Source: Candidatus Saccharimonadota bacterium
GTDB lineage: Bacteria; Patescibacteriota; Saccharimonadia; Saccharimonadales; Saccharimonadaceae
Reading direction: 5' to 3'
Length of the DNA stretch: 64,000 nt
Assembly (NCBI GenBank): GCA_017431465.1
Contig: JAFRLA010000012.1
Location: forward strand, 1-64,000
Shown in pieces: positions 1-64,000 of this stretch. The position numbers and the translations under genes were made by a program. Numbering within the stretch: position 1 is the first letter of the stretch; every line of letters starts with the position of its first letter. Under the pieces are notes generated by a model that was given only the letters and a program-made list of their open reading frames with translations, did no database searches and had not been told where the DNA came from.

Positions 1-2
1 AA

Positions 3-65
3 GACGGCAAATTCTCCATGGAGGATAACGGCGCAAAACTTATTTTCACCAAAAACGAAGAGTAG
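3..65 (+). CDS. 3' end of an unidentified gene (partial)
   Basis: The only open frame running into the window from the left edge ends with TAG at 63-65 and encodes the last 20 residues of a protein (ending TKNEE). It is followed directly by a strong intrinsic terminator, which supports it being a real gene end. Nothing in 20 residues identifies the family. Confidence 0.6.
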   Translation, partial: DGKFSMEDNGAKLIFTKNEE

Positions 66-79
66 TTTTCATATCCGAA

Positions 80-112
80 CCCCGCTGGCTCTAGCATCGG
101 CGGGGTTTTTGT
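80..112 (+). terminator. Intrinsic terminator
   Basis: A GC-rich hairpin (CCCCGC arm pairing with GCGGGG across a loop containing CTCTAGCAT) is followed by TTTTT. It closes the partial gene and lies immediately before the tRNA-Ala promoter. Confidence 0.8.
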
Positions 113-120
113 GATATAAT
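112..120 (+). promoter_or_regulatory. Extended -10 promoter of tRNA-Ala
   Basis: TGATATAAT ends 8 nt before the first base of the tRNA; no good -35 is visible because the terminator occupies that place. Confidence 0.7.
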
Positions 121-128
121 ATAGGCAT

Positions 129-205
129 GGGGCATTAGCTCAGTTGGCTAGAGCGCTTCAATGGCATTGAAGAGGTCATCGGTTCAAATCCGATATGCTC
201 CACCA
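129..205 (+). tRNA. tRNA-Ala (GGC)
   Basis: A complete 77-nt cloverleaf is visible: acceptor GGGGCAT pairs with ATGCTCC (one G-U), D stem GCTC/GAGC, anticodon stem CTTCA/TGAAG with loop ATGGCAT giving anticodon GGC, T arm ATCGG/CCGAT with TTCAAAT, and an encoded CCA tail at 203-205. It reads GCC alanine codons. Confidence 0.95.
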
Positions 206-227
206 AGGCCCATTGCGGTCTTTTTTG

Positions 228-236
228 TGCTATAAT
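228..236 (+). promoter_or_regulatory. Extended -10 of trpS, leaderless arrangement
   Basis: TGCTATAAT ends exactly 6 nt before the trpS ATG at 243, so transcription should start at or next to the A of the start codon. Confidence 0.7.
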
Positions 237-242
237 TATATT

Positions 243-1256
243 ATGGAAACAATTTTAACTGGCATTCGCGTAAACGGCGAATTAACGCTTGGCAACTTCC
301 TTGGCGCGCTCGTACCAATGGTCCGCCTCGCTAACGAACACAATAAAGACCAGCATATCAACATCTTCATTCCCGATCTTCATACAATTATTTCGGAAGT
401 CGACGGCGATCTTCAGAAAAATATCGTAAAATCCGTAAAATACTATCTCGCTGCTGGCTTAAAAATTAACGAGAACGTCCATTTTTATCGCCAATCTTAC
501 GTTCCAGCGCATTCCGAACTAAACTGGATTCTAAACTGCGTCGCCTCCATGGGCGAACTCGGCCGCATGACCCAGTTCAAGGAAAAATCAGAAGGGAAAG
601 AGTCTGTGAACGCCGGCATCTTTGATTATCCAGTCTTAATGGCCGCTGATATTTTGCTTTACGACGCAAAATACGTCCCAGTCGGCGAAGACCAGTTCCA
701 GCACTTAGAGCTAACCAGAAATCTCGCGATTCGCGTCAATAACCGTTTCGACGCTCCGATTTTCACCCCGCCAGAAAAGACCGAAGACCAGGTTAAATTC
801 ATGAATCTAGACGGCGGAATTCGTATCCGCGATCTCCAGAATCCTGAGAAGAAAATGAGTAAGTCTTCAAAGGCCGAGAATTCAAAAATCATGCTTTCCG
901 ACGACCCAGCCGTCGCCGCGAAGAAAATCATGTCCGCCACGACCGACAGCGAGGCGAACATTAAATTTGATATGTTCAACCAACCGGGTATTTCCAATCT
1001 ACTCCAAATCGAAGCGCTCGTGAATAATGTCCCACTCCAAGATGTAATTTCTACCTGGGCCGGCGAATCCCATTACGGCGACCTCAAAAAGACCGTCGCC
1101 GAAAGCGTTTCAACTTTCCTCGCAAATTTCCAAGAAGAACTCGCGGCCATTCCTGACGAAGCAGTTTACGAGCTGCTTGAGACTGGCGAAATCTACGCCA
1201 ACGATGTCGCCGACAAGAAACTAGAAAAAGTTCAAAAAGCCTTCCATCTCAGATAA
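243..1256 (+). CDS. trpS: Tryptophan--tRNA ligase
   Basis: Charges tRNA-Trp with tryptophan in the cytoplasm; class Ic aminoacyl-tRNA synthetase. The 337-residue product has the usual bacterial length. The HIGH-equivalent TLGN follows the N-terminal strand (about residues 15-18) and KMSKS lies near residue 204-208, so both ATP-binding signatures are intact. The frame stays open upstream to an ATG at 195, but that codon is inside the tRNA-Ala gene; the ATG at 243, just 6 nt after a TATAAT box and without any Shine-Dalgarno, is the convincing start. A short intrinsic terminator follows. Confidence 0.95.
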   Translation: METILTGIRVNGELTLGNFLGALVPMVRLANEHNKDQHINIFIPDLHTIISEVDGDLQKNIVKSVKYYLAAGLKINENVHFYRQSYVPAHSELNWILNCVASMGELGRMTQFKEKSEGKESVNAGIFDYPVLMAADILLYDAKYVPVGEDQFQHLELTRNLAIRVNNRFDAPIFTPPEKTEDQVKFMNLDGGIRIRDLQNPEKKMSKSSKAENSKIMLSDDPAVAAKKIMSATTDSEANIKFDMFNQPGISNLLQIEALVNNVPLQDVISTWAGESHYGDLKKTVAESVSTFLANFQEELAAIPDEAVYELLETGEIYANDVADKKLEKVQKAFHLR

Positions 1257-1261
1257 AAATA

Positions 1262-1283
1262 CCCCCGAAAGGGGGCATTTTTT
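1262..1283 (+). terminator. Intrinsic terminator between convergent genes
   Basis: CCCCC-GAAA-GGGGG followed by CATTTTTTAT. It ends trpS; the converging HD-domain gene stops 16 nt further on, so the hairpin may serve both. Confidence 0.8.
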
Positions 1284-1298
1284 ATAGGCAGGTGAGCA

Positions 1299-2096
1299 TT
1301 ACTTAGAATCTTTTAAGTAGCTCTCATCATCAATCAATCTAATGAGTTCCACTTCGTCCGTTAAATCATTAACCTCGTTATAATGCGCCAGCATTAACAT
1401 CGATATCTTGATTTCTCCGCGTACTAGAAACATCATGTCTGAGTCTTCCGGCCAATCGTTTTTGGCCTTTTCCAGCTTCGGCAATAGCCAAATCGAAGTC
1501 TCGAGTACATTCTTGCGAATTGCCCGCTTCGACAGAGCAGTCATAGTACCAAGATTGTCCCAGCGGTCAAACCCTTTGCAAAGCAAAGCCGTCTTGTTCT
1601 GCGCCAAGTTTTCATAGTACTCTCTCTTCGCCTGCGACTTCAGACATGGAGACGAAAGGCTTGTCGTTCTTCGCGGCCAATCAAAAGTCATCAACTTCAC
1701 AGCTTTTTTGACCTCCTCTGAGGCCGGCAAATCCTCTAATTTCGCATTAGTGTCTTCAACTACATCGTGAAGCAAAATCGTCGCGAACAGTTCGTCGTCT
1801 AAAACCCCCAAAGCCTCTGCTCGGCAGGCCATAGATAAGGGGTGGACAATGTACTGTTCTCCGTTTTTTCGAATCTGGTTACAGTGCTTTTGACACATAT
1901 ATCCCAGAACACCCATACTCTGTGGCATTCCTCCACCAGCATACTTGAAGAAAACCTTGAGTCTCGTTCGCATCTTTGCGACTGCAATATCCGACTCGTC
2001 TAGCCTCTCCTGCAACTTCGCTTTTTCTTCGCCAGGAAGCTTTTCCATAACCCTCCTGCGTCTTTCCAAGATGTCCGCACTAACTAAAAGACCCAT
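1299..2096 (-). CDS. RelA/SpoT-type HD-domain hydrolase
   Basis: Probable single-domain (p)ppGpp-type pyrophosphohydrolase of 265 residues. The metal-binding signature of the RelA/SpoT HD domain can be followed in order: YIVHPL (His about 85), LLHDVVEDT (HD about 110-111, ED two residues on) and KGFDRWDN (about 174-181), corresponding to the family's K-DR--N motif. No synthetase or TGS/ACT domain follows, as in MESH1-like small hydrolases. The start at 2096 is set by a very strong Shine-Dalgarno, AAAGGAGGTGAGG, 3-4 nt upstream; the frame continues further upstream but only to a GTG lacking an RBS. It is divergent from the pseudouridine synthase gene and shares a palindromic promoter with it. 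Substrate is inferred from family only. Confidence 0.8.
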   Translation of the reverse strand: MGLLVSADILERRRRVMEKLPGEEKAKLQERLDESDIAVAKMRTRLKVFFKYAGGGMPQSMGVLGYMCQKHCNQIRKNGEQYIVHPLSMACRAEALGVLDDELFATILLHDVVEDTNAKLEDLPASEEVKKAVKLMTFDWPRRTTSLSSPCLKSQAKREYYENLAQNKTALLCKGFDRWDNLGTMTALSKRAIRKNVLETSIWLLPKLEKAKNDWPEDSDMMFLVRGEIKISMLMLAHYNEVNDLTDEVELIRLIDDESYLKDSK

Positions 2097-2134
2097 GTCC
2101 TCACCTCCTTTTAAGCTACTCCCCACCTGGTTAA

Positions 2135-2156
2135 ATTATAACACATCTGTTATAAT
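2135..2156. promoter_or_regulatory. Palindromic divergent promoter pair
   Basis: ATTATAACA and TGTTATAAT form a perfect inverted repeat with a 4-nt spacer. Read rightward it is an extended -10 (TGTTATAAT) ending 6 nt before the pseudouridine synthase ATG; read leftward the same extended -10 drives the HD-domain gene with a leader of about 30 nt. Confidence 0.75.
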
Positions 2157-2162
2157 ACAGAT

Positions 2163-3122
2163 ATGATTATCACTGGCAAAAAATTCAGCAAGCCCGAGAT
2201 GTCGCGCGTCAAAAACGGCGATATTGAATTAGCAGAAGCTCCAGAAAAGGCAAAAAGAAAACGCCTCGATCATATTTTAGTGGAACTTCACCCTGAATTT
2301 AACCGTTCCACGCTCCAGAATTTCATCAAGTCTGGCTATGTTACAGTTGGCGATAAGATTATTAAAAAACCCAACGCCGATATTGAGCTGGACGAGGAAG
2401 ATAATCCACCAGAAATCAAATTAGACGTTCCGAAACGCGAAGTTCCGCCCGATGCAAAAGGCTTCACGATTTACGAAGACGATAACGTATTGGTTCTAAA
2501 CAAGCCCGCCGGCATGCTTTCCATGAAAAAGGGCGAGTGGACCCCTGAGATTACGCTTGAAGATTACGGCCTAATTGTCCATCGCCTTGATCGCGACACC
2601 TCCGGCGTCGTCATTCTCGGCAAGAATCCTGCCGTCCAATCAAATCTGAGAAAGCAATTCCAAGATCGCAAAACCCACAAAACCTACTACGCCATCGTTG
2701 AAGGAAAACCGAAACTAGCCGCCGCTAAAATTGATTTGCCAATCGCCCGCAACATTAAACATCCGACTACTTTCCTAGTCGATCCGAACGGGAAATCTTC
2801 TCAAACTTTCTATAAGATCTTGAAGACCGTCGAAAAAACCGAGAAAGGGAAGCAAAAGACCTATTCGTTGCTAGAATTAAAACCCGTAACTGGCCGTACG
2901 CACCAACTCCGCGTCCACCTTAAATACCTCGGCTGCCCGATCGTCGGCGACCCAATTTATGGTTCATCGCCGCGCTCCAGCCGAAAGCCAGAAGATCGCT
3001 TATATCTCCATGCCCATTCGCTAGAAATCACCATCCCTGGGACCGACGGCACCTCCAGTGACCGCCGCGTCTTCGAAGCCCCCCTGCCTGAAGATTTTAC
3101 TAAATTCCTAAAGGAAAACTAG
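2163..3122 (+). CDS. RluA-family pseudouridine synthase with S4 domain
   Basis: Isomerises uridines in rRNA or tRNA. The 319-residue protein begins with a basic tail, an S4 RNA-binding domain (about 33-75) and then the RluA catalytic core; the hallmark HRLDRDTSG sits at 140-148, with Asp143 the expected catalytic residue, and the later GRTHQLRVHL motif is present. The order S4 then synthase matches RluD/RluC/YlyB types, but which position is modified cannot be told from sequence. Start: ATG 6 nt after the -10 box. Its TAG stop directly abuts the ATG of the next gene, so the two are co-transcribed. Confidence 0.9.
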   Translation: MIITGKKFSKPEMSRVKNGDIELAEAPEKAKRKRLDHILVELHPEFNRSTLQNFIKSGYVTVGDKIIKKPNADIELDEEDNPPEIKLDVPKREVPPDAKGFTIYEDDNVLVLNKPAGMLSMKKGEWTPEITLEDYGLIVHRLDRDTSGVVILGKNPAVQSNLRKQFQDRKTHKTYYAIVEGKPKLAAAKIDLPIARNIKHPTTFLVDPNGKSSQTFYKILKTVEKTEKGKQKTYSLLELKPVTGRTHQLRVHLKYLGCPIVGDPIYGSSPRSSRKPEDRLYLHAHSLEITIPGTDGTSSDRRVFEAPLPEDFTKFLKEN

Positions 3123-3842
3123 ATGTTTTTCGATGATCCCGAAAAAATCATTGAAATCGCCAGAAATACCGGCTTCTCTATCTTCGTCCTAAATCAGCCT
3201 GTAAAAATTAGCAACAAGAAAACCATAAAAACCGCTAAAAGTCAAACGATAAACCTCGCTGTCGATCCGAAAGATGTCTTGGAAGTAAAGGATGACCGCG
3301 GGAAAATCAGAGTTGACCAAATCCGTGAGATTGAAGATCACGCAAAAACCAAAGCCACTAAAGCCCAGTTCATAATCGTGCAAAACGCCGAAACCATGAA
3401 CGAAGCCGCCCAAAACGCCTTCTTGAAACTTTTAGAAGAGCCCAAGGATAACTATCATTTCGTACTTTTTGTGAATTCCTTAAGCTCGCTACTCGAAACC
3501 GTGCTATCTCGCGGCGAAATCTACGTTCTAAAGCAAGAAAATCCTCTAGATCGGCCGCTCGACACTGATGACGAAACTATAGAGAGCGCCAAAAAACTTC
3601 TTTCTGCAAATTTTCAAGACCTAACCAGAATCGCAGCCGAACTAACCGACAAAAAACACCACAAAAATCCCCGCGAAGACACGAAAAAAATTCTAGCAAC
3701 CGCCATAGAAATTCTCTATAAATCTTATTTCAAAACCAAAAATCCAAAATTCCTAAACAAACTGTTGAAACTTATAAATTGTTACGAGAACATCGCCGCA
3801 AACGGCCACATCAAGTTGCATTTAGTCGCCGATTTGTGCTAA
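3123..3842 (+). CDS. DNA polymerase III delta'-like clamp-loader subunit
   Basis: A 239-residue protein resembling the HolB/DnaX fold: the sensor-type stretch IRVDQIREIEDHAKTK, the motif AAQNAFLKLLEEP and the following VLFVNS-LLETVLSR match the delta'/gamma family. Compared with typical delta' proteins (about 330 residues) it is short, and no Walker A (GxxGxGK) or zinc-binding cysteine cluster is visible in its N-terminal part, so it would be a non-ATP-binding clamp-loader component. It starts at the ATG immediately after the upstream stop. Its own stop codon is part of the -10 box of the next gene. Confidence 0.75.
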   Translation: MFFDDPEKIIEIARNTGFSIFVLNQPVKISNKKTIKTAKSQTINLAVDPKDVLEVKDDRGKIRVDQIREIEDHAKTKATKAQFIIVQNAETMNEAAQNAFLKLLEEPKDNYHFVLFVNSLSSLLETVLSRGEIYVLKQENPLDRPLDTDDETIESAKKLLSANFQDLTRIAAELTDKKHHKNPREDTKKILATAIEILYKSYFKTKNPKFLNKLLKLINCYENIAANGHIKLHLVADLC

Positions 3843-3845
3843 AAT
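3837..3845 (+). promoter_or_regulatory. Extended -10 of the TPR gene overlapping the upstream stop
   Basis: TGCTAAAAT ends 6 nt before the ATG at 3852; the TAA stop of the clamp-loader gene (3840-3842) is the first half of the hexamer. Confidence 0.7.
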
Positions 3846-3851
3846 AGGATT

Positions 3852-4586
3852 ATGTTGGGTATTTTCCTAATCTTAATTTTCTGTGTCCTTCTAGTGTTCG
3901 TTTTTCCTATCAAGAGAAAAAAACAAGCGGAAGAAGAAAGCGATAAGAAAGACCCGAAATTCGAGTCGCAGATGAAAAAACTTTGGTCGATCGCTCAAAG
4001 TTCCATGCGCGAACGAAAACCAGTTCGTGCCGAAAAAGCCTTGCTTACAATTTTGAAATTCGATGAGAAAAACGCCGCCGCCTACAATCGGCTCGGAATT
4101 TTATACGCAAAAAGCCAACGCTACGACGAAGCAATCGAGTGCTTTGAAATTGCCCAATCGCTGGATAATAACCCATCTTCGCTTCATAATGTTGGTCTAA
4201 TTTATCTCGAAACTGGCGCCTATGAAAAAGCAATCATGGCTTTTCGCCAAGCTTTGGAACTTGAAGGCGATATCCCGGCTCGTTATATTGCACTCGCTAA
4301 AGCCGAAGAGAAAATCGGCAACCGCAAAAACGCTATCGAAGCCCTAGAAGCTGCTTACGATCTCGACCATGCAGTTTCGACCCTTCGCCAGATTCTAAGC
4401 ATTTACGAAGCCGCCGAAGATACCGAAAACGTTACCGCCACCACTGCACGCATCGAGGCCCAGATCGCCGAAAACGCCAAGAAGAAAGTTCGCCGCCGAG
4501 TCGCTCATCCGGTCGCCCGCGCCGCTCGCACCGCAACGAAAGTTACCGCTAAGACCGCTAGGCGAATTGTCCCAACAAAAAAATAA
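3852..4586 (+). CDS. Membrane-anchored TPR protein with basic tail
   Basis: A 244-residue protein with one N-terminal transmembrane helix (about residues 2-19, FLILIFCVLLVFVF) followed by a positively charged stop-transfer segment, then three to four tetratricopeptide repeats (signatures such as AAYNRLGILYAKSQRYDEAI and NVGLIYLETGAYEKAI), and a C-terminal Ala/Lys/Arg-rich tail (HPVARAARTATK...) reminiscent of histone H1-like tails. TPRs mediate protein contacts, so it is probably a scaffold at the cytoplasmic face; the partner is unknown. Predicted leaderless start. Confidence 0.75.
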   Translation: MLGIFLILIFCVLLVFVFPIKRKKQAEEESDKKDPKFESQMKKLWSIAQSSMRERKPVRAEKALLTILKFDEKNAAAYNRLGILYAKSQRYDEAIECFEIAQSLDNNPSSLHNVGLIYLETGAYEKAIMAFRQALELEGDIPARYIALAKAEEKIGNRKNAIEALEAAYDLDHAVSTLRQILSIYEAAEDTENVTATTARIEAQIAENAKKKVRRRVAHPVARAARTATKVTAKTARRIVPTKK

Positions 4587-4589
4587 CTC

Positions 4590-4618
4590 TTGACTTTTGT
4601 CGCATTCTGTGATAAAAT
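4590..4618 (+). promoter_or_regulatory. Full promoter of the glucosaminidase gene
   Basis: TTGACT, 17-bp spacer, TGATAAAAT. It gives a leader of about 60 nt ending in AAAGGAGGAAG ahead of the ATG. Confidence 0.75.
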
Positions 4619-4685
4619 AGAAAAGTTGGTGTAAAAATTCTTTAGCAACCGCCCGAGATAAGGCGAGTACAAAGGAGGAAGAACC

Positions 4686-5618
4686 ATGTTCTTTACAAGA
4701 AGGAAAGTAACTGTCGTTTTAGCATTTGTGCTACTTTTTTCCATCACTAGCCCGGTTTTAAACTCAACAACCGCTAGCGCTGCCAAAAAGAAGACTTATG
4801 GGTTAATTAAAGTCCAAACAAAATTTCTAGACAAATATTGGACAACTGCTCATAAGCTCTGCGAAAAAAGCATCAAAAATGGCCGCGGCGACTCAGATTA
4901 TTTGCTCATGGCTCAAGTCGGCCTCGAGAGTGGTCACTTAACTAGCGATCTTGCGAAAGGCAAAAACAACTGCCTAGGCATCGACGCTTACTCTACTGGC
5001 TCGGAGTCAGTCTATGAGCATGCTCGCTGGTTTGACTCAATCAAAGATTGCATGGCGTATCATACTGATTTAATGGTCAGAAAGTATAAAAAAGCGTCAA
5101 AGAACTATAACAACCCTTACGCGTTTGTTGATAGTATTGCTAGCACCTATGCTCCAGGCTCAGGAGATTATACAAGCGATATTAAAAATCTCATTGATAA
5201 ATACGCATTATATAATTCGCAATTTTATACGCCAGAGATTAAAGACATTGAGCGTACTCTGGACCGCGCCGAGAAGGCCCTGGCCTCAGCGAAAAAACGC
5301 TATCAAAAGGCGACGGAGGAGAAAGAGAGCCTAAGTTGTCATTTCGACCTGACCTGGGCAAAGTCAGGAGTTACCCCGAAAGATATCGCAGACGGCTCAG
5401 TATTTAGCGTCAAGGCCGCTTTAGCACAACGAGAAATCGGCAATATCCTAGAAAACATGGCAGACTGGGAAAAGAGGTTAGAAAAAGCCAAGAAAAAAGG
5501 CCGTTCAACCTTCCATACCATAGCCCTAGGAATTAACTACGGCCGTATTTCTGCCACGAAGAAGAACCTCGGCGACGCCTACGATTGCGTCATGGAAGAA
5601 TACGAAAAACTTTCCTAA
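4686..5618 (+). CDS. Secreted glucosaminidase-domain protein
   Basis: Probable peptidoglycan hydrolase. A Sec signal peptide is visible (positively charged start, hydrophobic core VVLAFVLLFSITS, likely cleavage after TTASA, about residue 32). The following domain shows the endo-beta-N-acetylglucosaminidase pattern: AQVGLESGHLTS (catalytic Glu in LESG), NNCLGIDAY, YEHARWFDSIKDCMAYH, and YAFVDSIASTYAPGSGDY. The C-terminal 120 residues are charged and probably coiled coil, with a cysteine pair possible. In an episymbiont this could remodel the cell's own wall or attack the host's. It has an SD-led start with a long leader, unlike its leaderless neighbours, and ends at a strong terminator. Confidence 0.8.
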   Translation: MFFTRRKVTVVLAFVLLFSITSPVLNSTTASAAKKKTYGLIKVQTKFLDKYWTTAHKLCEKSIKNGRGDSDYLLMAQVGLESGHLTSDLAKGKNNCLGIDAYSTGSESVYEHARWFDSIKDCMAYHTDLMVRKYKKASKNYNNPYAFVDSIASTYAPGSGDYTSDIKNLIDKYALYNSQFYTPEIKDIERTLDRAEKALASAKKRYQKATEEKESLSCHFDLTWAKSGVTPKDIADGSVFSVKAALAQREIGNILENMADWEKRLEKAKKKGRSTFHTIALGINYGRISATKKNLGDAYDCVMEEYEKLS

Positions 5619-5625
5619 GTACCTT

Positions 5626-5653
5626 AAAGCCACCACGAAAGTGGTGGCTTTTT
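5626..5653 (+). terminator. Intrinsic terminator
   Basis: AAGCCACCAC-GAAA-GTGGTGGCTT followed by TTT; perfect 10-bp stem with a GNRA loop. Confidence 0.9.
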
Positions 5654-5664
5654 CATGCATGATA

Positions 5665-5673
5665 TGTTATAAT
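5665..5673 (+). promoter_or_regulatory. Extended -10 of tRNA-Thr
   Basis: TGTTATAAT ends 9 nt before the tRNA. Confidence 0.7.
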
Positions 5674-5682
5674 CTAACTAGT

Positions 5683-5759
5683 GCCGCGATAGCTCAGTTG
5701 GTAGTAGCGCATCCATGGTAAGGATGAGGTCCCGGGTTCAAGTCCCGGTCGCGGCTCCA
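5683..5759 (+). tRNA. tRNA-Thr (GGT)
   Basis: Acceptor GCCGCGA pairs fully with TCGCGGC, anticodon stem CATCC/GGATG encloses loop ATGGTAA (anticodon GGT, reads ACC), T arm CCGGG/CCCGG with TTCAAGT, discriminator T and encoded CCA. The D stem is reduced: GCTC faces TAGC, leaving three pairs plus a C-T mismatch, from what looks like one extra base in the D loop. Confidence 0.93.
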
Positions 5760-5764
5760 AATTA

Positions 5765-5801
5765 ACGTTTGTCGCCGTGATACGTCCCAAGGGGCAAACG
5801 C
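5765..5801 (+). terminator. Hairpin after tRNA-Thr
   Basis: CGTTTG pairs with CAAACG over a 24-nt loop; the T-rich stretch that follows is short, so this could be a weak terminator or a processing hairpin between the tRNA and the cysteine desulfurase gene. Confidence 0.4.
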
Positions 5802-5816
5802 GGCTTTATTTATATC

Positions 5817-6896
5817 ATGACATACCTAGATTACGCAGCAACTGGTCCACTTTTGCCAGAGGCGATAGCTGCGATGCGGGAAGCGGAACAAAAGTTTTTC
5901 GCAAACGCATCGGCTCTACATACCCCTGGCCACCTTGCGATGAATAAAATTGAAGAGACCCGCGAACTTTTGGCTGAACTTATAAACGCCGATCCGGAAG
6001 AAATTATTTTCACTTCCGGCGCATCCGAATCTAACAACACCGTTATTCGCACTTTCGAGGGCCACGAGATTATTACTTCGCCGCTCGAACATCACTCCGT
6101 TATCGAGGCGGCAAAAGCCCTAAAAGGAAAAAAGAAACCCACTTTATATTCTTACATGTTCGCCAACAACGAAATCGGCGAATTTTTACCATTAAAAGAC
6201 ATCGCAAAAAAAGCGCATGAGAACGGCGATTTTATTCACTCCGACCTAACTCAGGCCCTCGGCAAAATTCCGCTAGATGTAAAGGCTCTAGATTTAGACT
6301 ATGCTACTTTCAGTGCACATAAAGTCGGCGGCCCAGTCGGCGTCGGCGCACTTTACATCAGAAAAGGCGCACCGTTTAAGCCGCTAATTATCGGCGGAAA
6401 CCAGGAAAAGCATCGTCGCGGGACAACTTACAATACCCCCGGAATCGCCGGATTTGGCGCCGCGTTGAAATATTTAAAAGACCATAAAACCTGGGAAATC
6501 TACGACACAAAAGTTCGAGAACTTCGTGATGAATTAGCGAAAAGAATCCTCGCCGAAATTCCCGGCAGCAGCCTAAATACCGAATTAGGCCGCGAAAAAT
6601 CTCTGCCAAATATCCTAAACGCCTCGTTCGAGGCCGCCGAGGGGGAATCGATCCAGCTCTACCTAGACGCCGAAGGGATCGTTGTCTCTACCGGCTCCGC
6701 CTGCGCGTCTGGCGACATCAAGCCAAGCCATGTTTTAATGGCAAAAACCGGCGACGCCGAAGTTGCCCATTCCTCGATTCGTTTCTCATTTAGCCCAGAC
6801 AACTCTATGGAAGACGTCGAAAAAGTTATGGCGAAGCTCCCGGGAATTATTGATCGTTTACAAAAAATCAGCACCATAGAAAGGAAGACAAAATGA
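5817..6896 (+). CDS. Cysteine desulfurase (IscS/NifS family)
   Basis: PLP enzyme that removes sulfur from cysteine for Fe-S clusters and tRNA thiolation. The 359-residue protein starts with the family's YLDYAATGP, has the substrate motif SGASESNN, PLP lysine in SAHKVGG (Lys169) and the sulfur-accepting Cys296 in STGSACASGD within a mobile loop followed by SSIRFSF. It is slightly shorter than E. coli IscS (404). Its last bases overlap the IscU-like start (ATGA), so desulfurase and scaffold are translationally coupled. No SD is obvious; a possible -10 lies in the T/A-rich stretch just upstream. Confidence 0.93.
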   Translation: MTYLDYAATGPLLPEAIAAMREAEQKFFANASALHTPGHLAMNKIEETRELLAELINADPEEIIFTSGASESNNTVIRTFEGHEIITSPLEHHSVIEAAKALKGKKKPTLYSYMFANNEIGEFLPLKDIAKKAHENGDFIHSDLTQALGKIPLDVKALDLDYATFSAHKVGGPVGVGALYIRKGAPFKPLIIGGNQEKHRRGTTYNTPGIAGFGAALKYLKDHKTWEIYDTKVRELRDELAKRILAEIPGSSLNTELGREKSLPNILNASFEAAEGESIQLYLDAEGIVVSTGSACASGDIKPSHVLMAKTGDAEVAHSSIRFSFSPDNSMEDVEKVMAKLPGIIDRLQKISTIERKTK

Positions 6897-7291
6897 ACGA
6901 AGGCCAAGATTGGATTTACACCGACATCGTTAAAGACCATTTTATGAACCCGCGAAATTTCTTATTTGGCGACGAGAAAAAATTTAAATGCGATGCAACC
7001 GGTATCGTCGGAAACCCGATTTGCGGTGATCAAATGAAAATGTTCATCAAGGTTAAAGATGGCAAAATCGAAGATATCCGCTGGAAAACTTACGGCTGCG
7101 CCTCCGCCATCGCTTCGACTTCCGCTCTCTCCGAGCTCGCCAAAGGAAAGACTTTGGATGATGCTCTAAAAATCTCCGCCAAAGACATCGACGATTATCT
7201 CGGCAATCTCCCAAAACACAAATTCCACTGTTCCATCCTCGGCCACGACGCCCTAAAACAAGCTATCGAAAACTACCGCGAAAGCGCCTAG
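6893..7291 (+). CDS. IscU/SufU-like Fe-S cluster scaffold
   Basis: A 132-residue NifU N-terminal-type scaffold on which Fe-S clusters are assembled. The three ligand cysteines are present in the usual order: NPICGDQ, KTYGCAS and KFHCSILG, with the aspartate after the first cysteine conserved. It overlaps the desulfurase gene by 4 bp. The last four codons (GAAAGCGCCTAG) are the beginning of a repeat that reappears after the SufB/D-like gene. Desulfurase plus scaffold alone matches the minimal ISC-type arrangement described in anaerobes and early-branching lineages; assigning it to that class is inference. Confidence 0.9.
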   Translation: MNEGQDWIYTDIVKDHFMNPRNFLFGDEKKFKCDATGIVGNPICGDQMKMFIKVKDGKIEDIRWKTYGCASAIASTSALSELAKGKTLDDALKISAKDIDDYLGNLPKHKFHCSILGHDALKQAIENYRESA

Positions 7292-7336
7292 ATTGGTATT
7301 TTCTTCTTGTGGAGCGCGCCTTATGGCGAGCAAGAA
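7280..7336 (+). repeat. Direct repeat, copy 1, flanking sufC-sufD
   Basis: About 57 nt beginning with GAAAGCGCCTAGATTGGT and ending in GCGAGCAAGAA. The first 18 nt are identical to copy 2 at 9091. It contains the 3' end of the IscU-like gene and a weak terminator-like hairpin with TTTTCTT. Confidence 0.75.
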
Positions 7337-7374
7337 TTCGAAAATGAACCAAGGATAGACACGCCGACTATTTT

Positions 7375-7408
7375 ATGATAAAATAATAAGTACGTATCAT
7401 TATCATAC
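7375..7408 (+). promoter_or_regulatory. sufC promoter with overlapping inverted repeat
   Basis: TGATAAAAT (7376-7384) is an extended -10. ATGATAA (7375-7381) and TTATCAT (7400-7406) form a perfect inverted repeat around the expected start site, and GTATCATTATCATAC covers the right half. The sequence resembles half of a Fur-type box, which would suit iron control of an Fe-S operon; regulator identity is a guess. Confidence 0.5.
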
Positions 7409-7479
7409 CCTCATCGCGATACGGAAACTAGTCTTTATTCTCTAAATCTTTATAACCTATTAACAATTTAAGGATTTTT

Positions 7480-8160
7480 ATGGATAAATCTTTTCATGGC
7501 TCAGGATATAAAACCGAGCGAGATGCCCTAGAGTTAAAAAACATCTCTTTTTTAATTATAAATGGCGAAAGAAATCGCCATGTTTTGGATAATATATCGT
7601 TTAAATTTAAACCTGGCGAACTGATTGTTTTGACCGGCCCAAACGGCAGTGGCAAATCTACTCTCGCTGAAATCATTGTGGGTATCAAGAGCCCAAAAAG
7701 TGGCCAAATTCTTTTAGGCGGCGAAGACATTACTTCGAAAAATATTACCGAGCGTGCCAAACTCGGAATTTCCTACTCTTTTCAGCAGCCCATCTGTTTT
7801 AAGGGGGTAACAGTAAGAGATTTACTAGAGATAGCTAGGCCAGAAAATCAAGCTTTCAAAGAACTAGAAATTGTGGGCTTAGAAAAAGACGAATATTTGG
7901 ATCGCGAGGTCAACAAAACCCTATCCGGTGGCGAGCTTAAACGCATTGAAATTGCCACTGTTCTCGCCAGGAACTCTAAGGTGATGATTTTTGACGAGCC
8001 CGAAGCCGGTATCGATATTTGGAGTTTCGACAATTTGATTAAAGTTTTTAAAAAACTTCGCCAGAAGAATAAAGATAAAATAATCATTATTATTTCTCAT
8101 CAGAAACCAATTATGGATATTGCTGATCGTGTGATAATCTTGAAGAAAGGGAGTCTATGA
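7480..8160 (+). CDS. sufC: SufC-like Fe-S assembly ATPase
   Basis: A soluble ABC ATPase of 226 residues that powers the SufB/D scaffold. Walker A GPNGSGKST (about 50-58), the Q-loop in SYSFQQP, signature LSGGELKRIEIA and Walker B VMIFDEPEAGID are all intact; the sequence LSGGELKR and the EAGIDI stretch are typical of SufC rather than transporters. Start ATG lies after AAGGA (5-nt spacing) with a leader of about 90 nt. The stop overlaps the next start (ATGATGA), so the two are coupled. Confidence 0.9.
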   Translation: MDKSFHGSGYKTERDALELKNISFLIINGERNRHVLDNISFKFKPGELIVLTGPNGSGKSTLAEIIVGIKSPKSGQILLGGEDITSKNITERAKLGISYSFQQPICFKGVTVRDLLEIARPENQAFKELEIVGLEKDEYLDREVNKTLSGGELKRIEIATVLARNSKVMIFDEPEAGIDIWSFDNLIKVFKKLRQKNKDKIIIIISHQKPIMDIADRVIILKKGSL

Positions 8161-9080
8161 TGAATCTTGATGAAATTGAAAAGGATTTATTGAAGCGAGT
8201 CGCCGATATTTCTGGCGTGCCAGAAGGCGCTTATAACTTCCGCATTAATGGTAAATCTGTTGGCAAAAAAAGCACTAAAAACATTGACGTAAAATCCAAA
8301 GCTGAGGAATCTGGCATTGATGTTTTTATCGAACCGGGCACAAAAAAGGACGTCGTCCACATCCCGGTAATTTTGAGTGAAAGCGGCCACAAAGAAACCG
8401 TCTACAATGATTTTTATATTGGCGACAATTCTGAAGTCACTATTGTTGCTGGATGCGGAATTTATAATTGCGGAGTTAAAAACTCAATACATGACGGAAT
8501 CCACGCTTTTCATGTTGGAAAAAACTGCAAGGTAAAATATATTGAAAAGCATTATGGCACTGGCCCGTCTGCCGGTAAAATCCTAAACCCAACTACCGAA
8601 TTGCACTTAGACGAATCATCCTATGTAAAATTAGAGCTCGAACAAATTGCCGGTGTAGACTCTACTAGCCGTTTAACTAAGGCTGATTTAAAGAATGATG
8701 CGAAAATTGAGATTGAAGAAAAACTTCTGACACATGGCCGCCAAATTGCTAAAAGTAATATTGAAGTAACCCTAGAAGGTGAAAACTCTACTGCGGATAT
8801 AGTCTCTCGTTCCGTCGCTCGCGACACTTCAAAACAAAATTTCAAACTCCATATCACAGGGAAGACGACTTGTCGTGGACATTCTGAATGTGACGCAATC
8901 ATTATGGACGATGCCAAAGTTATTGCTACGCCTTCACTTGACGCTGAGAGTCTCAATGCCGAATTGATTCACGAAGCCGCCATTGGAAAGATCGCCGGCG
9001 AACAACTAACGAAGTTAATGACGCTAGGTCTCACACCCGACCAAGCAGAGTCCAAAATCATAAACGGCTTCCTAAAATAG
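8157..9080 (+). CDS. Short SufB/SufD-family scaffold
   Basis: A 307-residue protein with the SufB/D beta-helix core: VIVAGCGIYNCG near residue 97-108, repeated strand-turn units (FHVGKNCKVKYIEKHYG), and the C-terminal signature SLDAESLNAELIHEAAIGKIAGEQL followed by a MTLGLTPDQAESKIINGFL helix. It is much shorter than E. coli SufB (495) or SufD (423), and only one paralogue is present. A single SufBD-type protein paired with SufC matches the minimal SUF-like (SMS) systems of archaea and some bacteria; the name SufB versus SufD cannot be decided here. Confidence 0.85.
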   Translation: MMNLDEIEKDLLKRVADISGVPEGAYNFRINGKSVGKKSTKNIDVKSKAEESGIDVFIEPGTKKDVVHIPVILSESGHKETVYNDFYIGDNSEVTIVAGCGIYNCGVKNSIHDGIHAFHVGKNCKVKYIEKHYGTGPSAGKILNPTTELHLDESSYVKLELEQIAGVDSTSRLTKADLKNDAKIEIEEKLLTHGRQIAKSNIEVTLEGENSTADIVSRSVARDTSKQNFKLHITGKTTCRGHSECDAIIMDDAKVIATPSLDAESLNAELIHEAAIGKIAGEQLTKLMTLGLTPDQAESKIINGFLK

Positions 9081-9090
9081 CGCGCCTTAT

Positions 9091-9146
9091 GAAAGCGCCT
9101 AGATTGGTGATTTCTTTGTTCGAAGCGCGCCTTCCGGCGAGCGAGA
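9091..9146 (+). repeat. Direct repeat, copy 2, flanking sufC-sufD
   Basis: Begins GAAAGCGCCTAGATTGGT like copy 1, then diverges slightly and ends GCGAGCGAGAA. Here the segment is non-coding, although it contains the same four codons that end the IscU-like gene. Confidence 0.75.
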
Positions 9147-9155
9147 ACAAAAAAT

Positions 9156-9176
9156 CGCCGAGATAGGCGTTTTCTT
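9156..9176 (+). terminator. Terminator after the SufB/D-like gene
   Basis: CGCC-GAGATA-GGCG followed by TTTTCTT. The same CGCC/TTTTCTT design occurs at 7286 and 9096. Confidence 0.6.
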
Positions 9177-9250
9177 GGCTGGGATGGAGGGATTCGAACC
9201 CCCGAATGGCGGGACCAGAACCCGCTGCCTTACCACTTGGCGACATCCCA
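9176..9250 (-). tRNA. tRNA-Gln (CTG)
   Basis: On the minus strand: acceptor TGGGATG pairs with CATCCCA, anticodon stem GCGGG/CCCGC encloses TTCTGGT (anticodon CTG, reads CAG), T arm GGGGG/TCCCT-type stem with TTCGAAT, discriminator G and encoded CCA. A -10 element (TGGTATAAT) lies at 9265-9273 on the same strand. Confidence 0.93.
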
Positions 9251-9301
9251 TTAGGTACCTAAACATTATACCACAAAATCCTAGTAAAATCCAGATAAAT
9301 A

Positions 9302-9310
9302 TGCTAAAAT
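9302..9310 (+). promoter_or_regulatory. Extended -10 of the glucan phosphorylase gene
   Basis: TGCTAAAAT, 13 nt before the ATG, so the leader is only a few bases long. Confidence 0.6.
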
Positions 9311-9323
9311 AAGCACAAGAATT

Positions 9324-11078
9324 ATGGAAAAACTTACGAAACACCCGCTGGAGACAATTGAAGACGTTGATGAATTTTACGAACGTCTTGATCGCAAAAA
9401 TCTGACCCAGTCTCTTTCTGAAGATCGCCCATACACTTATTGGACTATCGAACTTTACGACAAGAAAAATGGCATCCGCGGCGGTGGCGGCCTTGGCGTC
9501 CTTGCAGCCGATACGAGAAGAGTCGCCGAGCAAATGAACGTGCCTCTAACTTTAATTACTCCGTTTTATCCGTCCGAGCAACACCAAGATTGCATCGTCA
9601 AAAACGAAAATGGCAACTTCAAGTTCGAAAATAAAACCCGCTCCGAAAAAGTTGATTACGAAAAATTTGGCTACACTTTTATTGATACCGTAAATATAAA
9701 ATGCAACAGTGAAATCGCTAGCCTTGATGTGATTGAGAAACAACTCGGCAGCACTAAGATCCTTTGCATTACCGAACCGAATTTCGGCGAGCTTTATTCC
9801 GGCGATTCCGGCGGAGATCATCGCCTATACCAAGAAGTTGCGCTCGGTTTCGGCGGTTACCAAGCCTTAAAACTCGTAGGCTTAAAACCTGCAATTATGC
9901 AACTAAACGAAGTCGCAACTTTCTTCGCCGCACTAGCCCGCCTAGACGAATTAGCGTCGAACGGTATGGATTTCTACGAAGCTGTCGTCTATACTAGAAA
10001 ACATACTTTATATACGAATCACACTCTCGTCCAAGCGGCCGAGGCCAGTTTCCACTACGACCAGTTCGAGCGTTATGTCTTCCCAAACCTAAAGTCGCCA
10101 GCCGTAAAAAAATGGCTTTCCGATAAATTCGATAACGGCACCATCCGCCTTTCTACCGTTACAATCGAAATCGCCGAACTAAGATCGGGTGTCAGCAAAC
10201 TCCACGCCCGCGTCGCAAATTACCACGAGCTCTCCGGCAAAAAAGTAAAATTCAAAGCCGTAACAAACGGCATCGACATCCCGACTTGGACCGAACCAGA
10301 AGTTATAACTTACCTAAAAGACCAGGGAATTATCGATAAATTCTATCTCCCGACCGAAGACTACGAGGAAAAAATAAACAACATTTCCGCTAAAGATATT
10401 AGGAAACTAAAATTACAGGGCCGAAAAGAGCTAAATAAAGTCCTGGAACATCGAAAAGATCAGTACGGCAACAACATCAAAATCCCAGAAGACGCACTGC
10501 TTTTCGAATTCAAGCGCCGCTTTGTTGATTATAAACGCCCGTGGCTGCCGTTTTCCGACCCAGAGAAATTAAAAGAAATTCTAGAAACTTATAATGCTCA
10601 TTATATTCTCGCTGGCCGCGTCCACGAAGGCGACACACGGATGTCCGAAAGACTAAAAAATCTCCTAAAACTAATTGACGAAGACGAGATTTTAAAGGCG
10701 CGCGTCCACTATCTTCCAGATTACGACGAAGAGCTCGGCCGCGCTCTAAGCCTCGGCAGCAATGTCGCAATCAACACCCCGATTGTCGGCCTTGAAGCCT
10801 GTGGTACATCCTGGATGAAAGATATCATTAACCTCGGCATCCTCGTCAGCACCCACGACGGCGGCGTCGCCGATTGCTCGGCAGACAGCTATCTAAACAT
10901 TTCTGGTTCGACTGAGTTTGAGGAAGTTAAACACTTGTATGAACGCATGGACGAAGCCGCGAAAGCCTGGAACGAAGACTTTAACCTCGAATATATTATT
11001 AAAACCGAGTTAAAGAACTTCCTTCCAGTCATTTCCGGAACCAGAATGTTAAAAGATTACCTAAACTATCTATTCTAA
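9324..11078 (+). CDS. Alpha-glucan phosphorylase (GT35 family)
   Basis: Phosphorolysis of alpha-1,4-glucans to glucose-1-phosphate. The 584-residue protein matches the short AlgP/MalP-like form (E. coli enzymes are about 800). Recognisable blocks in order: GGGGLGVLAADTRR (about 53-66), LNEVATFFAALARL, VTNGIDIPTW, FKRRFVDYKRPWLPFSDPEKL and NTPIVGLEACGTSWMKD, in which the lysine of the EAxGTSxMK motif binds PLP. Its product could feed GalU (62.4 kb) for nucleotide-sugar synthesis. Monocistronic with a bidirectional-type terminator downstream. Confidence 0.88.
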   Translation: MEKLTKHPLETIEDVDEFYERLDRKNLTQSLSEDRPYTYWTIELYDKKNGIRGGGGLGVLAADTRRVAEQMNVPLTLITPFYPSEQHQDCIVKNENGNFKFENKTRSEKVDYEKFGYTFIDTVNIKCNSEIASLDVIEKQLGSTKILCITEPNFGELYSGDSGGDHRLYQEVALGFGGYQALKLVGLKPAIMQLNEVATFFAALARLDELASNGMDFYEAVVYTRKHTLYTNHTLVQAAEASFHYDQFERYVFPNLKSPAVKKWLSDKFDNGTIRLSTVTIEIAELRSGVSKLHARVANYHELSGKKVKFKAVTNGIDIPTWTEPEVITYLKDQGIIDKFYLPTEDYEEKINNISAKDIRKLKLQGRKELNKVLEHRKDQYGNNIKIPEDALLFEFKRRFVDYKRPWLPFSDPEKLKEILETYNAHYILAGRVHEGDTRMSERLKNLLKLIDEDEILKARVHYLPDYDEELGRALSLGSNVAINTPIVGLEACGTSWMKDIINLGILVSTHDGGVADCSADSYLNISGSTEFEEVKHLYERMDEAAKAWNEDFNLEYIIKTELKNFLPVISGTRMLKDYLNYLF

Positions 11079-11107
11079 AAACGCGCCGCTAAACCCGACG
11101 CGTTTTT
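11077..11107. terminator. Bidirectional terminator
   Basis: AAAAACGCG pairs with CGCGTTTTT over a 13-nt loop, giving a U-tract on either strand between two convergent genes. Confidence 0.85.
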
Positions 11108-11120
11108 AGCTAAAATTCTA

Positions 11121-11768
11121 CTAGGAAATCTTTCCGCGCGAAAGTTTCAGAACTTTATCCGCCTGCTCTGCCACTTTCCGAGAATGCGTCACTATAATTA
11201 CAATCTTTTTATCCTTATGCGCCAAATCCTTAAACACATCGATAATTTTTGCCTCGGTATCCTCGTCCAGATTTCCCGTCGGCTCATCCGCCACGATAAT
11301 CGGCACATCCGAAGCCAGCGCCCGAGCTATCGCCACGCGTTGCTGCTGCCCACCCGATAATTTATTAACCAACCTGGAAGAAGCCGCCTCATCCAGCCCG
11401 ACCTTCTTCAGATATCTCAGCGGATCGTCGTGCCGACCAGCAAAGTCAATCGCCACCTGTACATTTTCCGCCGCCGTCATATATTTAATTAGGTTGAAAC
11501 TCTGAAACACGATATTTACATATTTTAACCGGAAGTCGGAAAGTCCAATCTCGCGAATCGATTTGTTATTGTATTTTATATCCCCGTCCTGAATCTCGTC
11601 CAGCGCGGAGAGGAGGGAAAGCAGCGTGGTCTTTCCCGAACCGGACTCGCCCTGGATGGCGTAGAGTTTCCCCTCGGAAAACTCCGCCGAAACGCCTTTT
11701 AAAACTTTGACCGGCTCCGTTTGATCCTTATAAGTATATTCTAAGTCCGAAATTACTAACCTATTCAT
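11121..11768 (-). CDS. ABC transporter ATPase (MacB/LolD type)
   Basis: A 215-residue ATPase partner of the adjacent FtsX-fold permease. Walker A GESGSGKTT (about 39-47), Q-loop IVFQSFNLI, signature LSGGQQQRVAIARA, Walker B PIIVADEPTGNLD and the switch His in VTHS are all canonical; the TGNLDEDT stretch is typical of MacB/LolD/FtsE-type ATPases. It starts 2 nt after the permease stop. This family usually drives mechanotransmission, exporting peptides or lipoproteins or sensing wall-active compounds rather than classical uptake. Confidence 0.9.
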   Translation of the reverse strand: MNRLVISDLEYTYKDQTEPVKVLKGVSAEFSEGKLYAIQGESGSGKTTLLSLLSALDEIQDGDIKYNNKSIREIGLSDFRLKYVNIVFQSFNLIKYMTAAENVQVAIDFAGRHDDPLRYLKKVGLDEAASSRLVNKLSGGQQQRVAIARALASDVPIIVADEPTGNLDEDTEAKIIDVFKDLAHKDKKIVIIVTHSRKVAEQADKVLKLSRGKIS

Positions 11769-11769
11769 A

Positions 11770-13278
11770 TTACTCCTTTCCTTGTAAAATTTTCTTTGGC
11801 GAGTAGCGCAAGATGCTAATCGCCGGAAGCAGCAATGCCACTAAAATCACGCCGTAACCGCTCGCAAATAGTAGCGCAAAATCCGAAGGTTTCGCCGAGA
11901 TATTAATTTCGTCAATCACATTTTCAGAAGTTTCAGAAACTCTATTCGACGAGTCCGACATCTCCGGCATACTCGGCGTATCGCCGCCCATCGCGCCCGG
12001 CTTAAACGACCCGCCAGGCCCGCCGCTCGGGCGTCCAAAGTTCTTTTCCGAAGCTTCAGAAGAAGAAGCAATTTGCGAATCAAGAATTCCTTGCCCCATA
12101 GTCTTCGCTAGAACCGTCGAAGTCGCCGTAGACAGCGCAAACGCTGCCGTCCCGACCATAACAAGTTCTAGGAAAATTTGTCCAATAATATTTAGTTTTT
12201 TCGCACCTAGCGAAGTCAAAACGCCAATCTCATAGCGACGGTCTTTGACATTAATCATCACGATTAGCGTGATAATTAATGCTGCCGCGACGATTACGAT
12301 GATTAGAATCGTCGTCGCAAAACTCCCCACGCTCTCAATCGGCCCGACCATCTGGTCGTACTCTCTCGTATCCTCGCTAGCGGTCAAATTTTTCTCGGCA
12401 AGCTCCGGAAACTCTGATTTGATCCAGGAAATAAACGCTTCCGCATTCTCCGCATTTTTAAGTTCATACGAAACATTTTCAACTTTATAATCGCCGTCAT
12501 TATAATCATCTGCAGAAATAAATTTCGCCGCCGTATCTACATTCATATAGATCGTGTTCGCGTTAAACATATTCTCCGAAATATCATAAATACCCATAAT
12601 AGTCAGCGAAACCGCCTCGCTATTATTGATATTTGTCATGGTAATTGTATCGCCAACTTTAAGGCCATTTTCCTCAGCGAGATCAACCGAAATGATACAC
12701 TTATCCGCGTCATCCTCATCGAAATACTCACCCGACGAAATCGACATTGAACCATTTTCAACCTGCTGAATAAATGCATAAGAATTTATGCCGGAAATCT
12801 TAAAATCACCGGAATTCTCTTCGGAATTTGGACCACCGAATCCGCCGCCGGAGAATCCATCGCCGCCCGAAGGGCCGCTGGTCTCAATCGCGGTTAGACT
12901 GTCGCTATTCGCCGTCGTCGAAACACTATATGTATAGTCTTTTACATAATCCGACTGCGCAATTTTATCCGCGACCGACTTCGTCACACTCGGCCGCTCA
13001 AATTTCGCCGGCGCGGATGACGAAGACTCGAGCTCCTCAAGACTCTTCGAGCTCGGATCGCCTATCTCCTCACGTAGCTTACTCATATCCGCCTGAATCG
13101 TCACGGTCCCGCCAAGCGATTCTTTCGCATATTCCATCTGCTCATTTACCGCAGATTTAATAACTATGGCCGCTAAAATCAGGTTGCTCATTGCAAATAA
13201 AATCAACCCGATAATAATCGACCTCCCCGGCTTTCGCTTTACCGAAAGCCACGATCTTTTTAGCATATTCCTAAACAT
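11770..13278 (-). CDS. MacB/FtsX-type ABC permease
   Basis: A 502-residue permease: N-terminal basic segment (KRSWLSVKRKPGRS) and TM1, a large extracytoplasmic domain (about 45-300), then three TM helices with the FtsX signature (KDRRYEIGVLTSLGAKKLNI). Two Gly/Ser/Pro-rich low-complexity stretches interrupt it, one inside the extracytoplasmic domain and one between the second and third C-terminal helices. I start it at the ATG at 13278, 6-7 nt after GAAAGGA; another in-frame ATG 15 nt upstream has no SD. It is divergent from the response regulator gene, with the likely operator between them. Confidence 0.85.
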   Translation of the reverse strand: MFRNMLKRSWLSVKRKPGRSIIIGLILFAMSNLILAAIVIKSAVNEQMEYAKESLGGTVTIQADMSKLREEIGDPSSKSLEELESSSSAPAKFERPSVTKSVADKIAQSDYVKDYTYSVSTTANSDSLTAIETSGPSGGDGFSGGGFGGPNSEENSGDFKISGINSYAFIQQVENGSMSISSGEYFDEDDADKCIISVDLAEENGLKVGDTITMTNINNSEAVSLTIMGIYDISENMFNANTIYMNVDTAAKFISADDYNDGDYKVENVSYELKNAENAEAFISWIKSEFPELAEKNLTASEDTREYDQMVGPIESVGSFATTILIIVIVAAALIITLIVMINVKDRRYEIGVLTSLGAKKLNIIGQIFLELVMVGTAAFALSTATSTVLAKTMGQGILDSQIASSSEASEKNFGRPSGGPGGSFKPGAMGGDTPSMPEMSDSSNRVSETSENVIDEINISAKPSDFALLFASGYGVILVALLLPAISILRYSPKKILQGKE

Positions 13279-13320
13279 ATATCGTCCTTTCATTTAATGT
13301 TACGCTTATTATATTTACTG

Positions 13321-13375
13321 AACCTTAATAGAACCTTAAAATATAAAAAATTTATTTTAAGGTTTATTTAAGCTT
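13321..13375. promoter_or_regulatory. Candidate OmpR-type operator array
   Basis: AACCTTAA occurs at 13321 and again at 13332; TTAAGGTT at 13357 and TTAAGCTT at 13368 repeat the same sequence on the other strand. Each pair is spaced exactly 11 bp, the spacing favoured by OmpR/PhoB winged-helix regulators, and the array sits between the permease and response regulator starts. Confidence 0.65.
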
Positions 13376-13383
13376 TTAGAGGG

Positions 13384-13389
13384 TATAAT
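13384..13389 (+). promoter_or_regulatory. -10 of the two-component operon
   Basis: TATAAT ends 6 nt before the response regulator ATG (leaderless spacing). The operator repeats lie where a -35 would be, as expected for an activator. Confidence 0.65.
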
Positions 13390-13395
13390 AGAGGC

Positions 13396-14061
13396 ATGAG
13401 AATATTATATGTAGAAGACGAAAAATTTTTAGCCGACGCCGTGATCCACGTTTTGGAAAAATCCGGCATTTCTGTCGAATGGACAGACGATGGGGAAGAA
13501 GGCTTAAACCTTGCGATGAAACCAATTTACGACTGCATTGTTTTAGACGTAATGCTACCGAAAATGTCTGGCTTTGATATCCTACGCCACATCCGCGAGC
13601 GCGAAATAAAAACGCCAGTTATCATGCTATCTGCGCTCTCCCAAGCTGAGGATAAAATCAAAGGCTTAAATTATGGCGCAGACGATTATCTCGCAAAACC
13701 TTTCAAGACCGCCGAGTTGATCGCCCGGCTCCAGGCCCTGTCCCGCCGCCCTGCGCTTCAGGACGAAAAAGTCATTCGTTTCGGCGACCTATATTATAAT
13801 AAGGAAAATCGCACGTTAAATGAACTCGACCTAACGGAAAAGGAGGCCCTGCTTCTAGAAACGCTTTTACAAGAGCCCGATCGCGCAAAGAACAAAGAGT
13901 ACATCCTAAATCACATTTGGGGCAGCGATAACTACGGCGACGATAATTATGTCGAGGTTTATATTAGCTATCTTCGCAAAAAACTCAAGAAGTTGAATAG
14001 TAAGGTCCAGATTAAAACTATCCGAAATCTTGGCTATAAACTAGTTTCTAAGGTAGAATAG
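13396..14061 (+). CDS. OmpR-family response regulator
   Basis: A 221-residue DNA-binding regulator. Receiver domain residues 1-115: acidic pocket VEDE (8-9), phosphoacceptor Asp51 in IVLDVMLP, and the later Lys in YLAKPF. The C-terminal winged helix (about 125-220) ends with the typical VYISYLRKKLKKL...IRTIRNLGYKL-like pattern. It precedes the sensor kinase by 4 bp. Its own promoter region carries 11-bp-spaced repeats that probably are its binding site, so autoregulation and control of the divergent ABC pair are likely. Confidence 0.92.
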   Translation: MRILYVEDEKFLADAVIHVLEKSGISVEWTDDGEEGLNLAMKPIYDCIVLDVMLPKMSGFDILRHIREREIKTPVIMLSALSQAEDKIKGLNYGADDYLAKPFKTAELIARLQALSRRPALQDEKVIRFGDLYYNKENRTLNELDLTEKEALLLETLLQEPDRAKNKEYILNHIWGSDNYGDDNYVEVYISYLRKKLKKLNSKVQIKTIRNLGYKLVSKVE

Positions 14062-14065
14062 AAGT

Positions 14066-15046
14066 ATGTTTGGGAAACTAAAACGAAAATTCATTTTAAC
14101 CGCCTCTTTAAGTTCCGCGGCGGTCATCATTATCGCTTTTTCGGCGATATATTTCATCGTTTCCCAAAATGTCACGCGCCGCCCGCCGATGCCAAATGGC
14201 GAAGCCAAACCCATGCTAAATGAAACACCGGAAAAACCTGAAAGCTTAGACGAGAACACTCGCACTTATTTCGAAGAGCGTATTAAAGACGACCGCGAAA
14301 AATCTCTAACCACGCTTTTGATTTCCTTGATTACTACCGGCGTGGCCATGGAAATCCTAGTCGTGTTCGCCTCATTTTTCCTGGCCGAAAAATCTATTAA
14401 ACCGGTCCGCGAAGCTTACGAAGCTCAGAAATCTTTCATCGCCAACGCTTCCCACGAAATTAAAACTCCGCTCGCCGTTATCCAGGCGAACCTCGAGGCT
14501 GCCGACATAGAAGGAAATCCTTGGCTCGATAATGTCGCGAAGAAAACCGAGGAACTAAGCGTTCTAAACACCCAGCTTCTATCGCTTGCAAAAATGGATA
14601 CACTCGAAGAAACTGGCGAGCCTGAAGAAATTGAATTAGACACTTTGCTTGAAGAAATCGCTAGTTGTTACACACCAAAACTAAAAAAGAAGCATGCAAA
14701 CCTAAAAATCGTTAAACTAAAAAAATCGGAAAAAACCGCCGCGAAAAAACTAAACCGCGCCGACTTGAACCAGCTCCTGAATATTCTAATCGACAATGCG
14801 ACAAAATATTGTGACAAAAATGTGGAGATTAAAATCGCTCCAGATGAAATTATAATTAAAAACGACGGTGCCACCATTTCCAAAGAAAACCAAAAACACG
14901 TTTTTGACCGCTTCTACCAAACCGACAAAACTAAGCCTGGTGTCGGACTTGGCCTTTCTATCGCAAAGCAACTCGCTGAGAAAAATCATTGGGACTTAAA
15001 AGTCGCATCAGGAAACAAAACCACGACCTTTACCCTGAACTTCTAG
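14066..15046 (+). CDS. Sensor histidine kinase
   Basis: A 326-residue membrane kinase. TM1 about residues 11-33 and TM2 about 78-100 enclose a short, proline-rich extracytoplasmic loop of only about 45 residues, so it may sense within the membrane or through the partner ABC permease, as BceS-type kinases do. The DHp box is FIANASHEIKTPLAVIQANL with phospho-His130; N-box LLNILIDNATKYC, G1/G2 motifs (VGLGLSIAKQLAEKN) are intact. No HAMP domain is evident. Pairs with the response regulator just upstream. Confidence 0.9.
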   Translation: MFGKLKRKFILTASLSSAAVIIIAFSAIYFIVSQNVTRRPPMPNGEAKPMLNETPEKPESLDENTRTYFEERIKDDREKSLTTLLISLITTGVAMEILVVFASFFLAEKSIKPVREAYEAQKSFIANASHEIKTPLAVIQANLEAADIEGNPWLDNVAKKTEELSVLNTQLLSLAKMDTLEETGEPEEIELDTLLEEIASCYTPKLKKKHANLKIVKLKKSEKTAAKKLNRADLNQLLNILIDNATKYCDKNVEIKIAPDEIIIKNDGATISKENQKHVFDRFYQTDKTKPGVGLGLSIAKQLAEKNHWDLKVASGNKTTTFTLNF

Positions 15047-15048
15047 TA

Positions 15049-15057
15049 TGTTATAAT
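15049..15057 (+). promoter_or_regulatory. Extended -10 of the ABC exporter operon
   Basis: TGTTATAAT, 11 nt before the ATG at 15069. Confidence 0.6.
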
Positions 15058-15068
15058 ATGTAGATATT

Positions 15069-16808
15069 ATGCTGCGTTTTTTCCGTTATCTTGGGCCGTA
15101 TTGGCTGAAAGTGATTCTCTTGATCGCCGCCATTGGCGGGCAAGTTTGGGGCACTTTGGAACTTCCAGCTTTAATGGCAAAAATTGTCAATGAGGGAATC
15201 GCTACCGGAAACGACAGCGTAATTTGGGGAATCGGTCTCCAAATGCTCGGCTGCACTGCCATAGCCGCAAGCTGCGCGCTCGTCGCCTCTTTCTATTCCT
15301 CGCGAGTTGGCGCCGCCGTCGCACGTGACATCAGAGACGATGTTTATCAGAAAATTCTCAGCTTTAGTATCGCAGAAATCGACAAATTCTCGACCGCTTC
15401 TTTAATTACCAGGACGACAAACGACATCGCCCAAGTTCAACAGACTATCATCCTCTGTCTTTCTATGCTCCTGCGCGTACCGATGATGGCCGCCGGCGCC
15501 ATTTACGAAGCAATCAAAACCGCGCCAGACATGACTTGGATTATCCTACTCGCCGTCGGCGCACTCCTAGTTTCCGCCGTCGCCATCGTTGGCCTCGCTC
15601 TGCCAAAATTCAAAATTTTTCAAGAATTACTTGATAAAATCACTCTCCTAACTCGCGAGAATCTAACTGGTCTGCGCGTTATTCGCGCGTTCAACAAGCA
15701 AAGTTACGAACGCAAAAAGTTCGAAAAAGAAAACAACGCCATTACTCGCGCCAATATTTTTATCAACAATGTCATGTCATTCCAGGTGCCAATTATGACT
15801 TTAATTTTCAACGGCACAACCTTACTTTGTATTTGGGTCGGCATCTCACTACTCACGACTAATATGTCATACCTCGGCGACATGATGGCCTTTATGCAAT
15901 ACGCCATTCAGGTAGTATTGTCCTTCCTCTTCTTGGTAGTCTTGTTCGTCCTTTTGCCGCGCGCCAACGTCTCCGCCAAACGTATTAACGAAGTCTTAAA
16001 AACTAAGCCGAAAGTTATCTGGAAAGAAAAGACCAAAGGTACTCCAGAAAAATCTCCATCCGTCGAATTCAAAAATGTCAGTTTCGCTTACGATAATGCC
16101 GAGACTAACGCGCTCGAAAAAGTTTCATTCAAGGCTGAAGCAGGTAAGACTACCGCTTTTATCGGCTCGACCGGCTCCGGAAAATCGACGCTAGTAAATT
16201 TGATTCCACGTTTTTATGACACGACAAAAGGCGAAGTCCTTATAAACGGCATAAACGTTAAAAATTACGCAAAAAAAGATTTGATGAAAAGAATTGGCCT
16301 CGTACCTCAGAAAGGCGTACTTTTCGCCGGCAGTATAAAATCCAATATCGCCTTCGGAAATTCTAAAGCCGATGTAAAATCAGCCGCAGAGATTGCTCAG
16401 GCTAAAGAATTCATTGAAAAATTACCGAAAAATTACGACAACCATATCGCTCAAGGCGGGACCAATGTTTCTGGCGGCCAAAAACAACGCCTCAGTATCG
16501 CCCGTGTTATTGCAAAAAAGCCCGAAATCTATGTCTTCGATGATAGTTTTTCCGCGTTGGACATGAAAACTGACGCAAAACTCCGAAAAGCTTTGGAACC
16601 AGCTACGAAATCTTCCGTTGTTTTAATTGTTGCCCAACGTGTTTCCACAATTAAAAACGCTGACCAAATTATCGTTCTCGATCAGGGCAAAGTCAGAGGT
16701 GTCGGTAGTCATAAAGAACTTCTAAAATCTTCTGAGATTTACCGTGAAATCGTCAAGTCCCAATTTTCTGATGAGGAATATAAAAAGGAGCTAAAAGATG
16801 CCCGCTAA
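15069..16808 (+). CDS. ABC exporter half-transporter A (degenerate site)
   Basis: A 579-residue type IV-fold exporter subunit: six TM helices (1-310) fused to an ATPase. Walker A GSTGSGKST, signature VSGGQKQRLSIAR and Walker B EIYVFDDSFSALD are visible; the catalytic Glu after Walker B is replaced by Asp (DD rather than DE), as in LmrC/BmrC/TM287 subunits of heterodimeric multidrug exporters. It overlaps the partner gene by 11 bp. Together they should form one heterodimer with one active and one degenerate ATP site. Substrate cannot be told; drugs, lipids or peptides are all possible. Confidence 0.9.
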   Translation: MLRFFRYLGPYWLKVILLIAAIGGQVWGTLELPALMAKIVNEGIATGNDSVIWGIGLQMLGCTAIAASCALVASFYSSRVGAAVARDIRDDVYQKILSFSIAEIDKFSTASLITRTTNDIAQVQQTIILCLSMLLRVPMMAAGAIYEAIKTAPDMTWIILLAVGALLVSAVAIVGLALPKFKIFQELLDKITLLTRENLTGLRVIRAFNKQSYERKKFEKENNAITRANIFINNVMSFQVPIMTLIFNGTTLLCIWVGISLLTTNMSYLGDMMAFMQYAIQVVLSFLFLVVLFVLLPRANVSAKRINEVLKTKPKVIWKEKTKGTPEKSPSVEFKNVSFAYDNAETNALEKVSFKAEAGKTTAFIGSTGSGKSTLVNLIPRFYDTTKGEVLINGINVKNYAKKDLMKRIGLVPQKGVLFAGSIKSNIAFGNSKADVKSAAEIAQAKEFIEKLPKNYDNHIAQGGTNVSGGQKQRLSIARVIAKKPEIYVFDDSFSALDMKTDAKLRKALEPATKSSVVLIVAQRVSTIKNADQIIVLDQGKVRGVGSHKELLKSSEIYREIVKSQFSDEEYKKELKDAR

Positions 16809-18561
16809 AGTCAAAAAACCTCGCGAAAAATCCTCCGCAAAGTTCTTCTTTAAGTCCTTAAAACCTTGGGCTCTGCCGATCGCCGTCGCCTGCGTTCTCG
16901 CCGCTGGCTCCACCGTCCTCGCAATTTTCGGGCCAAAGATTCTCGGCAACATGACGACCGAAGCAGCCAAAAGTCTCGGCGCAACCGGCGAAATCGACTG
17001 GGCGCCACTCGCTGGAAACGCCATCACTTTGATCATCCTATTCCTAATTTCCGCTGCACTCGGCTACTTTGAAAACTTTATTTTAGGTCGCGTTGCCGCA
17101 AAATATATTAAGGAAACTCGTCTGAAAATCCTAGAAAAAATTAACCGCCTGCCAGTTTCATATTTCGATAAACACAAATACGGCGACACCCTCTCCCGTA
17201 TGACAAACGACGTCGACACCGTCGGCCAATCGCTCCAAAACTCGCTTTCCGAAATTATCAGCAATATCGTCATGCTGATTGGTATTTTAGTCATGATGCT
17301 AACAATTTCGCCACTTTTGTCGCTAATTGCTGTTGTCTCTATCCCGATTTCAACCATCTTTGTCGCCAAAATCGCCGGCCATGGCCAAAAATATTTCCGC
17401 CGCCAACAAGACACGCTCGGCAGCTTGAACTCCATAATTGAAGAAGACTATTCTGGCCAACTAATTATTAAGTCAAATAACCATGAATCCGCCTCGCTCC
17501 AAAATTTCCGCGAAACAAACAATTCGCTTTATGAATCCGCCTGGAAAGCCCAATTCTTCTCTTCGCTCGCTTTCCCAATTACCCATATTTTCACAAACTT
17601 GAGCTATGTCGCGGTTTGTATCGCCGGCGGTTACGAAGCTATCGCCGGTATAATCACGATTGGTAATGTCCAGGCCTTTATCCAGTACACGACTCAGTTT
17701 AACCGCCCAATCACTTCCATCGCCCAAATCGTTTCAACCATCCAACTCACCCTTGCCGCCGCTGAGCGCGTCTCCAAATTCCTCAACAAAGAAGAAGAAA
17801 AGAAAGAGGGGGAAGAAAAATTAGAAAAAATAAAAGGAGATATTGAGTTTAGAGATATCAGCTTCAGCTACAGCGCCGACAAGCCCGTCATCGAAAACTT
17901 CAGCTTTAAAGCCTCCGCTGGCCAAAATATTGCGCTTGTTGGCCCAACCGGCGCCGGAAAAACCACGATCGTAAATCTCCTGATGCGTTTCTACGATCCG
18001 ACAAGCGGCAAAATTTTAATCGACGGAAGCAACACAAAAAATGCCGACAAATCCAGTGTCCGCGGACTCTTTGGTATGGTTCTTCAAGATACTTGGCTTT
18101 TCTCCGGAACAATCGAAGAAAATTTGCGCTACGGAAACGAAAAAGCAACTCTCGACGACGTCAAGAAAGTTTGTAAATATCTTCATATCGATCATTTCAT
18201 CACTTCGCTCCCGAAAGGCTATAAAACCAAGATCTCTGAAGACTCAGATAATATTTCCGCCGGCGAAAAACAGCTTCTGACGATCGCTCGCGCCATGCTG
18301 AAGGATCCACCAATGATGATTTTAGATGAGGCTACCTCGAACGTCGATACTCGTACGGAGCAATTAATCCAAGACGCATTCGAAAAACTAAGCAAAAACC
18401 GAACCTCATTTATTATCGCTCATCGCCTCAGCACAGTACGAAATGCCGACCTAATCCTCGTAATGAAACACGGTGAAATTATCGAGCAAGGAACTCACGA
18501 AAAATTGCTCAAAAAGAACGGTTTCTATGCCGAACTTTATAATTCTCAGTTTAAAGATTAA
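16798..18561 (+). CDS. ABC exporter half-transporter B (catalytic site)
   Basis: The 587-residue partner of the preceding gene. It has a longer N-terminal basic leader, six TM helices and an ATPase with Walker A GPTGAGKTT, signature ISAGEKQLLTIARA (the LSAGE variant common in heterodimeric exporters) and an intact Walker B/Glu, MMILDEATSNVD, plus the H-loop His in IIAHRLS. Its 3' end overlaps the convergent thymidylate kinase gene by 11 bp, so no terminator can lie between them. Confidence 0.9.
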   Translation: MPAKVKKPREKSSAKFFFKSLKPWALPIAVACVLAAGSTVLAIFGPKILGNMTTEAAKSLGATGEIDWAPLAGNAITLIILFLISAALGYFENFILGRVAAKYIKETRLKILEKINRLPVSYFDKHKYGDTLSRMTNDVDTVGQSLQNSLSEIISNIVMLIGILVMMLTISPLLSLIAVVSIPISTIFVAKIAGHGQKYFRRQQDTLGSLNSIIEEDYSGQLIIKSNNHESASLQNFRETNNSLYESAWKAQFFSSLAFPITHIFTNLSYVAVCIAGGYEAIAGIITIGNVQAFIQYTTQFNRPITSIAQIVSTIQLTLAAAERVSKFLNKEEEKKEGEEKLEKIKGDIEFRDISFSYSADKPVIENFSFKASAGQNIALVGPTGAGKTTIVNLLMRFYDPTSGKILIDGSNTKNADKSSVRGLFGMVLQDTWLFSGTIEENLRYGNEKATLDDVKKVCKYLHIDHFITSLPKGYKTKISEDSDNISAGEKQLLTIARAMLKDPPMMILDEATSNVDTRTEQLIQDAFEKLSKNRTSFIIAHRLSTVRNADLILVMKHGEIIEQGTHEKLLKKNGFYAELYNSQFKD

Positions 18562-19180
18562 ATAGTTTTTTCAAGCTTTCGTGAATTTCCGAAATACTTG
18601 GGCTTGCATCAAAAGTTTGAATGTTAAATTCTTTTGCTAGTTTGAGATAACCTGCGTTAAGTTTGGCTTGAAATTCATCTGGCTTGGATTCAAACGTATC
18701 CGTCTCCGAAGTCGTATCCGCACCGCCCGCCGCATCGCGGCCTTTTTCGCGCTTCTTTCGCTCCTCATCCGACAAAACCAAGATAACAGACTTATCCGGC
18801 AAAACATATTTTTCCGGCAACATCGCTTTCGTCAACCGAACAATCCGCGACCTGGAAACGCCTTGGCCATAGCCTTGATAAACTAGCGTGGACCACCAGT
18901 TCCTCGCCGCGATTACCACTCCGCCGCGAGCAAGCACCGGCTCGGCCAACTTTCGCCAAAGTTCGTTTCTCGCCGCCGTAAAAAGCAAAACGTGCGTCAA
19001 GGGCTCAAGATCGTATTTCTTCTGCTTAATAATATCCCGCAAAGCATGCGCCGACTCTAGATCGCCATCCGGCTCGTGTAAAGTCAAAACCTCGCGACCC
19101 TGACTGCGCAAATATTCCGCCATCAGTTCAACTTGTGTTGACTTTCCCGTCCCATCCTGGCCTTCAATTACGATATACAT
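18551..19180 (-). CDS. tmk: Thymidylate kinase
   Basis: Phosphorylates dTMP to dTDP. The 209-residue protein has the P-loop EGQDGTGKSTQ (7-17), the LHEPDG motif that replaces the usual TREPGG, and the R-x-Y/G-type nucleotide-binding segments (RNWWSTLVYQGYGQG). The lid region carries a small Gly/Ala/Thr-rich insertion (DAAGGADTTSETD). It follows tdk with a 1-bp overlap, forming a thymidine salvage pair. Confidence 0.88.
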   Translation of the reverse strand: MYIVIEGQDGTGKSTQVELMAEYLRSQGREVLTLHEPDGDLESAHALRDIIKQKKYDLEPLTHVLLFTAARNELWRKLAEPVLARGGVVIAARNWWSTLVYQGYGQGVSRSRIVRLTKAMLPEKYVLPDKSVILVLSDEERKKREKGRDAAGGADTTSETDTFESKPDEFQAKLNAGYLKLAKEFNIQTFDASPSISEIHESLKKLFNL

Positions 19181-19770
19181 TATTTACTCCTTTCAAGATA
19201 TTTCTCATAGCACTTCGGACAAATCGCCCGATACTCAATTTCCGTCAAGCCATCATCAATCAAAACGTCCGGCCCGTCCGCAACCAAAACGCCGTTCAAA
19301 AACCTTGCGTTATACGTTGCTTTCCGCCCACATTCACAAATCGTCTTGATTTCTTCAATCTCGTGCGCCTGTTGCAAGAGCCTCGTCGCTCCTTCAAACC
19401 CACCATCCTCGCGCCGAAAATTAAGTCTGAGTCCATACGCCATAACTGGAATATCCAGCCGCACCGTCACCATCATCAACTGATCAACTTGCTTTGCGGT
19501 CAAAAACTGCGCCTCGTCAACTAATACACAAGAAACGTCTGCAAAACCCGCAGAAATCCGCGAGAATAAATCGTCGGCTTCAGAAAAACAAAAATCCGTT
19601 TCTCTTTCCGGCCCAATCCGCGTCAAAAGTTTTGTCCCATTTTTTGTATCGCGCAAAGGCTTAATCACGCAAACTTTATGTCCACGCTCCTCATAATTAA
19701 ACGCAACCTGAAGAAGCTGCATCGTCTTCCCGCACCCCATCGCTCCATACCGAAAATATAGTTTCGCCAT
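19180..19770 (-). CDS. tdk: Thymidine kinase (type II)
   Basis: Makes dTMP from thymidine. The 196-residue protein shows P-loop YGAMGCGKTMQLL, the Walker B-like VLVDEAQFL, and four zinc-ligand cysteines in the C-terminal half (CECG and CPKC). Adjacent tmk continues the route to dTDP, so salvage of host thymidine is likely, a sensible trait for an organism short of de novo nucleotide synthesis. It is divergent from smpB with only 18 bp between the two start codons. Confidence 0.92.
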   Translation of the reverse strand: MAKLYFRYGAMGCGKTMQLLQVAFNYEERGHKVCVIKPLRDTKNGTKLLTRIGPERETDFCFSEADDLFSRISAGFADVSCVLVDEAQFLTAKQVDQLMMVTVRLDIPVMAYGLRLNFRREDGGFEGATRLLQQAHEIEEIKTICECGRKATYNARFLNGVLVADGPDVLIDDGLTEIEYRAICPKCYEKYLERSK

Positions 19771-19773
19771 ATA

Positions 19774-19787
19774 TGCTATAATTATAG
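19774..19787. promoter_or_regulatory. Single palindromic -10 shared by tdk and smpB
   Basis: CTATAATTATAG (19776-19787) contains TATAAT on both strands, overlapping by two bases. Rightward (TGCTATAAT) it ends 6 nt before the smpB ATG; leftward it ends 10 nt before the tdk ATG. Confidence 0.75.
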
Positions 19788-19788
19788 T

Positions 19789-20217
19789 ATGAAAAAGCCA
19801 AAAACGCCAGATTTAACCGCTTTAAATCGCCGCGCGCGTTATGACTACGAACTCGGCGATGAGCTTTCTGTCGGCATGGTTTTAGCTGGCCCCGAAGTCC
19901 GCAATATTCGTGATCACCACGTCCAGCTAAAAGGTTCCTTCGTCACCATCCGAAATGGCGAACTTTGGCTAAACAACTTGACCCTCGGGCCAGAAACCGC
20001 TAGGAACATCAAACTTCTTGCGACTAAAAGACAAATCCTAGACCTCGAGAAACATAACGCCGCCGAGGGTTCGACCATCGTCCCAGTTCGACTTCTTGGC
20101 GGCAAACGCTACATCAAATTAGTAATCGCCCTCGGCAAGGGCAAGAAGAAGTACGACAAACGTGAAACCATAAAAGGCCGCGATCTTGATCGCGAAGCTA
20201 AGCGAGGGCTAAAATGA
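19789..20217 (+). CDS. smpB: SsrA-binding protein
   Basis: Partner of tmRNA in ribosome rescue. The 142-residue protein shows family landmarks: NRRARYDYELGD near the N-terminus, GMVLAGPEVRNIRDHHVQLKGSFV, and the C-terminal basic GKGKKKYDKRETIKGRDLDREAKRG pattern that enters the ribosome (quoted in part: KKYDKRETIK). tmRNA itself was not found in this window. Leaderless start; its stop overlaps the xthA start by 4 bp. Confidence 0.93.
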   Translation: MKKPKTPDLTALNRRARYDYELGDELSVGMVLAGPEVRNIRDHHVQLKGSFVTIRNGELWLNNLTLGPETARNIKLLATKRQILDLEKHNAAEGSTIVPVRLLGGKRYIKLVIALGKGKKKYDKRETIKGRDLDREAKRGLK

Positions 20218-21053
20218 AAACTACTTATCGAATCTTTTCCTGGAACGTCAACGGTATTCGTGCTGTGCTAAAAAAACAGGCTCTGCAAAATCTCATCGCC
20301 GAAAAAAATCCCGATATTCTCTGCCTTCAGGAAGTCAAGGCTAACCCCGACCAAATCCCCTCCGACGATTATCGAATTATCGAAGATAACTATCTTATGT
20401 TCTGGAATGCCGCCAAACGCCCAGGCTACTCCGGCACAGCAATTCTAACGCGCGATAATGGCTCTATCGACTTTCCTCTAGGGTCTTGGATCGGACTTGA
20501 AGAAGATTTGGAAATTAGTCAAAATTGGGAAGAAGATAAGTATGGTACGCCGCTAGAAGAAGGTCGAGTTCTAACCGTCGAATACCAAGACTTCTTTCTT
20601 GTTACCGTCTATACCCCTAATTCCAAGCCCGATTTATCCCGTCTAAAACTGCGCGAAACCCTCTGGGACCCATCCTTCTTAGAGTATATGAAAATCCTTG
20701 ATGAGATTAAACCAGTTGTATTTTGTGGCGACCTTAATGCAGCGCATACTGAAATCGATCTCGCTCGTCCGAAACAAAATGAACATAATGCCGGCTATAC
20801 TAAAGAAGAGCGGCAGGGAATTGAGAACCTAGAAAAGGCTGGGTTTATTGATACTTTCCGCGAACTCCATCCTGACGAGAAACGCTATACTTGGTGGAGC
20901 CACTGGGGCCACGCCCGCAAAAACAACGTTGGCTGGCGGATTGATTATTTCTTCATCAGCAAAAGACTCCGAAAGAACCTCAAATCTGCCGAAATCTACG
21001 AGGATATTACCGGTTCAGACCACTGCCCGATTAGTATAACTTTGGAGTTTTAA
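20214..21053 (+). CDS. xthA: Exodeoxyribonuclease III / AP endonuclease
   Basis: Base-excision repair nuclease of the exonuclease III family, 279 residues. Recognisable catalytic blocks: SWNVNGIRA (1st Asn), LCLQEVKA (metal Glu), YTPNS, FCGDLNAAH (Asp/Asn), TWWSHWGHAR, WRIDYFFIS and GSDHCPI (Asp/His pair). All active-site residues of the family are present. Coupled to smpB by an ATGA overlap and 2 bp ahead of the next gene. Confidence 0.93.
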   Translation: MKTTYRIFSWNVNGIRAVLKKQALQNLIAEKNPDILCLQEVKANPDQIPSDDYRIIEDNYLMFWNAAKRPGYSGTAILTRDNGSIDFPLGSWIGLEEDLEISQNWEEDKYGTPLEEGRVLTVEYQDFFLVTVYTPNSKPDLSRLKLRETLWDPSFLEYMKILDEIKPVVFCGDLNAAHTEIDLARPKQNEHNAGYTKEERQGIENLEKAGFIDTFRELHPDEKRYTWWSHWGHARKNNVGWRIDYFFISKRLRKNLKSAEIYEDITGSDHCPISITLEF

Positions 21054-21055
21054 TC

Positions 21056-21862
21056 ATGGACAGCTCAAAAGAATACTGGAAAAAACAGACTTCCGCACCA
21101 AAAGAAGACTTGCGTTGGAATTTCCCAGAACAAAAACAAAACGAAATTGCCGTAATTGGCGGAAACTCCCAAAACTTTTCCGCACCAATAAAAACCGCCG
21201 AGTTCTTGTCCGCAAATTTTCCTCTAAAGTCCGTAAAAACCATTCTCCCAGATAGTCTGGAATCTAAATTTCCGCCTGCCATCATCAACGAAAATCTAAC
21301 ATTCACTAGGTCCACTCCTTCCGGATCATTTGACAAATCCGCCGAACTCACAGCCGCCGCAAATCGAGCCGACTTTAATATTTTTATCGGCGACCTTTCC
21401 AAAAATTCAACAACTGCCGTCGCTGTCGCCGAAGCGCTAGATGCATCCACGCCAACACCCGCCATCATCACCCGTGATACCGTCGATCTCTTGCTCGCCG
21501 AGATGACCAATCTTATTGAGCGCGAAAATTTATTTATTATTGCCAGTCTCGCCCAACTTCAAAAACTCTTTCGCGCGATCTATTATCCAAAAGTTCTGTT
21601 ATTATCCCAGCCGCTAATACCCGTCATCGAAACTCTGCATAAATTTACTTTGAGTTACGAGAACCTTGCGCTTCTTACTTTCCATGATGGCCAAATCATC
21701 GTCGCAAACCGCAGCCTAATTACTACTATCCCCCTGGAAAACACTAGTTATTCGCCAATCTCGCTCTGGTCCGGCCGGCTCGCCAGCAAAGTCGCCGCCT
21801 ACAATCTCTGGAATCCAAAAAATCCAGCAAACGCGACCGTCGCCGCTGTCTTCGCAAAATAA
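21056..21862 (+). CDS. Conserved hypothetical, possibly ribokinase-like fold
   Basis: A 268-residue cytosolic protein that I do not firmly recognise. EIAVIGGNSQNFSAPIKTAE resembles the start of NAD(P)H-hydrate dehydratase (YjeF C-terminal) domains, where a GGS..YSGAP-type strand-loop is usual, and there is a plausible second strand (FNIFIGDL, TPAIITRDTVDLLL). The ATP-binding GTGD-type motif of the family is not visible, so any enzymatic call would be a guess. It is the last gene of the smpB-xthA operon and ends before a 22-nt hairpin. Confidence 0.6.
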   Translation: MDSSKEYWKKQTSAPKEDLRWNFPEQKQNEIAVIGGNSQNFSAPIKTAEFLSANFPLKSVKTILPDSLESKFPPAIINENLTFTRSTPSGSFDKSAELTAAANRADFNIFIGDLSKNSTTAVAVAEALDASTPTPAIITRDTVDLLLAEMTNLIERENLFIIASLAQLQKLFRAIYYPKVLLLSQPLIPVIETLHKFTLSYENLALLTFHDGQIIVANRSLITTIPLENTSYSPISLWSGRLASKVAAYNLWNPKNPANATVAAVFAK

Positions 21863-21863
21863 A

Positions 21864-21885
21864 AGCGGCCGCTTAAGCGACCGCT
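21864..21885 (+). terminator. Hairpin between convergent genes
   Basis: AGCGGCCGCT and AGCGACCGCT pair with one mismatch. There is no T-tract, so its role as terminator is uncertain. Confidence 0.4.
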
Positions 21886-21900
21886 AAAGTACCATAGAGT

Positions 21901-22473
21901 TTAAAGCGGGGTGTGATTTTGCGTCCGCCGATCAGCCTTCACAATCCACAAAACAATTCCCGTAATCACGCCTAGTCCAGTAATGATTTCTTTTACCAGG
22001 AGCGGCCACGAAGCAAGATAGATCAGCAGCAATCCTACGAACGCCAAACCAGCGATGTAAAGATGCCTCCGAAAAAGCACTAGCCTGTCCGCCGTCTCCT
22101 GATCGCCTTTGCGTTCCATGTCGTTCACCATAAACTGGATCGAAATCGCAGTTACCAGAATGACTAACGACAAAAGTAGTAAGGAATCAGAATATTTGAC
22201 AATTACCAAATATGCTAAAACCGCTAAGCCGAGAACTATGTCGGAAATCTGGTCAATCAGCGCCGCATGAATTCGCCAGAAACGTCGCTTTCCATCGTTT
22301 GGATAGTGCCACCGTCTCGCGCAAATCCCATCAAAAGCGTCGCAAAGTTCACCTACCGCGAATGCGATTAAAACCCAGCCAGCATCCTCGCTAGAAATCG
22401 TTAAGGCGATGATGGCCGCAGCCATCAGAAACTCTATAGATGTTAAAATGTCTGCAATATGATATTTGTGCAT
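21901..22473 (-). CDS. CDP-alcohol phosphatidyltransferase
   Basis: An integral membrane phospholipid-synthesis enzyme of 190 residues. The family signature is clear: CDAFDGICARR supplies D-x2-DG-x2-AR, followed after a spacer by the two further aspartates in LIDQISD. Four to five hydrophobic segments surround it. The exact head group (glycerol-phosphate, inositol or other) is not determinable. Unlike most neighbours, it has a strong SD (GGAGGTGAGG) and a leader of about 40 nt after TGTTATAAT. Confidence 0.85.
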   Translation of the reverse strand: MHKYHIADILTSIEFLMAAAIIALTISSEDAGWVLIAFAVGELCDAFDGICARRWHYPNDGKRRFWRIHAALIDQISDIVLGLAVLAYLVIVKYSDSLLLLSLVILVTAISIQFMVNDMERKGDQETADRLVLFRRHLYIAGLAFVGLLLIYLASWPLLVKEIITGLGVITGIVLWIVKADRRTQNHTPL

Positions 22474-22521
22474 CTTCCCTCACCTCCTTCAAGACGAACA
22501 CAAAAAACTGCCTACCCTCTC

Positions 22522-22530
22522 ATTATAACA
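22522..22530 (-). promoter_or_regulatory. Extended -10 of the CDP-alcohol transferase gene
   Basis: TGTTATAAT on the minus strand, about 50 nt before the ATG; the leader carries GGAGGTGAGG. Confidence 0.65.
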
Positions 22531-22553
22531 CAAAAACGTCAAAAAATCAAGCC

Positions 22554-23825
22554 TTAAGCACTAATCCGCGCGCTTGCTAACCGAATATAGATTTCCAGTA
22601 GCTTCCGAATCTGCGTAGATTGGAAAATCTCTCCCCGACAAAGCAGCATCTCGCGACTCATCGCCTCGATAGACTCTGGGTGATATGCTACCCAATCCAA
22701 TTTTCGCGCCATCTCGGACGGACTCTTTCCAGCCTTAACTGACCCCGCTCGCGGCACCACCTCGCGCATATCTGGATCAACAAAGAACACTGGCAGCCCA
22801 GTCGCTTCCGCCTCGAGCAATGTCAAACCCTGCGTATCAAAACCGTATGAAGTCATCACCGACAAATGTTGCGAGAGCATCTTCTCTAAAATCTTGTCAT
22901 GATCTACGGCACCATAAAACTTCACTGAACCATCTAGTTTATGCTTATGGACGTATCGCTCAGCCTGAGCCAAAGCGTTGCCGTCGCCATAAATCGAAAC
23001 CTTGACCGGCCGCGTCATTTTGCGAATCGCCTTCAAAAACGGCATAATCCGCTTCTCGTGCGAAACCCGGCTATTCCAAATCAGCCGCAGCGGCTCGCCA
23101 TCCTTCATCGATCTAAGCTCCGAAACTCCCCGCTCTTTCGCAATTTTATCAAATCGCGCCACTAATTCGTCCGAAACCCCATTCGAAACTACCGTAATCG
23201 GTTTCTTTACTCCGTAATGCTTCAATTTCTCCTCGAAATGTTGCGAGGGAACTAAAACCTGATCCGCATAATTCGCCTGATTAACCATTAATTTCCACAT
23301 TTTCGCCCTAGCAATCGTCGGCGCCAAATAGTTATCTCGTGTTACATTGACTTCGTGCGGGATAAACCGCGAATGCAAAAATTCCAAAAGAAACGCCGCA
23401 ATCGTCTTTAGCGGATGTGGCACGTTTACCGCAATTGCCATATCCTCGCGCCCATGCATCGTCTGGACCAAAGGCACGCCAAACTCGCGTGCCAATCTCG
23501 CGCCCGCCATCGAGCAACTTGCCTCATAGTGTACGTGTACGATGTCAAAATCTGAAAAATGCGGAAATTTCTGCCGCACAAAATTTTCTACAAAATTCGG
23601 CCCACGCGAGGTTGGCGCGCCGCCGGCCCGCACAAAACGCATCGTCGGCACCAACACGATCGACTTATCTTTCGGCTGTTTTCGCCCCGGACAAAATACC
23701 GTGACTTCGTGACCTAACCGTTCTAGAATATCCTTCTGCGCCTGAATCGAAGACGGAATCCCGCCGGCAACCTCCAAAAACACATCTGTGAAAATCGCAA
23801 TTTTCAATTTTCGTGTCTTAGACAC
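22554..23825 (-). CDS. GT4-family glycosyltransferase
   Basis: A 423-residue GT-B glycosyltransferase. N-terminal Rossmann half: IAIFTDVFLEVAGGIPSS with the family's glycine-rich loop, then VVQTMHGRED-type acceptor region; C-terminal half: RLIWNSRVSHEKR, VSIYGDGN and the donor-binding TLLEAEATGLPVFFVD. This pattern is close to glycolipid mannosyl/glucosyl transferases (PimB, DGD-like). It overlaps the upstream SDR gene by 8 bp, so glycolipid or polysaccharide modification as an operon is likely. Donor and acceptor are unknown. Confidence 0.85.
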   Translation of the reverse strand: MSKTRKLKIAIFTDVFLEVAGGIPSSIQAQKDILERLGHEVTVFCPGRKQPKDKSIVLVPTMRFVRAGGAPTSRGPNFVENFVRQKFPHFSDFDIVHVHYEASCSMAGARLAREFGVPLVQTMHGREDMAIAVNVPHPLKTIAAFLLEFLHSRFIPHEVNVTRDNYLAPTIARAKMWKLMVNQANYADQVLVPSQHFEEKLKHYGVKKPITVVSNGVSDELVARFDKIAKERGVSELRSMKDGEPLRLIWNSRVSHEKRIMPFLKAIRKMTRPVKVSIYGDGNALAQAERYVHKHKLDGSVKFYGAVDHDKILEKMLSQHLSVMTSYGFDTQGLTLLEAEATGLPVFFVDPDMREVVPRAGSVKAGKSPSEMARKLDWVAYHPESIEAMSREMLLCRGEIFQSTQIRKLLEIYIRLASARISA

Positions 23826-24582
23826 AGGTGTAACCTCCGTCCACCGGTAAAATCACGCCTGTTACATACGAAGCCTCGTCTGAAGCCAAAAAGACCGCCG
23901 CCGCATCGAGTTCGCCCGGCTGGCCATAACGCTCCATCGGCACAGTCTGCTTTGCAAACTCTTGGAACCGAGGCGTATCAAGCACCGCCGTCGTCAACTC
24001 GGTATAGAAATATCCCGGGCAAATCGCGTTGCAAGTGATTCCGCTCGTCGCCAATTCCGCCGCTACTGCGCGCGTAAAGTTCACGACCGCCCCCTTCGAA
24101 GCATGGTACGCAATCGTCGGAATTTCCGTATTTCCGACCAAGCCGTACATCGAAGCAATATTGATGATGCGGCCCTTGCCAGCCTTTTTCATAATATTCC
24201 CAAACGCCCGAGTCATCTTAAATACGCTGGTTTCATCGGTCGCAATCGTAAAGTCCCATTCATCATCCGCCATCTCGAGCACGCCCTTGTCTTTCGAAGA
24301 TCCAGCGCAGTTCAAAAGAATATCGACTCGCCCAAATTCTTTCTCAACCTTAGCGGCCGCATCATTAATACTTTCAGTAGAAGTTACGTCGCACTTTACC
24401 GGCAAAACCTTAACTTTCGGAAACTCCTTGGTAATTTCCGCCGCAAATTCTTCCAAACGCTCAAACCGTCGCGCTAAAATTGCCAAATTCGCACCCTGCC
24501 TAGCAAACGCCTTCGCCATCTGCTTTCCCAGACCGCTCGACGCTCCCGTTACTACTGCCACTTTGCCAGATAAATCAAACAT
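23818..24582 (-). CDS. Short-chain dehydrogenase/reductase
   Basis: A 254-residue classical SDR. Cofactor loop VTGASSGLGKQMA (about 12-24), LNCAGS, and the catalytic Ser-Tyr-Lys in NIASMYG and AYHASKG; the C-terminal VTGVILPVDGGYTC is typical. The Arg-Arg after beta-2 (ILARRFERLEE) favours NADPH. The substrate is unknown; FabG-type and sugar reductases share this layout. SD GGAGG precedes the ATG. Confidence 0.85.
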   Translation of the reverse strand: MFDLSGKVAVVTGASSGLGKQMAKAFARQGANLAILARRFERLEEFAAEITKEFPKVKVLPVKCDVTSTESINDAAAKVEKEFGRVDILLNCAGSSKDKGVLEMADDEWDFTIATDETSVFKMTRAFGNIMKKAGKGRIINIASMYGLVGNTEIPTIAYHASKGAVVNFTRAVAAELATSGITCNAICPGYFYTELTTAVLDTPRFQEFAKQTVPMERYGQPGELDAAAVFLASDEASYVTGVILPVDGGYTCV

Positions 24583-24609
24583 AACTCCTCCTTTTTCCTT
24601 TATACTTCT

Positions 24610-24615
24610 ATTATA
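24610..24615 (-). promoter_or_regulatory. -10 inside the SDR/cellulase junction
   Basis: TATAAT on the minus strand adjoins the cellulase stop codon and lies 28 nt before the SDR start, giving the SDR-GT4 pair its own promoter. Confidence 0.45.
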
Positions 24616-25698
24616 CTACGATTTCATCGCCGTGTCGATAAACCATTGGCCTTGCGCCGACAATTCGTCGTGCGTCCAACCGCTAGTTTTCGAAGACGAC
24701 GGCGAAATCAGCGCCGAACTTTCGTCTTTATTAGACAAATTCCAGATCACAAACGAAACTCCGCGCGAGTTTAAGAGCGACAGCCACTGTCCCGCCTCAG
24801 AATAGTCCAACGCCCCGTTACCCGACGCGTCAGAAATCCCAAACTCCGAAATAAATACCGGGATTCCTTTATCCAGCGCTGCCGAAACTTTATTTCTCAA
24901 CCAATCCTTATGCGTCGCCGCGTAAAAATGCACCGTATACATCACGTTGGAGACCCCCGTCAGCGGATTTTCTGCAACCTTGTCGATATCCTGCGACCAA
25001 GTCGACGACCCAACTAAGATTATCGCGTCGTCATCAATCGCCCGAATTGCCGAAATCACCTCTTCTGCATACGGCTTAATATCCCGCGCCCACTCAACGT
25101 CGCCGTTCGGCTCATTACAAATCTCATACAAAACATTCGGATTATCTTTATGAAGCTCCGCCATCTCTTTAAAGAACTTCAAAGCCTGGCCCTTATTCGT
25201 CTGCGGATTCCCATCGCTTAAAATATGCCAATCAACAATCACGTACATCCCCAGCTCCGTCGCATACTGGACCCCCTCTTTCACCTTCGCATGAATACTC
25301 TCGCTATATCCCGCCGACGGATCCGTGTACATCGCCAAACGCACAGTATTAACTCCCCAATTATCCCGCATGGTCGAAAAAGCCTCTTTATTAACATATT
25401 GCGGGAACCAAGCAATTCCGTGCGTACTCACGCCACGAAGCTGAAATTTCTCGCCTTTTTCATCCAAAATCGCCGTACCGTCAACCCTCAACTTACCATG
25501 CTCCTTAACCGGCGGACCCTCCGGCGCATTGTTTTGACTAACGTTCTTGCTTTTATCAGCTTCTACGCCAGTCCCGGCAGACCCCGTATCGCTTTTCGAA
25601 TCAGTTTTAGCCAGATTCTTGCCAATTAATAACCCTATAAAAAACGCCGCCGCTACCACCACAACTGCGCTCCCGATAAAAATCAACCTCTTTTTCAT
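24616..25698 (-). CDS. GH5 cellulase-like endoglucanase, membrane-anchored
   Basis: A 360-residue glycoside hydrolase family 5 enzyme with an N-terminal hydrophobic anchor (about 4-26, lacking a lipobox) and a Ser/Asn/Lys linker. The (beta/alpha)8 barrel shows LRGVSTHGIAW, NTVRLAMY (conserved Arg), VIVDWHIL, the acid/base Glu in YEICNEPNG, YTVHFYAATH and the nucleophile Glu in FISEFGIS, followed by the conserved Trp in SFVIWNLS. All catalytic residues are present. It would act outside the cell on beta-1,4-glucan or a related host polysaccharide. Leaderless start after TGGTATAAT. Confidence 0.92.
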   Translation of the reverse strand: MKKRLIFIGSAVVVVAAAFFIGLLIGKNLAKTDSKSDTGSAGTGVEADKSKNVSQNNAPEGPPVKEHGKLRVDGTAILDEKGEKFQLRGVSTHGIAWFPQYVNKEAFSTMRDNWGVNTVRLAMYTDPSAGYSESIHAKVKEGVQYATELGMYVIVDWHILSDGNPQTNKGQALKFFKEMAELHKDNPNVLYEICNEPNGDVEWARDIKPYAEEVISAIRAIDDDAIILVGSSTWSQDIDKVAENPLTGVSNVMYTVHFYAATHKDWLRNKVSAALDKGIPVFISEFGISDASGNGALDYSEAGQWLSLLNSRGVSFVIWNLSNKDESSALISPSSSKTSGWTHDELSAQGQWFIDTAMKS

Positions 25699-25704
25699 AC
25701 CTTT

Positions 25705-25713
25705 ATTATACCA
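25705..25713 (-). promoter_or_regulatory. Extended -10 of the cellulase gene
   Basis: TGGTATAAT on the minus strand, ending 6 nt before the ATG. Confidence 0.7.
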
Positions 25714-25740
25714 CGCACAGTTGTCGGAATTAAGGACCTG

Positions 25741-25749
25741 TGATAAAAT
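25741..25749 (+). promoter_or_regulatory. Extended -10 of tRNA-Leu
   Basis: TGATAAAAT, ending 9 nt before the tRNA. Confidence 0.65.
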
Positions 25750-25758
25750 ATATCTGTT

Positions 25759-25845
25759 GGGCGACTGGCGGAATTGGTAGACGCGCTAGACTCAAAATCT
25801 GGTTCCCGCAAGGGAGTTCGGGTTCGATTCCCGAGCCGCCCACCA
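25759..25845 (+). tRNA. tRNA-Leu (CAA)
   Basis: An 87-nt class II tRNA with a long variable arm (TTCCCGCAAGGGAG). Anticodon stem CTAGA/TCTGG encloses CTCAAAA (anticodon CAA, reads TTG); T arm TCGGG/CCCGA; CCA encoded. The acceptor GGGCGAC/GCCGCCC contains an A-C opposition at pair 6-67. Confidence 0.93.
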
Positions 25846-25882
25846 AATCAGAGAAATCTACTGCGCATTTAGCGCTTTTTTC

Positions 25883-25911
25883 TTGACTTTTTAACATAAG
25901 TGTGATATAAT
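25883..25911 (+). promoter_or_regulatory. Full promoter of the orphan gene at 25999
   Basis: TTGACT, 17-bp spacer, TGATATAAT; one of the best sigma70-type promoters in the window. Confidence 0.8.
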
Positions 25912-25921
25912 AGAAGTATGT

Positions 25922-25975
25922 AGGGGCATTTTTTGTTTGTCCTGCGCAACTAAAACAGGGGCGCAGGAGCCCCAA
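25922..25975 (+). promoter_or_regulatory. Structured mRNA leader
   Basis: GGGGC near 25922 can pair with GCCCC near 25969, and inside it CCTGCGC pairs with GCGCAGG. A run of six T follows the first arm, so alternative terminator/antiterminator folds are conceivable. It precedes AGGAGGTG and the ATG at 25999. Confidence 0.5.
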
Positions 25976-25998
25976 GCACATTACCAGGAGGTGTGATA

Positions 25999-26424
25999 AT
26001 GGAAACACTAATTACGTTAAGAAAGCCGGTCATTTTAGACTGGATGCTGTCGCATCAAAACGGCCGGCCGCTCAGCGCAGAAGAGGTCGCCGCTCTTTTC
26101 AGCGAGATCCCGCGACATAGCGGCGTCAGCGCCTGCAAAATCAACGACGGCAACGGCTACGACACTGGAGTTGTAATCCTTAGCGGAGCAATCCTGTACG
26201 CCGAGAGCTCAGGCTCTTGCGAAGACACGGATTTCTATACTCAACGGGTCATAGCCTTCAAGAATGATCCTCACGGAATCACCGCGATAACAGATACCTA
26301 TCGCGAGGTTACGCTTACAGCCGGAAACATGCGCAGCTGGAGAGCTATCAACGAGATCATCAAAGGCTTCCAGCCTGCAAACGACAGTGTTAGACCAAAA
26401 CTGGAACTCGTAGTTTCAGCATAA
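25999..26424 (+). CDS. Orphan protein of unknown function
   Basis: A 141-residue soluble protein I do not recognise. It has an acidic, Gly/Ser-containing middle (NDGNGYDTGVVILSGAILYAE) and no signal peptide, membrane helix or catalytic motif. The ATG at 25999 follows AGGAGGTG by the usual distance; a GTG two codons upstream is within the SD and is less likely. It has a strong promoter, a structured leader of about 80 nt and a strong terminator, so it is a self-contained, well-expressed unit like the other leadered genes (28022, 40230). Confidence 0.65.
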   Translation: METLITLRKPVILDWMLSHQNGRPLSAEEVAALFSEIPRHSGVSACKINDGNGYDTGVVILSGAILYAESSGSCEDTDFYTQRVIAFKNDPHGITAITDTYREVTLTAGNMRSWRAINEIIKGFQPANDSVRPKLELVVSA

Positions 26425-26439
26425 ACACTATCCTTTTTA

Positions 26440-26476
26440 AAAGGGGTCGCAAATTCGCGACCCCTTTCCATTTTTG
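26440..26476 (+). terminator. Intrinsic terminator
   Basis: AAGGGGTCGC pairs with GCGACCCCTT, followed by CCATTTTTG. Confidence 0.85.
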
Positions 26477-26484
26477 CGAAAATA

Positions 26485-26493
26485 TGTTATTAT
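26485..26493 (+). promoter_or_regulatory. Extended -10 of der
   Basis: TGTTATTAT ends 7 nt before the ATG at 26501. Confidence 0.6.
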
Positions 26494-26500
26494 AAAACTT

Positions 26501-27925
26501 ATGAAAAGTCTACCGATTGTCGCCTTAATTGGCCAGACCAACGCGGGAAAATCCAGCCTCCTGAATCGTTTAGCGCGAAAAAATATCGCTATCGTCGCAC
26601 GCGAGGAGGGAACTACCCGTGATAATGTTGTGGCGCGCGTTAATTTATCTAGTGATCCCCGCCATGAGTCTCGCCAAATTCTACTAGTTGATACCGCTGG
26701 CTTAAAAAATCCCGAGGACGACTTTGAAGCTAGTATTCAGGACCAAATTGCTGACGCTATTGAATCTGCCGAGATTATCCTGGTTACCGTCGATAGTACA
26801 AAATATTTTGACGACCACGATAAAAATATCGCTAAATCCGCGCTTCGCTCCAAAAAGCCAGTCTTTTTACTCTTAAATAAATCTGACAGAGGCGAGGCCT
26901 TGCCCATCAACGATTTTCGCGCCCTTGGCATTCCAGAAGACCACATCATTCGCACCTCCGCCACCACTGGTGCCGGCACGGCCGACCTAAAGGAGGCGAT
27001 TTTAAGAGAGCTATCTAAAAACGGTTCCTTCGCGCCGCGGTCAAAATCACCACGTCCCGAGAACAGCGCCCTTAAAATCGCCCTCATTGGCCGTCCAAAT
27101 GTCGGCAAATCCAGCCTGTTTAACGCTCTGGGTAAGAAGCAGCAGGCCATCGTCAGCTCCCGCCAGGGAACAACCCGCGATATTAACCGCGTTAACGTCC
27201 GCTACAACGGCAAAGATATCGAAATCCTAGACACCGCCGGTCTCCGAAAACCTGGCAAACGCGAAGTCGGAATCGAGAAATTTAGTGCCATTCGCACTCT
27301 CGCCGCCATCGAAGAAGCCGATATTTGCGCTCTTCTCGTTGATTCTACCGAGCCACATTCCAAACTCGACCAATCTCTCGCCGGCCAAATCGTCGAAGCC
27401 GGCAAAGGCATCATCGTCGTTGTCACAAAAACCGACCTACTCGCCGAACGCGAAATAGAAAATACTCTTGATGAAAAACCTCTGAACCCAACCGATATCA
27501 TTCTAAACGGCCTGGAAAAAGATTTCAACTTCCTGCCCTTCGCCCCAGTCCTCCTGACCAGCTCCGAAACTGGTAAAAACGTGACGAAACTCTTTGACCT
27601 CGCTGAGCAAATTGCTGAAACTAGGACCCATGAAATCAAAACCTCAGACCTAAATAAAATCCTAAGAGAAGCTATCGCTAGCCACCCGCCTGCTGGCCTG
27701 AAAAATACTCGTCCAAAGCCGAAGTACATTGTCCAAACCGATACCAACCCGCCTTGGTTCGTCGTCCACGGCCACGACCTTGGCCTGCTCCACTGGTCTT
27801 ATAAGCGCTTCCTAGAGCGCAAAATTCGCGAATTCTACCCTTATATCGGCACTCCGATTTTCTTCTCATTTAAATCCGACAACCCAAAATCTGCCGACAA
27901 AAATCCCCCTAGTAAAACTCGCTAA
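26501..27925 (+). CDS. der: Ribosome assembly GTPase Der (EngA)
   Basis: Tandem GTPase needed for 50S maturation, 474 residues. G1 of domain 1 is GQTNAGKSSLLN, with G3 DTAGL and G4 NKSD; domain 2 repeats these as GRPNVGKSSLFN, DTAGLRK and TKTD. The C-terminal KH-like domain ends the protein (WFVVHGHDLGLLHWSYKRF). I use the ATG at 26501: it starts the first strand directly and lies 7 nt behind a -10 box, whereas the upstream in-frame ATG would overlap the promoter. Confidence 0.95.
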   Translation: MKSLPIVALIGQTNAGKSSLLNRLARKNIAIVAREEGTTRDNVVARVNLSSDPRHESRQILLVDTAGLKNPEDDFEASIQDQIADAIESAEIILVTVDSTKYFDDHDKNIAKSALRSKKPVFLLLNKSDRGEALPINDFRALGIPEDHIIRTSATTGAGTADLKEAILRELSKNGSFAPRSKSPRPENSALKIALIGRPNVGKSSLFNALGKKQQAIVSSRQGTTRDINRVNVRYNGKDIEILDTAGLRKPGKREVGIEKFSAIRTLAAIEEADICALLVDSTEPHSKLDQSLAGQIVEAGKGIIVVVTKTDLLAEREIENTLDEKPLNPTDIILNGLEKDFNFLPFAPVLLTSSETGKNVTKLFDLAEQIAETRTHEIKTSDLNKILREAIASHPPAGLKNTRPKPKYIVQTDTNPPWFVVHGHDLGLLHWSYKRFLERKIREFYPYIGTPIFFSFKSDNPKSADKNPPSKTR

Positions 27926-27928
27926 AAT

Positions 27929-27937
27929 ATGTTATAA
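27929..27937 (+). promoter_or_regulatory. Extended -10 of the PhoH-like gene
   Basis: TGTTATAAT, about 85 nt before the ATG. The leader folds: AGTGGGCC can pair with GGCTCATT (with G-U pairs) around a GCG-GGAA-GCGC hairpin, followed by TTTTT. Confidence 0.65.
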
Positions 27938-28021
27938 TAGTCAATAAGTGGGCCACACGCGGGAAGCGCCGGCTCATTTTTGTAACTTAAAATACGTATC
28001 AAACACGAGGAGGTGTTAGTT

Positions 28022-29560
28022 ATGCCAACGAATCATACCATAGGCGGAACTCAGCCGTGTATTATTCCGGCTCTGGACGTCCTGATCGGTGACCCGGACA
28101 TTTTGTCCCCGAAACCAGAGACTGCAAAAATCGCAGATCATCTCTATATCCCGATCAACTACATCGACAGATTAGGGAAGTTCAACAGTGAATACGGCCA
28201 ATCAACCAGGCGAGAGTCTTCGCATATCTTGCTGGGGGTCATCGGTAAGATGCTCGAAGCCATCAACCACGGCGACCCTAAAAAGCCGTATTACGCCTGC
28301 GCAAACGGCATGCGCGTGGAATTCCGCAGCCCACAAACCACAGATCACGCCGCGCTTGGCTCAAAACAGAGCGCAATTACGCTGGCCCAAGAGCTAAAAA
28401 TTGCTGCAGAAAATGGGCACCATAACGAAGTTTCGATTATGACCGGCGACAATCATATGATCGCCAAGGCAGCCGAGGCCAAGATCGAGGTTACCCACGT
28501 TAACCCAAAGATTTATACTGGTCATCGCAAAGTTACTTTGCCGACCGATGCCATCAGTCTCTGGGAAAATGGCAAAAAGCGCATCACGAAAGCCGAGTGG
28601 GATGAAATCTTCCCAAAAGAGGAGCCGCTTTGTGCCAACGAATTCGTGGAGCTAGAGTATCCGTATATGGGGCAAACCAGGAATAACTTCAGCAACATCG
28701 GTCGTTACGACGTTGATACTGAATGCCTGGTCCATCTCAAGTACATCAACTTCAACGAAATCGCAAATTTTAATCGCATTCGTCCGCGCACTCCGCTCCA
28801 AGCGATGTACATGGAATCCCTGATGGCGCCGCCAGAAAAGATTCCGATCGTCGTTATGGGCTCAGTCTTCGGTACCGGCAAGACTTTCATGCCGATTGCC
28901 GCCGGGCTTTACGGCGTCGGCTACAGCCCAAACCCGCGCCCTGACTACTCTCCTCGCTACAAGCGCATCTTTATCTGCCCCAGAGATGGAGCATTAGGTA
29001 AAGATATTGGCTTTTTGCCAGGTGGAGTAACAGATAAGGTCATGGCGAAAGCCCTGCCGATCATCGACAATCTCGAGGAAATCTTGAACATTATCCGCGA
29101 TGAGCCGATTATCAACGTGCCGGAGCAAATAGACGAGTTTAGCGGCAACAAATCTGGCAAAAAAGCCAGAAAAAACAAGGAAAAGGCCTATAACAGCTCA
29201 AACAAAGCTAAGGCTAATCAAATCTTGAGCCAATATTTCGAATTCCAGCCCGTAATCAACATGGGCGGACGTTCGATTTTGCGCTCACTCATCTTCTTTG
29301 ATGAGTCTCAAGATTTCGAGCTTTACCAGATCCGCGAACTGGCTACTCGCTTCGGCGAAGGCAGTAAAATCGTTTTTGCCGGCGACCCGACCCAGCTCTC
29401 AAATCCGCATCTCAGTTACAACAGTAACGGGCTCAGCTACATCGCCAGCAAACTCGCTGACAGCCCCTATGCCGCCGTACTTTTCGACAACAACCCCGAA
29501 AACATCGTGCGCCATTGGGCTCTAAAAGAAATCGCCAAAGCATTTGGTACGTATCAATAA
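28022..29560 (+). CDS. PhoH-family ATPase with PIN-like N-terminus
   Basis: A 512-residue protein of the PIN-PhoH (PhoH2) type. The C-terminal half is clear: Walker A VMGSVFGTGKT (about 280-290), FICPRDGALG, Walker B LIFFDESQDFELYQIREL and FAGDPTQLSNP. The N-terminal 190 residues have the layout of a PIN nuclease (PALDVLIGDPD at the start, SIMTGDNHMIAKA at the end), but the usual DTNVLL motif is altered, so nuclease activity is doubtful. A Lys/Asn-rich insertion splits the ATPase (about 375-400). PhoH2 proteins unwind and cut RNA in toxin-like settings. Start ATG at 28022 after GAGGAGGTG; a GTG at 28013 lies within the SD. Confidence 0.8.
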   Translation: MPTNHTIGGTQPCIIPALDVLIGDPDILSPKPETAKIADHLYIPINYIDRLGKFNSEYGQSTRRESSHILLGVIGKMLEAINHGDPKKPYYACANGMRVEFRSPQTTDHAALGSKQSAITLAQELKIAAENGHHNEVSIMTGDNHMIAKAAEAKIEVTHVNPKIYTGHRKVTLPTDAISLWENGKKRITKAEWDEIFPKEEPLCANEFVELEYPYMGQTRNNFSNIGRYDVDTECLVHLKYINFNEIANFNRIRPRTPLQAMYMESLMAPPEKIPIVVMGSVFGTGKTFMPIAAGLYGVGYSPNPRPDYSPRYKRIFICPRDGALGKDIGFLPGGVTDKVMAKALPIIDNLEEILNIIRDEPIINVPEQIDEFSGNKSGKKARKNKEKAYNSSNKAKANQILSQYFEFQPVINMGGRSILRSLIFFDESQDFELYQIRELATRFGEGSKIVFAGDPTQLSNPHLSYNSNGLSYIASKLADSPYAAVLFDNNPENIVRHWALKEIAKAFGTYQ

Positions 29561-29564
29561 CGTT

Positions 29565-29594
29565 AAATCCCCCGGTCTCGACCGGGGGATTTTT
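29565..29594 (+). terminator. Intrinsic terminator
   Basis: AAATCCCCCGGT-CTCG-ACCGGGGGATTT plus further T; a 12-bp stem that can act in both directions between convergent genes. Confidence 0.92.
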
Positions 29595-29609
29595 CTATGG
29601 CTCCAAAAC

Positions 29610-31205
29610 TTACCTAGCGACGCACCTAACCGAATAGCCAACTGCCTTGCCATCGGCCGAGCCCGGATAAACGCCACTATTATTTATCCCTAGCCCTGCC
29701 GCCGCACTTGCTCCGCTGCTCGTTGCGCTCCAATACATACCCATCTGCTCCTGGTTGTATCGCCCAGCGCTCAAAACTCCACCGGCTCTCGTCAACGTCG
29801 GCCCGTACGAACTACCCGACATGTAATCCGCCTGCTGACTATAAGCGTCAAACAACCTCTGGAAATCACCATTTAAGACCCCGTCGGTCGAGCCTGGCGC
29901 GCTCGCCCCGCTCGTCCCGCTCTCAATTACCGTCCCGGTCGGTAACCTCCAACCCTTCGGGCAAATCGAAACTACAGTTTTTGCTCCCCAGTTCTTCAAA
30001 TTAGTCCCAAACGCGTCCAGAAGATCCGTATTCGAATCATTTGAACCGCGCCCCGTACCCGCCGTCGCCACGCGCCAGCTATAATACGTGCCATATTTGC
30101 CCCCGTTCCCCACATCTTCCTCGCTCGCCCAATTCTCGTGCACCGTTTCGCTATCTGGATCAGTGCCAGAGGTCGCCGAAGAAGCCGGCAGGGTATAGCT
30201 AGCAACCACCGTACCGTCTAAATCAGAATCAGTCGACGTAACCGTCGTTCCGCCCGGCAAATCTAGGTTGTCCGTCATCCAACAATTGCCATCCGCCAAC
30301 TTTTTCACAGTATAAGTTTTATTTACACCGCCGCGCGCATCGGTCAAGGTAGTCGTCGGAATCCCATCGGCAACATTTTCCCAGTTGTCCCGCGTGATCC
30401 TCGTCGTCGCCGTCGCCGTAGGAGTAACCACTCGCTCATCCTGACAAATCGCCCGAGTCATTTGTTGCATATTCGAAATCGTGTAGAAAGCCGGCGTACT
30501 AGAATCCACCTCTTCTGGCTCCGGATCCGCGTCATCCATCGCTGTCGCGGTATAAGTAATTATATCTGAGTATGCCCCAGTTTTCGTCGTACCAGTCGCA
30601 ACGCCGTAAGTCACCGTCGTTTTTGCACTATAAGCTACCGGATCAGTGTCATTTGTACCCGTAGCCAACACGATCATTGGCGTATCAATACTGCGCGGCA
30701 CCGCCTTCCAGCCAGAGATCGACCCGCCCGAAATTGCCCAAGAAGCCGTATTTGCATCCGGCTCGCCATCTAGGGCCGGGATATATTCGCCTTCCGTCGA
30801 AGATTTAGTCGCCAAATTCAGGCTATTATCTTCATCGGCATCCTGCACTTCCAGTTTAAACTTACCGGTCGTCGAGCGCACCTCAATCTCTGAATACAGC
30901 GTCGAAAGATCCCTTTGGCTACCCTCGAGCACTAGCGCATTTGCCAGGGAAGGCCCCGCTACCGGATCATCATCTGTAGAACTATTCGTCCCTACCGGCA
31001 TATAATCCACAAATCCATAGTTCGTCGCGCCACTAACCGGGTCATTATTAGAGCGAATCCGCATCGAAATCGAAGCCGAAACAGTCATACCGACGCTAAC
31101 ATTACCAGAAATTGCCGGCCCAACCGCCTCTGTTGCGCTAGAGGTAGCAAAAATCAGCCCAAACGACAATATTCCAACAATAACTCCAATTTTTCTCAGG
31201 TTCAT
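29610..31205 (-). CDS. Secreted FISUMP-like surface protein
   Basis: A 531-residue exported protein. Signal peptide: basic start, hydrophobic core IGVIVGILSFGLIFATSS, likely cleavage near ATEA. Residues 30-230 are Thr/Ser/Asp-rich, beta-type sequence. The C-terminal 270 residues fit the Fibrobacter succinogenes major paralogous domain pattern: LADGNCWMTDNLDL, YYSWRVA, SICPKGWRLPTG, and YWSAT...YSVRCVAR at the end. Such domains are common on CPR surfaces and may be adhesins for host contact. A GTGGAG sequence precedes the ATG. The function is inferred from domain context only. Confidence 0.8.
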   Translation of the reverse strand: MNLRKIGVIVGILSFGLIFATSSATEAVGPAISGNVSVGMTVSASISMRIRSNNDPVSGATNYGFVDYMPVGTNSSTDDDPVAGPSLANALVLEGSQRDLSTLYSEIEVRSTTGKFKLEVQDADEDNSLNLATKSSTEGEYIPALDGEPDANTASWAISGGSISGWKAVPRSIDTPMIVLATGTNDTDPVAYSAKTTVTYGVATGTTKTGAYSDIITYTATAMDDADPEPEEVDSSTPAFYTISNMQQMTRAICQDERVVTPTATATTRITRDNWENVADGIPTTTLTDARGGVNKTYTVKKLADGNCWMTDNLDLPGGTTVTSTDSDLDGTVVASYTLPASSATSGTDPDSETVHENWASEEDVGNGGKYGTYYSWRVATAGTGRGSNDSNTDLLDAFGTNLKNWGAKTVVSICPKGWRLPTGTVIESGTSGASAPGSTDGVLNGDFQRLFDAYSQQADYMSGSSYGPTLTRAGGVLSAGRYNQEQMGMYWSATSSGASAAAGLGINNSGVYPGSADGKAVGYSVRCVAR

Positions 31206-31338
31206 ATAACTCCACTTAATGACCTTTATGCTTATATTTTATCATACTTCTGTTAATTTTTGTATAACTTTTTTATACATTTTTTCGCAATTTTTCGGGA
31301 GTTTTCCACAGGTTACAACCGCTGATTTACGCTTGATA

Positions 31339-31347
31339 TGGTATAAT
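31339..31347 (+). promoter_or_regulatory. Extended -10 of pth
   Basis: TGGTATAAT ends 6 nt before the ATG at 31354. Confidence 0.7.
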
Positions 31348-31353
31348 TTAGTC

Positions 31354-31872
31354 ATGAAACTAATTGTCGGTTTTGGCAACCCAGAGGCGAAGTATAACTT
31401 TACGCGCCACAATTTCGGCTTCCTCGCCCTAGATTTTTACGCCAAAATCAAGGGGTTATCCTGGGAGAAAAACCCTAAGTTCGACGCCATTTACCTAAAA
31501 AGTGGCGACAACGTCTTTATTAAGCCTCAGACTTACTATAACAACGCCGGAAAATCCGTCCAAGCCTTCGCGCATTTTTACAAAATCCCCCCTGAAAAAT
31601 GCCTAATTCTCTGCGACGATTTTAACCTCGATTTTGGCGCCATTCGCTTTCGCGAAAAAGGCTCCGCCGGCGGCAACAACGGCTTAAAATCCACAATTTC
31701 TGAACTCGGCACCTCTGAATTCCCGCGCCTCCGCCTCGGCACAGGGAACGACGAGCTCCGCGCCAAAATCGGCGACTACGACTTCGTTCTCTCTAAATTC
31801 ACCCCCGAAGAGCGCGAAAAACTCCCCGAAATTCTCCGCAAAATCTCCGAGAAGATAGACGAATTACTTTAG
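31354..31872 (+). CDS. pth: Peptidyl-tRNA hydrolase
   Basis: Releases tRNA from stalled peptidyl-tRNA. The 172-residue protein shows VGFGNPEAKYNFTRHNFGF (catalytic His in TRHN), KPQTYYNNAGKSV, LCDDFNLDFGAIRFREKGSAGGNNG (Asp and the GGHNG-type motif, here GGNNG) and the FPRLRLG stretch. The open frame extends 135 nt upstream, but those codons encode an unrelated hydrophobic stretch and include the promoter; 31354 matches family starts and the -10 spacing. Its end overlaps convergent dprA by 9 bp. Confidence 0.93.
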   Translation: MKLIVGFGNPEAKYNFTRHNFGFLALDFYAKIKGLSWEKNPKFDAIYLKSGDNVFIKPQTYYNNAGKSVQAFAHFYKIPPEKCLILCDDFNLDFGAIRFREKGSAGGNNGLKSTISELGTSEFPRLRLGTGNDELRAKIGDYDFVLSKFTPEEREKLPEILRKISEKIDELL

Positions 31873-32832
31873 CATCCAGCTATTCATACCCAGACTCTTG
31901 ACAATATCGCGAATTTCCAGCATAGTTATTGCTTGATTAAATTCCGCCGCCGGGACTGCAAGTCTAGCAATAATCTCATCGCCATCGCGAACACCGCTTG
32001 CAATCTGCTTAACAATCTGTTTTTCCAGCGGGGAACCGCCGAAAATGCCGCTCTGTCGCCGCTTTTTCGCGCCAGTTTCGCTAACATCACCCCAGATATT
32101 CTCGCCTCTCGCCAATCTAACCGCATACGGCTCAATCAAATCCGCCGGCCGCAGGTACGGCTCCGCCCCTTTCTTAATTAACTGATTGCATCCCGCCGAC
32201 GTTACCCGCGTAATATCCGCTGGCGCGGCATACAAATCTCGCCCCTGTTCTAAAGCGTGCGAAGCGGTATTCAGTGACCCCGAATGCTCCGCCGCCTCAG
32301 CAATCAAAACCGCATCCGATAGCCCTGAAATCAGCCGATTTCGAGCCAAAAACCGCAGTTTACCGACCTCGCCGCGCCCGCCACCACTGTTAGCGCGCCG
32401 ATCCTGATTCTGTCCGCCGTTCAAAACGCATTCTTTATCTCCCGGCCCATACTCCGAGATAATCGCTCCGCCGCCCCTGATAATCTCCTCAGCTAACCCC
32501 TGGTGTTTCCGCGGGTAAATCTGGTCAATTGGCGTCCCTAAAACCGCCAGAGTTATCCCTCCAGCGTCCAGCGCCCCTCTATGCGCAATTGAATCTATCC
32601 CGTACGCCAGCCCCGAAACTACTATCATCCCCGCTTTAGCGCACTCATACGCCGCCCGATAGGCTATCTCCTCTCCATACGCAGTATTCTTGCGTGCACC
32701 CACAATTGCAACTGTAATAACACGTTTTTCCGGTATTTTTCCAGCATAATACAATATTTTAGGCTTAAGCGCAATGCTACTTAACCCCTCTGTAAATTTC
32801 CCCTCTTGGGGTCGAATTTGGTTGATTTTCAT
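31864..32832 (-). CDS. dprA: DNA-processing protein DprA
   Basis: Loads RecA on incoming single-stranded DNA during natural transformation. The 322-residue protein has the Rossmann-like core: VAIVGARKNTAYG, VVSGLAYGIDSIAHRGAL, VLGTPIDQIYPRKH, ISEYGPG, and RNRLISGLSDAVLIAEA; a C-terminal winged-helix-type region follows. Between ISEYGPG and FLARNRLISG there is an extra Gly/Asn/Arg-rich segment of roughly 20 residues compared with the usual short PPG..P..F linker. I start at the ATG at 32832; the longer frame encodes unlikely sequence. Uptake of external DNA as a nucleotide source is plausible for this lifestyle. Confidence 0.88.
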   Translation of the reverse strand: MKINQIRPQEGKFTEGLSSIALKPKILYYAGKIPEKRVITVAIVGARKNTAYGEEIAYRAAYECAKAGMIVVSGLAYGIDSIAHRGALDAGGITLAVLGTPIDQIYPRKHQGLAEEIIRGGGAIISEYGPGDKECVLNGGQNQDRRANSGGGRGEVGKLRFLARNRLISGLSDAVLIAEAAEHSGSLNTASHALEQGRDLYAAPADITRVTSAGCNQLIKKGAEPYLRPADLIEPYAVRLARGENIWGDVSETGAKKRRQSGIFGGSPLEKQIVKQIASGVRDGDEIIARLAVPAAEFNQAITMLEIRDIVKSLGMNSWMLK

Positions 32833-32851
32833 AAAAAATGTGAAAAAAGTG

Positions 32852-32880
32852 TTGACTTTTTTTAAACGCTGTGATATAAT
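32852..32880 (+). promoter_or_regulatory. Strong promoter of a structured RNA
   Basis: TTGACT, 17-bp spacer, TGATATAAT; predicted start about 32887. Confidence 0.85.
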
Positions 32881-32886
32881 GAAATA

Positions 32887-33212
32887 AGTTAGGGGCAAAA
32901 CCCTTACTTGCACCTAAATAATCAATAATTCCTGATATCTAGTATATCAGAAATTGCGTGTTCTTAAAACCCTTTCGGGGCTTAAAACTTCTAAATGTTC
33001 TAAGTCTTCATAAGTATTACCTCCACTTAGAAAGGGACCACCCTTTAAGAACATAGCAATCCCTCAAACGGGCGGGCCCCTGTGTTTGTGTGAGGTGGGT
33101 CGCGCTTCCGGGGTTCCCGGTATTCTTTCACATTAGAAGCGTTTGAGGGCCAAAAAGGCCACAGGACTTAGGTGATGCCCACCCTTACCTAACTCGTGTG
33201 GCCTTTTTGGTT
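32887..33212 (+). ncRNA. Unassigned structured RNA, about 325 nt
   Basis: A non-coding unit with its own strong promoter and an exceptional terminator. Helices visible by eye: CTGATAT/ATATCAG (32932-32950); TGTTCTTAAA/TTTAAGAACA (32959-32968 with 33044-33053), enclosing TTCTAAGT/ACTTAGAA (32998-33005 with 33025-33032); CCCTCAAACG/CGTTTGAGGG (33061-33070 with 33140-33149), enclosing CCGGG-GTT-CCCGG; and a 14-bp terminator stem (33150-33163 with 33197-33210). Size and autonomy would suit RNase P RNA or tmRNA, but I find neither the RNase P core motifs nor a tRNA-like 3' end, so the class remains open. Confidence 0.7.
33150..33212 (+). terminator. Long terminator hairpin of the structured RNA
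   Basis: CCAAAAAGGCCACA pairs perfectly with TGTGGCCTTTTTGG; the loop itself contains a near-perfect ACTTAGGT/ACCTAACT stem. Confidence 0.8.
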
Positions 33213-33232
33213 GTCCAAAAATTTATATATTG

Positions 33233-33241
33233 TGTTATAAT
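33233..33241 (+). promoter_or_regulatory. Extended -10 of the membrane protein gene
   Basis: TGTTATAAT ends 6 nt before the ATG at 33248. Confidence 0.7.
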
Positions 33242-33247
33242 AAGCTT

Positions 33248-33796
33248 ATGAATAAAACCTTAAAAACGATCCTTAGCGTCGCCGTCATTGGCGTTTTATT
33301 GTATTTTCTAGTTTGGCCTTGGATTAATTCCGCGATCTCTTCTGGCTATCATATTAAAGCCATTACTGAAGGATATCCGAGCCAATCTTATACTGCTGAT
33401 TTCGGAAAAGATGAGCTCTCGGTTAAAGTCGAACATTATAACAACGTCGCCACCGACGAAAAAACCTCTGAAGAAACCGAAAATTACTCTATAGAAATCA
33501 ACGAGGAGCTTTATAATAAACTGAGATCAGTCGCAAATTCCTTCCTCGGATTCCATCTGTTTGTGCGCCATCATAACGGCTACGCCTTCTTCTACGAATC
33601 TGCCGACGGCGCTGCCATGTTCTTTACTAACGAAGAAAAAGAAAACCTCTTAGACTTCGCTAAAATCCTAACCAATATCTCGCGTGGCGATGAAAAATGG
33701 CCGGAAAAGCGTCGTGAAACTTACTTCGACCACGGGACAAAACAGCTGGACGAATACATCAAGGAGCACGGAATTGAAGTCCCGCCGCTAGAATAA
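33248..33796 (+). CDS. Membrane-anchored hypothetical protein
   Basis: A 182-residue protein with one N-terminal TM helix (about 6-26, ILSVAVIGVLLYFLVWPWI) and an acidic, probably extracytoplasmic domain of about 150 residues. I recognise no family. The ATG at 33248 directly starts the signal-anchor and has leaderless spacing. It lies between the structured RNA and topA, which has its own promoter. Confidence 0.65.
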   Translation: MNKTLKTILSVAVIGVLLYFLVWPWINSAISSGYHIKAITEGYPSQSYTADFGKDELSVKVEHYNNVATDEKTSEETENYSIEINEELYNKLRSVANSFLGFHLFVRHHNGYAFFYESADGAAMFFTNEEKENLLDFAKILTNISRGDEKWPEKRRETYFDHGTKQLDEYIKEHGIEVPPLE

Positions 33797-33808
33797 ATAA
33801 AAATTATG

Positions 33809-33817
33809 TGTTAATAT
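33809..33817 (+). promoter_or_regulatory. Extended -10 of topA
   Basis: TGTTAATAT ends 7 nt before the ATG. Confidence 0.55.
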
Positions 33818-33824
33818 AAGAGTT

Positions 33825-36206
33825 ATGCCGAAAAATTTAGTAATTGTCGAGTCCCCAGCCAAAGCCAAAACCATTGAGAAATATCTAGGCAATGATTTTA
33901 AGGTTTTGTCAAGCGTTGGGCACATCCGTAAAGATACCAAAGTCGACAAAGACCATGATTTTGCTGTTACTTATGAAATAGATCCTGAGCATAAAAAGGT
34001 CGTCGACGAACTGAAGAAAGCCGCGAAGACCGCCGATACTATCTGGCTCGCGACCGATGAAGACCGCGAAGGGGAATCGATTTCTTGGCATTTGATCGAA
34101 GTTCTAGGGCTCCCGAAAAATACCAAACGTATCACTTTCCACGAGATTACCGAGCCTGCCCTAAAAGATGCAATCGCACATCCGCGCACCGTCGATATGG
34201 ATATGGTAGCCTCTCAGCAGGCCCGCCAAACCCTAGATATGCTCGTTGGTTATGATCTCTCCGGAGTAGTCCGCGTCAAAGTCCCTGGGGCTATTTCCGC
34301 TGGCCGCGTCCAAAGTCCAGCTTTAAAGCTTATCGTTGAACGAGAACGCGAAATCGAAAATTATCAGCCAGAAACCACTTATAAGGTCTCCGGGGTCTTC
34401 AAAACTGCCAAAAAACAAGAATTTGAGGCCGTTTTAGAAAAAACTGCAGAAATCAATACTGACCAGAAAGCCGAAAAACTGCTCAGCAGCCTAAAAGGCC
34501 AAAAATTTGTCGTCTCGAGCGTTACGATGTCCGACGGTACGCGCGCTAATCCGGTGCCGTTGACTACCGCCGCACTCCAAATCGAGGCTAATTCAAAACT
34601 TGGCTTTTCCTCTAGGACTACTATGTCTGCCGCCCAGAGTCTCTATCAGGCTGGCTTAATTACTTATCACCGTACCGACAGTCTTAATCTTTCTAAACAG
34701 GCCATCGGCCAGATCGCCGGCTTTATTGAGAAAAAATACGGCAAAGAGTACCTACATATTCGCACATTCAAGACTAAATCCGCCGGTGCACAGGAGGCGC
34801 ACGAAGCCATTCGCCCGACTAATGTCGCCGTCGAAAAAGCTGGCAAAACCCCTTATGAACAAAAACTCTATAACCTAATCCGCACTCGCACCCTGGCGAC
34901 CCAGATGGAAAACGCCAAAGTCGCGAAGACAACTGTAGCGATAGAGGTAGCAAGTGACCTTGCGGAACATAAAAGCGAAGTGCAGCAACGTGCCGGCGGC
35001 GCGTTGCGTAACGGTTCCGCAAGGCCGCTTGCTACCTTTATCGCCAGGGGTGAGATCGTAATCTTTGACGGCTTCTTAAAAGTCTATGGCAAATCCAAAG
35101 ACCTAGAGCTCCCAGAGCTAAAAGAAGGCGACAAGGTAGGCTATCAAGAAATCGTTGCCCACCAAACTTTCTCAAAACCACCTGCCCGTTATACTGAGGG
35201 TTCGCTGGTCAAAAAACTCGAGGAACTCGGCATCGGCCGTCCATCAACTTACGCTTCGATCATGACCGCTATCCAAGCCCGCGGCTACGTTATAAAGGGT
35301 GAATCTGAGGGCAGAGAGCGTGAAGTTACTGAATATGTCCTGAAAAAGGACTTGAAGAAGCAATCCGTAACTGAGAAAACCGGCTCAGACAAAGGCAAAT
35401 TGCTCCCGACCCCTGTCGGCGAACTTGTCTCCGATTTCTTAAACGAGAATTTTGAGACTATTATAGACTATGGCTTTACCGCCGATGTTGAGGAAAAATT
35501 AGACAAAATCGCCGAGAAAAAACTCGAAAAACTGAAGATGCTAAAAGACTTCTACGGGCCATTCAGTAAACTTATTGCCGGCTCAAAAGAAGCCAAACGC
35601 TACAACGGCGAGAATGCGCTTGGTAAAGACCCGAAAACCGGGAAAAACATCTACGCCAAAATCGGCCGTACCGGCAGTTTCATCCAACTTGGCGAAACCG
35701 AAAAAGAATCTGGCGAAAAACCGCGTTTTGTCCCGCTCCCAGAGGGAAAAACTGTCAAAACCGTAACCTTAGAAGACGCTTTGAAACAGCTAGAGCTCCC
35801 CGAGCTCCCTCGTAGCCTCGGCGAAGCTAAAGACGGCACGGAGATTATCGCCGCAAACGGCCCGTTTGGTCCTTATCTAAAAGCTGGCAAATTCAATATC
35901 CCAATGAAAGACTACAGCCCATACAAAATTACCCTAAAAGAAGCCGAAAAACTCTACGAAGAGAAAAAAGCCTCTATCTTGCAAGATTTCGATGATATTC
36001 AGGTTATTAATGGCGCCTATGGCCCATATGTAAAGGGTCCCGGCCGACGCAATTTCGCTAAAATCCCTAAAGAGATGGATCCGAAAAATTTGACAAAAGC
36101 GGAATGTGAGAAACTTTTAAGCGAGAAAAAGTCCGGCTCACGCCGCCGCCCGCACTCCGTTAGCCGCAAAAAATCGGCCAAAAAAGCCGCTAGTCGCAAG
36201 AAATAA
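33825..36206 (+). CDS. topA: DNA topoisomerase I with in-frame palindromic insertion
   Basis: Type IA topoisomerase that relaxes negative supercoils, 793 residues. The Toprim domain starts the protein (VIVESPAKAKTIEKYLG; DEDREGE acidic triad), the active-site Tyr281 lies in LITYHRTDSLNLS, and the C-terminal part has two or three Toprim-C repeats (ANGPFGPYLKAGKF; INGAYGPYVKGPGR) in place of zinc fingers, ending in a Lys/Arg-rich tail. Residues about 372-407 are encoded by a 107-bp imperfect palindrome and interrupt the otherwise conserved IEV...FIARGEIVIFDGFLKVY stretch with extra residues not expected in the family. The reading frame remains open, so the enzyme is presumably functional. Confidence 0.95.
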   Translation: MPKNLVIVESPAKAKTIEKYLGNDFKVLSSVGHIRKDTKVDKDHDFAVTYEIDPEHKKVVDELKKAAKTADTIWLATDEDREGESISWHLIEVLGLPKNTKRITFHEITEPALKDAIAHPRTVDMDMVASQQARQTLDMLVGYDLSGVVRVKVPGAISAGRVQSPALKLIVEREREIENYQPETTYKVSGVFKTAKKQEFEAVLEKTAEINTDQKAEKLLSSLKGQKFVVSSVTMSDGTRANPVPLTTAALQIEANSKLGFSSRTTMSAAQSLYQAGLITYHRTDSLNLSKQAIGQIAGFIEKKYGKEYLHIRTFKTKSAGAQEAHEAIRPTNVAVEKAGKTPYEQKLYNLIRTRTLATQMENAKVAKTTVAIEVASDLAEHKSEVQQRAGGALRNGSARPLATFIARGEIVIFDGFLKVYGKSKDLELPELKEGDKVGYQEIVAHQTFSKPPARYTEGSLVKKLEELGIGRPSTYASIMTAIQARGYVIKGESEGREREVTEYVLKKDLKKQSVTEKTGSDKGKLLPTPVGELVSDFLNENFETIIDYGFTADVEEKLDKIAEKKLEKLKMLKDFYGPFSKLIAGSKEAKRYNGENALGKDPKTGKNIYAKIGRTGSFIQLGETEKESGEKPRFVPLPEGKTVKTVTLEDALKQLELPELPRSLGEAKDGTEIIAANGPFGPYLKAGKFNIPMKDYSPYKITLKEAEKLYEEKKASILQDFDDIQVINGAYGPYVKGPGRRNFAKIPKEMDPKNLTKAECEKLLSEKKSGSRRRPHSVSRKKSAKKAASRKK
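34938..35044 (+). repeat. Palindromic element inside topA
   Basis: Two 31-nt arms (34938-34968 and 35014-35044) are inverted repeats matching at 28 of 31 positions. Within them GCAACG (34985-34990) and CGTTGC (35002-35007) pair around a GC-rich loop, so the whole 107 nt folds into one hairpin. It is translated as part of TopA. Confidence 0.85.
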
Positions 36207-36220
36207 TATAAAATATATTG

Positions 36221-36303
36221 TTGACTTTTCCAAAAATGTGGTACAATTATATATAGAAAGTCAATTTTGTCCAGTTGACACGAATACAAAAATGTGCTAT
36301 TAT
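36221..36303 (+). promoter_or_regulatory. Tandem promoters of the sigma4/HARE gene
   Basis: First: TTGACT (36221) with TGGTACAAT (36239-36247), spacer short at 15 bp. Second: TTGACA (36275), 17-bp spacer, TGCTATTAT ending 36303. The second gives a leader of about 40 nt. Confidence 0.7.
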
Positions 36304-36349
36304 AAGATAAATGAATATTATTAACAGAGGTGGATGAAAGGAAAAACCT

Positions 36350-37378
36350 GTGGATCAGAATGCGGCCATTATTGAAAAAGCCATCGCCGGAAGCTTAAAT
36401 ATAATCGAACAAGACCGGGAAAAAGAAATTATCTCCCGCCGTTTCGGTCTCTCGGGCCCGAAAGAAACCCTTGAACAAATCGGTGACATGCTCACCATCA
36501 CTCGCGAACGCGTACGTCAACTGGAAAAAGCTATTCTTATTCGTCTCCGTATCGGTTCTGAAGAGGGAACTATCGAAGGCCTGGCCGCTGCCGAAAAAAT
36601 TATCGTCCGAAATCTGACCGAAATGGGACGCGTTGCTCGCGTTTCCAATCTGGCTGATAAAATCTATGGTCGAAAAACAACCGCTACAGAACAAGCGGCT
36701 CTGGCCTTTATCGGCAGTATCTCCGCCAGCTTAGCATTAGTCGAAGAGAACGACCGCTATTATCCTAGTGTTGGCATCGCGGAATATGGCGACGAGCGCA
36801 CAATCAAGGAGCGTGCCGATGAAATTGTCTCTGTAATTAAGAAAGCAAAAAAGCCAGTCACCGTTGATGAACTTGACAATCAACTAGATTATGAGCACCC
36901 AAGCCATATCGAGGCTATTGCGTCTATCTCTAAAGATCTCGCAACCTTGAACGGTCTCTGGGGCCTAACTAAATGGCCGACCGTCAACCCGAAAAACATC
37001 CGCGACAAAATTTACGTCGTCCTAGAAAACAAGAAAGAGCCGATGCATTTTGCTGATATTGCTGAGGCAATCTCCGAATCCGATTTTAAGCGCAAAAACG
37101 TTACCGTCCAGGCGATCCACAATGAGCTAATCAAAGACCCTCGCTTCGTCCTAATCGGGCGCGGAATTTATGCGCTTGATAGTTGGGGTTATAAGAAGGG
37201 AACCGTCTCTGATATTATCGTCGATATTCTGAAGAAAGCTAACGATCCGCTAACTCGCGAGCAAATCGTCAAAGAAGTTCTGCACGCTCGCAAGGTTAAA
37301 GAGACTACGATCCTCTTAAATCTCCAGAACAAGAAACTTTTCAAAAAAGTCGATAAAAACTCTTACACATTAGCCTAG
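36350..37378 (+). CDS. Sigma region 4-like / HARE-HTH protein
   Basis: A 342-residue putative transcription factor. Near the N-terminus (about 28-65) is a clear sigma-70 region 4 helix-turn-helix: EKEIISRRFGLSG...TLEQIGDMLTITRERVRQLEKA, including the ERVRQLE recognition-helix pattern. There is no region 2, so it is not a complete sigma factor. Residues about 160-230 and 250-340 look like two HARE-HTH winged helices of the kind in RNA polymerase delta subunit (PMHFADIAEAISE; PLTREQIVKEVL). GTG start at 36350, 7 nt after AAAGGA. Two tandem promoters imply regulated expression. Possible global regulator; targets unknown. Confidence 0.8.
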   Translation: MDQNAAIIEKAIAGSLNIIEQDREKEIISRRFGLSGPKETLEQIGDMLTITRERVRQLEKAILIRLRIGSEEGTIEGLAAAEKIIVRNLTEMGRVARVSNLADKIYGRKTTATEQAALAFIGSISASLALVEENDRYYPSVGIAEYGDERTIKERADEIVSVIKKAKKPVTVDELDNQLDYEHPSHIEAIASISKDLATLNGLWGLTKWPTVNPKNIRDKIYVVLENKKEPMHFADIAEAISESDFKRKNVTVQAIHNELIKDPRFVLIGRGIYALDSWGYKKGTVSDIIVDILKKANDPLTREQIVKEVLHARKVKETTILLNLQNKKLFKKVDKNSYTLA

Positions 37379-37382
37379 AAAC

Positions 37383-37391
37383 TGGTATAAT
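37383..37391 (+). promoter_or_regulatory. Extended -10 of the secretion-type ATPase gene
   Basis: TGGTATAAT ends 6 nt before the ATG at 37398. Confidence 0.7.
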
Positions 37392-37397
37392 ATAAGT

Positions 37398-40118
37398 ATG
37401 TTGGCAAACATTCTACATTTCATTTTAATGCCAATCGTCTGGGTCCCGATTGTCGGCGTCCTAATTTTCCTAACTTACCGTAATTACAAGAAGTTAAATC
37501 GTCTAAAAGTCTTAAATGTCGACTCCGTACTTTTGATGCTCGAAATCCCGCGAACGAACGACAAAAAAGAGCTCGCGGCAGAGCAGCTGTTTGCTAGCCT
37601 CCACGGTATTTTAAGAGATCGTGATGAACTGAAAAACTCCGGCGGAGTTCAGGAACACCTTAGTTTTGAAATCGTCTCGACTGGCGGCCAAATTCGCTTT
37701 TTCGTCTGGGTCCCGAAGGTCTTACAAAGCTTCGTTGAAGGCCAGATTTATGCCCAATATCCTTCGGTTCAGATCTACAAAATGAAGGAAGACTACGCCA
37801 AAAACCATAAACCGCACAAAGTCATTTATACTTCCGAAATCGTCCTATCCGAAAACGAAGTCTTACCAATTAAAACTTTCGAGAATTTTGAGGTCGATCC
37901 GCTGGCCGGTATTACTGGAACTCTGGCGAAATTAAATCCCGACAATTCCGAAGAACTTTGGATCCAGATTTTGACTCGTCCAATCCCTGATGATTGGCAT
38001 AAATCCACAACTGACAAATGGGTAAAAAGAGTAAAATCTGGCCAAAAATCTTTCCGTTTTCTCGGCATCGATTGGGCCTGGATTGTCGAAGCTTTAGGCG
38101 CCTTTGCTAAACCGCCAGAGGGCGGCGCCGAAAACCCAGTCGAGGTTAAACTTTCCGATCGCGCAAAAGTTCAGGTCGAAGAAGCCGAGAAAAAGGCCAC
38201 GAAACTGGGCTACGAGGTAAAAATCCGCCTCGCCTATCTCGGTAACGACCAGACTGACGCGAAACTAAATATGCAGGCCCTCGTCGGTACTTTCAAACAA
38301 TATAATTCGACCAACTTAAATGGTTTTAAGAGCGTAGGCAGCACTTTTGACCATAACGCTCTCGAGGCCTACAAAATGCGCCAGTTTACCGACCATGGAT
38401 TTATCCTAAACATTTCCGAGTTGGCCTCGGTTTATCATCTCCCGCATACTTCGGTCGAAACCCCAAATATCGTCTGGGCGACCTCTAAGACCGCCGAACC
38501 GCCGGCCCAATTGCCGCTAATTACCGGAAACGCCGAAAACGATTCTCAGATTTCTGCCTTCGGTCTGACCAACTTCCGCGGCATTAACCACCAGTTTGGT
38601 ATGCTCCGCCGCGATCGTTCGCGTCACGTTTATATTATCGGCCAGACTGGGGCAGGGAAGAGCGGCATGCTCGAACTCTTTGCGCTCTCTGATATTTTCT
38701 ATAACCAAGGCTATTGTATTATCGACCCGCATGGCGATTTTGCAATTAATAACCTCCGTTTCATTCCAAAGAATCGCATTAAAGACGTTGTCTATTTCAA
38801 CCCTTCTGACAGGGAATACCCGATTGCCTTCAACCCGCTAGAGCTCTCCGACCCGTCTAGAAAGCCTAATGTCGCTTCCGAAGTTATCGGCGTCTTAAAG
38901 CGCATGTTTGGCGATTCTTGGGGTCCGCGTCTTGAGCATATTCTTCGCTACACCCTGCTTGCGCTGCTCGATCGCCCAGAAACAACCCTACTGGATATTT
39001 CGCGTCTTCTAACCGATAAGGAGTTTAGGAAAGAGACTCTGGAATATTGTAAGGATGTAACTGTTCTCCAGTTCTGGAAACACGAGTTCGGTCAATGGAA
39101 CGAGAAGCAAGTCAACGAGTCCATTGCCCCTGTCTTAAATAAGGTTGGCGCCTTTACCGCGAACCCGATTATTAGAAACATTATCGGCCAGCCAAAGTCT
39201 TCGTTTGATGTCAGAGAGATCATGGACGAGGGCAAAATTCTCGTAGTCAACCTCTCCAAGGGCTTAATCGGCGAAGACAATGCCGGTATTCTCGGCTCTT
39301 TCTTCGTCACTAAGGTCCAACTCGCTGCCATGAGCCGTTCGGACATCCCTGAAATTGCCGACCGCCGCCCGTTCTACCTCTATGTTGACGAGTTCCAAAA
39401 CTTCGCGACCGATTCGTTCGCCACGATTCTCTCTGAGGCTCGTAAATATGGCCTAAACCTAACCGTCGCTAACCAGTACATTTCCCAGATGACCGATACT
39501 GTCCGCGACGCCGTCTTTGGCAACGTCGGCACGACGATTTCCTTCCGTGTCTCCGCTGATGATGCCCCGATTCTCGCCAAACAGTTTGAGCCAACTTTTG
39601 AGGCTGCTGACCTCTTGCAAATGAACAACCGCAATTTCGTTATTTCCATGATTATTGGCGGCGAAAAAGTTCCAGCCTTTTCTGCTACAACCTTAAGCAT
39701 TCCACGGACCCCAGAAGACAACACCGCGGCGATCATCAAGAGTTCTCGCGAGACCTACTCTCGTCCGCGCGAGGAAGTAGAAAAAGAAATCCGCGAAACT
39801 ATCGAGCAATCCGAAAAGTATAAAAAAGAGCTGACTGATTCTGGCCGCCAAAATGAACAGGGAACGACCCCTGTAAAATCTAAGGAGAAACCGACCTTTG
39901 CCTACCAACCAACTCCTCAGGCTGATTTCAAAAAATTAAAACTTTCCCCGAACGCCGCCGAACACAAGGAGCCTCGTCCAGGCCTTAAAGACATTGGCAA
40001 GCTCGCCGCCGAAAAAATGCCCGAGAAGGCCCCTGAGAGCGAGCACAAGGCAGGGAACCACGCTAAGCATAAGAATAATGGCAATAACCGCCACAAGCCG
40101 CATAAAGGCCAACTATAG
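37398..40118 (+). CDS. Type IV secretion/coupling-like ATPase
   Basis: A 906-residue membrane-associated ATPase of the TraD/VirB4-like kind widespread in CPR genomes. One or two N-terminal hydrophobic segments (about 2-27), a 380-residue N-domain without clear motif, then Walker A IIGQTGAGKSGM (about 413-424), IDPHGDFA, Walker B FYLYVDEFQNFATD and the sensor region TVANQYISQMTD. The C-terminal 120 residues are Lys/Pro/Gln-rich and likely disordered. No other T4SS gene is nearby in this window. It may pump DNA or pili components; DNA uptake with DprA is a possible link (inference). Confidence 0.82.
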   Translation: MLANILHFILMPIVWVPIVGVLIFLTYRNYKKLNRLKVLNVDSVLLMLEIPRTNDKKELAAEQLFASLHGILRDRDELKNSGGVQEHLSFEIVSTGGQIRFFVWVPKVLQSFVEGQIYAQYPSVQIYKMKEDYAKNHKPHKVIYTSEIVLSENEVLPIKTFENFEVDPLAGITGTLAKLNPDNSEELWIQILTRPIPDDWHKSTTDKWVKRVKSGQKSFRFLGIDWAWIVEALGAFAKPPEGGAENPVEVKLSDRAKVQVEEAEKKATKLGYEVKIRLAYLGNDQTDAKLNMQALVGTFKQYNSTNLNGFKSVGSTFDHNALEAYKMRQFTDHGFILNISELASVYHLPHTSVETPNIVWATSKTAEPPAQLPLITGNAENDSQISAFGLTNFRGINHQFGMLRRDRSRHVYIIGQTGAGKSGMLELFALSDIFYNQGYCIIDPHGDFAINNLRFIPKNRIKDVVYFNPSDREYPIAFNPLELSDPSRKPNVASEVIGVLKRMFGDSWGPRLEHILRYTLLALLDRPETTLLDISRLLTDKEFRKETLEYCKDVTVLQFWKHEFGQWNEKQVNESIAPVLNKVGAFTANPIIRNIIGQPKSSFDVREIMDEGKILVVNLSKGLIGEDNAGILGSFFVTKVQLAAMSRSDIPEIADRRPFYLYVDEFQNFATDSFATILSEARKYGLNLTVANQYISQMTDTVRDAVFGNVGTTISFRVSADDAPILAKQFEPTFEAADLLQMNNRNFVISMIIGGEKVPAFSATTLSIPRTPEDNTAAIIKSSRETYSRPREEVEKEIRETIEQSEKYKKELTDSGRQNEQGTTPVKSKEKPTFAYQPTPQADFKKLKLSPNAAEHKEPRPGLKDIGKLAAEKMPEKAPESEHKAGNHAKHKNNGNNRHKPHKGQL

Positions 40119-40120
40119 GC

Positions 40121-40149
40121 TTGTCTTAGTTCGTAGTTTGTGCTATAAT
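40121..40149 (+). promoter_or_regulatory. Full promoter of the orphan gene at 40230
   Basis: TTGTCT, 17-bp spacer, TGCTATAAT; leader of about 75 nt ending in AAAAGGAGGGTG. Confidence 0.7.
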
Positions 40150-40229
40150 ACTCCTAGGTTTTGACCAAAATAAAAACTACAAAAACAGCACCTTATCATT
40201 AGCTGGTAGCCGAAAAGGAGGGTGATTTT

Positions 40230-40862
40230 ATGGCTGCGTTAGACGCTAAATATTTTACGATCTTTCCTATAACAGGGAACAAACCCGAGCAGATGACTGC
40301 TGGGGAGCTATGGCATTGCATCAAAGCATGTAGCCGTAAGAATTACGGCTGGATTGCCAGTACCGCGAAGATAGTAGAACTTATCAGAGAGCCCGATTTT
40401 CCTTGCAACATTCGTAAGAAAATCGAACGGCACTTTCTTAAACGTTTTTCTAGTGACTGGCATAATTTACCCAATTACCGGGGGATTGAAGACGATCGCG
40501 CGCTTATGTCTTGCTACTTCGACTGTGTCGACGATCGGCTAAAGGAGAAATTTCTCTATAGCCTCGCCGAGAAACGTCTGGAGCGCGGACTCAGCACTGG
40601 TCTCTTAGCCAAGGCCTTTTGGACCGAAGATCGCCACAAGCATTTCCGCAAGGAATGGTGTAAAGATGTCGCAAGCGACTTGTACTCCCGCATCAACGAG
40701 AGCAATTTTGACCTCGTAGCCTGGAGTAAAAGTCTGATTCCGAAGTTCAAGCTGGACTACGTCGGAATGTACGAACTCGGCTATTTCAATGGCGACTCAA
40801 GCAAAATTGCCGAGGATGCCTATCGTTTAACCACGCAATCTGAATGGCAAATCGCCAGCTAA
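40230..40862 (+). CDS. Orphan protein of unknown function
   Basis: A 210-residue soluble, Trp/Tyr/Lys-rich, probably all-helical protein with no recognised motif, signal peptide or TM helix. The start is fixed by AAAAGGAGGGTG 5 nt before the ATG. It forms a stand-alone unit (full promoter, long leader, own terminator) at the edge of the convergent hub, which it borders. It belongs to the leadered, strong-SD group with the genes at 25999 and 28022. Confidence 0.65.
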   Translation: MAALDAKYFTIFPITGNKPEQMTAGELWHCIKACSRKNYGWIASTAKIVELIREPDFPCNIRKKIERHFLKRFSSDWHNLPNYRGIEDDRALMSCYFDCVDDRLKEKFLYSLAEKRLERGLSTGLLAKAFWTEDRHKHFRKEWCKDVASDLYSRINESNFDLVAWSKSLIPKFKLDYVGMYELGYFNGDSSKIAEDAYRLTTQSEWQIAS

Positions 40863-40869
40863 TAAAAAT

Positions 40870-40902
40870 GGCAGGGAAATAGGGAAATACCCTGCCTTTT
40901 TT
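40870..40902 (+). terminator. Intrinsic terminator
   Basis: GGCAGGG and CCCTGCC pair across AAATAGGGAAATA, followed by TTTTTT. Confidence 0.88.
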
Positions 40903-40930
40903 ATGCCTTTTTGTATTCGATGCTTCCCCA

Positions 40931-41040
40931 CCCCTGTTATTCCCCTTTCCTACCCCTGTTACGCCTCCTCTGCAACCCCTTACACCCTGTCTCTTACCTC
41001 TGTTTGGCCCCTGTTTGACCTCTGTTTGGACCCTGTAAAC
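40931..41040 (+). repeat. Helically phased CYCTGTTT repeats
   Basis: CTGT occurs within similar contexts at 40934, 40956, 40987, 41000, 41011, 41022 and 41033; the last four are spaced exactly 11 bp (CTCTGTTTGG, CCCTGTTTGA, CTCTGTTTGG, CCCTGTAAAC), and the first two 22 bp. An inverted 12-nt copy (AAACAGAGGTAA, 41137-41148) lies downstream. The array resembles iterons or a cooperative regulator-binding site. Confidence 0.6.
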
Positions 41041-41207
41041 CGCTTTTTAGACGCCGCCGAACATAAATCTTTTGCGAAGTCCAGAATTAATCAGAAATTA
41101 GGGAAGCACCAAGCAGAGAATCAAAGACCTACAAAAAAACAGAGGTAAATAGCCAAAAACCAAAACGAACCAGACGACCGGACAATCGTCTTTCGCACAC
41201 AATTCCA

Positions 41208-41235
41208 ATGTCGCACAATGCATATTTTACGACAC
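41208..41235. other. Degenerate dif-like 28-mer (weak candidate)
   Basis: Arms ATGTCGCACAA and TTTTACGACAC flank the centre TGCATA, an 11-6-11 layout. Compared by hand with E. coli dif, the left arm and centre fit well (7/11 and 5/6) but the right arm poorly (5/11). Position at the gene-orientation switch is suggestive; GC skew does not visibly flip here. Confidence 0.25.
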
Positions 41236-41323
41236 AATAGGCATAGCCACCCGGCCTAAGCCATAGTCGTCTAAATATAGGCATATGCCCAACCCGGCCC
41301 AGTATTAAGCCTGATTTGGGTCA

Positions 41324-41488
41324 ACTAGACAAACCAACCGCCTCACCAACATAATAAGATTTGGACCAGGTTTGACGGCGTGGATTTCACTAACTGATTA
41401 GCCGCGAAAAACGCCAGTTTTTCCGGATTAGACGTTGTGGAATCTACGAGCCGTCAAGTCTGTTGGTGAGGCGGTTGGTTTGTCTAGT
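41324..41488. repeat. 165-nt palindrome with perfect 28-bp arms
   Basis: Positions 41324-41351 are the exact reverse complement of 41461-41488. Inside, TTGACGGC (41372-41379) pairs with GCCGTCAA (41450-41457), the next 11 nt pair with two mismatches, and GAAAAAC-GCCA-GTTTTTC caps the hairpin, so almost the whole segment can form one long stem. No ORF lies within. It may be a non-autonomous mobile element, a replication or recombination site, or a structured RNA. Confidence 0.85.
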
Positions 41489-41645
41489 CGAATTTAAATT
41501 TGACTTTTCCCCACTTTTATTTCCCTACTTGCTTTTTCCCTGTTTTTCTGCCCTCCTCCAACTAAAATTGCCTTAAAAAACGCTCCAAAAAAACCGCTTT
41601 CCTTCCCCACCCCGAACAAAAACCGAACTAAATCCGCCACCTAAC

Positions 41646-41660
41646 AGGGGTCGCACCCCT
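41646..41660 (-). terminator. Small hairpin at the end of the FemAB gene
   Basis: AGGGGT-CGC-ACCCCT overlaps the stop codon of the minus-strand gene; T-rich sequence does not follow closely, so termination is uncertain. The rest of the 41.49-41.65 kb gap shows nothing but pyrimidine-rich sequence. Confidence 0.4.
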
Positions 41661-42703
41661 TAAACGTGTCGGCATTTTCGCCGAATCGTTTCGATAATCT
41701 TCGTCTTCTGGTAGGCCATCGGGCGAATAATCAAATCGTGCGCCGGCAAATATTTCAACTCAGAAACCCCAAATCCGCGCTTGAACTGCGAGACCCCGTA
41801 AAATCGGTGTTTCGTGTCGTCCTCCGCCACAATCCCCCAAAAACTATAGCGCTTAATTCCCCGCTCTCTCGCGTCGCGCATTGCCTGCATATGCAGTAAC
41901 GGCGCACCCGAAAGTTTCGTCCCCAGTTCCGAAGAAACCCCATAATGGTACGAGGCTTCATTTCCGTAAAAAATCATAAAATTCTGCGCCAAAATCTCGC
42001 CCTCGTGCTTCGCGGTATAAAGCACCGCTTCCCCGTTCGGCGCGAAAGCTTGGAATTGCTTCGTTAAAAAGTCCTCCGAAAAACTCACAAAATCATGACG
42101 CTTCGCAGTCTGAAGCTGGATCTCATAAAAAGTATGAATATCTTTGGGATCGGTCGAGGTCGTAACCTCAATATTATTTTTCGCGCCCTTTCTCAACGCC
42201 CGGCGCAACCGCTGACGCATCCCAGCCAAAATCTCATCTTCCGACTTCGTCAAATCCAAAATCCCAGCATATTCTACCGAAAGATACATCGGCGCTTTTT
42301 TCAAACCCAAATCACGGAATAATTTCTGCGACTTATCCGAAAGCTCTAACTGCGGTCGGACTCGCACAAACACACAGTCGTTTTTCTCACCCATAAAATG
42401 AATATCTTCAAACACCTTTCGGACTAACGCCTTTCGCGACCAATCCAGAATCGGTCCTCCGGCGATCGCCAAGTGTCGGCCCCGCTTCGCGTGCTCCACT
42501 ACTCCGGCGTACGCCGCCACAATCTTCGCGCGCCGCCCCGCCCCCGGCTCCTCTAAAACGATCCGCCTAACAATCTCTAGCCCTCTCGCCTTATGAAACT
42601 CATAAAAATCCCAAGATTGCAAAAAATTCGCCTCCGGAAAACTCGTCACAAACTTGTCCCAAGCCTTTTTATCTGTCGCAGTCATAACTTTGTATTTAGC
42701 CAT
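41660..42703 (-). CDS. FemAB-type aminoacyltransferase (copy 1)
   Basis: A 347-residue GNAT-fold protein like FemX/FemA/FmhB, which add amino acids from aminoacyl-tRNA to lipid II or peptidoglycan stem peptides. Features: NFLQSWDFYEF near residues 27-37, HLAIAGGPILDW, FVRVRPQLE, DEILAGMRQRLRRALRKG, and the C-terminal RYSFWGI-DDTKHRFYGVSQFKRGFG block. Last gene of the five-gene wall operon. SD GAGGAG precedes the ATG. It shares the same layout with the next gene, suggesting duplication and division of labour (first versus later bridge residues). Confidence 0.85.
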   Translation of the reverse strand: MAKYKVMTATDKKAWDKFVTSFPEANFLQSWDFYEFHKARGLEIVRRIVLEEPGAGRRAKIVAAYAGVVEHAKRGRHLAIAGGPILDWSRKALVRKVFEDIHFMGEKNDCVFVRVRPQLELSDKSQKLFRDLGLKKAPMYLSVEYAGILDLTKSEDEILAGMRQRLRRALRKGAKNNIEVTTSTDPKDIHTFYEIQLQTAKRHDFVSFSEDFLTKQFQAFAPNGEAVLYTAKHEGEILAQNFMIFYGNEASYHYGVSSELGTKLSGAPLLHMQAMRDARERGIKRYSFWGIVAEDDTKHRFYGVSQFKRGFGVSELKYLPAHDLIIRPMAYQKTKIIETIRRKCRHV

Positions 42704-42722
42704 ATTTTCTCCTCTTTTACCC

Positions 42723-43685
42723 TTATAAATGACGTTTCTTTTTACGCGCCGTCTCTACTGCTAAATCTATAAGATATTTCGCGCGATTTATCACAATATC
42801 TTGCGCCGGGACAAACGCCACGCTTTCGCCTCCAAATCCAGTTTTGAAAGTCGTTACACCAGCGTAGCGATGGTGCGGCTGATTTGGCGGCGCAATTCCC
42901 CAGAGGTTATAGCGCTTATATCCTTCCTTCTTCAAGTCACGCATCGCTTGCCATTGCAAAGCGTACGCACCCGGCATCCGCCGATTCAATTCCGTCGAAG
43001 CCGCCTCGAAATAATCCGCTTCGACGCCATGTTTCAAAATCAACCCATAAGCGATCGGCTCACCCTCCTCGGTCTTCGCTACATAAATCGTCGCATCTTT
43101 TCCAAACGCCTCCCTCTCCGCGAGCAGGTCTTCTAGCCTCGGCGGCACAAAATTCTGTCTCGCTGCCGTCTCTGCCTGAACCTGATGGAACTCCTTGTAC
43201 AGCGCCTCAGAATTTCCGCTCGTGACCTTAATATTTTGCTTCATAGACCGCCTTACCTCATAACGCGTCTGCCTGCGCATATTCGCCAAAAGCTCATCTT
43301 CCGACTTTTCCAAATCAATCAGTACTGTATGTTCCGCAGCCAGATGCATCGGCGCAATTCGGCAGCCTTCTGCCTTCAAAATCTCCCGATTTTCCGGCGT
43401 ATCAAACAGCTGCGGTCTTAGCCTTACGAAAACACACTCGTTTTCCTTTGCTACCTTCCGAATCTTCTCAAAAGTCTCCGAAATCATCTTTTTGTCTGCC
43501 CAATCAATCAGCGGCCCGCCCGGAATCTCTAAATATCGCCCTCGCTTCGCATCTTTAACAAACATATAAACCTCCGTCCCGCCAATTTCCGCTTCAACAA
43601 CTTTATTCCCGACCAGCGTATTCATCTTCGCCCATTTTTCCGATTGCAAGAAATTCGCCATATCTTCAACATTATTCTTCTTCAT
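42723..43685 (-). CDS. FemAB-type aminoacyltransferase (copy 2)
   Basis: A 320-residue paralogue of the neighbouring gene: NFLQSEKWAK (start of the domain), YLEIPGGPLIDW, VFVRLRPQLF, DELLANMRRQTRYEVRRS and the C-terminal RYNLWGIAPPN-HRYAGVTTFKTGFG. I start at the ATG at 43685, ten bases after AAGGAG, overlapping the aminotransferase gene by 14 bp; an ATG at 43661 (MANFLQ) and a TTG at 43688 are alternatives. Probably adds cross-bridge residues to muropeptide precursors; substrate is not determinable. Confidence 0.85.
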   Translation of the reverse strand: MKKNNVEDMANFLQSEKWAKMNTLVGNKVVEAEIGGTEVYMFVKDAKRGRYLEIPGGPLIDWADKKMISETFEKIRKVAKENECVFVRLRPQLFDTPENREILKAEGCRIAPMHLAAEHTVLIDLEKSEDELLANMRRQTRYEVRRSMKQNIKVTSGNSEALYKEFHQVQAETAARQNFVPPRLEDLLAEREAFGKDATIYVAKTEEGEPIAYGLILKHGVEADYFEAASTELNRRMPGAYALQWQAMRDLKKEGYKRYNLWGIAPPNQPHHRYAGVTTFKTGFGGESVAFVPAQDIVINRAKYLIDLAVETARKKKRHL

Positions 43686-44784
43686 CAACTTGGTACTCCT
43701 TAATTAACTTATACGCCGCCGTTAAATCTGCCTTTTTCATTCCTGTCGGAACGTTAATAATTTCCTTCGCCGCCTTCGTCGCTACCGGACAAGCCTTCTC
43801 ATCAAAATGCATTTTCTTGTAATATCGCGCCGGCGAAATCGGCACCTCATACCAAATTTCGTCGAACATATACCCAACTTTCTTCAACCGCTTTAAAAGC
43901 TCCTCGCGATCTTCGACATAGTAAAAATCTCTCAGCGGCTTTCGTCCGTTCTTTGGCAATTTTCGCATTTTCTCTAACGCCAATTTCGCCTGCCAATGAG
44001 TCATTCGCGTAGTCGTCGAGAGTCGCGAATCCGCCGAACGCTGAATACAACCGAGTTTAAGTAACACTCCCGTCAAAATTCTACCTAGCCCAAGATACGA
44101 AAATGTCCGAATCATTCGCCCATGGAACGGATACCATCGATCCGCTAAAGTCTCCGAGAAAAACGGCTTCTTTTCTGGCTGTTTTATTTTCGGATCATCC
44201 TCGTCATTAAAGATCACCGCCCCACCCGAAATCGTATCTACTGATTTTCCCTTCCCAAAGGACAACGCTGCTGCTCGACCAACCGTACCCACTTCGCGTC
44301 CATCCGGGTAACGCACTCCCGTACAATGCGCCAAATCCTCGATCAAAACTAAGTCTAGTTTTTCGCAGATCATCTCGATCTCTTCAATATCTACCGGCCG
44401 ACCTAATGTATTCTGGACAATTACCGCCTTTACGCCCTTATGGTCTTTTAAAACTCTCAGAAGCTCTTGCGCGCCAAAATTCAAATCCTCTCTCTGGACA
44501 TCCACATAAACCGGCGTACACTTCGCCGCTCTTACCGCCTGAACCACTGCACAGCAAGTAAATCCCGTGACGACCACTTCTGATTTTTCCGGAACTAAAT
44601 TCCTCAGCGCCACCGCAAGCGCCGAACGTCCGTTATGGTACAAAGCCACATGATCCACTGTTGTACCGTAATGCGCTGCAAGATACGCTCTCAACTCGTC
44701 CGAGTCTTTTTTCGTGCCAAACGCGAAAGTATGTCTTAAAATATCCGCGCCCTTATAATTAGCGGCCCGCCCTAGAAAATACAT
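43672..44784 (-). CDS. DegT/DnrJ/EryC1-family PLP aminotransferase
   Basis: A 370-residue sugar/amino-donor aminotransferase-like protein. Signatures: YHNGRSALAVALRNL, VVTGFTCCAVVQAV, LIEDLAHC (Asp that contacts the PLP pyridine nitrogen) and the internal aldimine region ALSFGKGKSVDTISGG, where the lysine after G binds PLP. Placed between an alpha/beta hydrolase and two FemAB genes, it may make an amino sugar or amino acid for wall modification. Start overlaps the upstream stop by one base; SD AAAGGA is present. Confidence 0.82.
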   Translation of the reverse strand: MYFLGRAANYKGADILRHTFAFGTKKDSDELRAYLAAHYGTTVDHVALYHNGRSALAVALRNLVPEKSEVVVTGFTCCAVVQAVRAAKCTPVYVDVQREDLNFGAQELLRVLKDHKGVKAVIVQNTLGRPVDIEEIEMICEKLDLVLIEDLAHCTGVRYPDGREVGTVGRAAALSFGKGKSVDTISGGAVIFNDEDDPKIKQPEKKPFFSETLADRWYPFHGRMIRTFSYLGLGRILTGVLLKLGCIQRSADSRLSTTTRMTHWQAKLALEKMRKLPKNGRKPLRDFYYVEDREELLKRLKKVGYMFDEIWYEVPISPARYYKKMHFDEKACPVATKAAKEIINVPTGMKKADLTAAYKLIKEYQVDEEE

Positions 44785-45464
44785 TATTCAATTCCTTTCA
44801 TTGTTGACCCAATCGCTCGTGCCAAACCTGCTGGGTCTGAAATATAAGGCGCATGAGTCCAGTTCTCGTAAAACTTCAGCTCGCTGTCTTTGATTAATTC
44901 ATGCAACTTCTCCGCTTGGTGTGGCGGCGTAATCGTGTCTGCCTTCCCCCAGAGAATCGTCGTCGGCGTAGTTACTAGCTCCGGCTTCAATTTCTTGTCG
45001 CTCGTCAACATATTCGTCAGCGTCTTCTTCATATTTTCCGGAGCTCTGTCATAATCCGACGCCCCAAGCAGTTTATGATAAACTTTTCGAAACAGTTTCA
45101 CTCTCTTTAGCGGCGCAAAAGTCTTCGAAACCTTGCGCGCCGCATCGCGCTTCTTCGACTCCTCATAAATTCCAGCAGAATCTAGCAAAATCAAATGCTT
45201 CAGTTTCTCTGGTTTTTCCGACAATAAATTCAGCAGAATCCTGCCACCATTGCTATGCCCTAGCGCTACCGCGCCGTCTGGAATATTCTTGTTTGCCCAA
45301 GCCACATAATCTTCGATTGTCCAAACTTTTCGGCTATTCGTCGTCAGCCCCGGGACATTCAACATTTTTACCGTAATCCCCTGCTCCCGCAATAGTTTTA
45401 TCGTCTTCTTCCAAGGCTCGGTCGTATAAGTCCAACCGTGAATAATATATAGTGTCTTTGCCAT
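44784..45464 (-). CDS. Alpha/beta hydrolase
   Basis: A 226-residue serine hydrolase. Oxyanion-hole strand YIIHGWTYTT near the N-terminus, nucleophile elbow LGHSNGG (Ser about 89), acid in ILWGKADTITPP and His in NWTHAPYIS complete the triad. A helical cap of about 60 residues (ESKKRDAARK...) lies between. No signal peptide, so it acts in the cytoplasm. Position within a wall-precursor operon suggests a role in precursor or peptide ester/amide hydrolysis, but the substrate is unknown. Confidence 0.82.
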   Translation of the reverse strand: MAKTLYIIHGWTYTTEPWKKTIKLLREQGITVKMLNVPGLTTNSRKVWTIEDYVAWANKNIPDGAVALGHSNGGRILLNLLSEKPEKLKHLILLDSAGIYEESKKRDAARKVSKTFAPLKRVKLFRKVYHKLLGASDYDRAPENMKKTLTNMLTSDKKLKPELVTTPTTILWGKADTITPPHQAEKLHELIKDSELKFYENWTHAPYISDPAGLARAIGSTMKGIE

Positions 45465-46753
45465 TAATTCAATCCATTCCTTTCTCGGCGTTTCTCGGCC
45501 GCCACTTCTCGGCGCGGTAACTTCTCTGCGTCTTTCGGATCAGCCAACAATTTCTCGATTACCCACTCTAAATACTGACTGCCCTTAAATACTAGCGTTT
45601 CCTGGCCGGTCGCGTGTTTCTCAATATACATCAGCGCCGACTTCGCATCGTCCACCGCTACGTAATTTACACCCAGCTGTTTCAATCTCGGCGCAGTATA
45701 TTTTTTCGTCCGTCGCCCGACCGTAATCACCTGCTCCGACTTCGTCGCCGCGATTAGATCCGCCAATTTCTCATGCTCTTCTTTCTCAATCGAACCCTGC
45801 TCGACCATATCGCCAATAACTAACCATTTATGTCGCGTATGCAAATGTTTTGCCATCTCCAAAACCGATCGCATACTAATCAAATGCGCATTATAACTGC
45901 TGTCTATAATCTTCAGCCCGTTCTTCCCCTCAAAGAAGCTATTCCGCCCCGGCGGCATCTCCAAATCCGAAAAATCAGTTTTTAGCGAAACTTTTAGATA
46001 TTTGCTTAATTTTTCCAGCATTACTAGCTGAATCGCAATGTCTTTTGGCATTGGGTCTTCGAAATGGAAAGTGTTTCCATTAACAATGAAATCTGCGTGA
46101 TTCGGATAAACTGAATAGGCCGCCAAATCCGACTTATAGCACGCGACGATTTCTGCTTTCGTCAAATGCTTTTTCTTGATCTTATCTGTAGATTTTACCA
46201 TCAGTGGAATATCGCCATCAATAAAAATTTTCTTCTTCGTATATTGTGGCAACATCGCAAATTCATGCGTAATTGCCTTATCCAGATTTTCAAAAGTCCC
46301 GTCTTTTACCTGGCCCTCAAACTGAATCGCATGCGATCGGCCTAGAGATAGCCAAAGCGTAACTTCTGGGCGCAACCATTTCGCCAAAAATTCAGTTTCG
46401 TGCGGCCGTTCACCATCAATCTCTACGATGTAAAATTTCTCGGTCCTTTTATAGAAAATCGAGCGAATCGGCACCATTAAAATCAAATAAACCCAGCGTA
46501 ATTTACTCCCCGTAATGCCTCTAAGTCCTACTAAATCGAACGCGATCCCAAACGCCGAGTTCGCATCGTGAGAATAATGCGCTTTTTCGCCCAGCTCGGA
46601 CTCTAGGAGATGCAGCATCGTAGTCTTCCCTACCGAACCAGTGATCGCAATTACGCGCGGATTCCAGCGTTTAAAAGCAAAATTCGCAAAAAACCGAAAA
46701 TACGCCGCGGCGATAAAATAAAAACGCTTCTTCAGTTTCGCAGTTAATGTCAT
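45464..46753 (-). CDS. Mur ligase-like protein (MurF-related)
   Basis: A 429-residue ATP-dependent ligase of the Mur family. The P-loop is AITGSVGKTTM (about 35-45), followed by Ser/Asn-rich SHDANSAFGIAFDL; later come the ATPase-domain LSLGRSHAIQFEG and the C-terminal MPPGRNSFFEGKNGLKIIDSSYNA segment typical of MurF (SNPTS/DDSYNAN type). The usual N-terminal UDP-MurNAc-binding domain is replaced by a short basic-hydrophobic segment (YFIAAAYFRFFANFAF), so it may join an amino acid to a membrane-bound or unusual acceptor. First gene of the operon; predicted leaderless. Confidence 0.75.
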   Translation of the reverse strand: MTLTAKLKKRFYFIAAAYFRFFANFAFKRWNPRVIAITGSVGKTTMLHLLESELGEKAHYSHDANSAFGIAFDLVGLRGITGSKLRWVYLILMVPIRSIFYKRTEKFYIVEIDGERPHETEFLAKWLRPEVTLWLSLGRSHAIQFEGQVKDGTFENLDKAITHEFAMLPQYTKKKIFIDGDIPLMVKSTDKIKKKHLTKAEIVACYKSDLAAYSVYPNHADFIVNGNTFHFEDPMPKDIAIQLVMLEKLSKYLKVSLKTDFSDLEMPPGRNSFFEGKNGLKIIDSSYNAHLISMRSVLEMAKHLHTRHKWLVIGDMVEQGSIEKEEHEKLADLIAATKSEQVITVGRRTKKYTAPRLKQLGVNYVAVDDAKSALMYIEKHATGQETLVFKGSQYLEWVIEKLLADPKDAEKLPRREVAAEKRRERNGLN

Positions 46754-46759
46754 ATATCT

Positions 46760-46768
46760 AGTATATCA
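46760..46768 (-). promoter_or_regulatory. Extended -10 of the wall operon
   Basis: TGATATACT on the minus strand ends 6 nt before the ATG. Confidence 0.6.
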
Positions 46769-46787
46769 TATTATTAGCGTTTTGGCG

Positions 46788-48263
46788 CTACTTATCCTTA
46801 GGGCTAGCCACAAGTAATCGCCGCAAAAAATCCTCTGCATCTGCTTGATCCATCAGCCGAGTTTGGAAACTCGCATCATAAACCGTCGGTGAAATTCGCG
46901 TTTGGATCAGTTTGCCATTCTGGAAATAGTGAGTCAAAACTAGACTTCTGGTCGTTCCTGGCCAAGCAATTTGATCAAAAAACAAATTACCAAGACCATA
47001 GTAAATCGGTTTTCCCCTATAGAGTTCGTAAGTCTGCGGCTGATGCGCCGAAGTCCCTACGACCAAATCCGCCCCAAGATCGACTAGATGTCGGAAAAAA
47101 TTCGCCTGATTCTCAATCGGTGCATCACATGACGGCATCTCCGTCCCCCGCGTTGGATAACTATAGCATTCGAAGAATTGGACATCGACGATTACGAAAT
47201 CCCCGTTCTCTTTCGCCGTCGCAATCTGCTTTTTAACGGTTTCTTCATCGTAAATATTCGCTCCCGGCTTGTCGCCAACCGCCCCCTGGCCATTTGCCTT
47301 CGTAGACGTCGAATTATTTATTCCAATCCAGGTAATTTTCGTTCCCTTTTGATCAATTTCTAGTGGCTTTCTCGCTTTTTCCTCATTTTCGCCGCCGCCA
47401 AAAATTTTCAACCCCGCGTCTTTGTAGGTTTTAATCGTCGCAAGATTCGCTGCCGTTGCCCAATCATTGTTATGATTCCCTGTCAGCTCCACAATATCCG
47501 TGCCGATCGCTTTTATCGTCTCTATCATCCGCGGATCCGCGCAGAGCGTCGTCGTCGCTGAATCAGTTCTACAATTATCTGCAAAAGAAACTTCATTCGA
47601 AATATGCGTAAGATCCGTTTTCGCCAAAAAATCCTTTATTTTCTCCGCAAAGTACGCCCCATCTCCAGTCTCATTTAATTTCGCCTGCAATTTTCGAGTC
47701 AAAGCCGTTACGCCAGTTTGATTTATCGTCAGAGTTCCAGCCTTTCCTGTAAATTTTGGCATTTTTTCGCGCAATTTCGCCACAATCTCGCTAATTTCTT
47801 CATTCTCTTTATCAATCGTAATTATTCGATATTTCGCACCATTTTTAAAATCGTCTAAATAATACTCCCCGTCCACCGCAAGCAATTTTTTCTCCGGCGT
47901 AAGTTCGTTTATCGAGATTAGTGTCGCATCCGACGCTGGATCTAGCGCCGAAAATTCACTCCCCGAAATACCTGTTTTTTCGCTAGTAAAATCCGTAACC
48001 GGCACTAAAATATCCGCTAGGATCTCCGTATTTTCTGCTATCGGCGCCGTATCACTATATTTTGCGTCAATCGTAAAATCCTCTGAAAACTTTTGCCCCT
48101 CCGGCACAATTTCGCTAATCCATGCTTTCTCCTGCTCAGTTAAATTTTCGCCATAAATTAGCTCGCCATTTTTGACTTCCTTACTAAGCATTAAGGCTAA
48201 AAATCCACCGCCAACCGCCAAGACAAAAATCAGTCCCAAAATTACGATTTTCGATCTCCTCAT
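46788..48263 (-). CDS. CapA-family (PgsA-like) protein
   Basis: A 491-residue membrane-anchored metallophosphoesterase-like protein. One N-terminal TM helix (about 5-27), an N-terminal domain of about 180 residues, then the CapA signature: VELTGNHNNDWATAANLATI, the GGGENEEKARKP stretch, WIGINNS, and VVGTSAHQPQTYELYRGKPIYYGLGNLFFDQ. CapA/PgsA proteins assist poly-gamma-glutamate or capsule formation, though many bacterial homologues have no known substrate. Leaderless start divergent from the GH97 gene, with the two -10 boxes about 8 bp apart. Confidence 0.85.
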   Translation of the reverse strand: MRRSKIVILGLIFVLAVGGGFLALMLSKEVKNGELIYGENLTEQEKAWISEIVPEGQKFSEDFTIDAKYSDTAPIAENTEILADILVPVTDFTSEKTGISGSEFSALDPASDATLISINELTPEKKLLAVDGEYYLDDFKNGAKYRIITIDKENEEISEIVAKLREKMPKFTGKAGTLTINQTGVTALTRKLQAKLNETGDGAYFAEKIKDFLAKTDLTHISNEVSFADNCRTDSATTTLCADPRMIETIKAIGTDIVELTGNHNNDWATAANLATIKTYKDAGLKIFGGGENEEKARKPLEIDQKGTKITWIGINNSTSTKANGQGAVGDKPGANIYDEETVKKQIATAKENGDFVIVDVQFFECYSYPTRGTEMPSCDAPIENQANFFRHLVDLGADLVVGTSAHQPQTYELYRGKPIYYGLGNLFFDQIAWPGTTRSLVLTHYFQNGKLIQTRISPTVYDASFQTRLMDQADAEDFLRRLLVASPKDK

Positions 48264-48269
48264 GCCTTA

Positions 48270-48278
48270 ATTATAGCA
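48270..48278 (-). promoter_or_regulatory. Extended -10 of the capA-like gene
   Basis: TGCTATAAT on the minus strand, 6 nt before the ATG. Confidence 0.7.
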
Positions 48279-48285
48279 CTTTTTA

Positions 48286-48294
48286 TGGTATTAT
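48286..48294 (+). promoter_or_regulatory. Extended -10 of the GH97 gene
   Basis: TGGTATTAT, 6 nt before the ATG at 48301. Confidence 0.65.
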
Positions 48295-48300
48295 TAATAT

Positions 48301-50295
48301 ATGGGATTCTTCTCATGGTTAAAACGATTATTCTTATGGCATAAAAAACCATTACTAGAATACGAACACGAGATATTTTCCCCCGACAATCGTATTGGTC
48401 TGAAGATTCAGCTAAAAGGTGGGCAAGTTTTTTATAGCGTTAAAAAAGACGGCAAATTATTAGTTGACGACTCGGCGCTAGGGCTAGCCTTGCGCAGCGA
48501 GAAGCCGATTTTAAAAAATCTCAGCCTAGTTCGCGCCCGCGAAAAAGAGTTCGATGAGACTTGGGAAACAGTTTGGGGCGAGGCTAAAATCATCAGAAAT
48601 CATTACCGCGAAATTACTCTCTATATTTCCGAAACTACCGCTGAAAAACGACTCCTAACTGTTCGTTTTCGCGCTTTTAATGATGGCGTTGCTTTCCGCT
48701 ACGAAATTCCGCCACAACCCGCTTTCCAAAATCTGACGATCTCCGAAGAACTCAGCGAGTTTAAAATCGATAATAATTCTATCGCTTGGCACATTCCAGC
48801 TTACCAGCCTGATCGTTATGAATACAATTACACGCCCAGCCCAGTTTACGAGTTGACTCATTCCGTCCACACTCCGCTGACTATCGAAACTCCGACCGGA
48901 CATTTTCTTTCGCTCCACGAAGCGGCGCTTTACAATTACGGCTCGATGACCCTAAGACTTAATCGCAACCACGCGCTCATGTCCGACATTACGCCGCTCT
49001 CCGACGGCATGAAAGCCTATGTCGAATTACCTTTCAACACGCCTTGGCGCGTAATTATGATCGCAGACACGGCGATGGATTTAACCGTCAACCGGATGCT
49101 CTTAAATCTCAACGACCCGCCACGCGAAGACTTTTCTTGGGTGAAGCCCCTGAAGTTCATGGGGATTTGGTGGGCTATGTTTGTCGGCGAATGGACTTGG
49201 GCTCCCGGCGAACGCCACGGCGCTACTACCGCCCATGCCAAAGAATATATCGACGCTTGTAATCGCCTCGGGATCGACGGCCTCTTGATCGAGGGCTGGA
49301 ATAACGGCTGGGAAGGCGATTGGCTCCAAAACGGCAATACTACTAACTTTACCCAGCCGATGGATGATTTCGATATGGATACAGTCTCTGAATACGCTAA
49401 AAAATGCGGCGTCTCCCTCGTCGGACATCATGAGACAGTCGGCTTTATCGATAACTACGAAAGACAGCTCGAAGAAGCCTACCAATATTACGCCAATCAC
49501 GGCGTTCACTATATCAAACCTGGTTACGCCGGCTCAATGATGACTATCCAAGGTCGCAAAGAATATCATCACTCTCAAATCGGCGTTCTCCACTATCAAA
49601 AAACCGTTGAACTTGCCGCCAAGTACCACATCTGTCTCGACATTCATGAGCCGATTAAAGGTACTGGGATCGAGCGCACTTTCCCTAACCTACTCACGCG
49701 CGAAGGCGCTCGCGGTCAAGAGTACGAGGGCGGGGCTTTAAGTCCGTCCCATACCACAATTATTCCCTTTACCAGATTGCTTTCCGGCGGCATGGATTAT
49801 ACTAGTGGGATTTTCGACGTTACTAATTTTACTAAACGCATCGCCACTACTCTCGCTCGTCAACTCGCTTATTACGTCACAATTTTCTCCGCAATGCAGA
49901 TGGCCGCAGATCGCCCACGCTTCTATGAAAAAGAATTCCCCGCAGCCTATAAATTCATTCGCGACGTGCCCGTTTCTTGGGAAGAGACCGTGCCTCTACT
50001 TGGGCGCATTGGTGAATATTATGTCGTAGCACGCAAAGAGCGCGACGGCGAAGACTGGTTCATCGGCGGCGTAACGAACGAAGACGCTAGGCGCGTACGC
50101 CTAAACCTAAACTTTCTCGATGATGGCGTGAGTTACGAAGCTGAAATTTATCGCGACGGCGATACTGCCCATTACCGCGACAACCAACTCGCCATTATGA
50201 TCGAAACTCGCAAGGTCTCTAAGCGCGATTTCCTAGATATTTGGATGGCTGCTGGCGGCGGCTTTGCAGTCCGGCTTAAACGACTTCAGCCGTAA
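48301..50295 (+). CDS. GH97-family glycosidase
   Basis: A 664-residue alpha-glucosidase/alpha-galactosidase-type enzyme (SusB family). N-terminal beta-sandwich (SPDNRIGLKIQLKGGQVFYS...), catalytic TIM barrel with MGIWWAMFVGEWTW, IDGLLIEGWNNGWEG, VGHHETVG, and LDIHEPIKGTGIERTFPN followed by LLTREGARGQEYEGG, then a C-terminal beta domain. The Glu residues in HHETVG, DIHEP and REGARGQEY fit catalytic or calcium-binding positions of the family. No signal peptide is seen, so a cytoplasmic or surface role is open. It is the only plus-strand gene in the right 22 kb and overlaps the sortase gene tail-to-tail by 20 bp; GH97 is typical of Bacteroidetes, so transfer is possible. Confidence 0.88.
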   Translation: MGFFSWLKRLFLWHKKPLLEYEHEIFSPDNRIGLKIQLKGGQVFYSVKKDGKLLVDDSALGLALRSEKPILKNLSLVRAREKEFDETWETVWGEAKIIRNHYREITLYISETTAEKRLLTVRFRAFNDGVAFRYEIPPQPAFQNLTISEELSEFKIDNNSIAWHIPAYQPDRYEYNYTPSPVYELTHSVHTPLTIETPTGHFLSLHEAALYNYGSMTLRLNRNHALMSDITPLSDGMKAYVELPFNTPWRVIMIADTAMDLTVNRMLLNLNDPPREDFSWVKPLKFMGIWWAMFVGEWTWAPGERHGATTAHAKEYIDACNRLGIDGLLIEGWNNGWEGDWLQNGNTTNFTQPMDDFDMDTVSEYAKKCGVSLVGHHETVGFIDNYERQLEEAYQYYANHGVHYIKPGYAGSMMTIQGRKEYHHSQIGVLHYQKTVELAAKYHICLDIHEPIKGTGIERTFPNLLTREGARGQEYEGGALSPSHTTIIPFTRLLSGGMDYTSGIFDVTNFTKRIATTLARQLAYYVTIFSAMQMAADRPRFYEKEFPAAYKFIRDVPVSWEETVPLLGRIGEYYVVARKERDGEDWFIGGVTNEDARRVRLNLNFLDDGVSYEAEIYRDGDTAHYRDNQLAIMIETRKVSKRDFLDIWMAAGGGFAVRLKRLQP

Positions 50296-50821
50296 CGATC
50301 AAGCGATGAGAATAATCATCATTCCCAAGAGCTTCGCCCGAGCAAGTCATTAAAATCACCGTATCAATTTCTTCTGACTTAAGAATATTGGTCATCGAAA
50401 TCTCAGACTTTTTGCGCACTTCGATATTTACAATCCGATAAGAGTGGTCATTATAATCTATGACATCCCCAAATTTAACATTCTTCAGGTTCTCAAAAAC
50501 CGTCGACGAATGGCCAAACAAAAATGTCTTATTTTCATGCTCCGAGAAACTTCCTGCAATTTTGTCCGGCACATCCAGAGTATGGTTCTCCAGGCGCACT
50601 TTTTCAACTGGCGTAGACAAACCAATGCTATTTATAATTAATTGACCCGCTAAATTCTCTGAAGATGCAGCCACAATCTCCTCAGAAGCTGAGGACTGGC
50701 TTGGTTGCAAGCCAATGATAACGTATCCAGCAAAAAACAGAAAATACAACGCCGCAACCAAAATCTTGGTCCGCCGTCGCGGATGAATGCCAAAACCTTC
50801 CTCCAATATGACACTTCCCAT
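50276..50821 (-). CDS. Sortase
   Basis: A 181-residue transpeptidase that anchors surface proteins. N-terminal cytoplasmic/basic segment plus TM helix (about 20-40, ILVAALYFLFFAGYVIIG), then the sortase barrel: LIINSIGLSTPVE, catalytic His in FLFGHSSTVF, Cys in LMTCSGE and Arg in SHRLIV, all in place. No LPxTG-type substrate was found in the window. The gene lies at the end of the dcw cluster; it has its own -10 (TGCTATAAT) 10 nt before the ATG. Confidence 0.9.
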   Translation of the reverse strand: MGSVILEEGFGIHPRRRTKILVAALYFLFFAGYVIIGLQPSQSSASEEIVAASSENLAGQLIINSIGLSTPVEKVRLENHTLDVPDKIAGSFSEHENKTFLFGHSSTVFENLKNVKFGDVIDYNDHSYRIVNIEVRKKSEISMTNILKSEEIDTVILMTCSGEALGNDDYSHRLIVTAEVV

Positions 50822-50831
50822 TTATGCTTAT

Positions 50832-50840
50832 ATTATAGCA
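50832..50840 (-). promoter_or_regulatory. Extended -10 of the sortase gene
   Basis: TGCTATAAT on the minus strand, ending 10 nt before the ATG. Confidence 0.65.
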
Positions 50841-50865
50841 TAAGCGAAAGTAAAATTACAATAAA

Positions 50866-51453
50866 TTACTGATAATAAGCCTTACCCTCAACTCGAAGGT
50901 CTACATAGCCCGGGGTTATCCCTGCGTCAGCAAGATATCGAATCATCCGGTCGGCGTCCTCGGCTGAAACTGCCGTTCCCCGGTCTAAATTCATCTTAAA
51001 ATAATACGGCGTATTTTCTACATAGGCATCGATTTCTCGACGCTTGCCGGCCGGTATAGCCACACGCGTCAAGGTATAGCCAAGATCTTTAAAATCTTGC
51101 TCTAAGGCGCCAATATACTCTTTGGTCCGCCCAGAAATCCCCGCCCCAGATTCATCAATAATCTCGACATTTTCCGACGGTTCAAACTTCTCCGTCTGAG
51201 TCATAGTTGGCTCAATCGAACCCTCAGCAAGACTTTTAACGCCGATCGCTATCAAAACCCCAATCGCAACCAGTCCGATGACCAAAACGACTACCGATCT
51301 CGTCTGGCGCTTCTTCGCCTTCTCACGCGCCGCAATACGCTCAGATTCAGTTTCTAACTTCTCGCGCTCTTCAGCAATCGTTCGTCCGATGCCATACCCC
51401 CCTGCAGTCCGCACACCACTCTCAGCTCGTCGTTTCTCGCCCTTAGTCTTCAT
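50866..51453 (-). CDS. FtsQ/DivIB-like division protein
   Basis: A 195-residue bitopic membrane protein: charged cytoplasmic N-terminus of about 50 residues, TM helix (about 52-72, VVVLVIGLVAIGVLIAIGV), and an extracytoplasmic domain whose C-terminus, GYVDLRVEGKAYYQ, matches the closing VDLR strand of FtsQ beta domains. A full POTRA domain is not obvious and the protein is short. It comes directly after murG (11-bp overlap), the usual place of ftsQ. The call rests on position, topology and the VDLR motif. Confidence 0.65.
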   Translation of the reverse strand: MKTKGEKRRAESGVRTAGGYGIGRTIAEEREKLETESERIAAREKAKKRQTRSVVVLVIGLVAIGVLIAIGVKSLAEGSIEPTMTQTEKFEPSENVEIIDESGAGISGRTKEYIGALEQDFKDLGYTLTRVAIPAGKRREIDAYVENTPYYFKMNLDRGTAVSAEDADRMIRYLADAGITPGYVDLRVEGKAYYQ

Positions 51454-52687
51454 CCATTCCCACCTTTAAAACCAACTCTGCTAAGTCTTTCGCTGCTTTT
51501 GGCGCAGCTACACTATTATGTAAATTCTCCGCCAATTCCGCTCTAACTTTCGGGCTACGCACCAACTTTTGCGTCAGCTCCAACAAGATCCCCGGCTGTT
51601 CCATCATCCGCGAATCCGCCACCATCGCACAAGCTTTCATCTCGACCAATCTCTCAGCATTCTTGACTTGGTGCGAACCCGGCAATCGCTCAAACGGCAC
51701 TAAAATCACCGCCTTCTCTAGCCCAGCCAGTTCTGCAATCGTTGTCGCTCCAGCTCTAGAGATCACCACGTCCGCCGCGCCTAAAAGTTCATTCATCGCC
51801 GAATTAAACGCCCACATCCGAAAATCAGACTGCAACTTCGCTTTCTCCCAATCCTCATACTTCTTCAGATCCACCATATCTTCATAGTGTTTTCGTCCAG
51901 CGACCAGCCCTACGCTCGTAAATTTCAGCATCTCCGGCAAAATCTCGCGAACGGCATTATTGATGTTCTCCGATCCTTGGCTCCCGCCGGTAATCACTAC
52001 CAGCGGCCGCTCCGGATTAAACCCAAACGTCTTCTTTAGGTCCGCCTGTTTCTTCGGGCTCACTTTCCGAAACTCCGGCGCAATCGGAATCCCCACGAAC
52101 ACCCGATTAGACGAATCCTTCAAACCTTCGTCTCTATCAGGAACTCCTAAAGCCACCCATCGCGCCTTTTTCATCAGCAGTCGATTCGCTAGCCCTGGTA
52201 CCGCATCACTCTCATGTACCACATACGGAATCTTCAAAAATCTCGCGACGAGCCCTACCGGCAGCCCCACAAATCCTCCCTTCAAGAAAATCACATCCGG
52301 ACGCCTAGATGCCGGGAGTATCCGAAAGAAACTCTGCACGATCCCTGCAAAAAAGCCACAAAATCCTTTGATATTTCCCCAAATAATATCTTTAAACAAA
52401 ATATCCAACCGATGTAAATAATCTTTAAAACTCCATCCTGCATATCTGTGGAATTTTCCCGAAGCCACTTTTCTAACCTGAATATACTGTTTCTTCCCCG
52501 AAAGCCGCGATTCCTCGCCCCAAGAAACTCCAATTTCTGTTGTGATTTTTACAACGTTTTTGTAATACTTCCGATCCGTCCAGAACTCGACTCTCGTTCT
52601 CGGTTTTTCCTCTAAAATCTCACGCACTACGGCGACGGCTGGCGTAATGTGTCCGCCCGACCCCCCGCCGACTACTAATACCTTCAT
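51443..52687 (-). CDS. murG: MurG glycosyltransferase (lipid II synthesis)
   Basis: Transfers GlcNAc to lipid I. The 414-residue protein has the N-terminal GGGSGGHITPAVAV loop, HESDAVPGLANR, GGSQGSENIN, and the donor-binding SRAGATTIAELAGLEKAVILVPFERLPGSHQ with KNAERL following, as in E. coli MurG. It is longer than the usual 355, owing to an insertion in the N-domain (about 65-110). Start at 52687 with SD (AAAGGA); ftsW ends 68 bp inside it. Confidence 0.93.
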   Translation of the reverse strand: MKVLVVGGGSGGHITPAVAVVREILEEKPRTRVEFWTDRKYYKNVVKITTEIGVSWGEESRLSGKKQYIQVRKVASGKFHRYAGWSFKDYLHRLDILFKDIIWGNIKGFCGFFAGIVQSFFRILPASRRPDVIFLKGGFVGLPVGLVARFLKIPYVVHESDAVPGLANRLLMKKARWVALGVPDRDEGLKDSSNRVFVGIPIAPEFRKVSPKKQADLKKTFGFNPERPLVVITGGSQGSENINNAVREILPEMLKFTSVGLVAGRKHYEDMVDLKKYEDWEKAKLQSDFRMWAFNSAMNELLGAADVVISRAGATTIAELAGLEKAVILVPFERLPGSHQVKNAERLVEMKACAMVADSRMMEQPGILLELTQKLVRSPKVRAELAENLHNSVAAPKAAKDLAELVLKVGMDED

Positions 52688-53822
52688 CTTTTTCCTTTCT
52701 CCTTCCAGTATAACACGAAAGTTGCGAAACTAGCCCTAAACCATAAGAAATAAAGATCATACTTGTCCCTCCAAACGACAATAGCGGCAACGTAATCCCA
52801 GTTAACGGTATCAGCCCAGTCATCGCCGCGATATTAACTACTACGTGCGCCGCCACCCAAGCAAACACGCCAGCAACTACCAGACTCTCTTCTAGCGGCA
52901 ATCCGCCAGCAACTTTTAAAATCTGCAACAAAAGCACCGTAAACGCCGCCAGAATCGCCATCAACCCGACGAACCCAAACGTCTCGCCCATTACCGCAAA
53001 TACCGAGTCGTTAATCGATTCTGGCAAGTAACCTGTCGCCTGGACGCTATTCCCCACTCCGACTCCAAACAATCCGCCGGTACCAATCGCCATCATTGCA
53101 TTGTCGATATGGTAAGACGAACTCGCATCGCCTTCGCCTGAAAAAGTCATCAGCCGCTCTAATCGATGTGGCGAAACTAAAATTGACATCACTCCGCCCG
53201 CCAGAATAATCACAAAAACCGCGACCAGATTGCGCAACTTCGCTCCCGAAACTACTAACATCGCAAGAATAATCGCAATCAAACATACCCCCGTCCCGAG
53301 GTCCTTCTGCAAAAAGACCACAAAGAACAACGAAACCGCCGAGGCAACTCCAAATGGTACCCAAAAATCCTTAGTTTCAAACGTCCCAGCCTCCTTATGT
53401 TGCGAAACTAACCCGGCAAGATATAGTATTAGGGCCAGTTTTAAAAATTCTGCTGGCTGAATAGAAAATGAACCTAGAGAAATCCAGCGACAAGCCCCCA
53501 GCTGGCAAGACGCCAAAGATGACCCTGCCAAAGCTAGCAACGCTAAAATTCCGCAGGCCGCGAACGCCAAAATCATCAAGATTTTCGACAAAGCCCTAAG
53601 TTTAGCATATGGGAACTTAAATGCAAAAATAAATGCAAAAACCGCTAGTCCAACCGAAATGAGTTGGTGAATGAAGAAAAAGTTCTGATCATAATCGGTC
53701 CCATATGCCGAATTCATAAAATTCGCCCGTTGCGCCCCAATCGTGTAAATAACGATCAGTCCAATCCCAAGTAGCAAAAAGGTCAGAATCGCAATAATCG
53801 GATTACTCCGGTGTTTACGCAT
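52620..53822 (-). CDS. ftsW: FtsW lipid II polymerase (SEDS family)
   Basis: A 400-residue polytopic membrane protein with about ten TM helices. SEDS landmarks: SLGSFSIQPAEFLKLALILYLA, the catalytic-loop region, the GTGGLFGVGVGNSVQ stretch and the C-terminal TGITLPLLSFGGTSM. Start at 53822 (MRKHRSNP) after GGAGG; the frame runs further back inside mraY but without SD. A basic C-terminal tail (GRRKEKDEGISSRRGVGRTHY...) is encoded by the 68-bp overlap with murG. Confidence 0.9.
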   Translation of the reverse strand: MRKHRSNPIIAILTFLLLGIGLIVIYTIGAQRANFMNSAYGTDYDQNFFFIHQLISVGLAVFAFIFAFKFPYAKLRALSKILMILAFAACGILALLALAGSSLASCQLGACRWISLGSFSIQPAEFLKLALILYLAGLVSQHKEAGTFETKDFWVPFGVASAVSLFFVVFLQKDLGTGVCLIAIILAMLVVSGAKLRNLVAVFVIILAGGVMSILVSPHRLERLMTFSGEGDASSSYHIDNAMMAIGTGGLFGVGVGNSVQATGYLPESINDSVFAVMGETFGFVGLMAILAAFTVLLLQILKVAGGLPLEESLVVAGVFAWVAAHVVVNIAAMTGLIPLTGITLPLLSFGGTSMIFISYGLGLVSQLSCYTGRRKEKDEGISSRRGVGRTHYASRRRSA

Positions 53823-54858
53823 TGTAAATGATTCCTCCAGATGCCGCCATAAAGACTCCAACTAGCGCTAAAATGCCCGCAATTACCCAAAAACGCATAA
53901 CAATCTTCGCCTCACCCCAACCTTTAGCTTCTAAATGATGATGAATCGGCGCGGAAATCAACAGTTTTTTCTTGAACACTTTCTTCCAAAACATCTGGAC
54001 CAGCGACGAACCCGCCTCCAATACAAACAAACCACCAATTACCGGTAGCAAAAACAGCGAGTTCGTCATCATTGCAACCACGCCAAGCCCCGAGCCCAGC
54101 GCAAACGATCCGACATCCCCCATCATAAACCGCGCCGGCGGAACGTTAAACCAAACATACGAGAGTAGCCAGCCGTCAACCGTAAAACAGAAGCCCGCAA
54201 GCATCCAGTTTTGCTGGAACAAGGCAATTACCCCAAATGCTCCGTATGCAATCATCGACAGCCCTCCTGCCAATCCGTCTAGCCCATCGGAAATATTTAC
54301 CGCATTCGAAGTTGCCACAACCGCGAAAGCAAACAACGCAATCATTAACCATTCCGGCAACGCCAAAGGCCCAATATACGGAATTTCTACTGAACTCCAA
54401 CCCAGTTTTACCGCGAAATACCAACCGAGCAGAATTCCCACTGCGGCAATCATCGCAAATTTTACTGGCGCCCTTAACCCTGCTGCGCCATGACCGTCGC
54501 CAAATACGTTGATCAAATCGTCTACCAACCCCACAATCGCCCCGCCGAGAAAGCCATAAAGCGGCAGCCAAGTTTGCCCCCTATCCCAGTTACAAACGTA
54601 CGTTACAACCGCCACCGTAGCAACGCCAATCACGCCCGCCATTGTCGGAAAAACGCGCCCCTTCGCAAATTTATGCGCATGGAGTTTGGTCATTACTGGC
54701 AAAGCTTTGCCATCGATCGCCGTTTTCTTCTGCTTCTTCCACCACTTATATTTATATGCAAAATGCGTATAAATTGGCGTGAGAAACATCGCCAAAAGGA
54801 ACCCGCCGAGGGCTAAGATCAATCCGTAAAACATTTCTCCTGAAAAACTATCTGTCAT
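53815..54858 (-). CDS. mraY: MraY translocase (lipid I synthesis)
   Basis: Phospho-MurNAc-pentapeptide transferase of 347 residues with about ten TM segments. Family motifs: AIDGKALPVMTKLHAHK-like substrate loop, GLVDDLINVFG (DD pair), SNAVNISDGLDGLAGGL and the SAPIHHHLEAKGWGEAKIV motif containing the HHH triad. Start after AAAGGA, 2 bp downstream of the ftsI stop. Ordinary in length and content. Confidence 0.94.
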   Translation of the reverse strand: MTDSFSGEMFYGLILALGGFLLAMFLTPIYTHFAYKYKWWKKQKKTAIDGKALPVMTKLHAHKFAKGRVFPTMAGVIGVATVAVVTYVCNWDRGQTWLPLYGFLGGAIVGLVDDLINVFGDGHGAAGLRAPVKFAMIAAVGILLGWYFAVKLGWSSVEIPYIGPLALPEWLMIALFAFAVVATSNAVNISDGLDGLAGGLSMIAYGAFGVIALFQQNWMLAGFCFTVDGWLLSYVWFNVPPARFMMGDVGSFALGSGLGVVAMMTNSLFLLPVIGGLFVLEAGSSLVQMFWKKVFKKKLLISAPIHHHLEAKGWGEAKIVMRFWVIAGILALVGVFMAASGGIIYNA

Positions 54859-54860
54859 TT

Positions 54861-56585
54861 TTATCCTTTCGGTTTTATCTTAAAATGATCGATTGCAACA
54901 TCTGATAACAGATTAAACAATGGTAGAGCATCCGCCGTCCCCTCCAGCGTTTGTCCCCCTTCCCATATTTTAACCATTATTACGTATTCTGGCAACTCCC
55001 CCTCGCGCCCGCCAAACCCAATATAGCTACCGGTCGTCTCGTCGAAGGTATAAGCCCCGTCTTTAATTCCTTGCGCCGTGCCGGTCTTTCCGCCAATATA
55101 ATACCCCGGCTTATCAATGCCATAAAGCCGCTGCAATCCTCTCGTCCCCCAAATCATCGCCCGCATTGTATCCGAAGTTTTCTCTGTCACTGTCCGCCGA
55201 ACCGCCTTCTTCTCATCCGCCTTCACAAACTTCCCCTCTTTCGTTATCTCCCCAGCAACAATCGTCGGCGCATAATATTCTCCGCCATTAATCAGCGACG
55301 AAAACGCCGCCGCAACCTGGAGCGGCGTCAAACTAATATTCTGCCCAAAAGTCATGTTCGCATATCGCGAATTTAAACCATAGCCTTTGTTCGGCTCTTG
55401 GATAAGACCAGTCGACTCATTTAGCTCATACCCTGTCGCCTGGCCCAGCCCGAAATGATTATAATAATAATCAAACAACTTTTCGCGCCCAGTCTTTGTA
55501 ATCTCCGAATCCGAACCGCCAAGCAACATCAAAGCCGTCATCGAGCCAGTATTGAGTGAATAATTTAACGCTGTCTGCATCGAAATCACGCCCAGTTCTC
55601 CCGAATGAGCATTTTTAATTGGCCAGCCATCGACCGTAATTTCGCCAGTATTATTATAGGTCGTCTCTGGCGTCATCGCTCCCTCCTCGATCGCCGCCGC
55701 AAACGTAAACGTCTTACAGATCGACGCCGGCTCATACGCTACATCGCTCGCCTGGTTCAAGAACAAATTCCCATCTTCGACTTTCGCATAGTTCGCCGGA
55801 TCATAATTCGGGATCGTCGCCATTGTCAAAATCTTCCCGTTTCGCGGATCCATCACTAGCGCGCTCGCATGGTTCGCCTTAGAAGTCGAAAGATATTCCG
55901 CAAGCTTCTTCTCAATCTTCTTCTGAAGCACCCGATCTATTGTCAAAACGACGTTTTTTCCATCCTTCGCTGGAATTCGCACGTTATCATCGCCAATCGA
56001 CAGCGCCACGTTATTGACGTCGGTAATTGTCTTAAGCAGCCCGTTTGTCCCGCCGAGTGTATCATTTAAAGACCCCTCAACGCCATATTGGCCCTTGCCC
56101 TCCGCATTAACAAAACCGAGCAGCGCGCTCGCCATATCCCCCTCTGGATAAACTCGCTCATTTCCCTCCTGATACCAGACTCCAGCCAACTTCTTCTCTT
56201 TCAGCTTCTTTACCTGCTCGCGTTCTACGCCTCGCGCCACTACATAATACCGCCGCGTCTTATCTTTAAACACATCGTCCCATTTCGCCACGACTTTGTC
56301 CGGCGCAATTTCCGAAAACGCCTTTTCGACTTCTTCTCGATTAGTTACCTGCGGATCAACCACTACCGTCCACGCCGCCTTATTCAGAACTACTTCAACC
56401 GGCTGATCATTTTCCATCATATAAATCTCGCCACGCTTCGCAATAATCGTATTCTGAGATATATGCTCTGCGTTCGCCCGCTCTGTCCATTCATCGTGCT
56501 GAAAAATCTGAATCACAAAAAGCCTAACCGCAATAATCCCTATCGCGACTAAAAGTCCATATCTTAATAATTTGATACGGCTCAT
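54861..56585 (-). CDS. ftsI: Division transpeptidase (PBP, FtsI type)
   Basis: Class B penicillin-binding protein, 574 residues. N-terminal TM helix (about 9-26), a pedestal domain, then the transpeptidase with SxxK in EPASICKTFTF, SxN in NYSLNTGS and KTG in GGKTGTAQG. It lacks PASTA repeats. It has its own leaderless promoter inside the cluster (TGGTATAAT, 6 nt before the ATG), so division genes from ftsI onward can be expressed separately from rsmH. Confidence 0.92.
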   Translation of the reverse strand: MSRIKLLRYGLLVAIGIIAVRLFVIQIFQHDEWTERANAEHISQNTIIAKRGEIYMMENDQPVEVVLNKAAWTVVVDPQVTNREEVEKAFSEIAPDKVVAKWDDVFKDKTRRYYVVARGVEREQVKKLKEKKLAGVWYQEGNERVYPEGDMASALLGFVNAEGKGQYGVEGSLNDTLGGTNGLLKTITDVNNVALSIGDDNVRIPAKDGKNVVLTIDRVLQKKIEKKLAEYLSTSKANHASALVMDPRNGKILTMATIPNYDPANYAKVEDGNLFLNQASDVAYEPASICKTFTFAAAIEEGAMTPETTYNNTGEITVDGWPIKNAHSGELGVISMQTALNYSLNTGSMTALMLLGGSDSEITKTGREKLFDYYYNHFGLGQATGYELNESTGLIQEPNKGYGLNSRYANMTFGQNISLTPLQVAAAFSSLINGGEYYAPTIVAGEITKEGKFVKADEKKAVRRTVTEKTSDTMRAMIWGTRGLQRLYGIDKPGYYIGGKTGTAQGIKDGAYTFDETTGSYIGFGGREGELPEYVIMVKIWEGGQTLEGTADALPLFNLLSDVAIDHFKIKPKG

Positions 56586-56591
56586 GCTTCT

Positions 56592-56600
56592 ATTATACCA
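56592..56600 (-). promoter_or_regulatory. Extended -10 of ftsI
   Basis: TGGTATAAT on the minus strand between the ftsL-like stop and the ftsI ATG, gap 6 nt. Confidence 0.7.
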
Positions 56601-56948
56601 CTATTCGTTTGCGTAACCAGATGCTACCGCATCTTGCATATTCGCCGCAACCTGCGAATTCTCCGCCGCCGCAACAGAGGTCAGACGCGCTTTTTCTACC
56701 GCCAGGTCCTCTTTTTGCGCAGTCAATTCCGAGATTTCACTATCAATATTCGAAATTTCATAATCATACGAGGTCGCTTTTGCGCCCTGTGTCAAATAAA
56801 TCAATCCGACGACGAGAAGAAGCATCCCGAGTATCGCCGACAAGGAAAACGACCCGAGTTGTCCCGAACTATGTCGCACTGTATTCCGATTGCGTGACCA
56901 AGAAATTTGAGCGTTTCCGCCGCGTCTTGATACGTATTCGTTTCGCAT
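56601..56948 (-). CDS. FtsL-like small division protein
   Basis: A 115-residue bitopic protein: basic N-terminus, TM helix (about 33-52, LSAILGMLLLVVGLIYLTQG) and a following coiled-coil stretch (EISNIDSEISELTAQKEDLAVEK, heptad-like). Location between rsmH and ftsI and the topology are those of FtsL, whose sequence is poorly conserved everywhere. SD AAAGGA precedes the ATG. Confidence 0.7.
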   Translation of the reverse strand: MRNEYVSRRGGNAQISWSRNRNTVRHSSGQLGSFSLSAILGMLLLVVGLIYLTQGAKATSYDYEISNIDSEISELTAQKEDLAVEKARLTSVAAAENSQVAANMQDAVASGYANE

Positions 56949-57146
56949 TTGCCGTTTTTCCTTTCTTTTTTCATGTTTGTATTATTCGTGCTTCCCTCTT
57001 GATCTTAGTCCGGGAGCAGAGCTATAAGTGCTCCCGGGAAGGTCATATAATATTGGAAAACACTCCGGTTGTACTCCATAACCGGTTTATTGGTGGAGGT
57101 TTCCCTCCATGTGGGGCCCCGAAGGGCCATCAAAATCCCTACCGCT
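56949..57146 (-). promoter_or_regulatory. Structured intercistronic region upstream of ftsL
   Basis: Read on the minus strand, four hairpins follow one another: GGCCC-TTCG-GGGCC, TGGAGG-GAAA-CCTCCA, CCGGTT/AACCGG with a 9-nt loop, and CCGGGAGCA/TGCTCCCGG. UUCG and GNRA tetraloops are hallmarks of selected RNA structure. The region may be an mRNA stability or attenuation element or a processed RNA. Confidence 0.55.
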
Positions 57147-57212
57147 TTAACGGAAGTGAACTTTGATCTGTTGTGCGCGAGATTTGTTCGCGACTACGAT
57201 TTGGCGTGGCAT
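57147..57212 (-). CDS. Possible 21-residue small ORF in the dcw operon
   Basis: A very short frame (MPRQIVVANKSRAQQIKVHF + R) lies 45 nt after rsmH. It has a textbook SD, AAAAGGAG, eight bases before the ATG, which is better than most long genes here. It is basic and could be a leader peptide controlling the hairpins downstream, or a small protein. Coding is not proven. Confidence 0.4.
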   Translation of the reverse strand: MPRQIVVANKSRAQQIKVHFR

Positions 57213-57257
57213 ATATTGCACTCCTTTTATTATTATTTTTTTATTTTTATCAAACCG

Positions 57258-58142
57258 CTAGCGTTTTACCGCTACGCGAAGTTTCGCGCTGCGCGCTCGC
57301 GGGTTGATAACTAACTCCATTTTCTCCGCAGTGATTGGGCTCTTCGTGACGACCTTAAGCTCCGATTCTTCCCCCATCGATGAAGCTTCCTTAAAATACT
57401 CCTTTACCAACCTGTCTTCTAGACTATGAAAGGTGATGATCCCTACCCTTCCGCCCGGCTTTAAAAGCTTAGGCAAAAGCGGCAGCATCTTCTCAATCTG
57501 CCCGAGCTCATCGTTTACTACGATCCGAATCGCCTGAAATGCTTTCGTCGCCGGGTGTACCCGCGAATGTCTAGCATTCCCCGCTATTCGATTCGCCAGC
57601 TCAGTCGTCGTCTTAAATGGACGACCAAGAACGATCTCTCGTGCAACCTTTCTCGAAAATCCCGGGCTCATCTCGCCGTATTTCTCGAAAATCTGAATCA
57701 GATCCTCGAAACTCCACTTGTTTACTATGTCCGCCGCCGTAAGTTCCTGCTCCCTGTTCATGCGCATATCTAGCGGACCCTCTTTTTGAAACGAGAACCC
57801 TCGTTCAGAGAAGTCTAGTTGCGGAGACGACACTCCAAAATCGGCCAGTATCATGTCGTACTGCTTTCCACACTCGATTAAGAGTAACGTAGCGTTATAA
57901 AAATCCTTATGCAAGATTTCTGGACCTTCTTCCTGGTGCTCGGGAAATTTCTCTTCCAAAAATCGAACTGCATAATCGTCGCGATCAACAAGCGTCGCGT
58001 CTTTATAATTCTGCGTTACCGCCAAAATCTTGTCTGCATGCCCAGCGTACCCTGCGGTTAAATCAAGATATGATTCTCCGTGAGATGGCTTAAGACCTGC
58101 AATTACTTCTGACAATAATACCGGATTATGTAGTGTCTCCAT
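57258..58142 (-). CDS. rsmH: 16S rRNA m4C1402 methyltransferase
   Basis: First gene of the dcw cluster (MraW), 294 residues. The SAM-binding domain starts with HNPVLLSEVIAGLKP, DLTAGYAGHA; catalytic and cofactor stretches ILADFGVSSPQLD, RGFSFQKEGPLDMRM, and the C-terminal GRVGIITFHSLEDRLVKEYF and NPRARSAKLRV are all typical. MraZ, usually upstream, is absent. The -10 box ends 8 nt before the ATG. Confidence 0.95.
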   Translation of the reverse strand: METLHNPVLLSEVIAGLKPSHGESYLDLTAGYAGHADKILAVTQNYKDATLVDRDDYAVRFLEEKFPEHQEEGPEILHKDFYNATLLLIECGKQYDMILADFGVSSPQLDFSERGFSFQKEGPLDMRMNREQELTAADIVNKWSFEDLIQIFEKYGEMSPGFSRKVAREIVLGRPFKTTTELANRIAGNARHSRVHPATKAFQAIRIVVNDELGQIEKMLPLLPKLLKPGGRVGIITFHSLEDRLVKEYFKEASSMGEESELKVVTKSPITAEKMELVINPRARSAKLRVAVKR

Positions 58143-58143
58143 T

Positions 58144-58159
58144 GTGTATTATTATACAC
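58144..58159. promoter_or_regulatory. Palindromic divergent promoter, rsmH / structured RNA
   Basis: GTGTATTATTATACAC is nearly self-complementary. Leftward it holds TATAAT for rsmH; rightward TATTAT would start the RNA described next at about 58160. Confidence 0.5.
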
Positions 58160-58160
58160 T

Positions 58161-58416
58161 AAGTTTGAGATTGCCCAACTAGAAACTTTAGCGTGTTTAT
58201 TTTGGTTCGATGTTTATTTAATCCTACATATTTAAGTTTTGCTACGATCTGCTCGGGGCAAGCCCGGACTCATATCCTAGCAGTTGAGAGCTTAATATGT
58301 GTGGTTATATTAGAGTTAATTGGGAGGTGTTTTCTTCGAATGTGCCAACGGTTTTGGTTTCGCGTTTCCTAAACGCGCGCCAAAACTCCTAGTTGGCCAA
58401 TCTCAAACCTTTTTTA
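58161..58416 (+). ncRNA. Candidate structured RNA closed by a 20-bp helix
   Basis: 58163-58182 and 58389-58408 are inverted repeats matching at 19 of 20 positions and are followed by CTTTTTT, giving a natural 3' end. Inside: ACATATTTAAG with CTTAATATGT, TGCTA with TAGCA, apical CGGG-GCAAG-CCCG, and a side hairpin TTTTGG/CCAAAA enclosing CGCGTTT-CCT-AAACGCG. The rod-like shape recalls 6S or SRP RNAs, but I see no SRP helix 8 motif and cannot confirm 6S. No ORF is plausible here. Confidence 0.6.
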
Positions 58417-58653
58417 ATGTGCTTTTTATGTGGCGTTTTTGTTTTCTTTACCACTAACCCCAGTATAAACTATTTTTCCCAAAAAAGCAATACCTTTTTC
58501 TCGCAATTTTAAGGCCCATCGTCGCAATTTTTTCCACAATTTGCAAGTATTTTACCACCCTATCAGGGGTAGATTTTCCACAATTGTCAAAAAACCGAAC
58601 ACTTTTTTGCCACCTGTGCAAAACTTTTTGCTAAAAATATGTTCTAATAATAC
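58417..58653. other. AT-rich gap with two DnaA-box-like sequences
   Basis: No gene is visible. TTTTCCACA occurs at 58530-58538 and 58574-58582 (one mismatch from TTATCCACA), and TCGCAATTTT is repeated at 58501 and 58522. Long T-runs and one hairpin-like CCCTATCAGGGG stretch make up the rest. Confidence 0.35.
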
Positions 58654-58682
58654 TTGACATTTTATGCTGTTTATGCTAATAT
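58654..58682 (+). promoter_or_regulatory. Strong promoter pointing at the 3' end of uvrD
   Basis: TTGACA, 17-bp spacer, TGCTAATAT. The only sequence downstream is antisense to the end of the uvrD gene, so it may make an antisense or short regulatory RNA. Confidence 0.55.
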
Positions 58683-58715
58683 AAAAACAGGCTTAAAGTC
58701 CTTAGGCTTTCTTTC

Positions 58716-60755
58716 TTATTCGTAAACGGGCACGTCTTCCGGGAAAGGATCTACGTCCGAAAACGGATCCCACTCGTCTTCACTGTTCCCCGCTGGGAGC
58801 TGGTTGGTAAAATCGTTCGATCCATACGGATTATAGCCAAGTTCTAGCAAAAAACGCGACGGCTCATTATAATTTCGACTCCCAAAAGAGAATCTCGACT
58901 TCGCATAGGTCATAACTAGAAGTTCCTTTGCCCTCGTCATCCCCACATAGGCCAGCCTCCGCTCCTCTTCCATATCTTTCTCTTCTTCAAACGCTCTAGT
59001 CCCTGGGAATAACCCCTCCTCCATTCCTACCAGAAAAACTACCGGAAATTCCAGCCCCTTCGCCGCGTGTAGAGTCATTAAAGTTACCGAATTTTTGCCA
59101 GTCTCCTCATCCGCCGACGACATCAAAGTCGCGTCCGCCAGAAAATCCGCCATATTTTCATAAATCAGCGCGTTGTTAGCCAAAACCGACAAGTTTTCCA
59201 GCCGCTCCTCACCGCTCGGCGTGCCATCATCTAGAAGCTCCGCAAAATTAAAATACTTGATCATATCCCGAATCACTTCCGTCGGCGCCTTATCAGCATC
59301 TCGATTTCTATCTAAGAACCTCACCAGTGAACTGTACGATTTTTCGGCTTTTCCAGAGAGCGGCAAGCCCGACAAAATCTTCACAATACTCGCCGCGCCA
59401 ATTCCAGACAAAACATTTTTACAAACTCTCTCTAGGCTAATTGTGTCGCGCGGGTTGACTAAAAGTTTTAAAATCGCCAGTGCATCTTTGACTTCCTTAC
59501 GATCATAAAAGCGTACCCCGCCGACAATTTTATATGGAATCTTCATGGCGATAAACGCCTTCTCAAACGTGTATGACTGGGCATTTGTACGATACAAAAC
59601 CGCAAAATCACTATAACTCCGCCGTCGTGCGCCGCTCCGCGCTGTCGCAGAGCGTGCCATTTCCCGCATAATCCGCCGCGCCACATAATCTGCCTCGCGT
59701 GCCTCATCAGCCATCGCCTCTACCTCTACCGGTTCCCCGTCGCCACTATCTGTAAACAACGTTTTGTCCGTCCGCGCCTTGTTATGTTCAATGATCTTCT
59801 GCGACGCCTTCAAAATATTACCCGTACTCCGATAATTCTGTTCCAACTTAATCACTTCTGCCCCTGGAAAATCCTTGGTAAAGTTCAAAATATTCGTAAA
59901 ATCCGCCCCTCGCCACGAATAAATCGACTGCCAGTCGTCCCCTACGACACAAATATTCCGATCGGGCCCAACCAACATTTTCACCAACTGGTACTGCACC
60001 GCATTCGTGTCTTGATACTCATCAATCAGGATATGCTGAAACCTCTCCTGCCACTTCTTTCGCACCTCTGCATTTTTGCGAAACACTTGCGCCGTCTTCA
60101 AAAGCAAATCATCAAAATCCAACGCGTCGGCCCGATCTTTTTCAATCTCATACTCCTGGTAAATCTTCGCAATCTTCTTTTGGTCTGGATAATACGCCTC
60201 ATCCGCATACTCGCTTGGGCTCGTCCCATTATTCTTATTTTTCGAGATTATTGCCTGAACCATCTTTGGCTTAACCTTCTTCGGATCAATCTCTAGCCGC
60301 TTCATAATTCTTTTGATCAGAGCTATCTGATCGTCAGTGTCATAAATCACAAAATTTGGGCTCACTCCTGCTGCAGCCGCCTCGATATGTAGAATCCTAA
60401 CACAAATTCCATGGAAAGTCCCCATGTACGGCATAAAATCCCGTGGCGCCTCGATTAGTGCACCCGCACCTGCGCCCGCACTCGCACCCAGCGCACCCGC
60501 GCCGCCCGGCCCGCCTTCGAGCAGTCGCCAGAGCCGCCGCCGCATCTCTCCTGCCGCCTTATTCGTAAAGGTAACCGCGAGAATATTGCGCGAGGATACG
60601 CCGTGCGCCAGCAGATTCGCAATTCGATGCGTCAAAGTCTTGGTTTTCCCTGAACCTGCCCCCGCCAAGATTAACAGCGGCCCCGACAAAATCTCCACCG
60701 CTTTTTTCTGCGCTGGATTTAACCCCCGAAAAATTTTATCCTCCACGTTCTCCAC
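58716..60755 (-). CDS. UvrD/PcrA-type DNA helicase
   Basis: Superfamily 1A helicase, 679 residues. Motif I LAGAGSGKTKTLT, Ia VTFTNKAAGEM, II ILIDEYQDTNAVQY, III CVVGDDWQSIYSWRGA, IV LEQNYRST, V TLMTLHAAKGLEFP and VI AYVGMTRAKELL are all intact. Between the Ia and following TFHGI block (about residues 80-105) lies a Gly/Ala-rich insert (GGPGGAGALGASAGAGAGA), and a second Arg/Ser/Ala-rich insert precedes YSDFAVLYRTN. Start is a GTG 6 nt after TGGTAAAAT, so a leaderless GTG mRNA is predicted. Involved in nucleotide excision repair and replication restart. Confidence 0.93.
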   Translation of the reverse strand: MENVEDKIFRGLNPAQKKAVEILSGPLLILAGAGSGKTKTLTHRIANLLAHGVSSRNILAVTFTNKAAGEMRRRLWRLLEGGPGGAGALGASAGAGAGALIEAPRDFMPYMGTFHGICVRILHIEAAAAGVSPNFVIYDTDDQIALIKRIMKRLEIDPKKVKPKMVQAIISKNKNNGTSPSEYADEAYYPDQKKIAKIYQEYEIEKDRADALDFDDLLLKTAQVFRKNAEVRKKWQERFQHILIDEYQDTNAVQYQLVKMLVGPDRNICVVGDDWQSIYSWRGADFTNILNFTKDFPGAEVIKLEQNYRSTGNILKASQKIIEHNKARTDKTLFTDSGDGEPVEVEAMADEAREADYVARRIMREMARSATARSGARRRSYSDFAVLYRTNAQSYTFEKAFIAMKIPYKIVGGVRFYDRKEVKDALAILKLLVNPRDTISLERVCKNVLSGIGAASIVKILSGLPLSGKAEKSYSSLVRFLDRNRDADKAPTEVIRDMIKYFNFAELLDDGTPSGEERLENLSVLANNALIYENMADFLADATLMSSADEETGKNSVTLMTLHAAKGLEFPVVFLVGMEEGLFPGTRAFEEEKDMEEERRLAYVGMTRAKELLVMTYAKSRFSFGSRNYNEPSRFLLELGYNPYGSNDFTNQLPAGNSEDEWDPFSDVDPFPEDVPVYE

Positions 60756-60761
60756 CTTTCT

Positions 60762-60770
60762 ATTTTACCA
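60762..60770 (-). promoter_or_regulatory. Extended -10 of the uvrD-like gene
   Basis: TGGTAAAAT on the minus strand ends 6 nt before a GTG start. Confidence 0.65.
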
Positions 60771-60781
60771 CAAAGCTGTGA

Positions 60782-62368
60782 CTAAATCCCTGAAAGCGGC
60801 GAAATATCCGCTCCGAGATGCCTGAGCCGAGCAGCAAAATTCTGGTACCCCCGGTCGATCGAATACGTGTTGCGCAGAATCGACATCCCCGGCGCCGCTA
60901 ACATCGCAATCAAAACTACTACCGCTGGTCGTAACGCCGGCGGAGATACCAACTCTGCCGCCCGCCAATTCGTTGGCCCCTCCACATATACTCGGTGCGC
61001 ATCCAAAAGCTCCACTTTTGCGTTCAACTTTGCGAGATCTGCCGTATAAATCGCCCGATTTTCAAATACCCAATCATGAATCAGTGTACGACCTCTAGCC
61101 GTCGCCGCAATCACTGCAAAAAACGGCAGGTTATCGATATTTAGCCCCGGAAATGGCATCGGATGAATCTTGTCCACGGGCGCTACCAAGTCCGACTTTT
61201 TAATCGTCAAATCAACCAACCTAGTTCGCTCATTCGCCGAAAAATACTCTTCTGAAACCTCGATTTTCGCATTCATGCTCTTCAAAACCTCAAGTTCCAC
61301 TTCTAGAAACTCGATCGGCGCACGGGTAATCTTAATCTCCGAGTGCGTCGCAATAGCCGCCGCAATAAACGACATCGCCTCAATCGGATCCTCTGACGGC
61401 GAATACTCCACATCGACATCAATTTTCCGACAGCCCGTAATCGTCAGCGTAGTCGTCCCGATTCCCTCAATCTTTACTCCTAACTTTTCCAGGAAGAAAC
61501 AGACGTCCTGAACCATGTAATTCGGCGAAGCCCCGACAATCGTCGTCCGCCCCGGATAAAGCGCCGCCGCCATCAACGCATTCTCAGTTACCGTGTCTCC
61601 CCGTTCAATCAATACAATCCGTTTCTCCGGATACGGATTTGCATTGGCGCCAGTCCCGGCATTAGTCCCGCGCATGCCAGCTCCCCGCGTCACTTTCGCC
61701 AGATAAAAGCCAGGTTCCGTCACTGCGTCAACCGACAGCCCAAAACTCGATAACGCCCGAAGGTGCGGGTCAATCGTTCGCACTCCGAGAGAACAGCCCC
61801 CTGCATATGGCAATCGAAACTCCGAAAACTTATGAAGCAGCGGCCCCAGCAACATAATTACCGACCGTGTTCGCCTAGCCGCGCCAATATTCATCTTCGC
61901 CAAATTATATTCACGTGGTGGTATAATTTCCAGATCTCTCCGACGATTTTTCCAATGACATTTTACTCCAATAGACTCCAAAACCTCGATAATCCGAAAC
62001 ACTTCTTCGATTCGCGCCACCCGTTTTAAGACTGTCCGCCCCGAGTTTAGAAGCGCGGCACACAAAAGCCCGACCGCCGCATTTTTCGAGGTATTTGTCG
62101 TAATTTCGCCCGAAAGTTCTTGACCTCCACGTACGACTAAGCCCTGAGAATGCTCAGTATTAACAGAGAGAATCGGGCTCCCAAAATAGTCCGAAAGTTT
62201 TTTGATCATCTCCAGCGAAACGTTCTGTTCGCCTTTCTCAATTCTGTGAATCGCCGACTGCGAAGTCGAGAGTTCCTTTGCGAGCTCCGCCTGAGTCAAA
62301 CTTTTATCCATTCTAAGATGCTCGACAACCGAGCCAATCTCTTGCTGATAACTCCGCATTTCTTTCAT
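60782..62368 (-). CDS. MurA fused to an XRE-type HTH domain
   Basis: UDP-GlcNAc enolpyruvyl transferase, first step of peptidoglycan synthesis, 528 residues instead of about 420. Residues about 10-66 form a Cro/C1-type HTH (LTQAELAKELSTSQSAIHRIEKGE). The MurA part starts near 77 (VVRGGQELSGEI), with NTSKNAAVGLL, catalytic Cys192 in AGGCSLGVRTIDPH and later DPIEAMSFIAAAI and the C-terminal YSIDRGYQNF. A Gly/Asn/Ala-rich insert (about 229-250) interrupts the stretch before TVTENALMAA. The fusion could let the enzyme bind DNA and regulate its own or other wall genes. Leaderless start. Confidence 0.9.
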   Translation of the reverse strand: MKEMRSYQQEIGSVVEHLRMDKSLTQAELAKELSTSQSAIHRIEKGEQNVSLEMIKKLSDYFGSPILSVNTEHSQGLVVRGGQELSGEITTNTSKNAAVGLLCAALLNSGRTVLKRVARIEEVFRIIEVLESIGVKCHWKNRRRDLEIIPPREYNLAKMNIGAARRTRSVIMLLGPLLHKFSEFRLPYAGGCSLGVRTIDPHLRALSSFGLSVDAVTEPGFYLAKVTRGAGMRGTNAGTGANANPYPEKRIVLIERGDTVTENALMAAALYPGRTTIVGASPNYMVQDVCFFLEKLGVKIEGIGTTTLTITGCRKIDVDVEYSPSEDPIEAMSFIAAAIATHSEIKITRAPIEFLEVELEVLKSMNAKIEVSEEYFSANERTRLVDLTIKKSDLVAPVDKIHPMPFPGLNIDNLPFFAVIAATARGRTLIHDWVFENRAIYTADLAKLNAKVELLDAHRVYVEGPTNWRAAELVSPPALRPAVVVLIAMLAAPGMSILRNTYSIDRGYQNFAARLRHLGADISPLSGI

Positions 62369-62374
62369 ACAAAA

Positions 62375-62383
62375 ATTATATCA
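62375..62383 (-). promoter_or_regulatory. Extended -10 of the HTH-murA gene
   Basis: TGATATAAT on the minus strand, ending 6 nt before the ATG. Confidence 0.7.
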
Positions 62384-62412
62384 CAGGATGAATATTTTGT
62401 ACACAACAAAAT

Positions 62413-63261
62413 CTAGGCGTCGCCGCCACAAACTACATTATTTGCATGGATCCAGCCCTCAAGCGTCCCCCCGTCCAGCTGCTCTCCTTCCGCCTCGATC
62501 ACTTTCATTCGTCCCCCACGCGAAATAAAGGTATCGATCGGATCGGTAATCATGTATTCCTGATCACCTGCGCCAAAATCATTCTCATGGACATACTTTA
62601 CAATTTCCTGCTGCAATTCTGGCGACAATACATATTTTCCAACGCTCGCCAAATTCGTCGGAGCCTCCTCTGGCGCTGGCTTCTCTACGATCCCAGAAAG
62701 ACAGCCCTCGTCATCGCGCGACAGAGCCGCAAACTTCGAAATCTCCGATTTGTCCATCGTAAGACCTAGAATCGCCGAGCCAAATCCAGATTCAGTAACT
62801 CCATTCATCAACAGCTCCGCCGCCGACGGGCCATTTGGATTCCAGATCAAATCATCGCCCATAAACACAATCACTGGCTCGTCAATATTATATTCCTCAA
62901 CCACCATCGCAATCGGCACCGCCGTTCCATACTTCCCCGAAGGATCTTGCACAGTATAATGAATCCGCACATTATCCGGCAAAGTCTTCGCCAGCTCCAA
63001 CCGGTCCATCTTTCCTCGCTCGGTCAAATATTTGTTCAACGCAACATTGTCTCGATAATACTCACGTACCTGGCAAGGCTCAGTATTCGAAACTACCATA
63101 TAAATATCGGTAATCCCCGCCGAGATCAATTCCTGCACAGAGTAATCTACTAATGGTCGGTTCCCAACCGGCAACATCGACTTCTCAATAATTTTCGTAA
63201 TTGGCAATCTCCTGGTTCCCCATCCCGCTACCGGAATAATCGCTTTAGTGATTTTTGGCAT
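62413..63261 (-). CDS. galU: UTP--glucose-1-phosphate uridylyltransferase
   Basis: Makes UDP-glucose for polysaccharides and glycolipids. The 282-residue protein has the nucleotidyltransferase start AIIPVAGWGTRRLPITKIIEKSMLPVGNRP (quoted in part: PVAGWGTRRLP), YTVQDPSGKYGTAVP, FMGDDLIW, VEKPAPEEAP and GDQEYMITDPID. Gly-Trp replaces the more usual Gly-Leu in the first loop. SD AAAGGAGG precedes the ATG; the start overlaps the upstream ZIP gene by 17 bp. Confidence 0.92.
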   Translation of the reverse strand: MPKITKAIIPVAGWGTRRLPITKIIEKSMLPVGNRPLVDYSVQELISAGITDIYMVVSNTEPCQVREYYRDNVALNKYLTERGKMDRLELAKTLPDNVRIHYTVQDPSGKYGTAVPIAMVVEEYNIDEPVIVFMGDDLIWNPNGPSAAELLMNGVTESGFGSAILGLTMDKSEISKFAALSRDDEGCLSGIVEKPAPEEAPTNLASVGKYVLSPELQQEIVKYVHENDFGAGDQEYMITDPIDTFISRGGRMKVIEAEGEQLDGGTLEGWIHANNVVCGGDA

Positions 63262-63952
63262 GCTTGCCTCCTTTTTTACCTAATAACCATTGAATCAACG
63301 TAATGACTTCGCCAATGACAATATACAAGAAGAATCCGGCAACGAACGACATTAAAGTCGGCAAAGCCGGCAAGACCTTATCGCCAACAAAATACGCCAA
63401 AACCGCAAACGGAGTCAGAATCAGCGCCGATAGAATCTGCAACTTTACGATCCGCTTTCGCTTCATTCCCGAACGCTGCATAATCGCGAAATCACCGATC
63501 TCTTGCGGAATCTCATGCGCCGCTGTCGCCACCGAAGAGATAATCCCTGTCCCTAGCCCTGCGGCAAACGAAGTTCCGATTACAATCCCGTCCATCGCCG
63601 TATGAATACTATCGACAATCAGCATTGCGGTCGCTTGGCGCTGGTTCTTTAGAACTTTCTCATCATCTCCGTGTCTATGAAAATGCGCAGCCAAAACCGA
63701 GATTAATTCGCAAATCCCGATCCCTAGACATACATATAATAATACTAGCCACTCTGGCAGGTCCCCATCCTCAAACACCTCTGGCAAAATATCGCCAAAT
63801 ACCGCATATAGCAACACGGCTACCGCGAAAACCATGGAGAATTTCTGAAAACCGCGCGCAATTTTAGAATCTGTCAGCAGCGCAAAACCACCCGCCAGCG
63901 AAACGAACGCCGTTAAGATTGTAATTCCAACAATCAAACCGATTTCTAACAT
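63245..63952 (-). CDS. ZIP-family metal transporter
   Basis: A 235-residue membrane protein with about seven to eight TM helices that should import Zn or Fe. The metal-binding motifs lie in TM4 (SIHTAMDGIVIGTSFAAG) and TM5 (ATAAHEIPQEIGDFA), and a short His-rich loop (AAHFHRHGDDE) connects TM3 and TM4. Leaderless start: TAAAAT ends 6 nt before the ATG. Coupled to galU by a 17-bp overlap. Confidence 0.9.
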   Translation of the reverse strand: MLEIGLIVGITILTAFVSLAGGFALLTDSKIARGFQKFSMVFAVAVLLYAVFGDILPEVFEDGDLPEWLVLLYVCLGIGICELISVLAAHFHRHGDDEKVLKNQRQATAMLIVDSIHTAMDGIVIGTSFAAGLGTGIISSVATAAHEIPQEIGDFAIMQRSGMKRKRIVKLQILSALILTPFAVLAYFVGDKVLPALPTLMSFVAGFFLYIVIGEVITLIQWLLGKKGGKHAKNH

Positions 63953-63958
63953 ATCTCT

Positions 63959-63964
63959 ATTTTA
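63959..63964 (-). promoter_or_regulatory. -10 of the ZIP-galU operon
   Basis: TAAAAT on the minus strand, 6 nt before the ATG; no TGn extension. Confidence 0.55.
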
Positions 63965-64000
63965 CTCTATTCTTTAGCAGAAATCAACGATTGGTTCCAG

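Follow-up and report, generated by a model that had tools for sequence, protein, structure and literature searches.

Bacteria and their phages carry several large, ornate RNAs whose function is unclear, such as OLE, GOLLD, ROOL and raiA, some of which occur in phages, and also regulatory small RNAs with C-rich loops, such as RsaE/RoxS, the cuckoo RNAs and those of Staphylococcus or the alphaproteobacteria. The Saccharibacteria are ultrasmall bacteria of wide distribution that live as episymbionts on other bacteria, in the human mouth among other places. Phages can also use pieces of host RNAs, and the Racr RNAs, solitary CRISPR-repeat RNAs of phages, act as RNA-based anti-CRISPRs (PMC10651486).

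The RNA gene described here, at positions 32887-33212 (+ strand) of the window, that is, of the whole stretch of 64,000 nucleotides analysed, resembles each of these systems in part. As with the Racr RNAs (PMC10651486), phages carry, as solitary units, the putative protein-recognised part of a host RNA, and in both cases a fixed recognition element is found outside its native context, which makes the Racrs the closest precedent in strategy; the host RNA here, however, is a single-copy, order-wide RNA that is not CRISPR-like and has no known protein, and its fixed element is a loop borne on freely changing stems. The gene also shares with the housekeeping 6S RNA, tmRNA, RNase P RNA and SRP RNA a single copy, a strong promoter, its own terminator and a near-universal presence in the lineage, but it is restricted to one order and matches no Rfam family in sequence or structure, and the known housekeeping RNAs either sit elsewhere in the genome or are missing along with their protein. 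The RNA shares with RsaE/RoxS and the cuckoo RNAs exposed loops that are rich in C and might pair with G-rich start regions, whereas its conserved architecture is much longer, its loops are invariant over an order and no start-site pairing signal was observed in its own genome. Finally, the RNA is conserved and structured like OLE, GOLLD, ROOL and raiA, and differs from them in the absence of an Rfam match and in that phages carry isolated modules of it instead of the whole RNA.

On the evidence of its sequence, 32887-33212 is a real structured-RNA gene. Its transcript would start at about 32887, downstream of an extended -10 promoter (TTGACT, 17 nt, TGA-TATAAT; 32852-32880, + strand) in which the -35 box TTGACT lies at 32852-32857 and the -10 box TATAAT, with TG ahead of it, at 32875-32880; TTGACT-17-TGATATAAT has 11 of the 12 consensus bases in addition to TGn. 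The transcript would end at a terminator whose 14-bp stem is formed by CCAAAAAGGCCACA (33150-33163) and TGTGGCCTTTTTGG (33197-33210), and the gene is presumably expressed. The sequence-only reading had called these the best promoter and terminator of the window, and the strong promoter and the 14-bp stem stood up. For the promoter, "best" is slightly overstated, as two other sites in the window equal its score in a three-way tie. The terminator is one of only three window stems of at least 12 bp with a short loop. A promoter with a score of at least 9 was found upstream of 49 of 61 non-redundant homologues, with a 17-nt spacing in 48 and a TGn in 47 of these 49. The mechanical open reading frame of the neighbouring dprA gene (- strand) extends to 32913, and the conserved start of the protein (MKIN...) places the gene at 31864-32832. 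The description of the locus as a structured RNA devoid of an open reading frame was borne out as well, since no frame of at least 60 amino acids was found on the + strand inside the gene, and the minimum free energy of the fold was -122.8 kcal/mol compared with -87.3 +/- 5.3 kcal/mol for shuffled sequences (z = -6.74; 0 of 100 shuffles).

The predicted fold consists of seven helical elements, P1 to P7, and three C-rich, nearly invariant segments, a, b and d, that are predicted to be single-stranded. The 5' hairpin P1 (32885-32910), found in the minimum free energy fold and in two group alignments, varies in sequence across species and is followed by segment a (32910-32921), which reads GCACCUAAAUAA here and GCACCUUAUACCCCCUAUUCUAAC in other genera, is nearly invariant within each group and can be written as ACCUUAUACCCCCUAUU or ACCUAAAUAA. 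A variable hairpin of the minimum free energy fold, P2 (32932-32950), precedes the covarying long-range helix P3 (32953-33060; AUUGC/GCAAU plus GUUCUUAAA/UUUAAGAAC), which has an equivalent in other genera and encloses P3b and the hairpin of segment b (33012-33028). In the latter, an invariant loop is held between AAGU and ACUU (AAGU-AUUACCUCC-ACUU, elsewhere UACCCUCCACUU), with UACC(C)UCCAC as its consensus. The 3' half comprises P4 (33061-33149), in which CCCUCAAAC (33061-33069) pairs with GUUUGAGGG (33141-33149), P5 (33071-33106; GGCGGGCCCC...GUGAGGUGGGUCGCGCU), the variable P6 (33103-33141; CGCUUC/GAAGCG and CCGGG/CCCGG), whose place is taken by different hairpins in other genera, and the 3' hairpin and terminator P7 (33150-33210), whose 14-bp lower stem covaries. 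Segment d, AGGUGAUGCCCACCCUUACCU, occupies the apical part of P7 (33170-33190); its consensus is G-A/G-UGCCCACCC, and the core UGCCCACCC (33176-33184) is invariant and is found in phages too. Averaged over the homologues, the predicted unpaired probability was 0.78 for a, 0.83 for b and 0.87 for d, compared with 0.35 for the whole RNA. In one Saccharibacterial genome (L112, 549-620), a tandem pair of d hairpins stands at the 3' end of the RNA.

Two sequence groups were aligned separately over their full length, and the 3' halves were aligned jointly. In the joint 3'-half alignment, 94.8% of the cells were paired and both members had changed in 22 of 34 pairs; this set had a covariation score of 0.334, compared with 0.146 for shuffled alignments (0 of 500) and at most 0.081 for slid ones. 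Double changes affected 6 of 10 pairs in P4 and 5 of 9 in P5, and the full-length group alignments gave the same covariation picture for P3, the inner helices of P3, P4 and P5. The stem of P7 is fully replaced in distant families (AGGU/ACCU, GAGC/GCUC, CAGU/ACUG) while the core UGCCCACCC is kept. A pseudoknot between the d loop and GGUGGG (P5) or GGGUGGG (before P4) is unsupported as the reason for the invariance of d, since these partners vary or are used in P5 and P4 while d remains fixed. A pairing of segment a with the 3' strand of P4, proposed by RNAalifold, loses to the covarying P4, and the reading frame AUG CCC ACC CUU in the d loop is non-coding, every base of it being conserved without a conserved stop.

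A DNA search found relatives of the gene in 133 of the 199 genomes of its own family, driven by the invariant 21-mer AGGTGATGCCCACCCTTACCT, and a search for this exact 21-mer in 84,980 species genomes returned at least 115 stretches, almost only from Saccharibacteria among the matches listed. With a covariance model built from the 3' half of the RNA, a short-calibrated model whose E-values are rough, homologues were detected in 246 of the 295 genomes of the order Saccharibacteria, distributed over 95 of 123 genera and more than 20 family-level groups, and almost always in one copy per genome. Conservation of the helices in relatives had been set beforehand as a test by the sequence-only reading, and conservation was found, in these 246 genomes and with covariation far above the shuffled and slid controls. 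The same model gave no hit in about 345 Patescibacteria genomes outside the order, under strict filters with which very diverged copies could be missed. Of the suggestion that this is a CPR-specific RNA class, the lineage specificity is supported, but the lineage is a single order and not the CPR as a whole. The two copies seen in G138 and G173 are only apparent, contig ends having cut the RNA. One complete homologue, adjoining dprA, lies on a contig labelled Chloroflexi (PMG_070), which is probably mislabelled or part of a mixed bin. A DNA uptake sequence was rejected because there is one copy per genome. In a literature search, no description of this RNA or of any Saccharibacteria-specific structured RNA was found, and the available portions of the work on cultured Saccharibacteria (PMC10768705, PMC10633639) do not mention such an RNA.

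The RNA is not always in one piece. In G087, the RNA adjoining dprA has the promoter, segment b, P4 and P5 and ends in an ordinary terminator without d, and about 1.3 kb from it the opposite strand holds a separate unit with a promoter, a long d hairpin and a T-run. This split was seen in one genome, which is 64% complete, and agrees with the phage copies described below, so d can exist apart from the remainder of the RNA.

The first outlier among the matches to the 21-mer was a contig labelled Antrihabitans (L057), in which the 21-mer forms part of a long hairpin that lacks the other parts of the RNA. In a viral collection, the exact 21-mer was present in 16 contigs and the family-type loop GYGATGCCCACCCTTRC in 53 contigs, the latter in 48 distinct contexts, 37 of which are hairpins with at least 5 further pairs and unrelated stems. 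In these 37 hairpins the two closing bases of the loop covary (T..A in 29, C..G in 7, mixed in 1). The loop of other Saccharibacterial families, GCGGTGCCCACCCCCTC, was found in 44 viral contexts, of which 31 are hairpins that all carry the exact string, whereas most stemless near-matches differ from it. Altogether, 68 distinct phage stem-loops present the 3' (d) loop on unrelated stems, counts that include the terminator of the single full-length copy in viral contig L336. A composition-matched shuffled core was found in 8 contigs of the same collection (2 distinct) and never on a stem, and at random sites at least 4 pairs occur in 2%. Solitary elements of the host RNA are thus present in phage genomes, as in the case of the Racrs, and the shuffled-core control was negative.

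The 5' domain is also found alone, in four viral loci (L057, L288, L295 and L357) that all fold alike, with segment a, a CUAAC/GUUAG hairpin and a b-bearing hairpin whose stem doubles as terminator; since viral contigs were examined as pieces, a phage in which only d was seen may have the 5' domain outside its piece. L057 contains both halves, about 520 nt apart. The label of this contig is that of an actinobacterium, Antrihabitans sp. YC2-6, and its phage-like region has a GC content of 47-54%; this points either to a mixed assembly or to a phage that also enters the actinobacterium on which Saccharibacteria live. The carrier contigs encode portal, terminase, capsid, tail and lysis genes. L336 contains phage recombination and methyltransferase genes and both a phage hairpin and a cell-like full-length copy, which can be explained by a provirus next to the host gene or by a copy carried on a phage; their co-occurrence ties the hairpins to the Saccharibacteria lineage. 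Saccharibacteria are presumably the hosts of the loop-carrying phages, and phages with predicted Saccharibacterial hosts, some of them also targeted by Actinobacteria, have been described (PMC10746230). No copy was found in isolate phages and plasmids, the best phage matches being short partial identities, mostly in coding sequence. A group of phage hairpins (in L302, L306, L312, L317, L325 and L327) shares a wider context, with GTTGAT before and CCAGC..GCTGG after the stem-loop, and may represent a distinct phage RNA with two hairpins.

Different explanations for the cellular gene were weighed. Its size, strong promoter, single copy and near-universal presence in the order would suit a diverged universal RNA, namely RNase P RNA, tmRNA, SRP RNA or 6S RNA, as the sequence-only reading had considered. 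The Rfam search which that reading had proposed was run, and Rfam 15 gave no match above the gathering score at the locus, with chance-level hits only below it, and none in 20 diverse homologue loci. RNase P RNA (RF00010; C6:19210-19549, 245 bits) and tmRNA (RF00023; C6:14622-14976, 90 bits) are located on a different contig of the source genome, and neither model matched at 32887-33212, where ARAGORN found no tmRNA either. SRP RNA was absent from the whole source genome with both models (RF00169 and RF01854) and from all of 60 relatives, and the Ffh M domain was absent from the source genome and from each of 60 genomes of the order, with 14 of 14 controls positive; a search for the SRP GTPase domain gave short, weak P-loop-type hits only. 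Without an Ffh M domain in the order there would be no SRP to serve, and the gene is thus no SRP RNA in disguise. Judging from these searches, the order seems to have no signal recognition particle, a pathway that, to our knowledge, is usually held to be universal in bacteria. The 6S RNA model (RF00013), which also missed most control genomes, had no match in the source genome, and the predicted fold has no 5'-3' closing rod of the 6S type. These results contradict the universal-RNA explanation in every case but that of a very diverged 6S RNA, and we regard it as highly improbable. The genomic context offers another explanation, that the RNA controls dprA, and with it competence, through the common intergenic region, by overlapping divergent promoters or antisense overlap. 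The upstream neighbour is indeed a divergent, head-to-head dprA in 50 of 60 non-redundant loci, and dprA again adjoins the RNA in loci of other families found by the model alone; moreover, in 15 of 61 loci the -35 box of the RNA is interleaved with a reverse TTGACA (TTGAC..TGTCAA; window region 32833-32880), which suggests a divergent promoter common to both genes. Nevertheless, the RNA lies away from dprA in several genomes and is still conserved there, and control of dprA would leave the invariant loops unexplained, as well as the phage loop copies, which occur without dprA; we judge this explanation very unlikely. The passages searched in studies of cultured strains (PMC10768705, PMC10633639) show that competence genes, dprA among them, are conserved and that Saccharibacteria can be transformed, which makes deletion tests feasible. 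On the other side of the RNA, the neighbour differs in family and strand across the 60 non-redundant loci, and for this reason the RNA is not a leader. In the window, this neighbour is a small gene (33230-33796) that matches no Pfam family, encodes a membrane segment at the N terminus and is not a conserved neighbour of the RNA, and a leader RNA of this gene was discarded on these grounds; a cis-acting leader in general (riboswitch, T-box or ribosomal protein leader) was rejected because the downstream gene varies while the RNA keeps its own conserved terminator hairpin. The variable downstream gene, together with the genomes in which the RNA is located away from dprA, argues that the RNA acts in trans.

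An RNA acting in trans might do so by base pairing, its C-rich loops binding the G-rich translation start sites of many mRNAs and the phage copies serving as free seed hairpins. Loops b and d are C-rich and predicted to be exposed, and b of the window group contains ACCUCC, the anti-Shine-Dalgarno core. When loops a, b and d were compared with 320 predicted start regions (about 270 kb of the own genome), however, pairing was no better than with composition-matched shuffled loops, while the 16S tail paired with the same regions above its shuffles, in a test that is modest because the start sites are predicted. With no excess of start-region pairing, an anti-Shine-Dalgarno regulator was rejected; no conserved complement to the loops was found near the RNA gene, and a single seed invariant across an order despite many targets would be unusual. 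We consider base pairing with many start sites unlikely. The phage hairpins, for their part, might not be decoys but cis elements of phage RNA that borrow a host RNA-binding protein of the cellular RNA for 5'-end stability, translation, antitermination or packaging. In 20 of 40 non-redundant A-type phage hairpins a -10 box lies a few bases upstream, compared with a background of 5.7%, so that half of the hairpins begin at an inferred transcript 5' end, and many have a same-strand gene within 25-150 nt downstream; a cis role fits many of these sites as well as a decoy role does. It agrees less well with the T-run found directly after 11 A-type hairpins, which predicts stand-alone RNAs of about 45 nt, with the mixed overall orientation of the downstream genes and with the 5'-domain copies, which are separate terminated units. 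Cis elements are, in our opinion, a possible but rather unlikely purpose of the phage copies. A decoy needs the binding site only, which is what the phages keep, and on this basis the decoy role is ranked first and the cis element second; a helper copy is disfavoured because a helper would need the whole RNA.

Taking these points together, we think it probable that the gene encodes a new, stable structured RNA, common to the Saccharibacteria lineage, which acts in trans and binds a constant partner through its loops, and that the phage mini-RNAs mimic these loops, most likely as decoys. A single-copy gene with its own strong promoter and terminator would produce an RNA of about 250-330 nt, in which the covarying helices P3, P4, P5 and P7 would serve as a scaffold that presents the C-rich segments a, b and d. 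These segments hardly change while their surroundings covary, from which we infer that they contact a constant cellular partner, either a protein or an invariant RNA. Such a partner is suggested by loops that are both invariant and exposed, by a d loop for which any stem will do and by phages in which the loops alone are kept, and the phage copies point to a cell component bound by the loops which viruses compete for or use. The d stem-loop would be an autonomous module, split off in one cell and carried alone by phages, while other phages carry the 5' domain with a and b as what would be a separate small RNA. These copies would most likely occupy the partner as decoys, and the cellular RNA may be a global regulator or the core of a ribonucleoprotein worth disabling or capturing during infection. 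A more far-reaching version of this proposal, which we advance tentatively, is that the RNA works across the lineage as a modular ribonucleoprotein, with 5' and 3' modules capable of acting in trans, and that a wide range of phages have evolved minimal RNA versions of each module with which they seize or block it. The arms race would then be fought at the RNA level, with a housekeeping RNA and not CRISPR at stake.

The RNA is likely to be important to the cell, because a single copy is kept across an order of bacteria with reduced genomes. The phages reveal which of its parts matter, since the invariant loops are retained in them and the scaffold is lost, and the stem-loop of about 35 nt would provide a short bait for finding the partner. 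The loop sequence signature could, in addition, help to assign phages to Saccharibacteria. If the decoy reading is true, these phages would interfere with their hosts by mimicking a cellular RNA that is not part of a CRISPR system.
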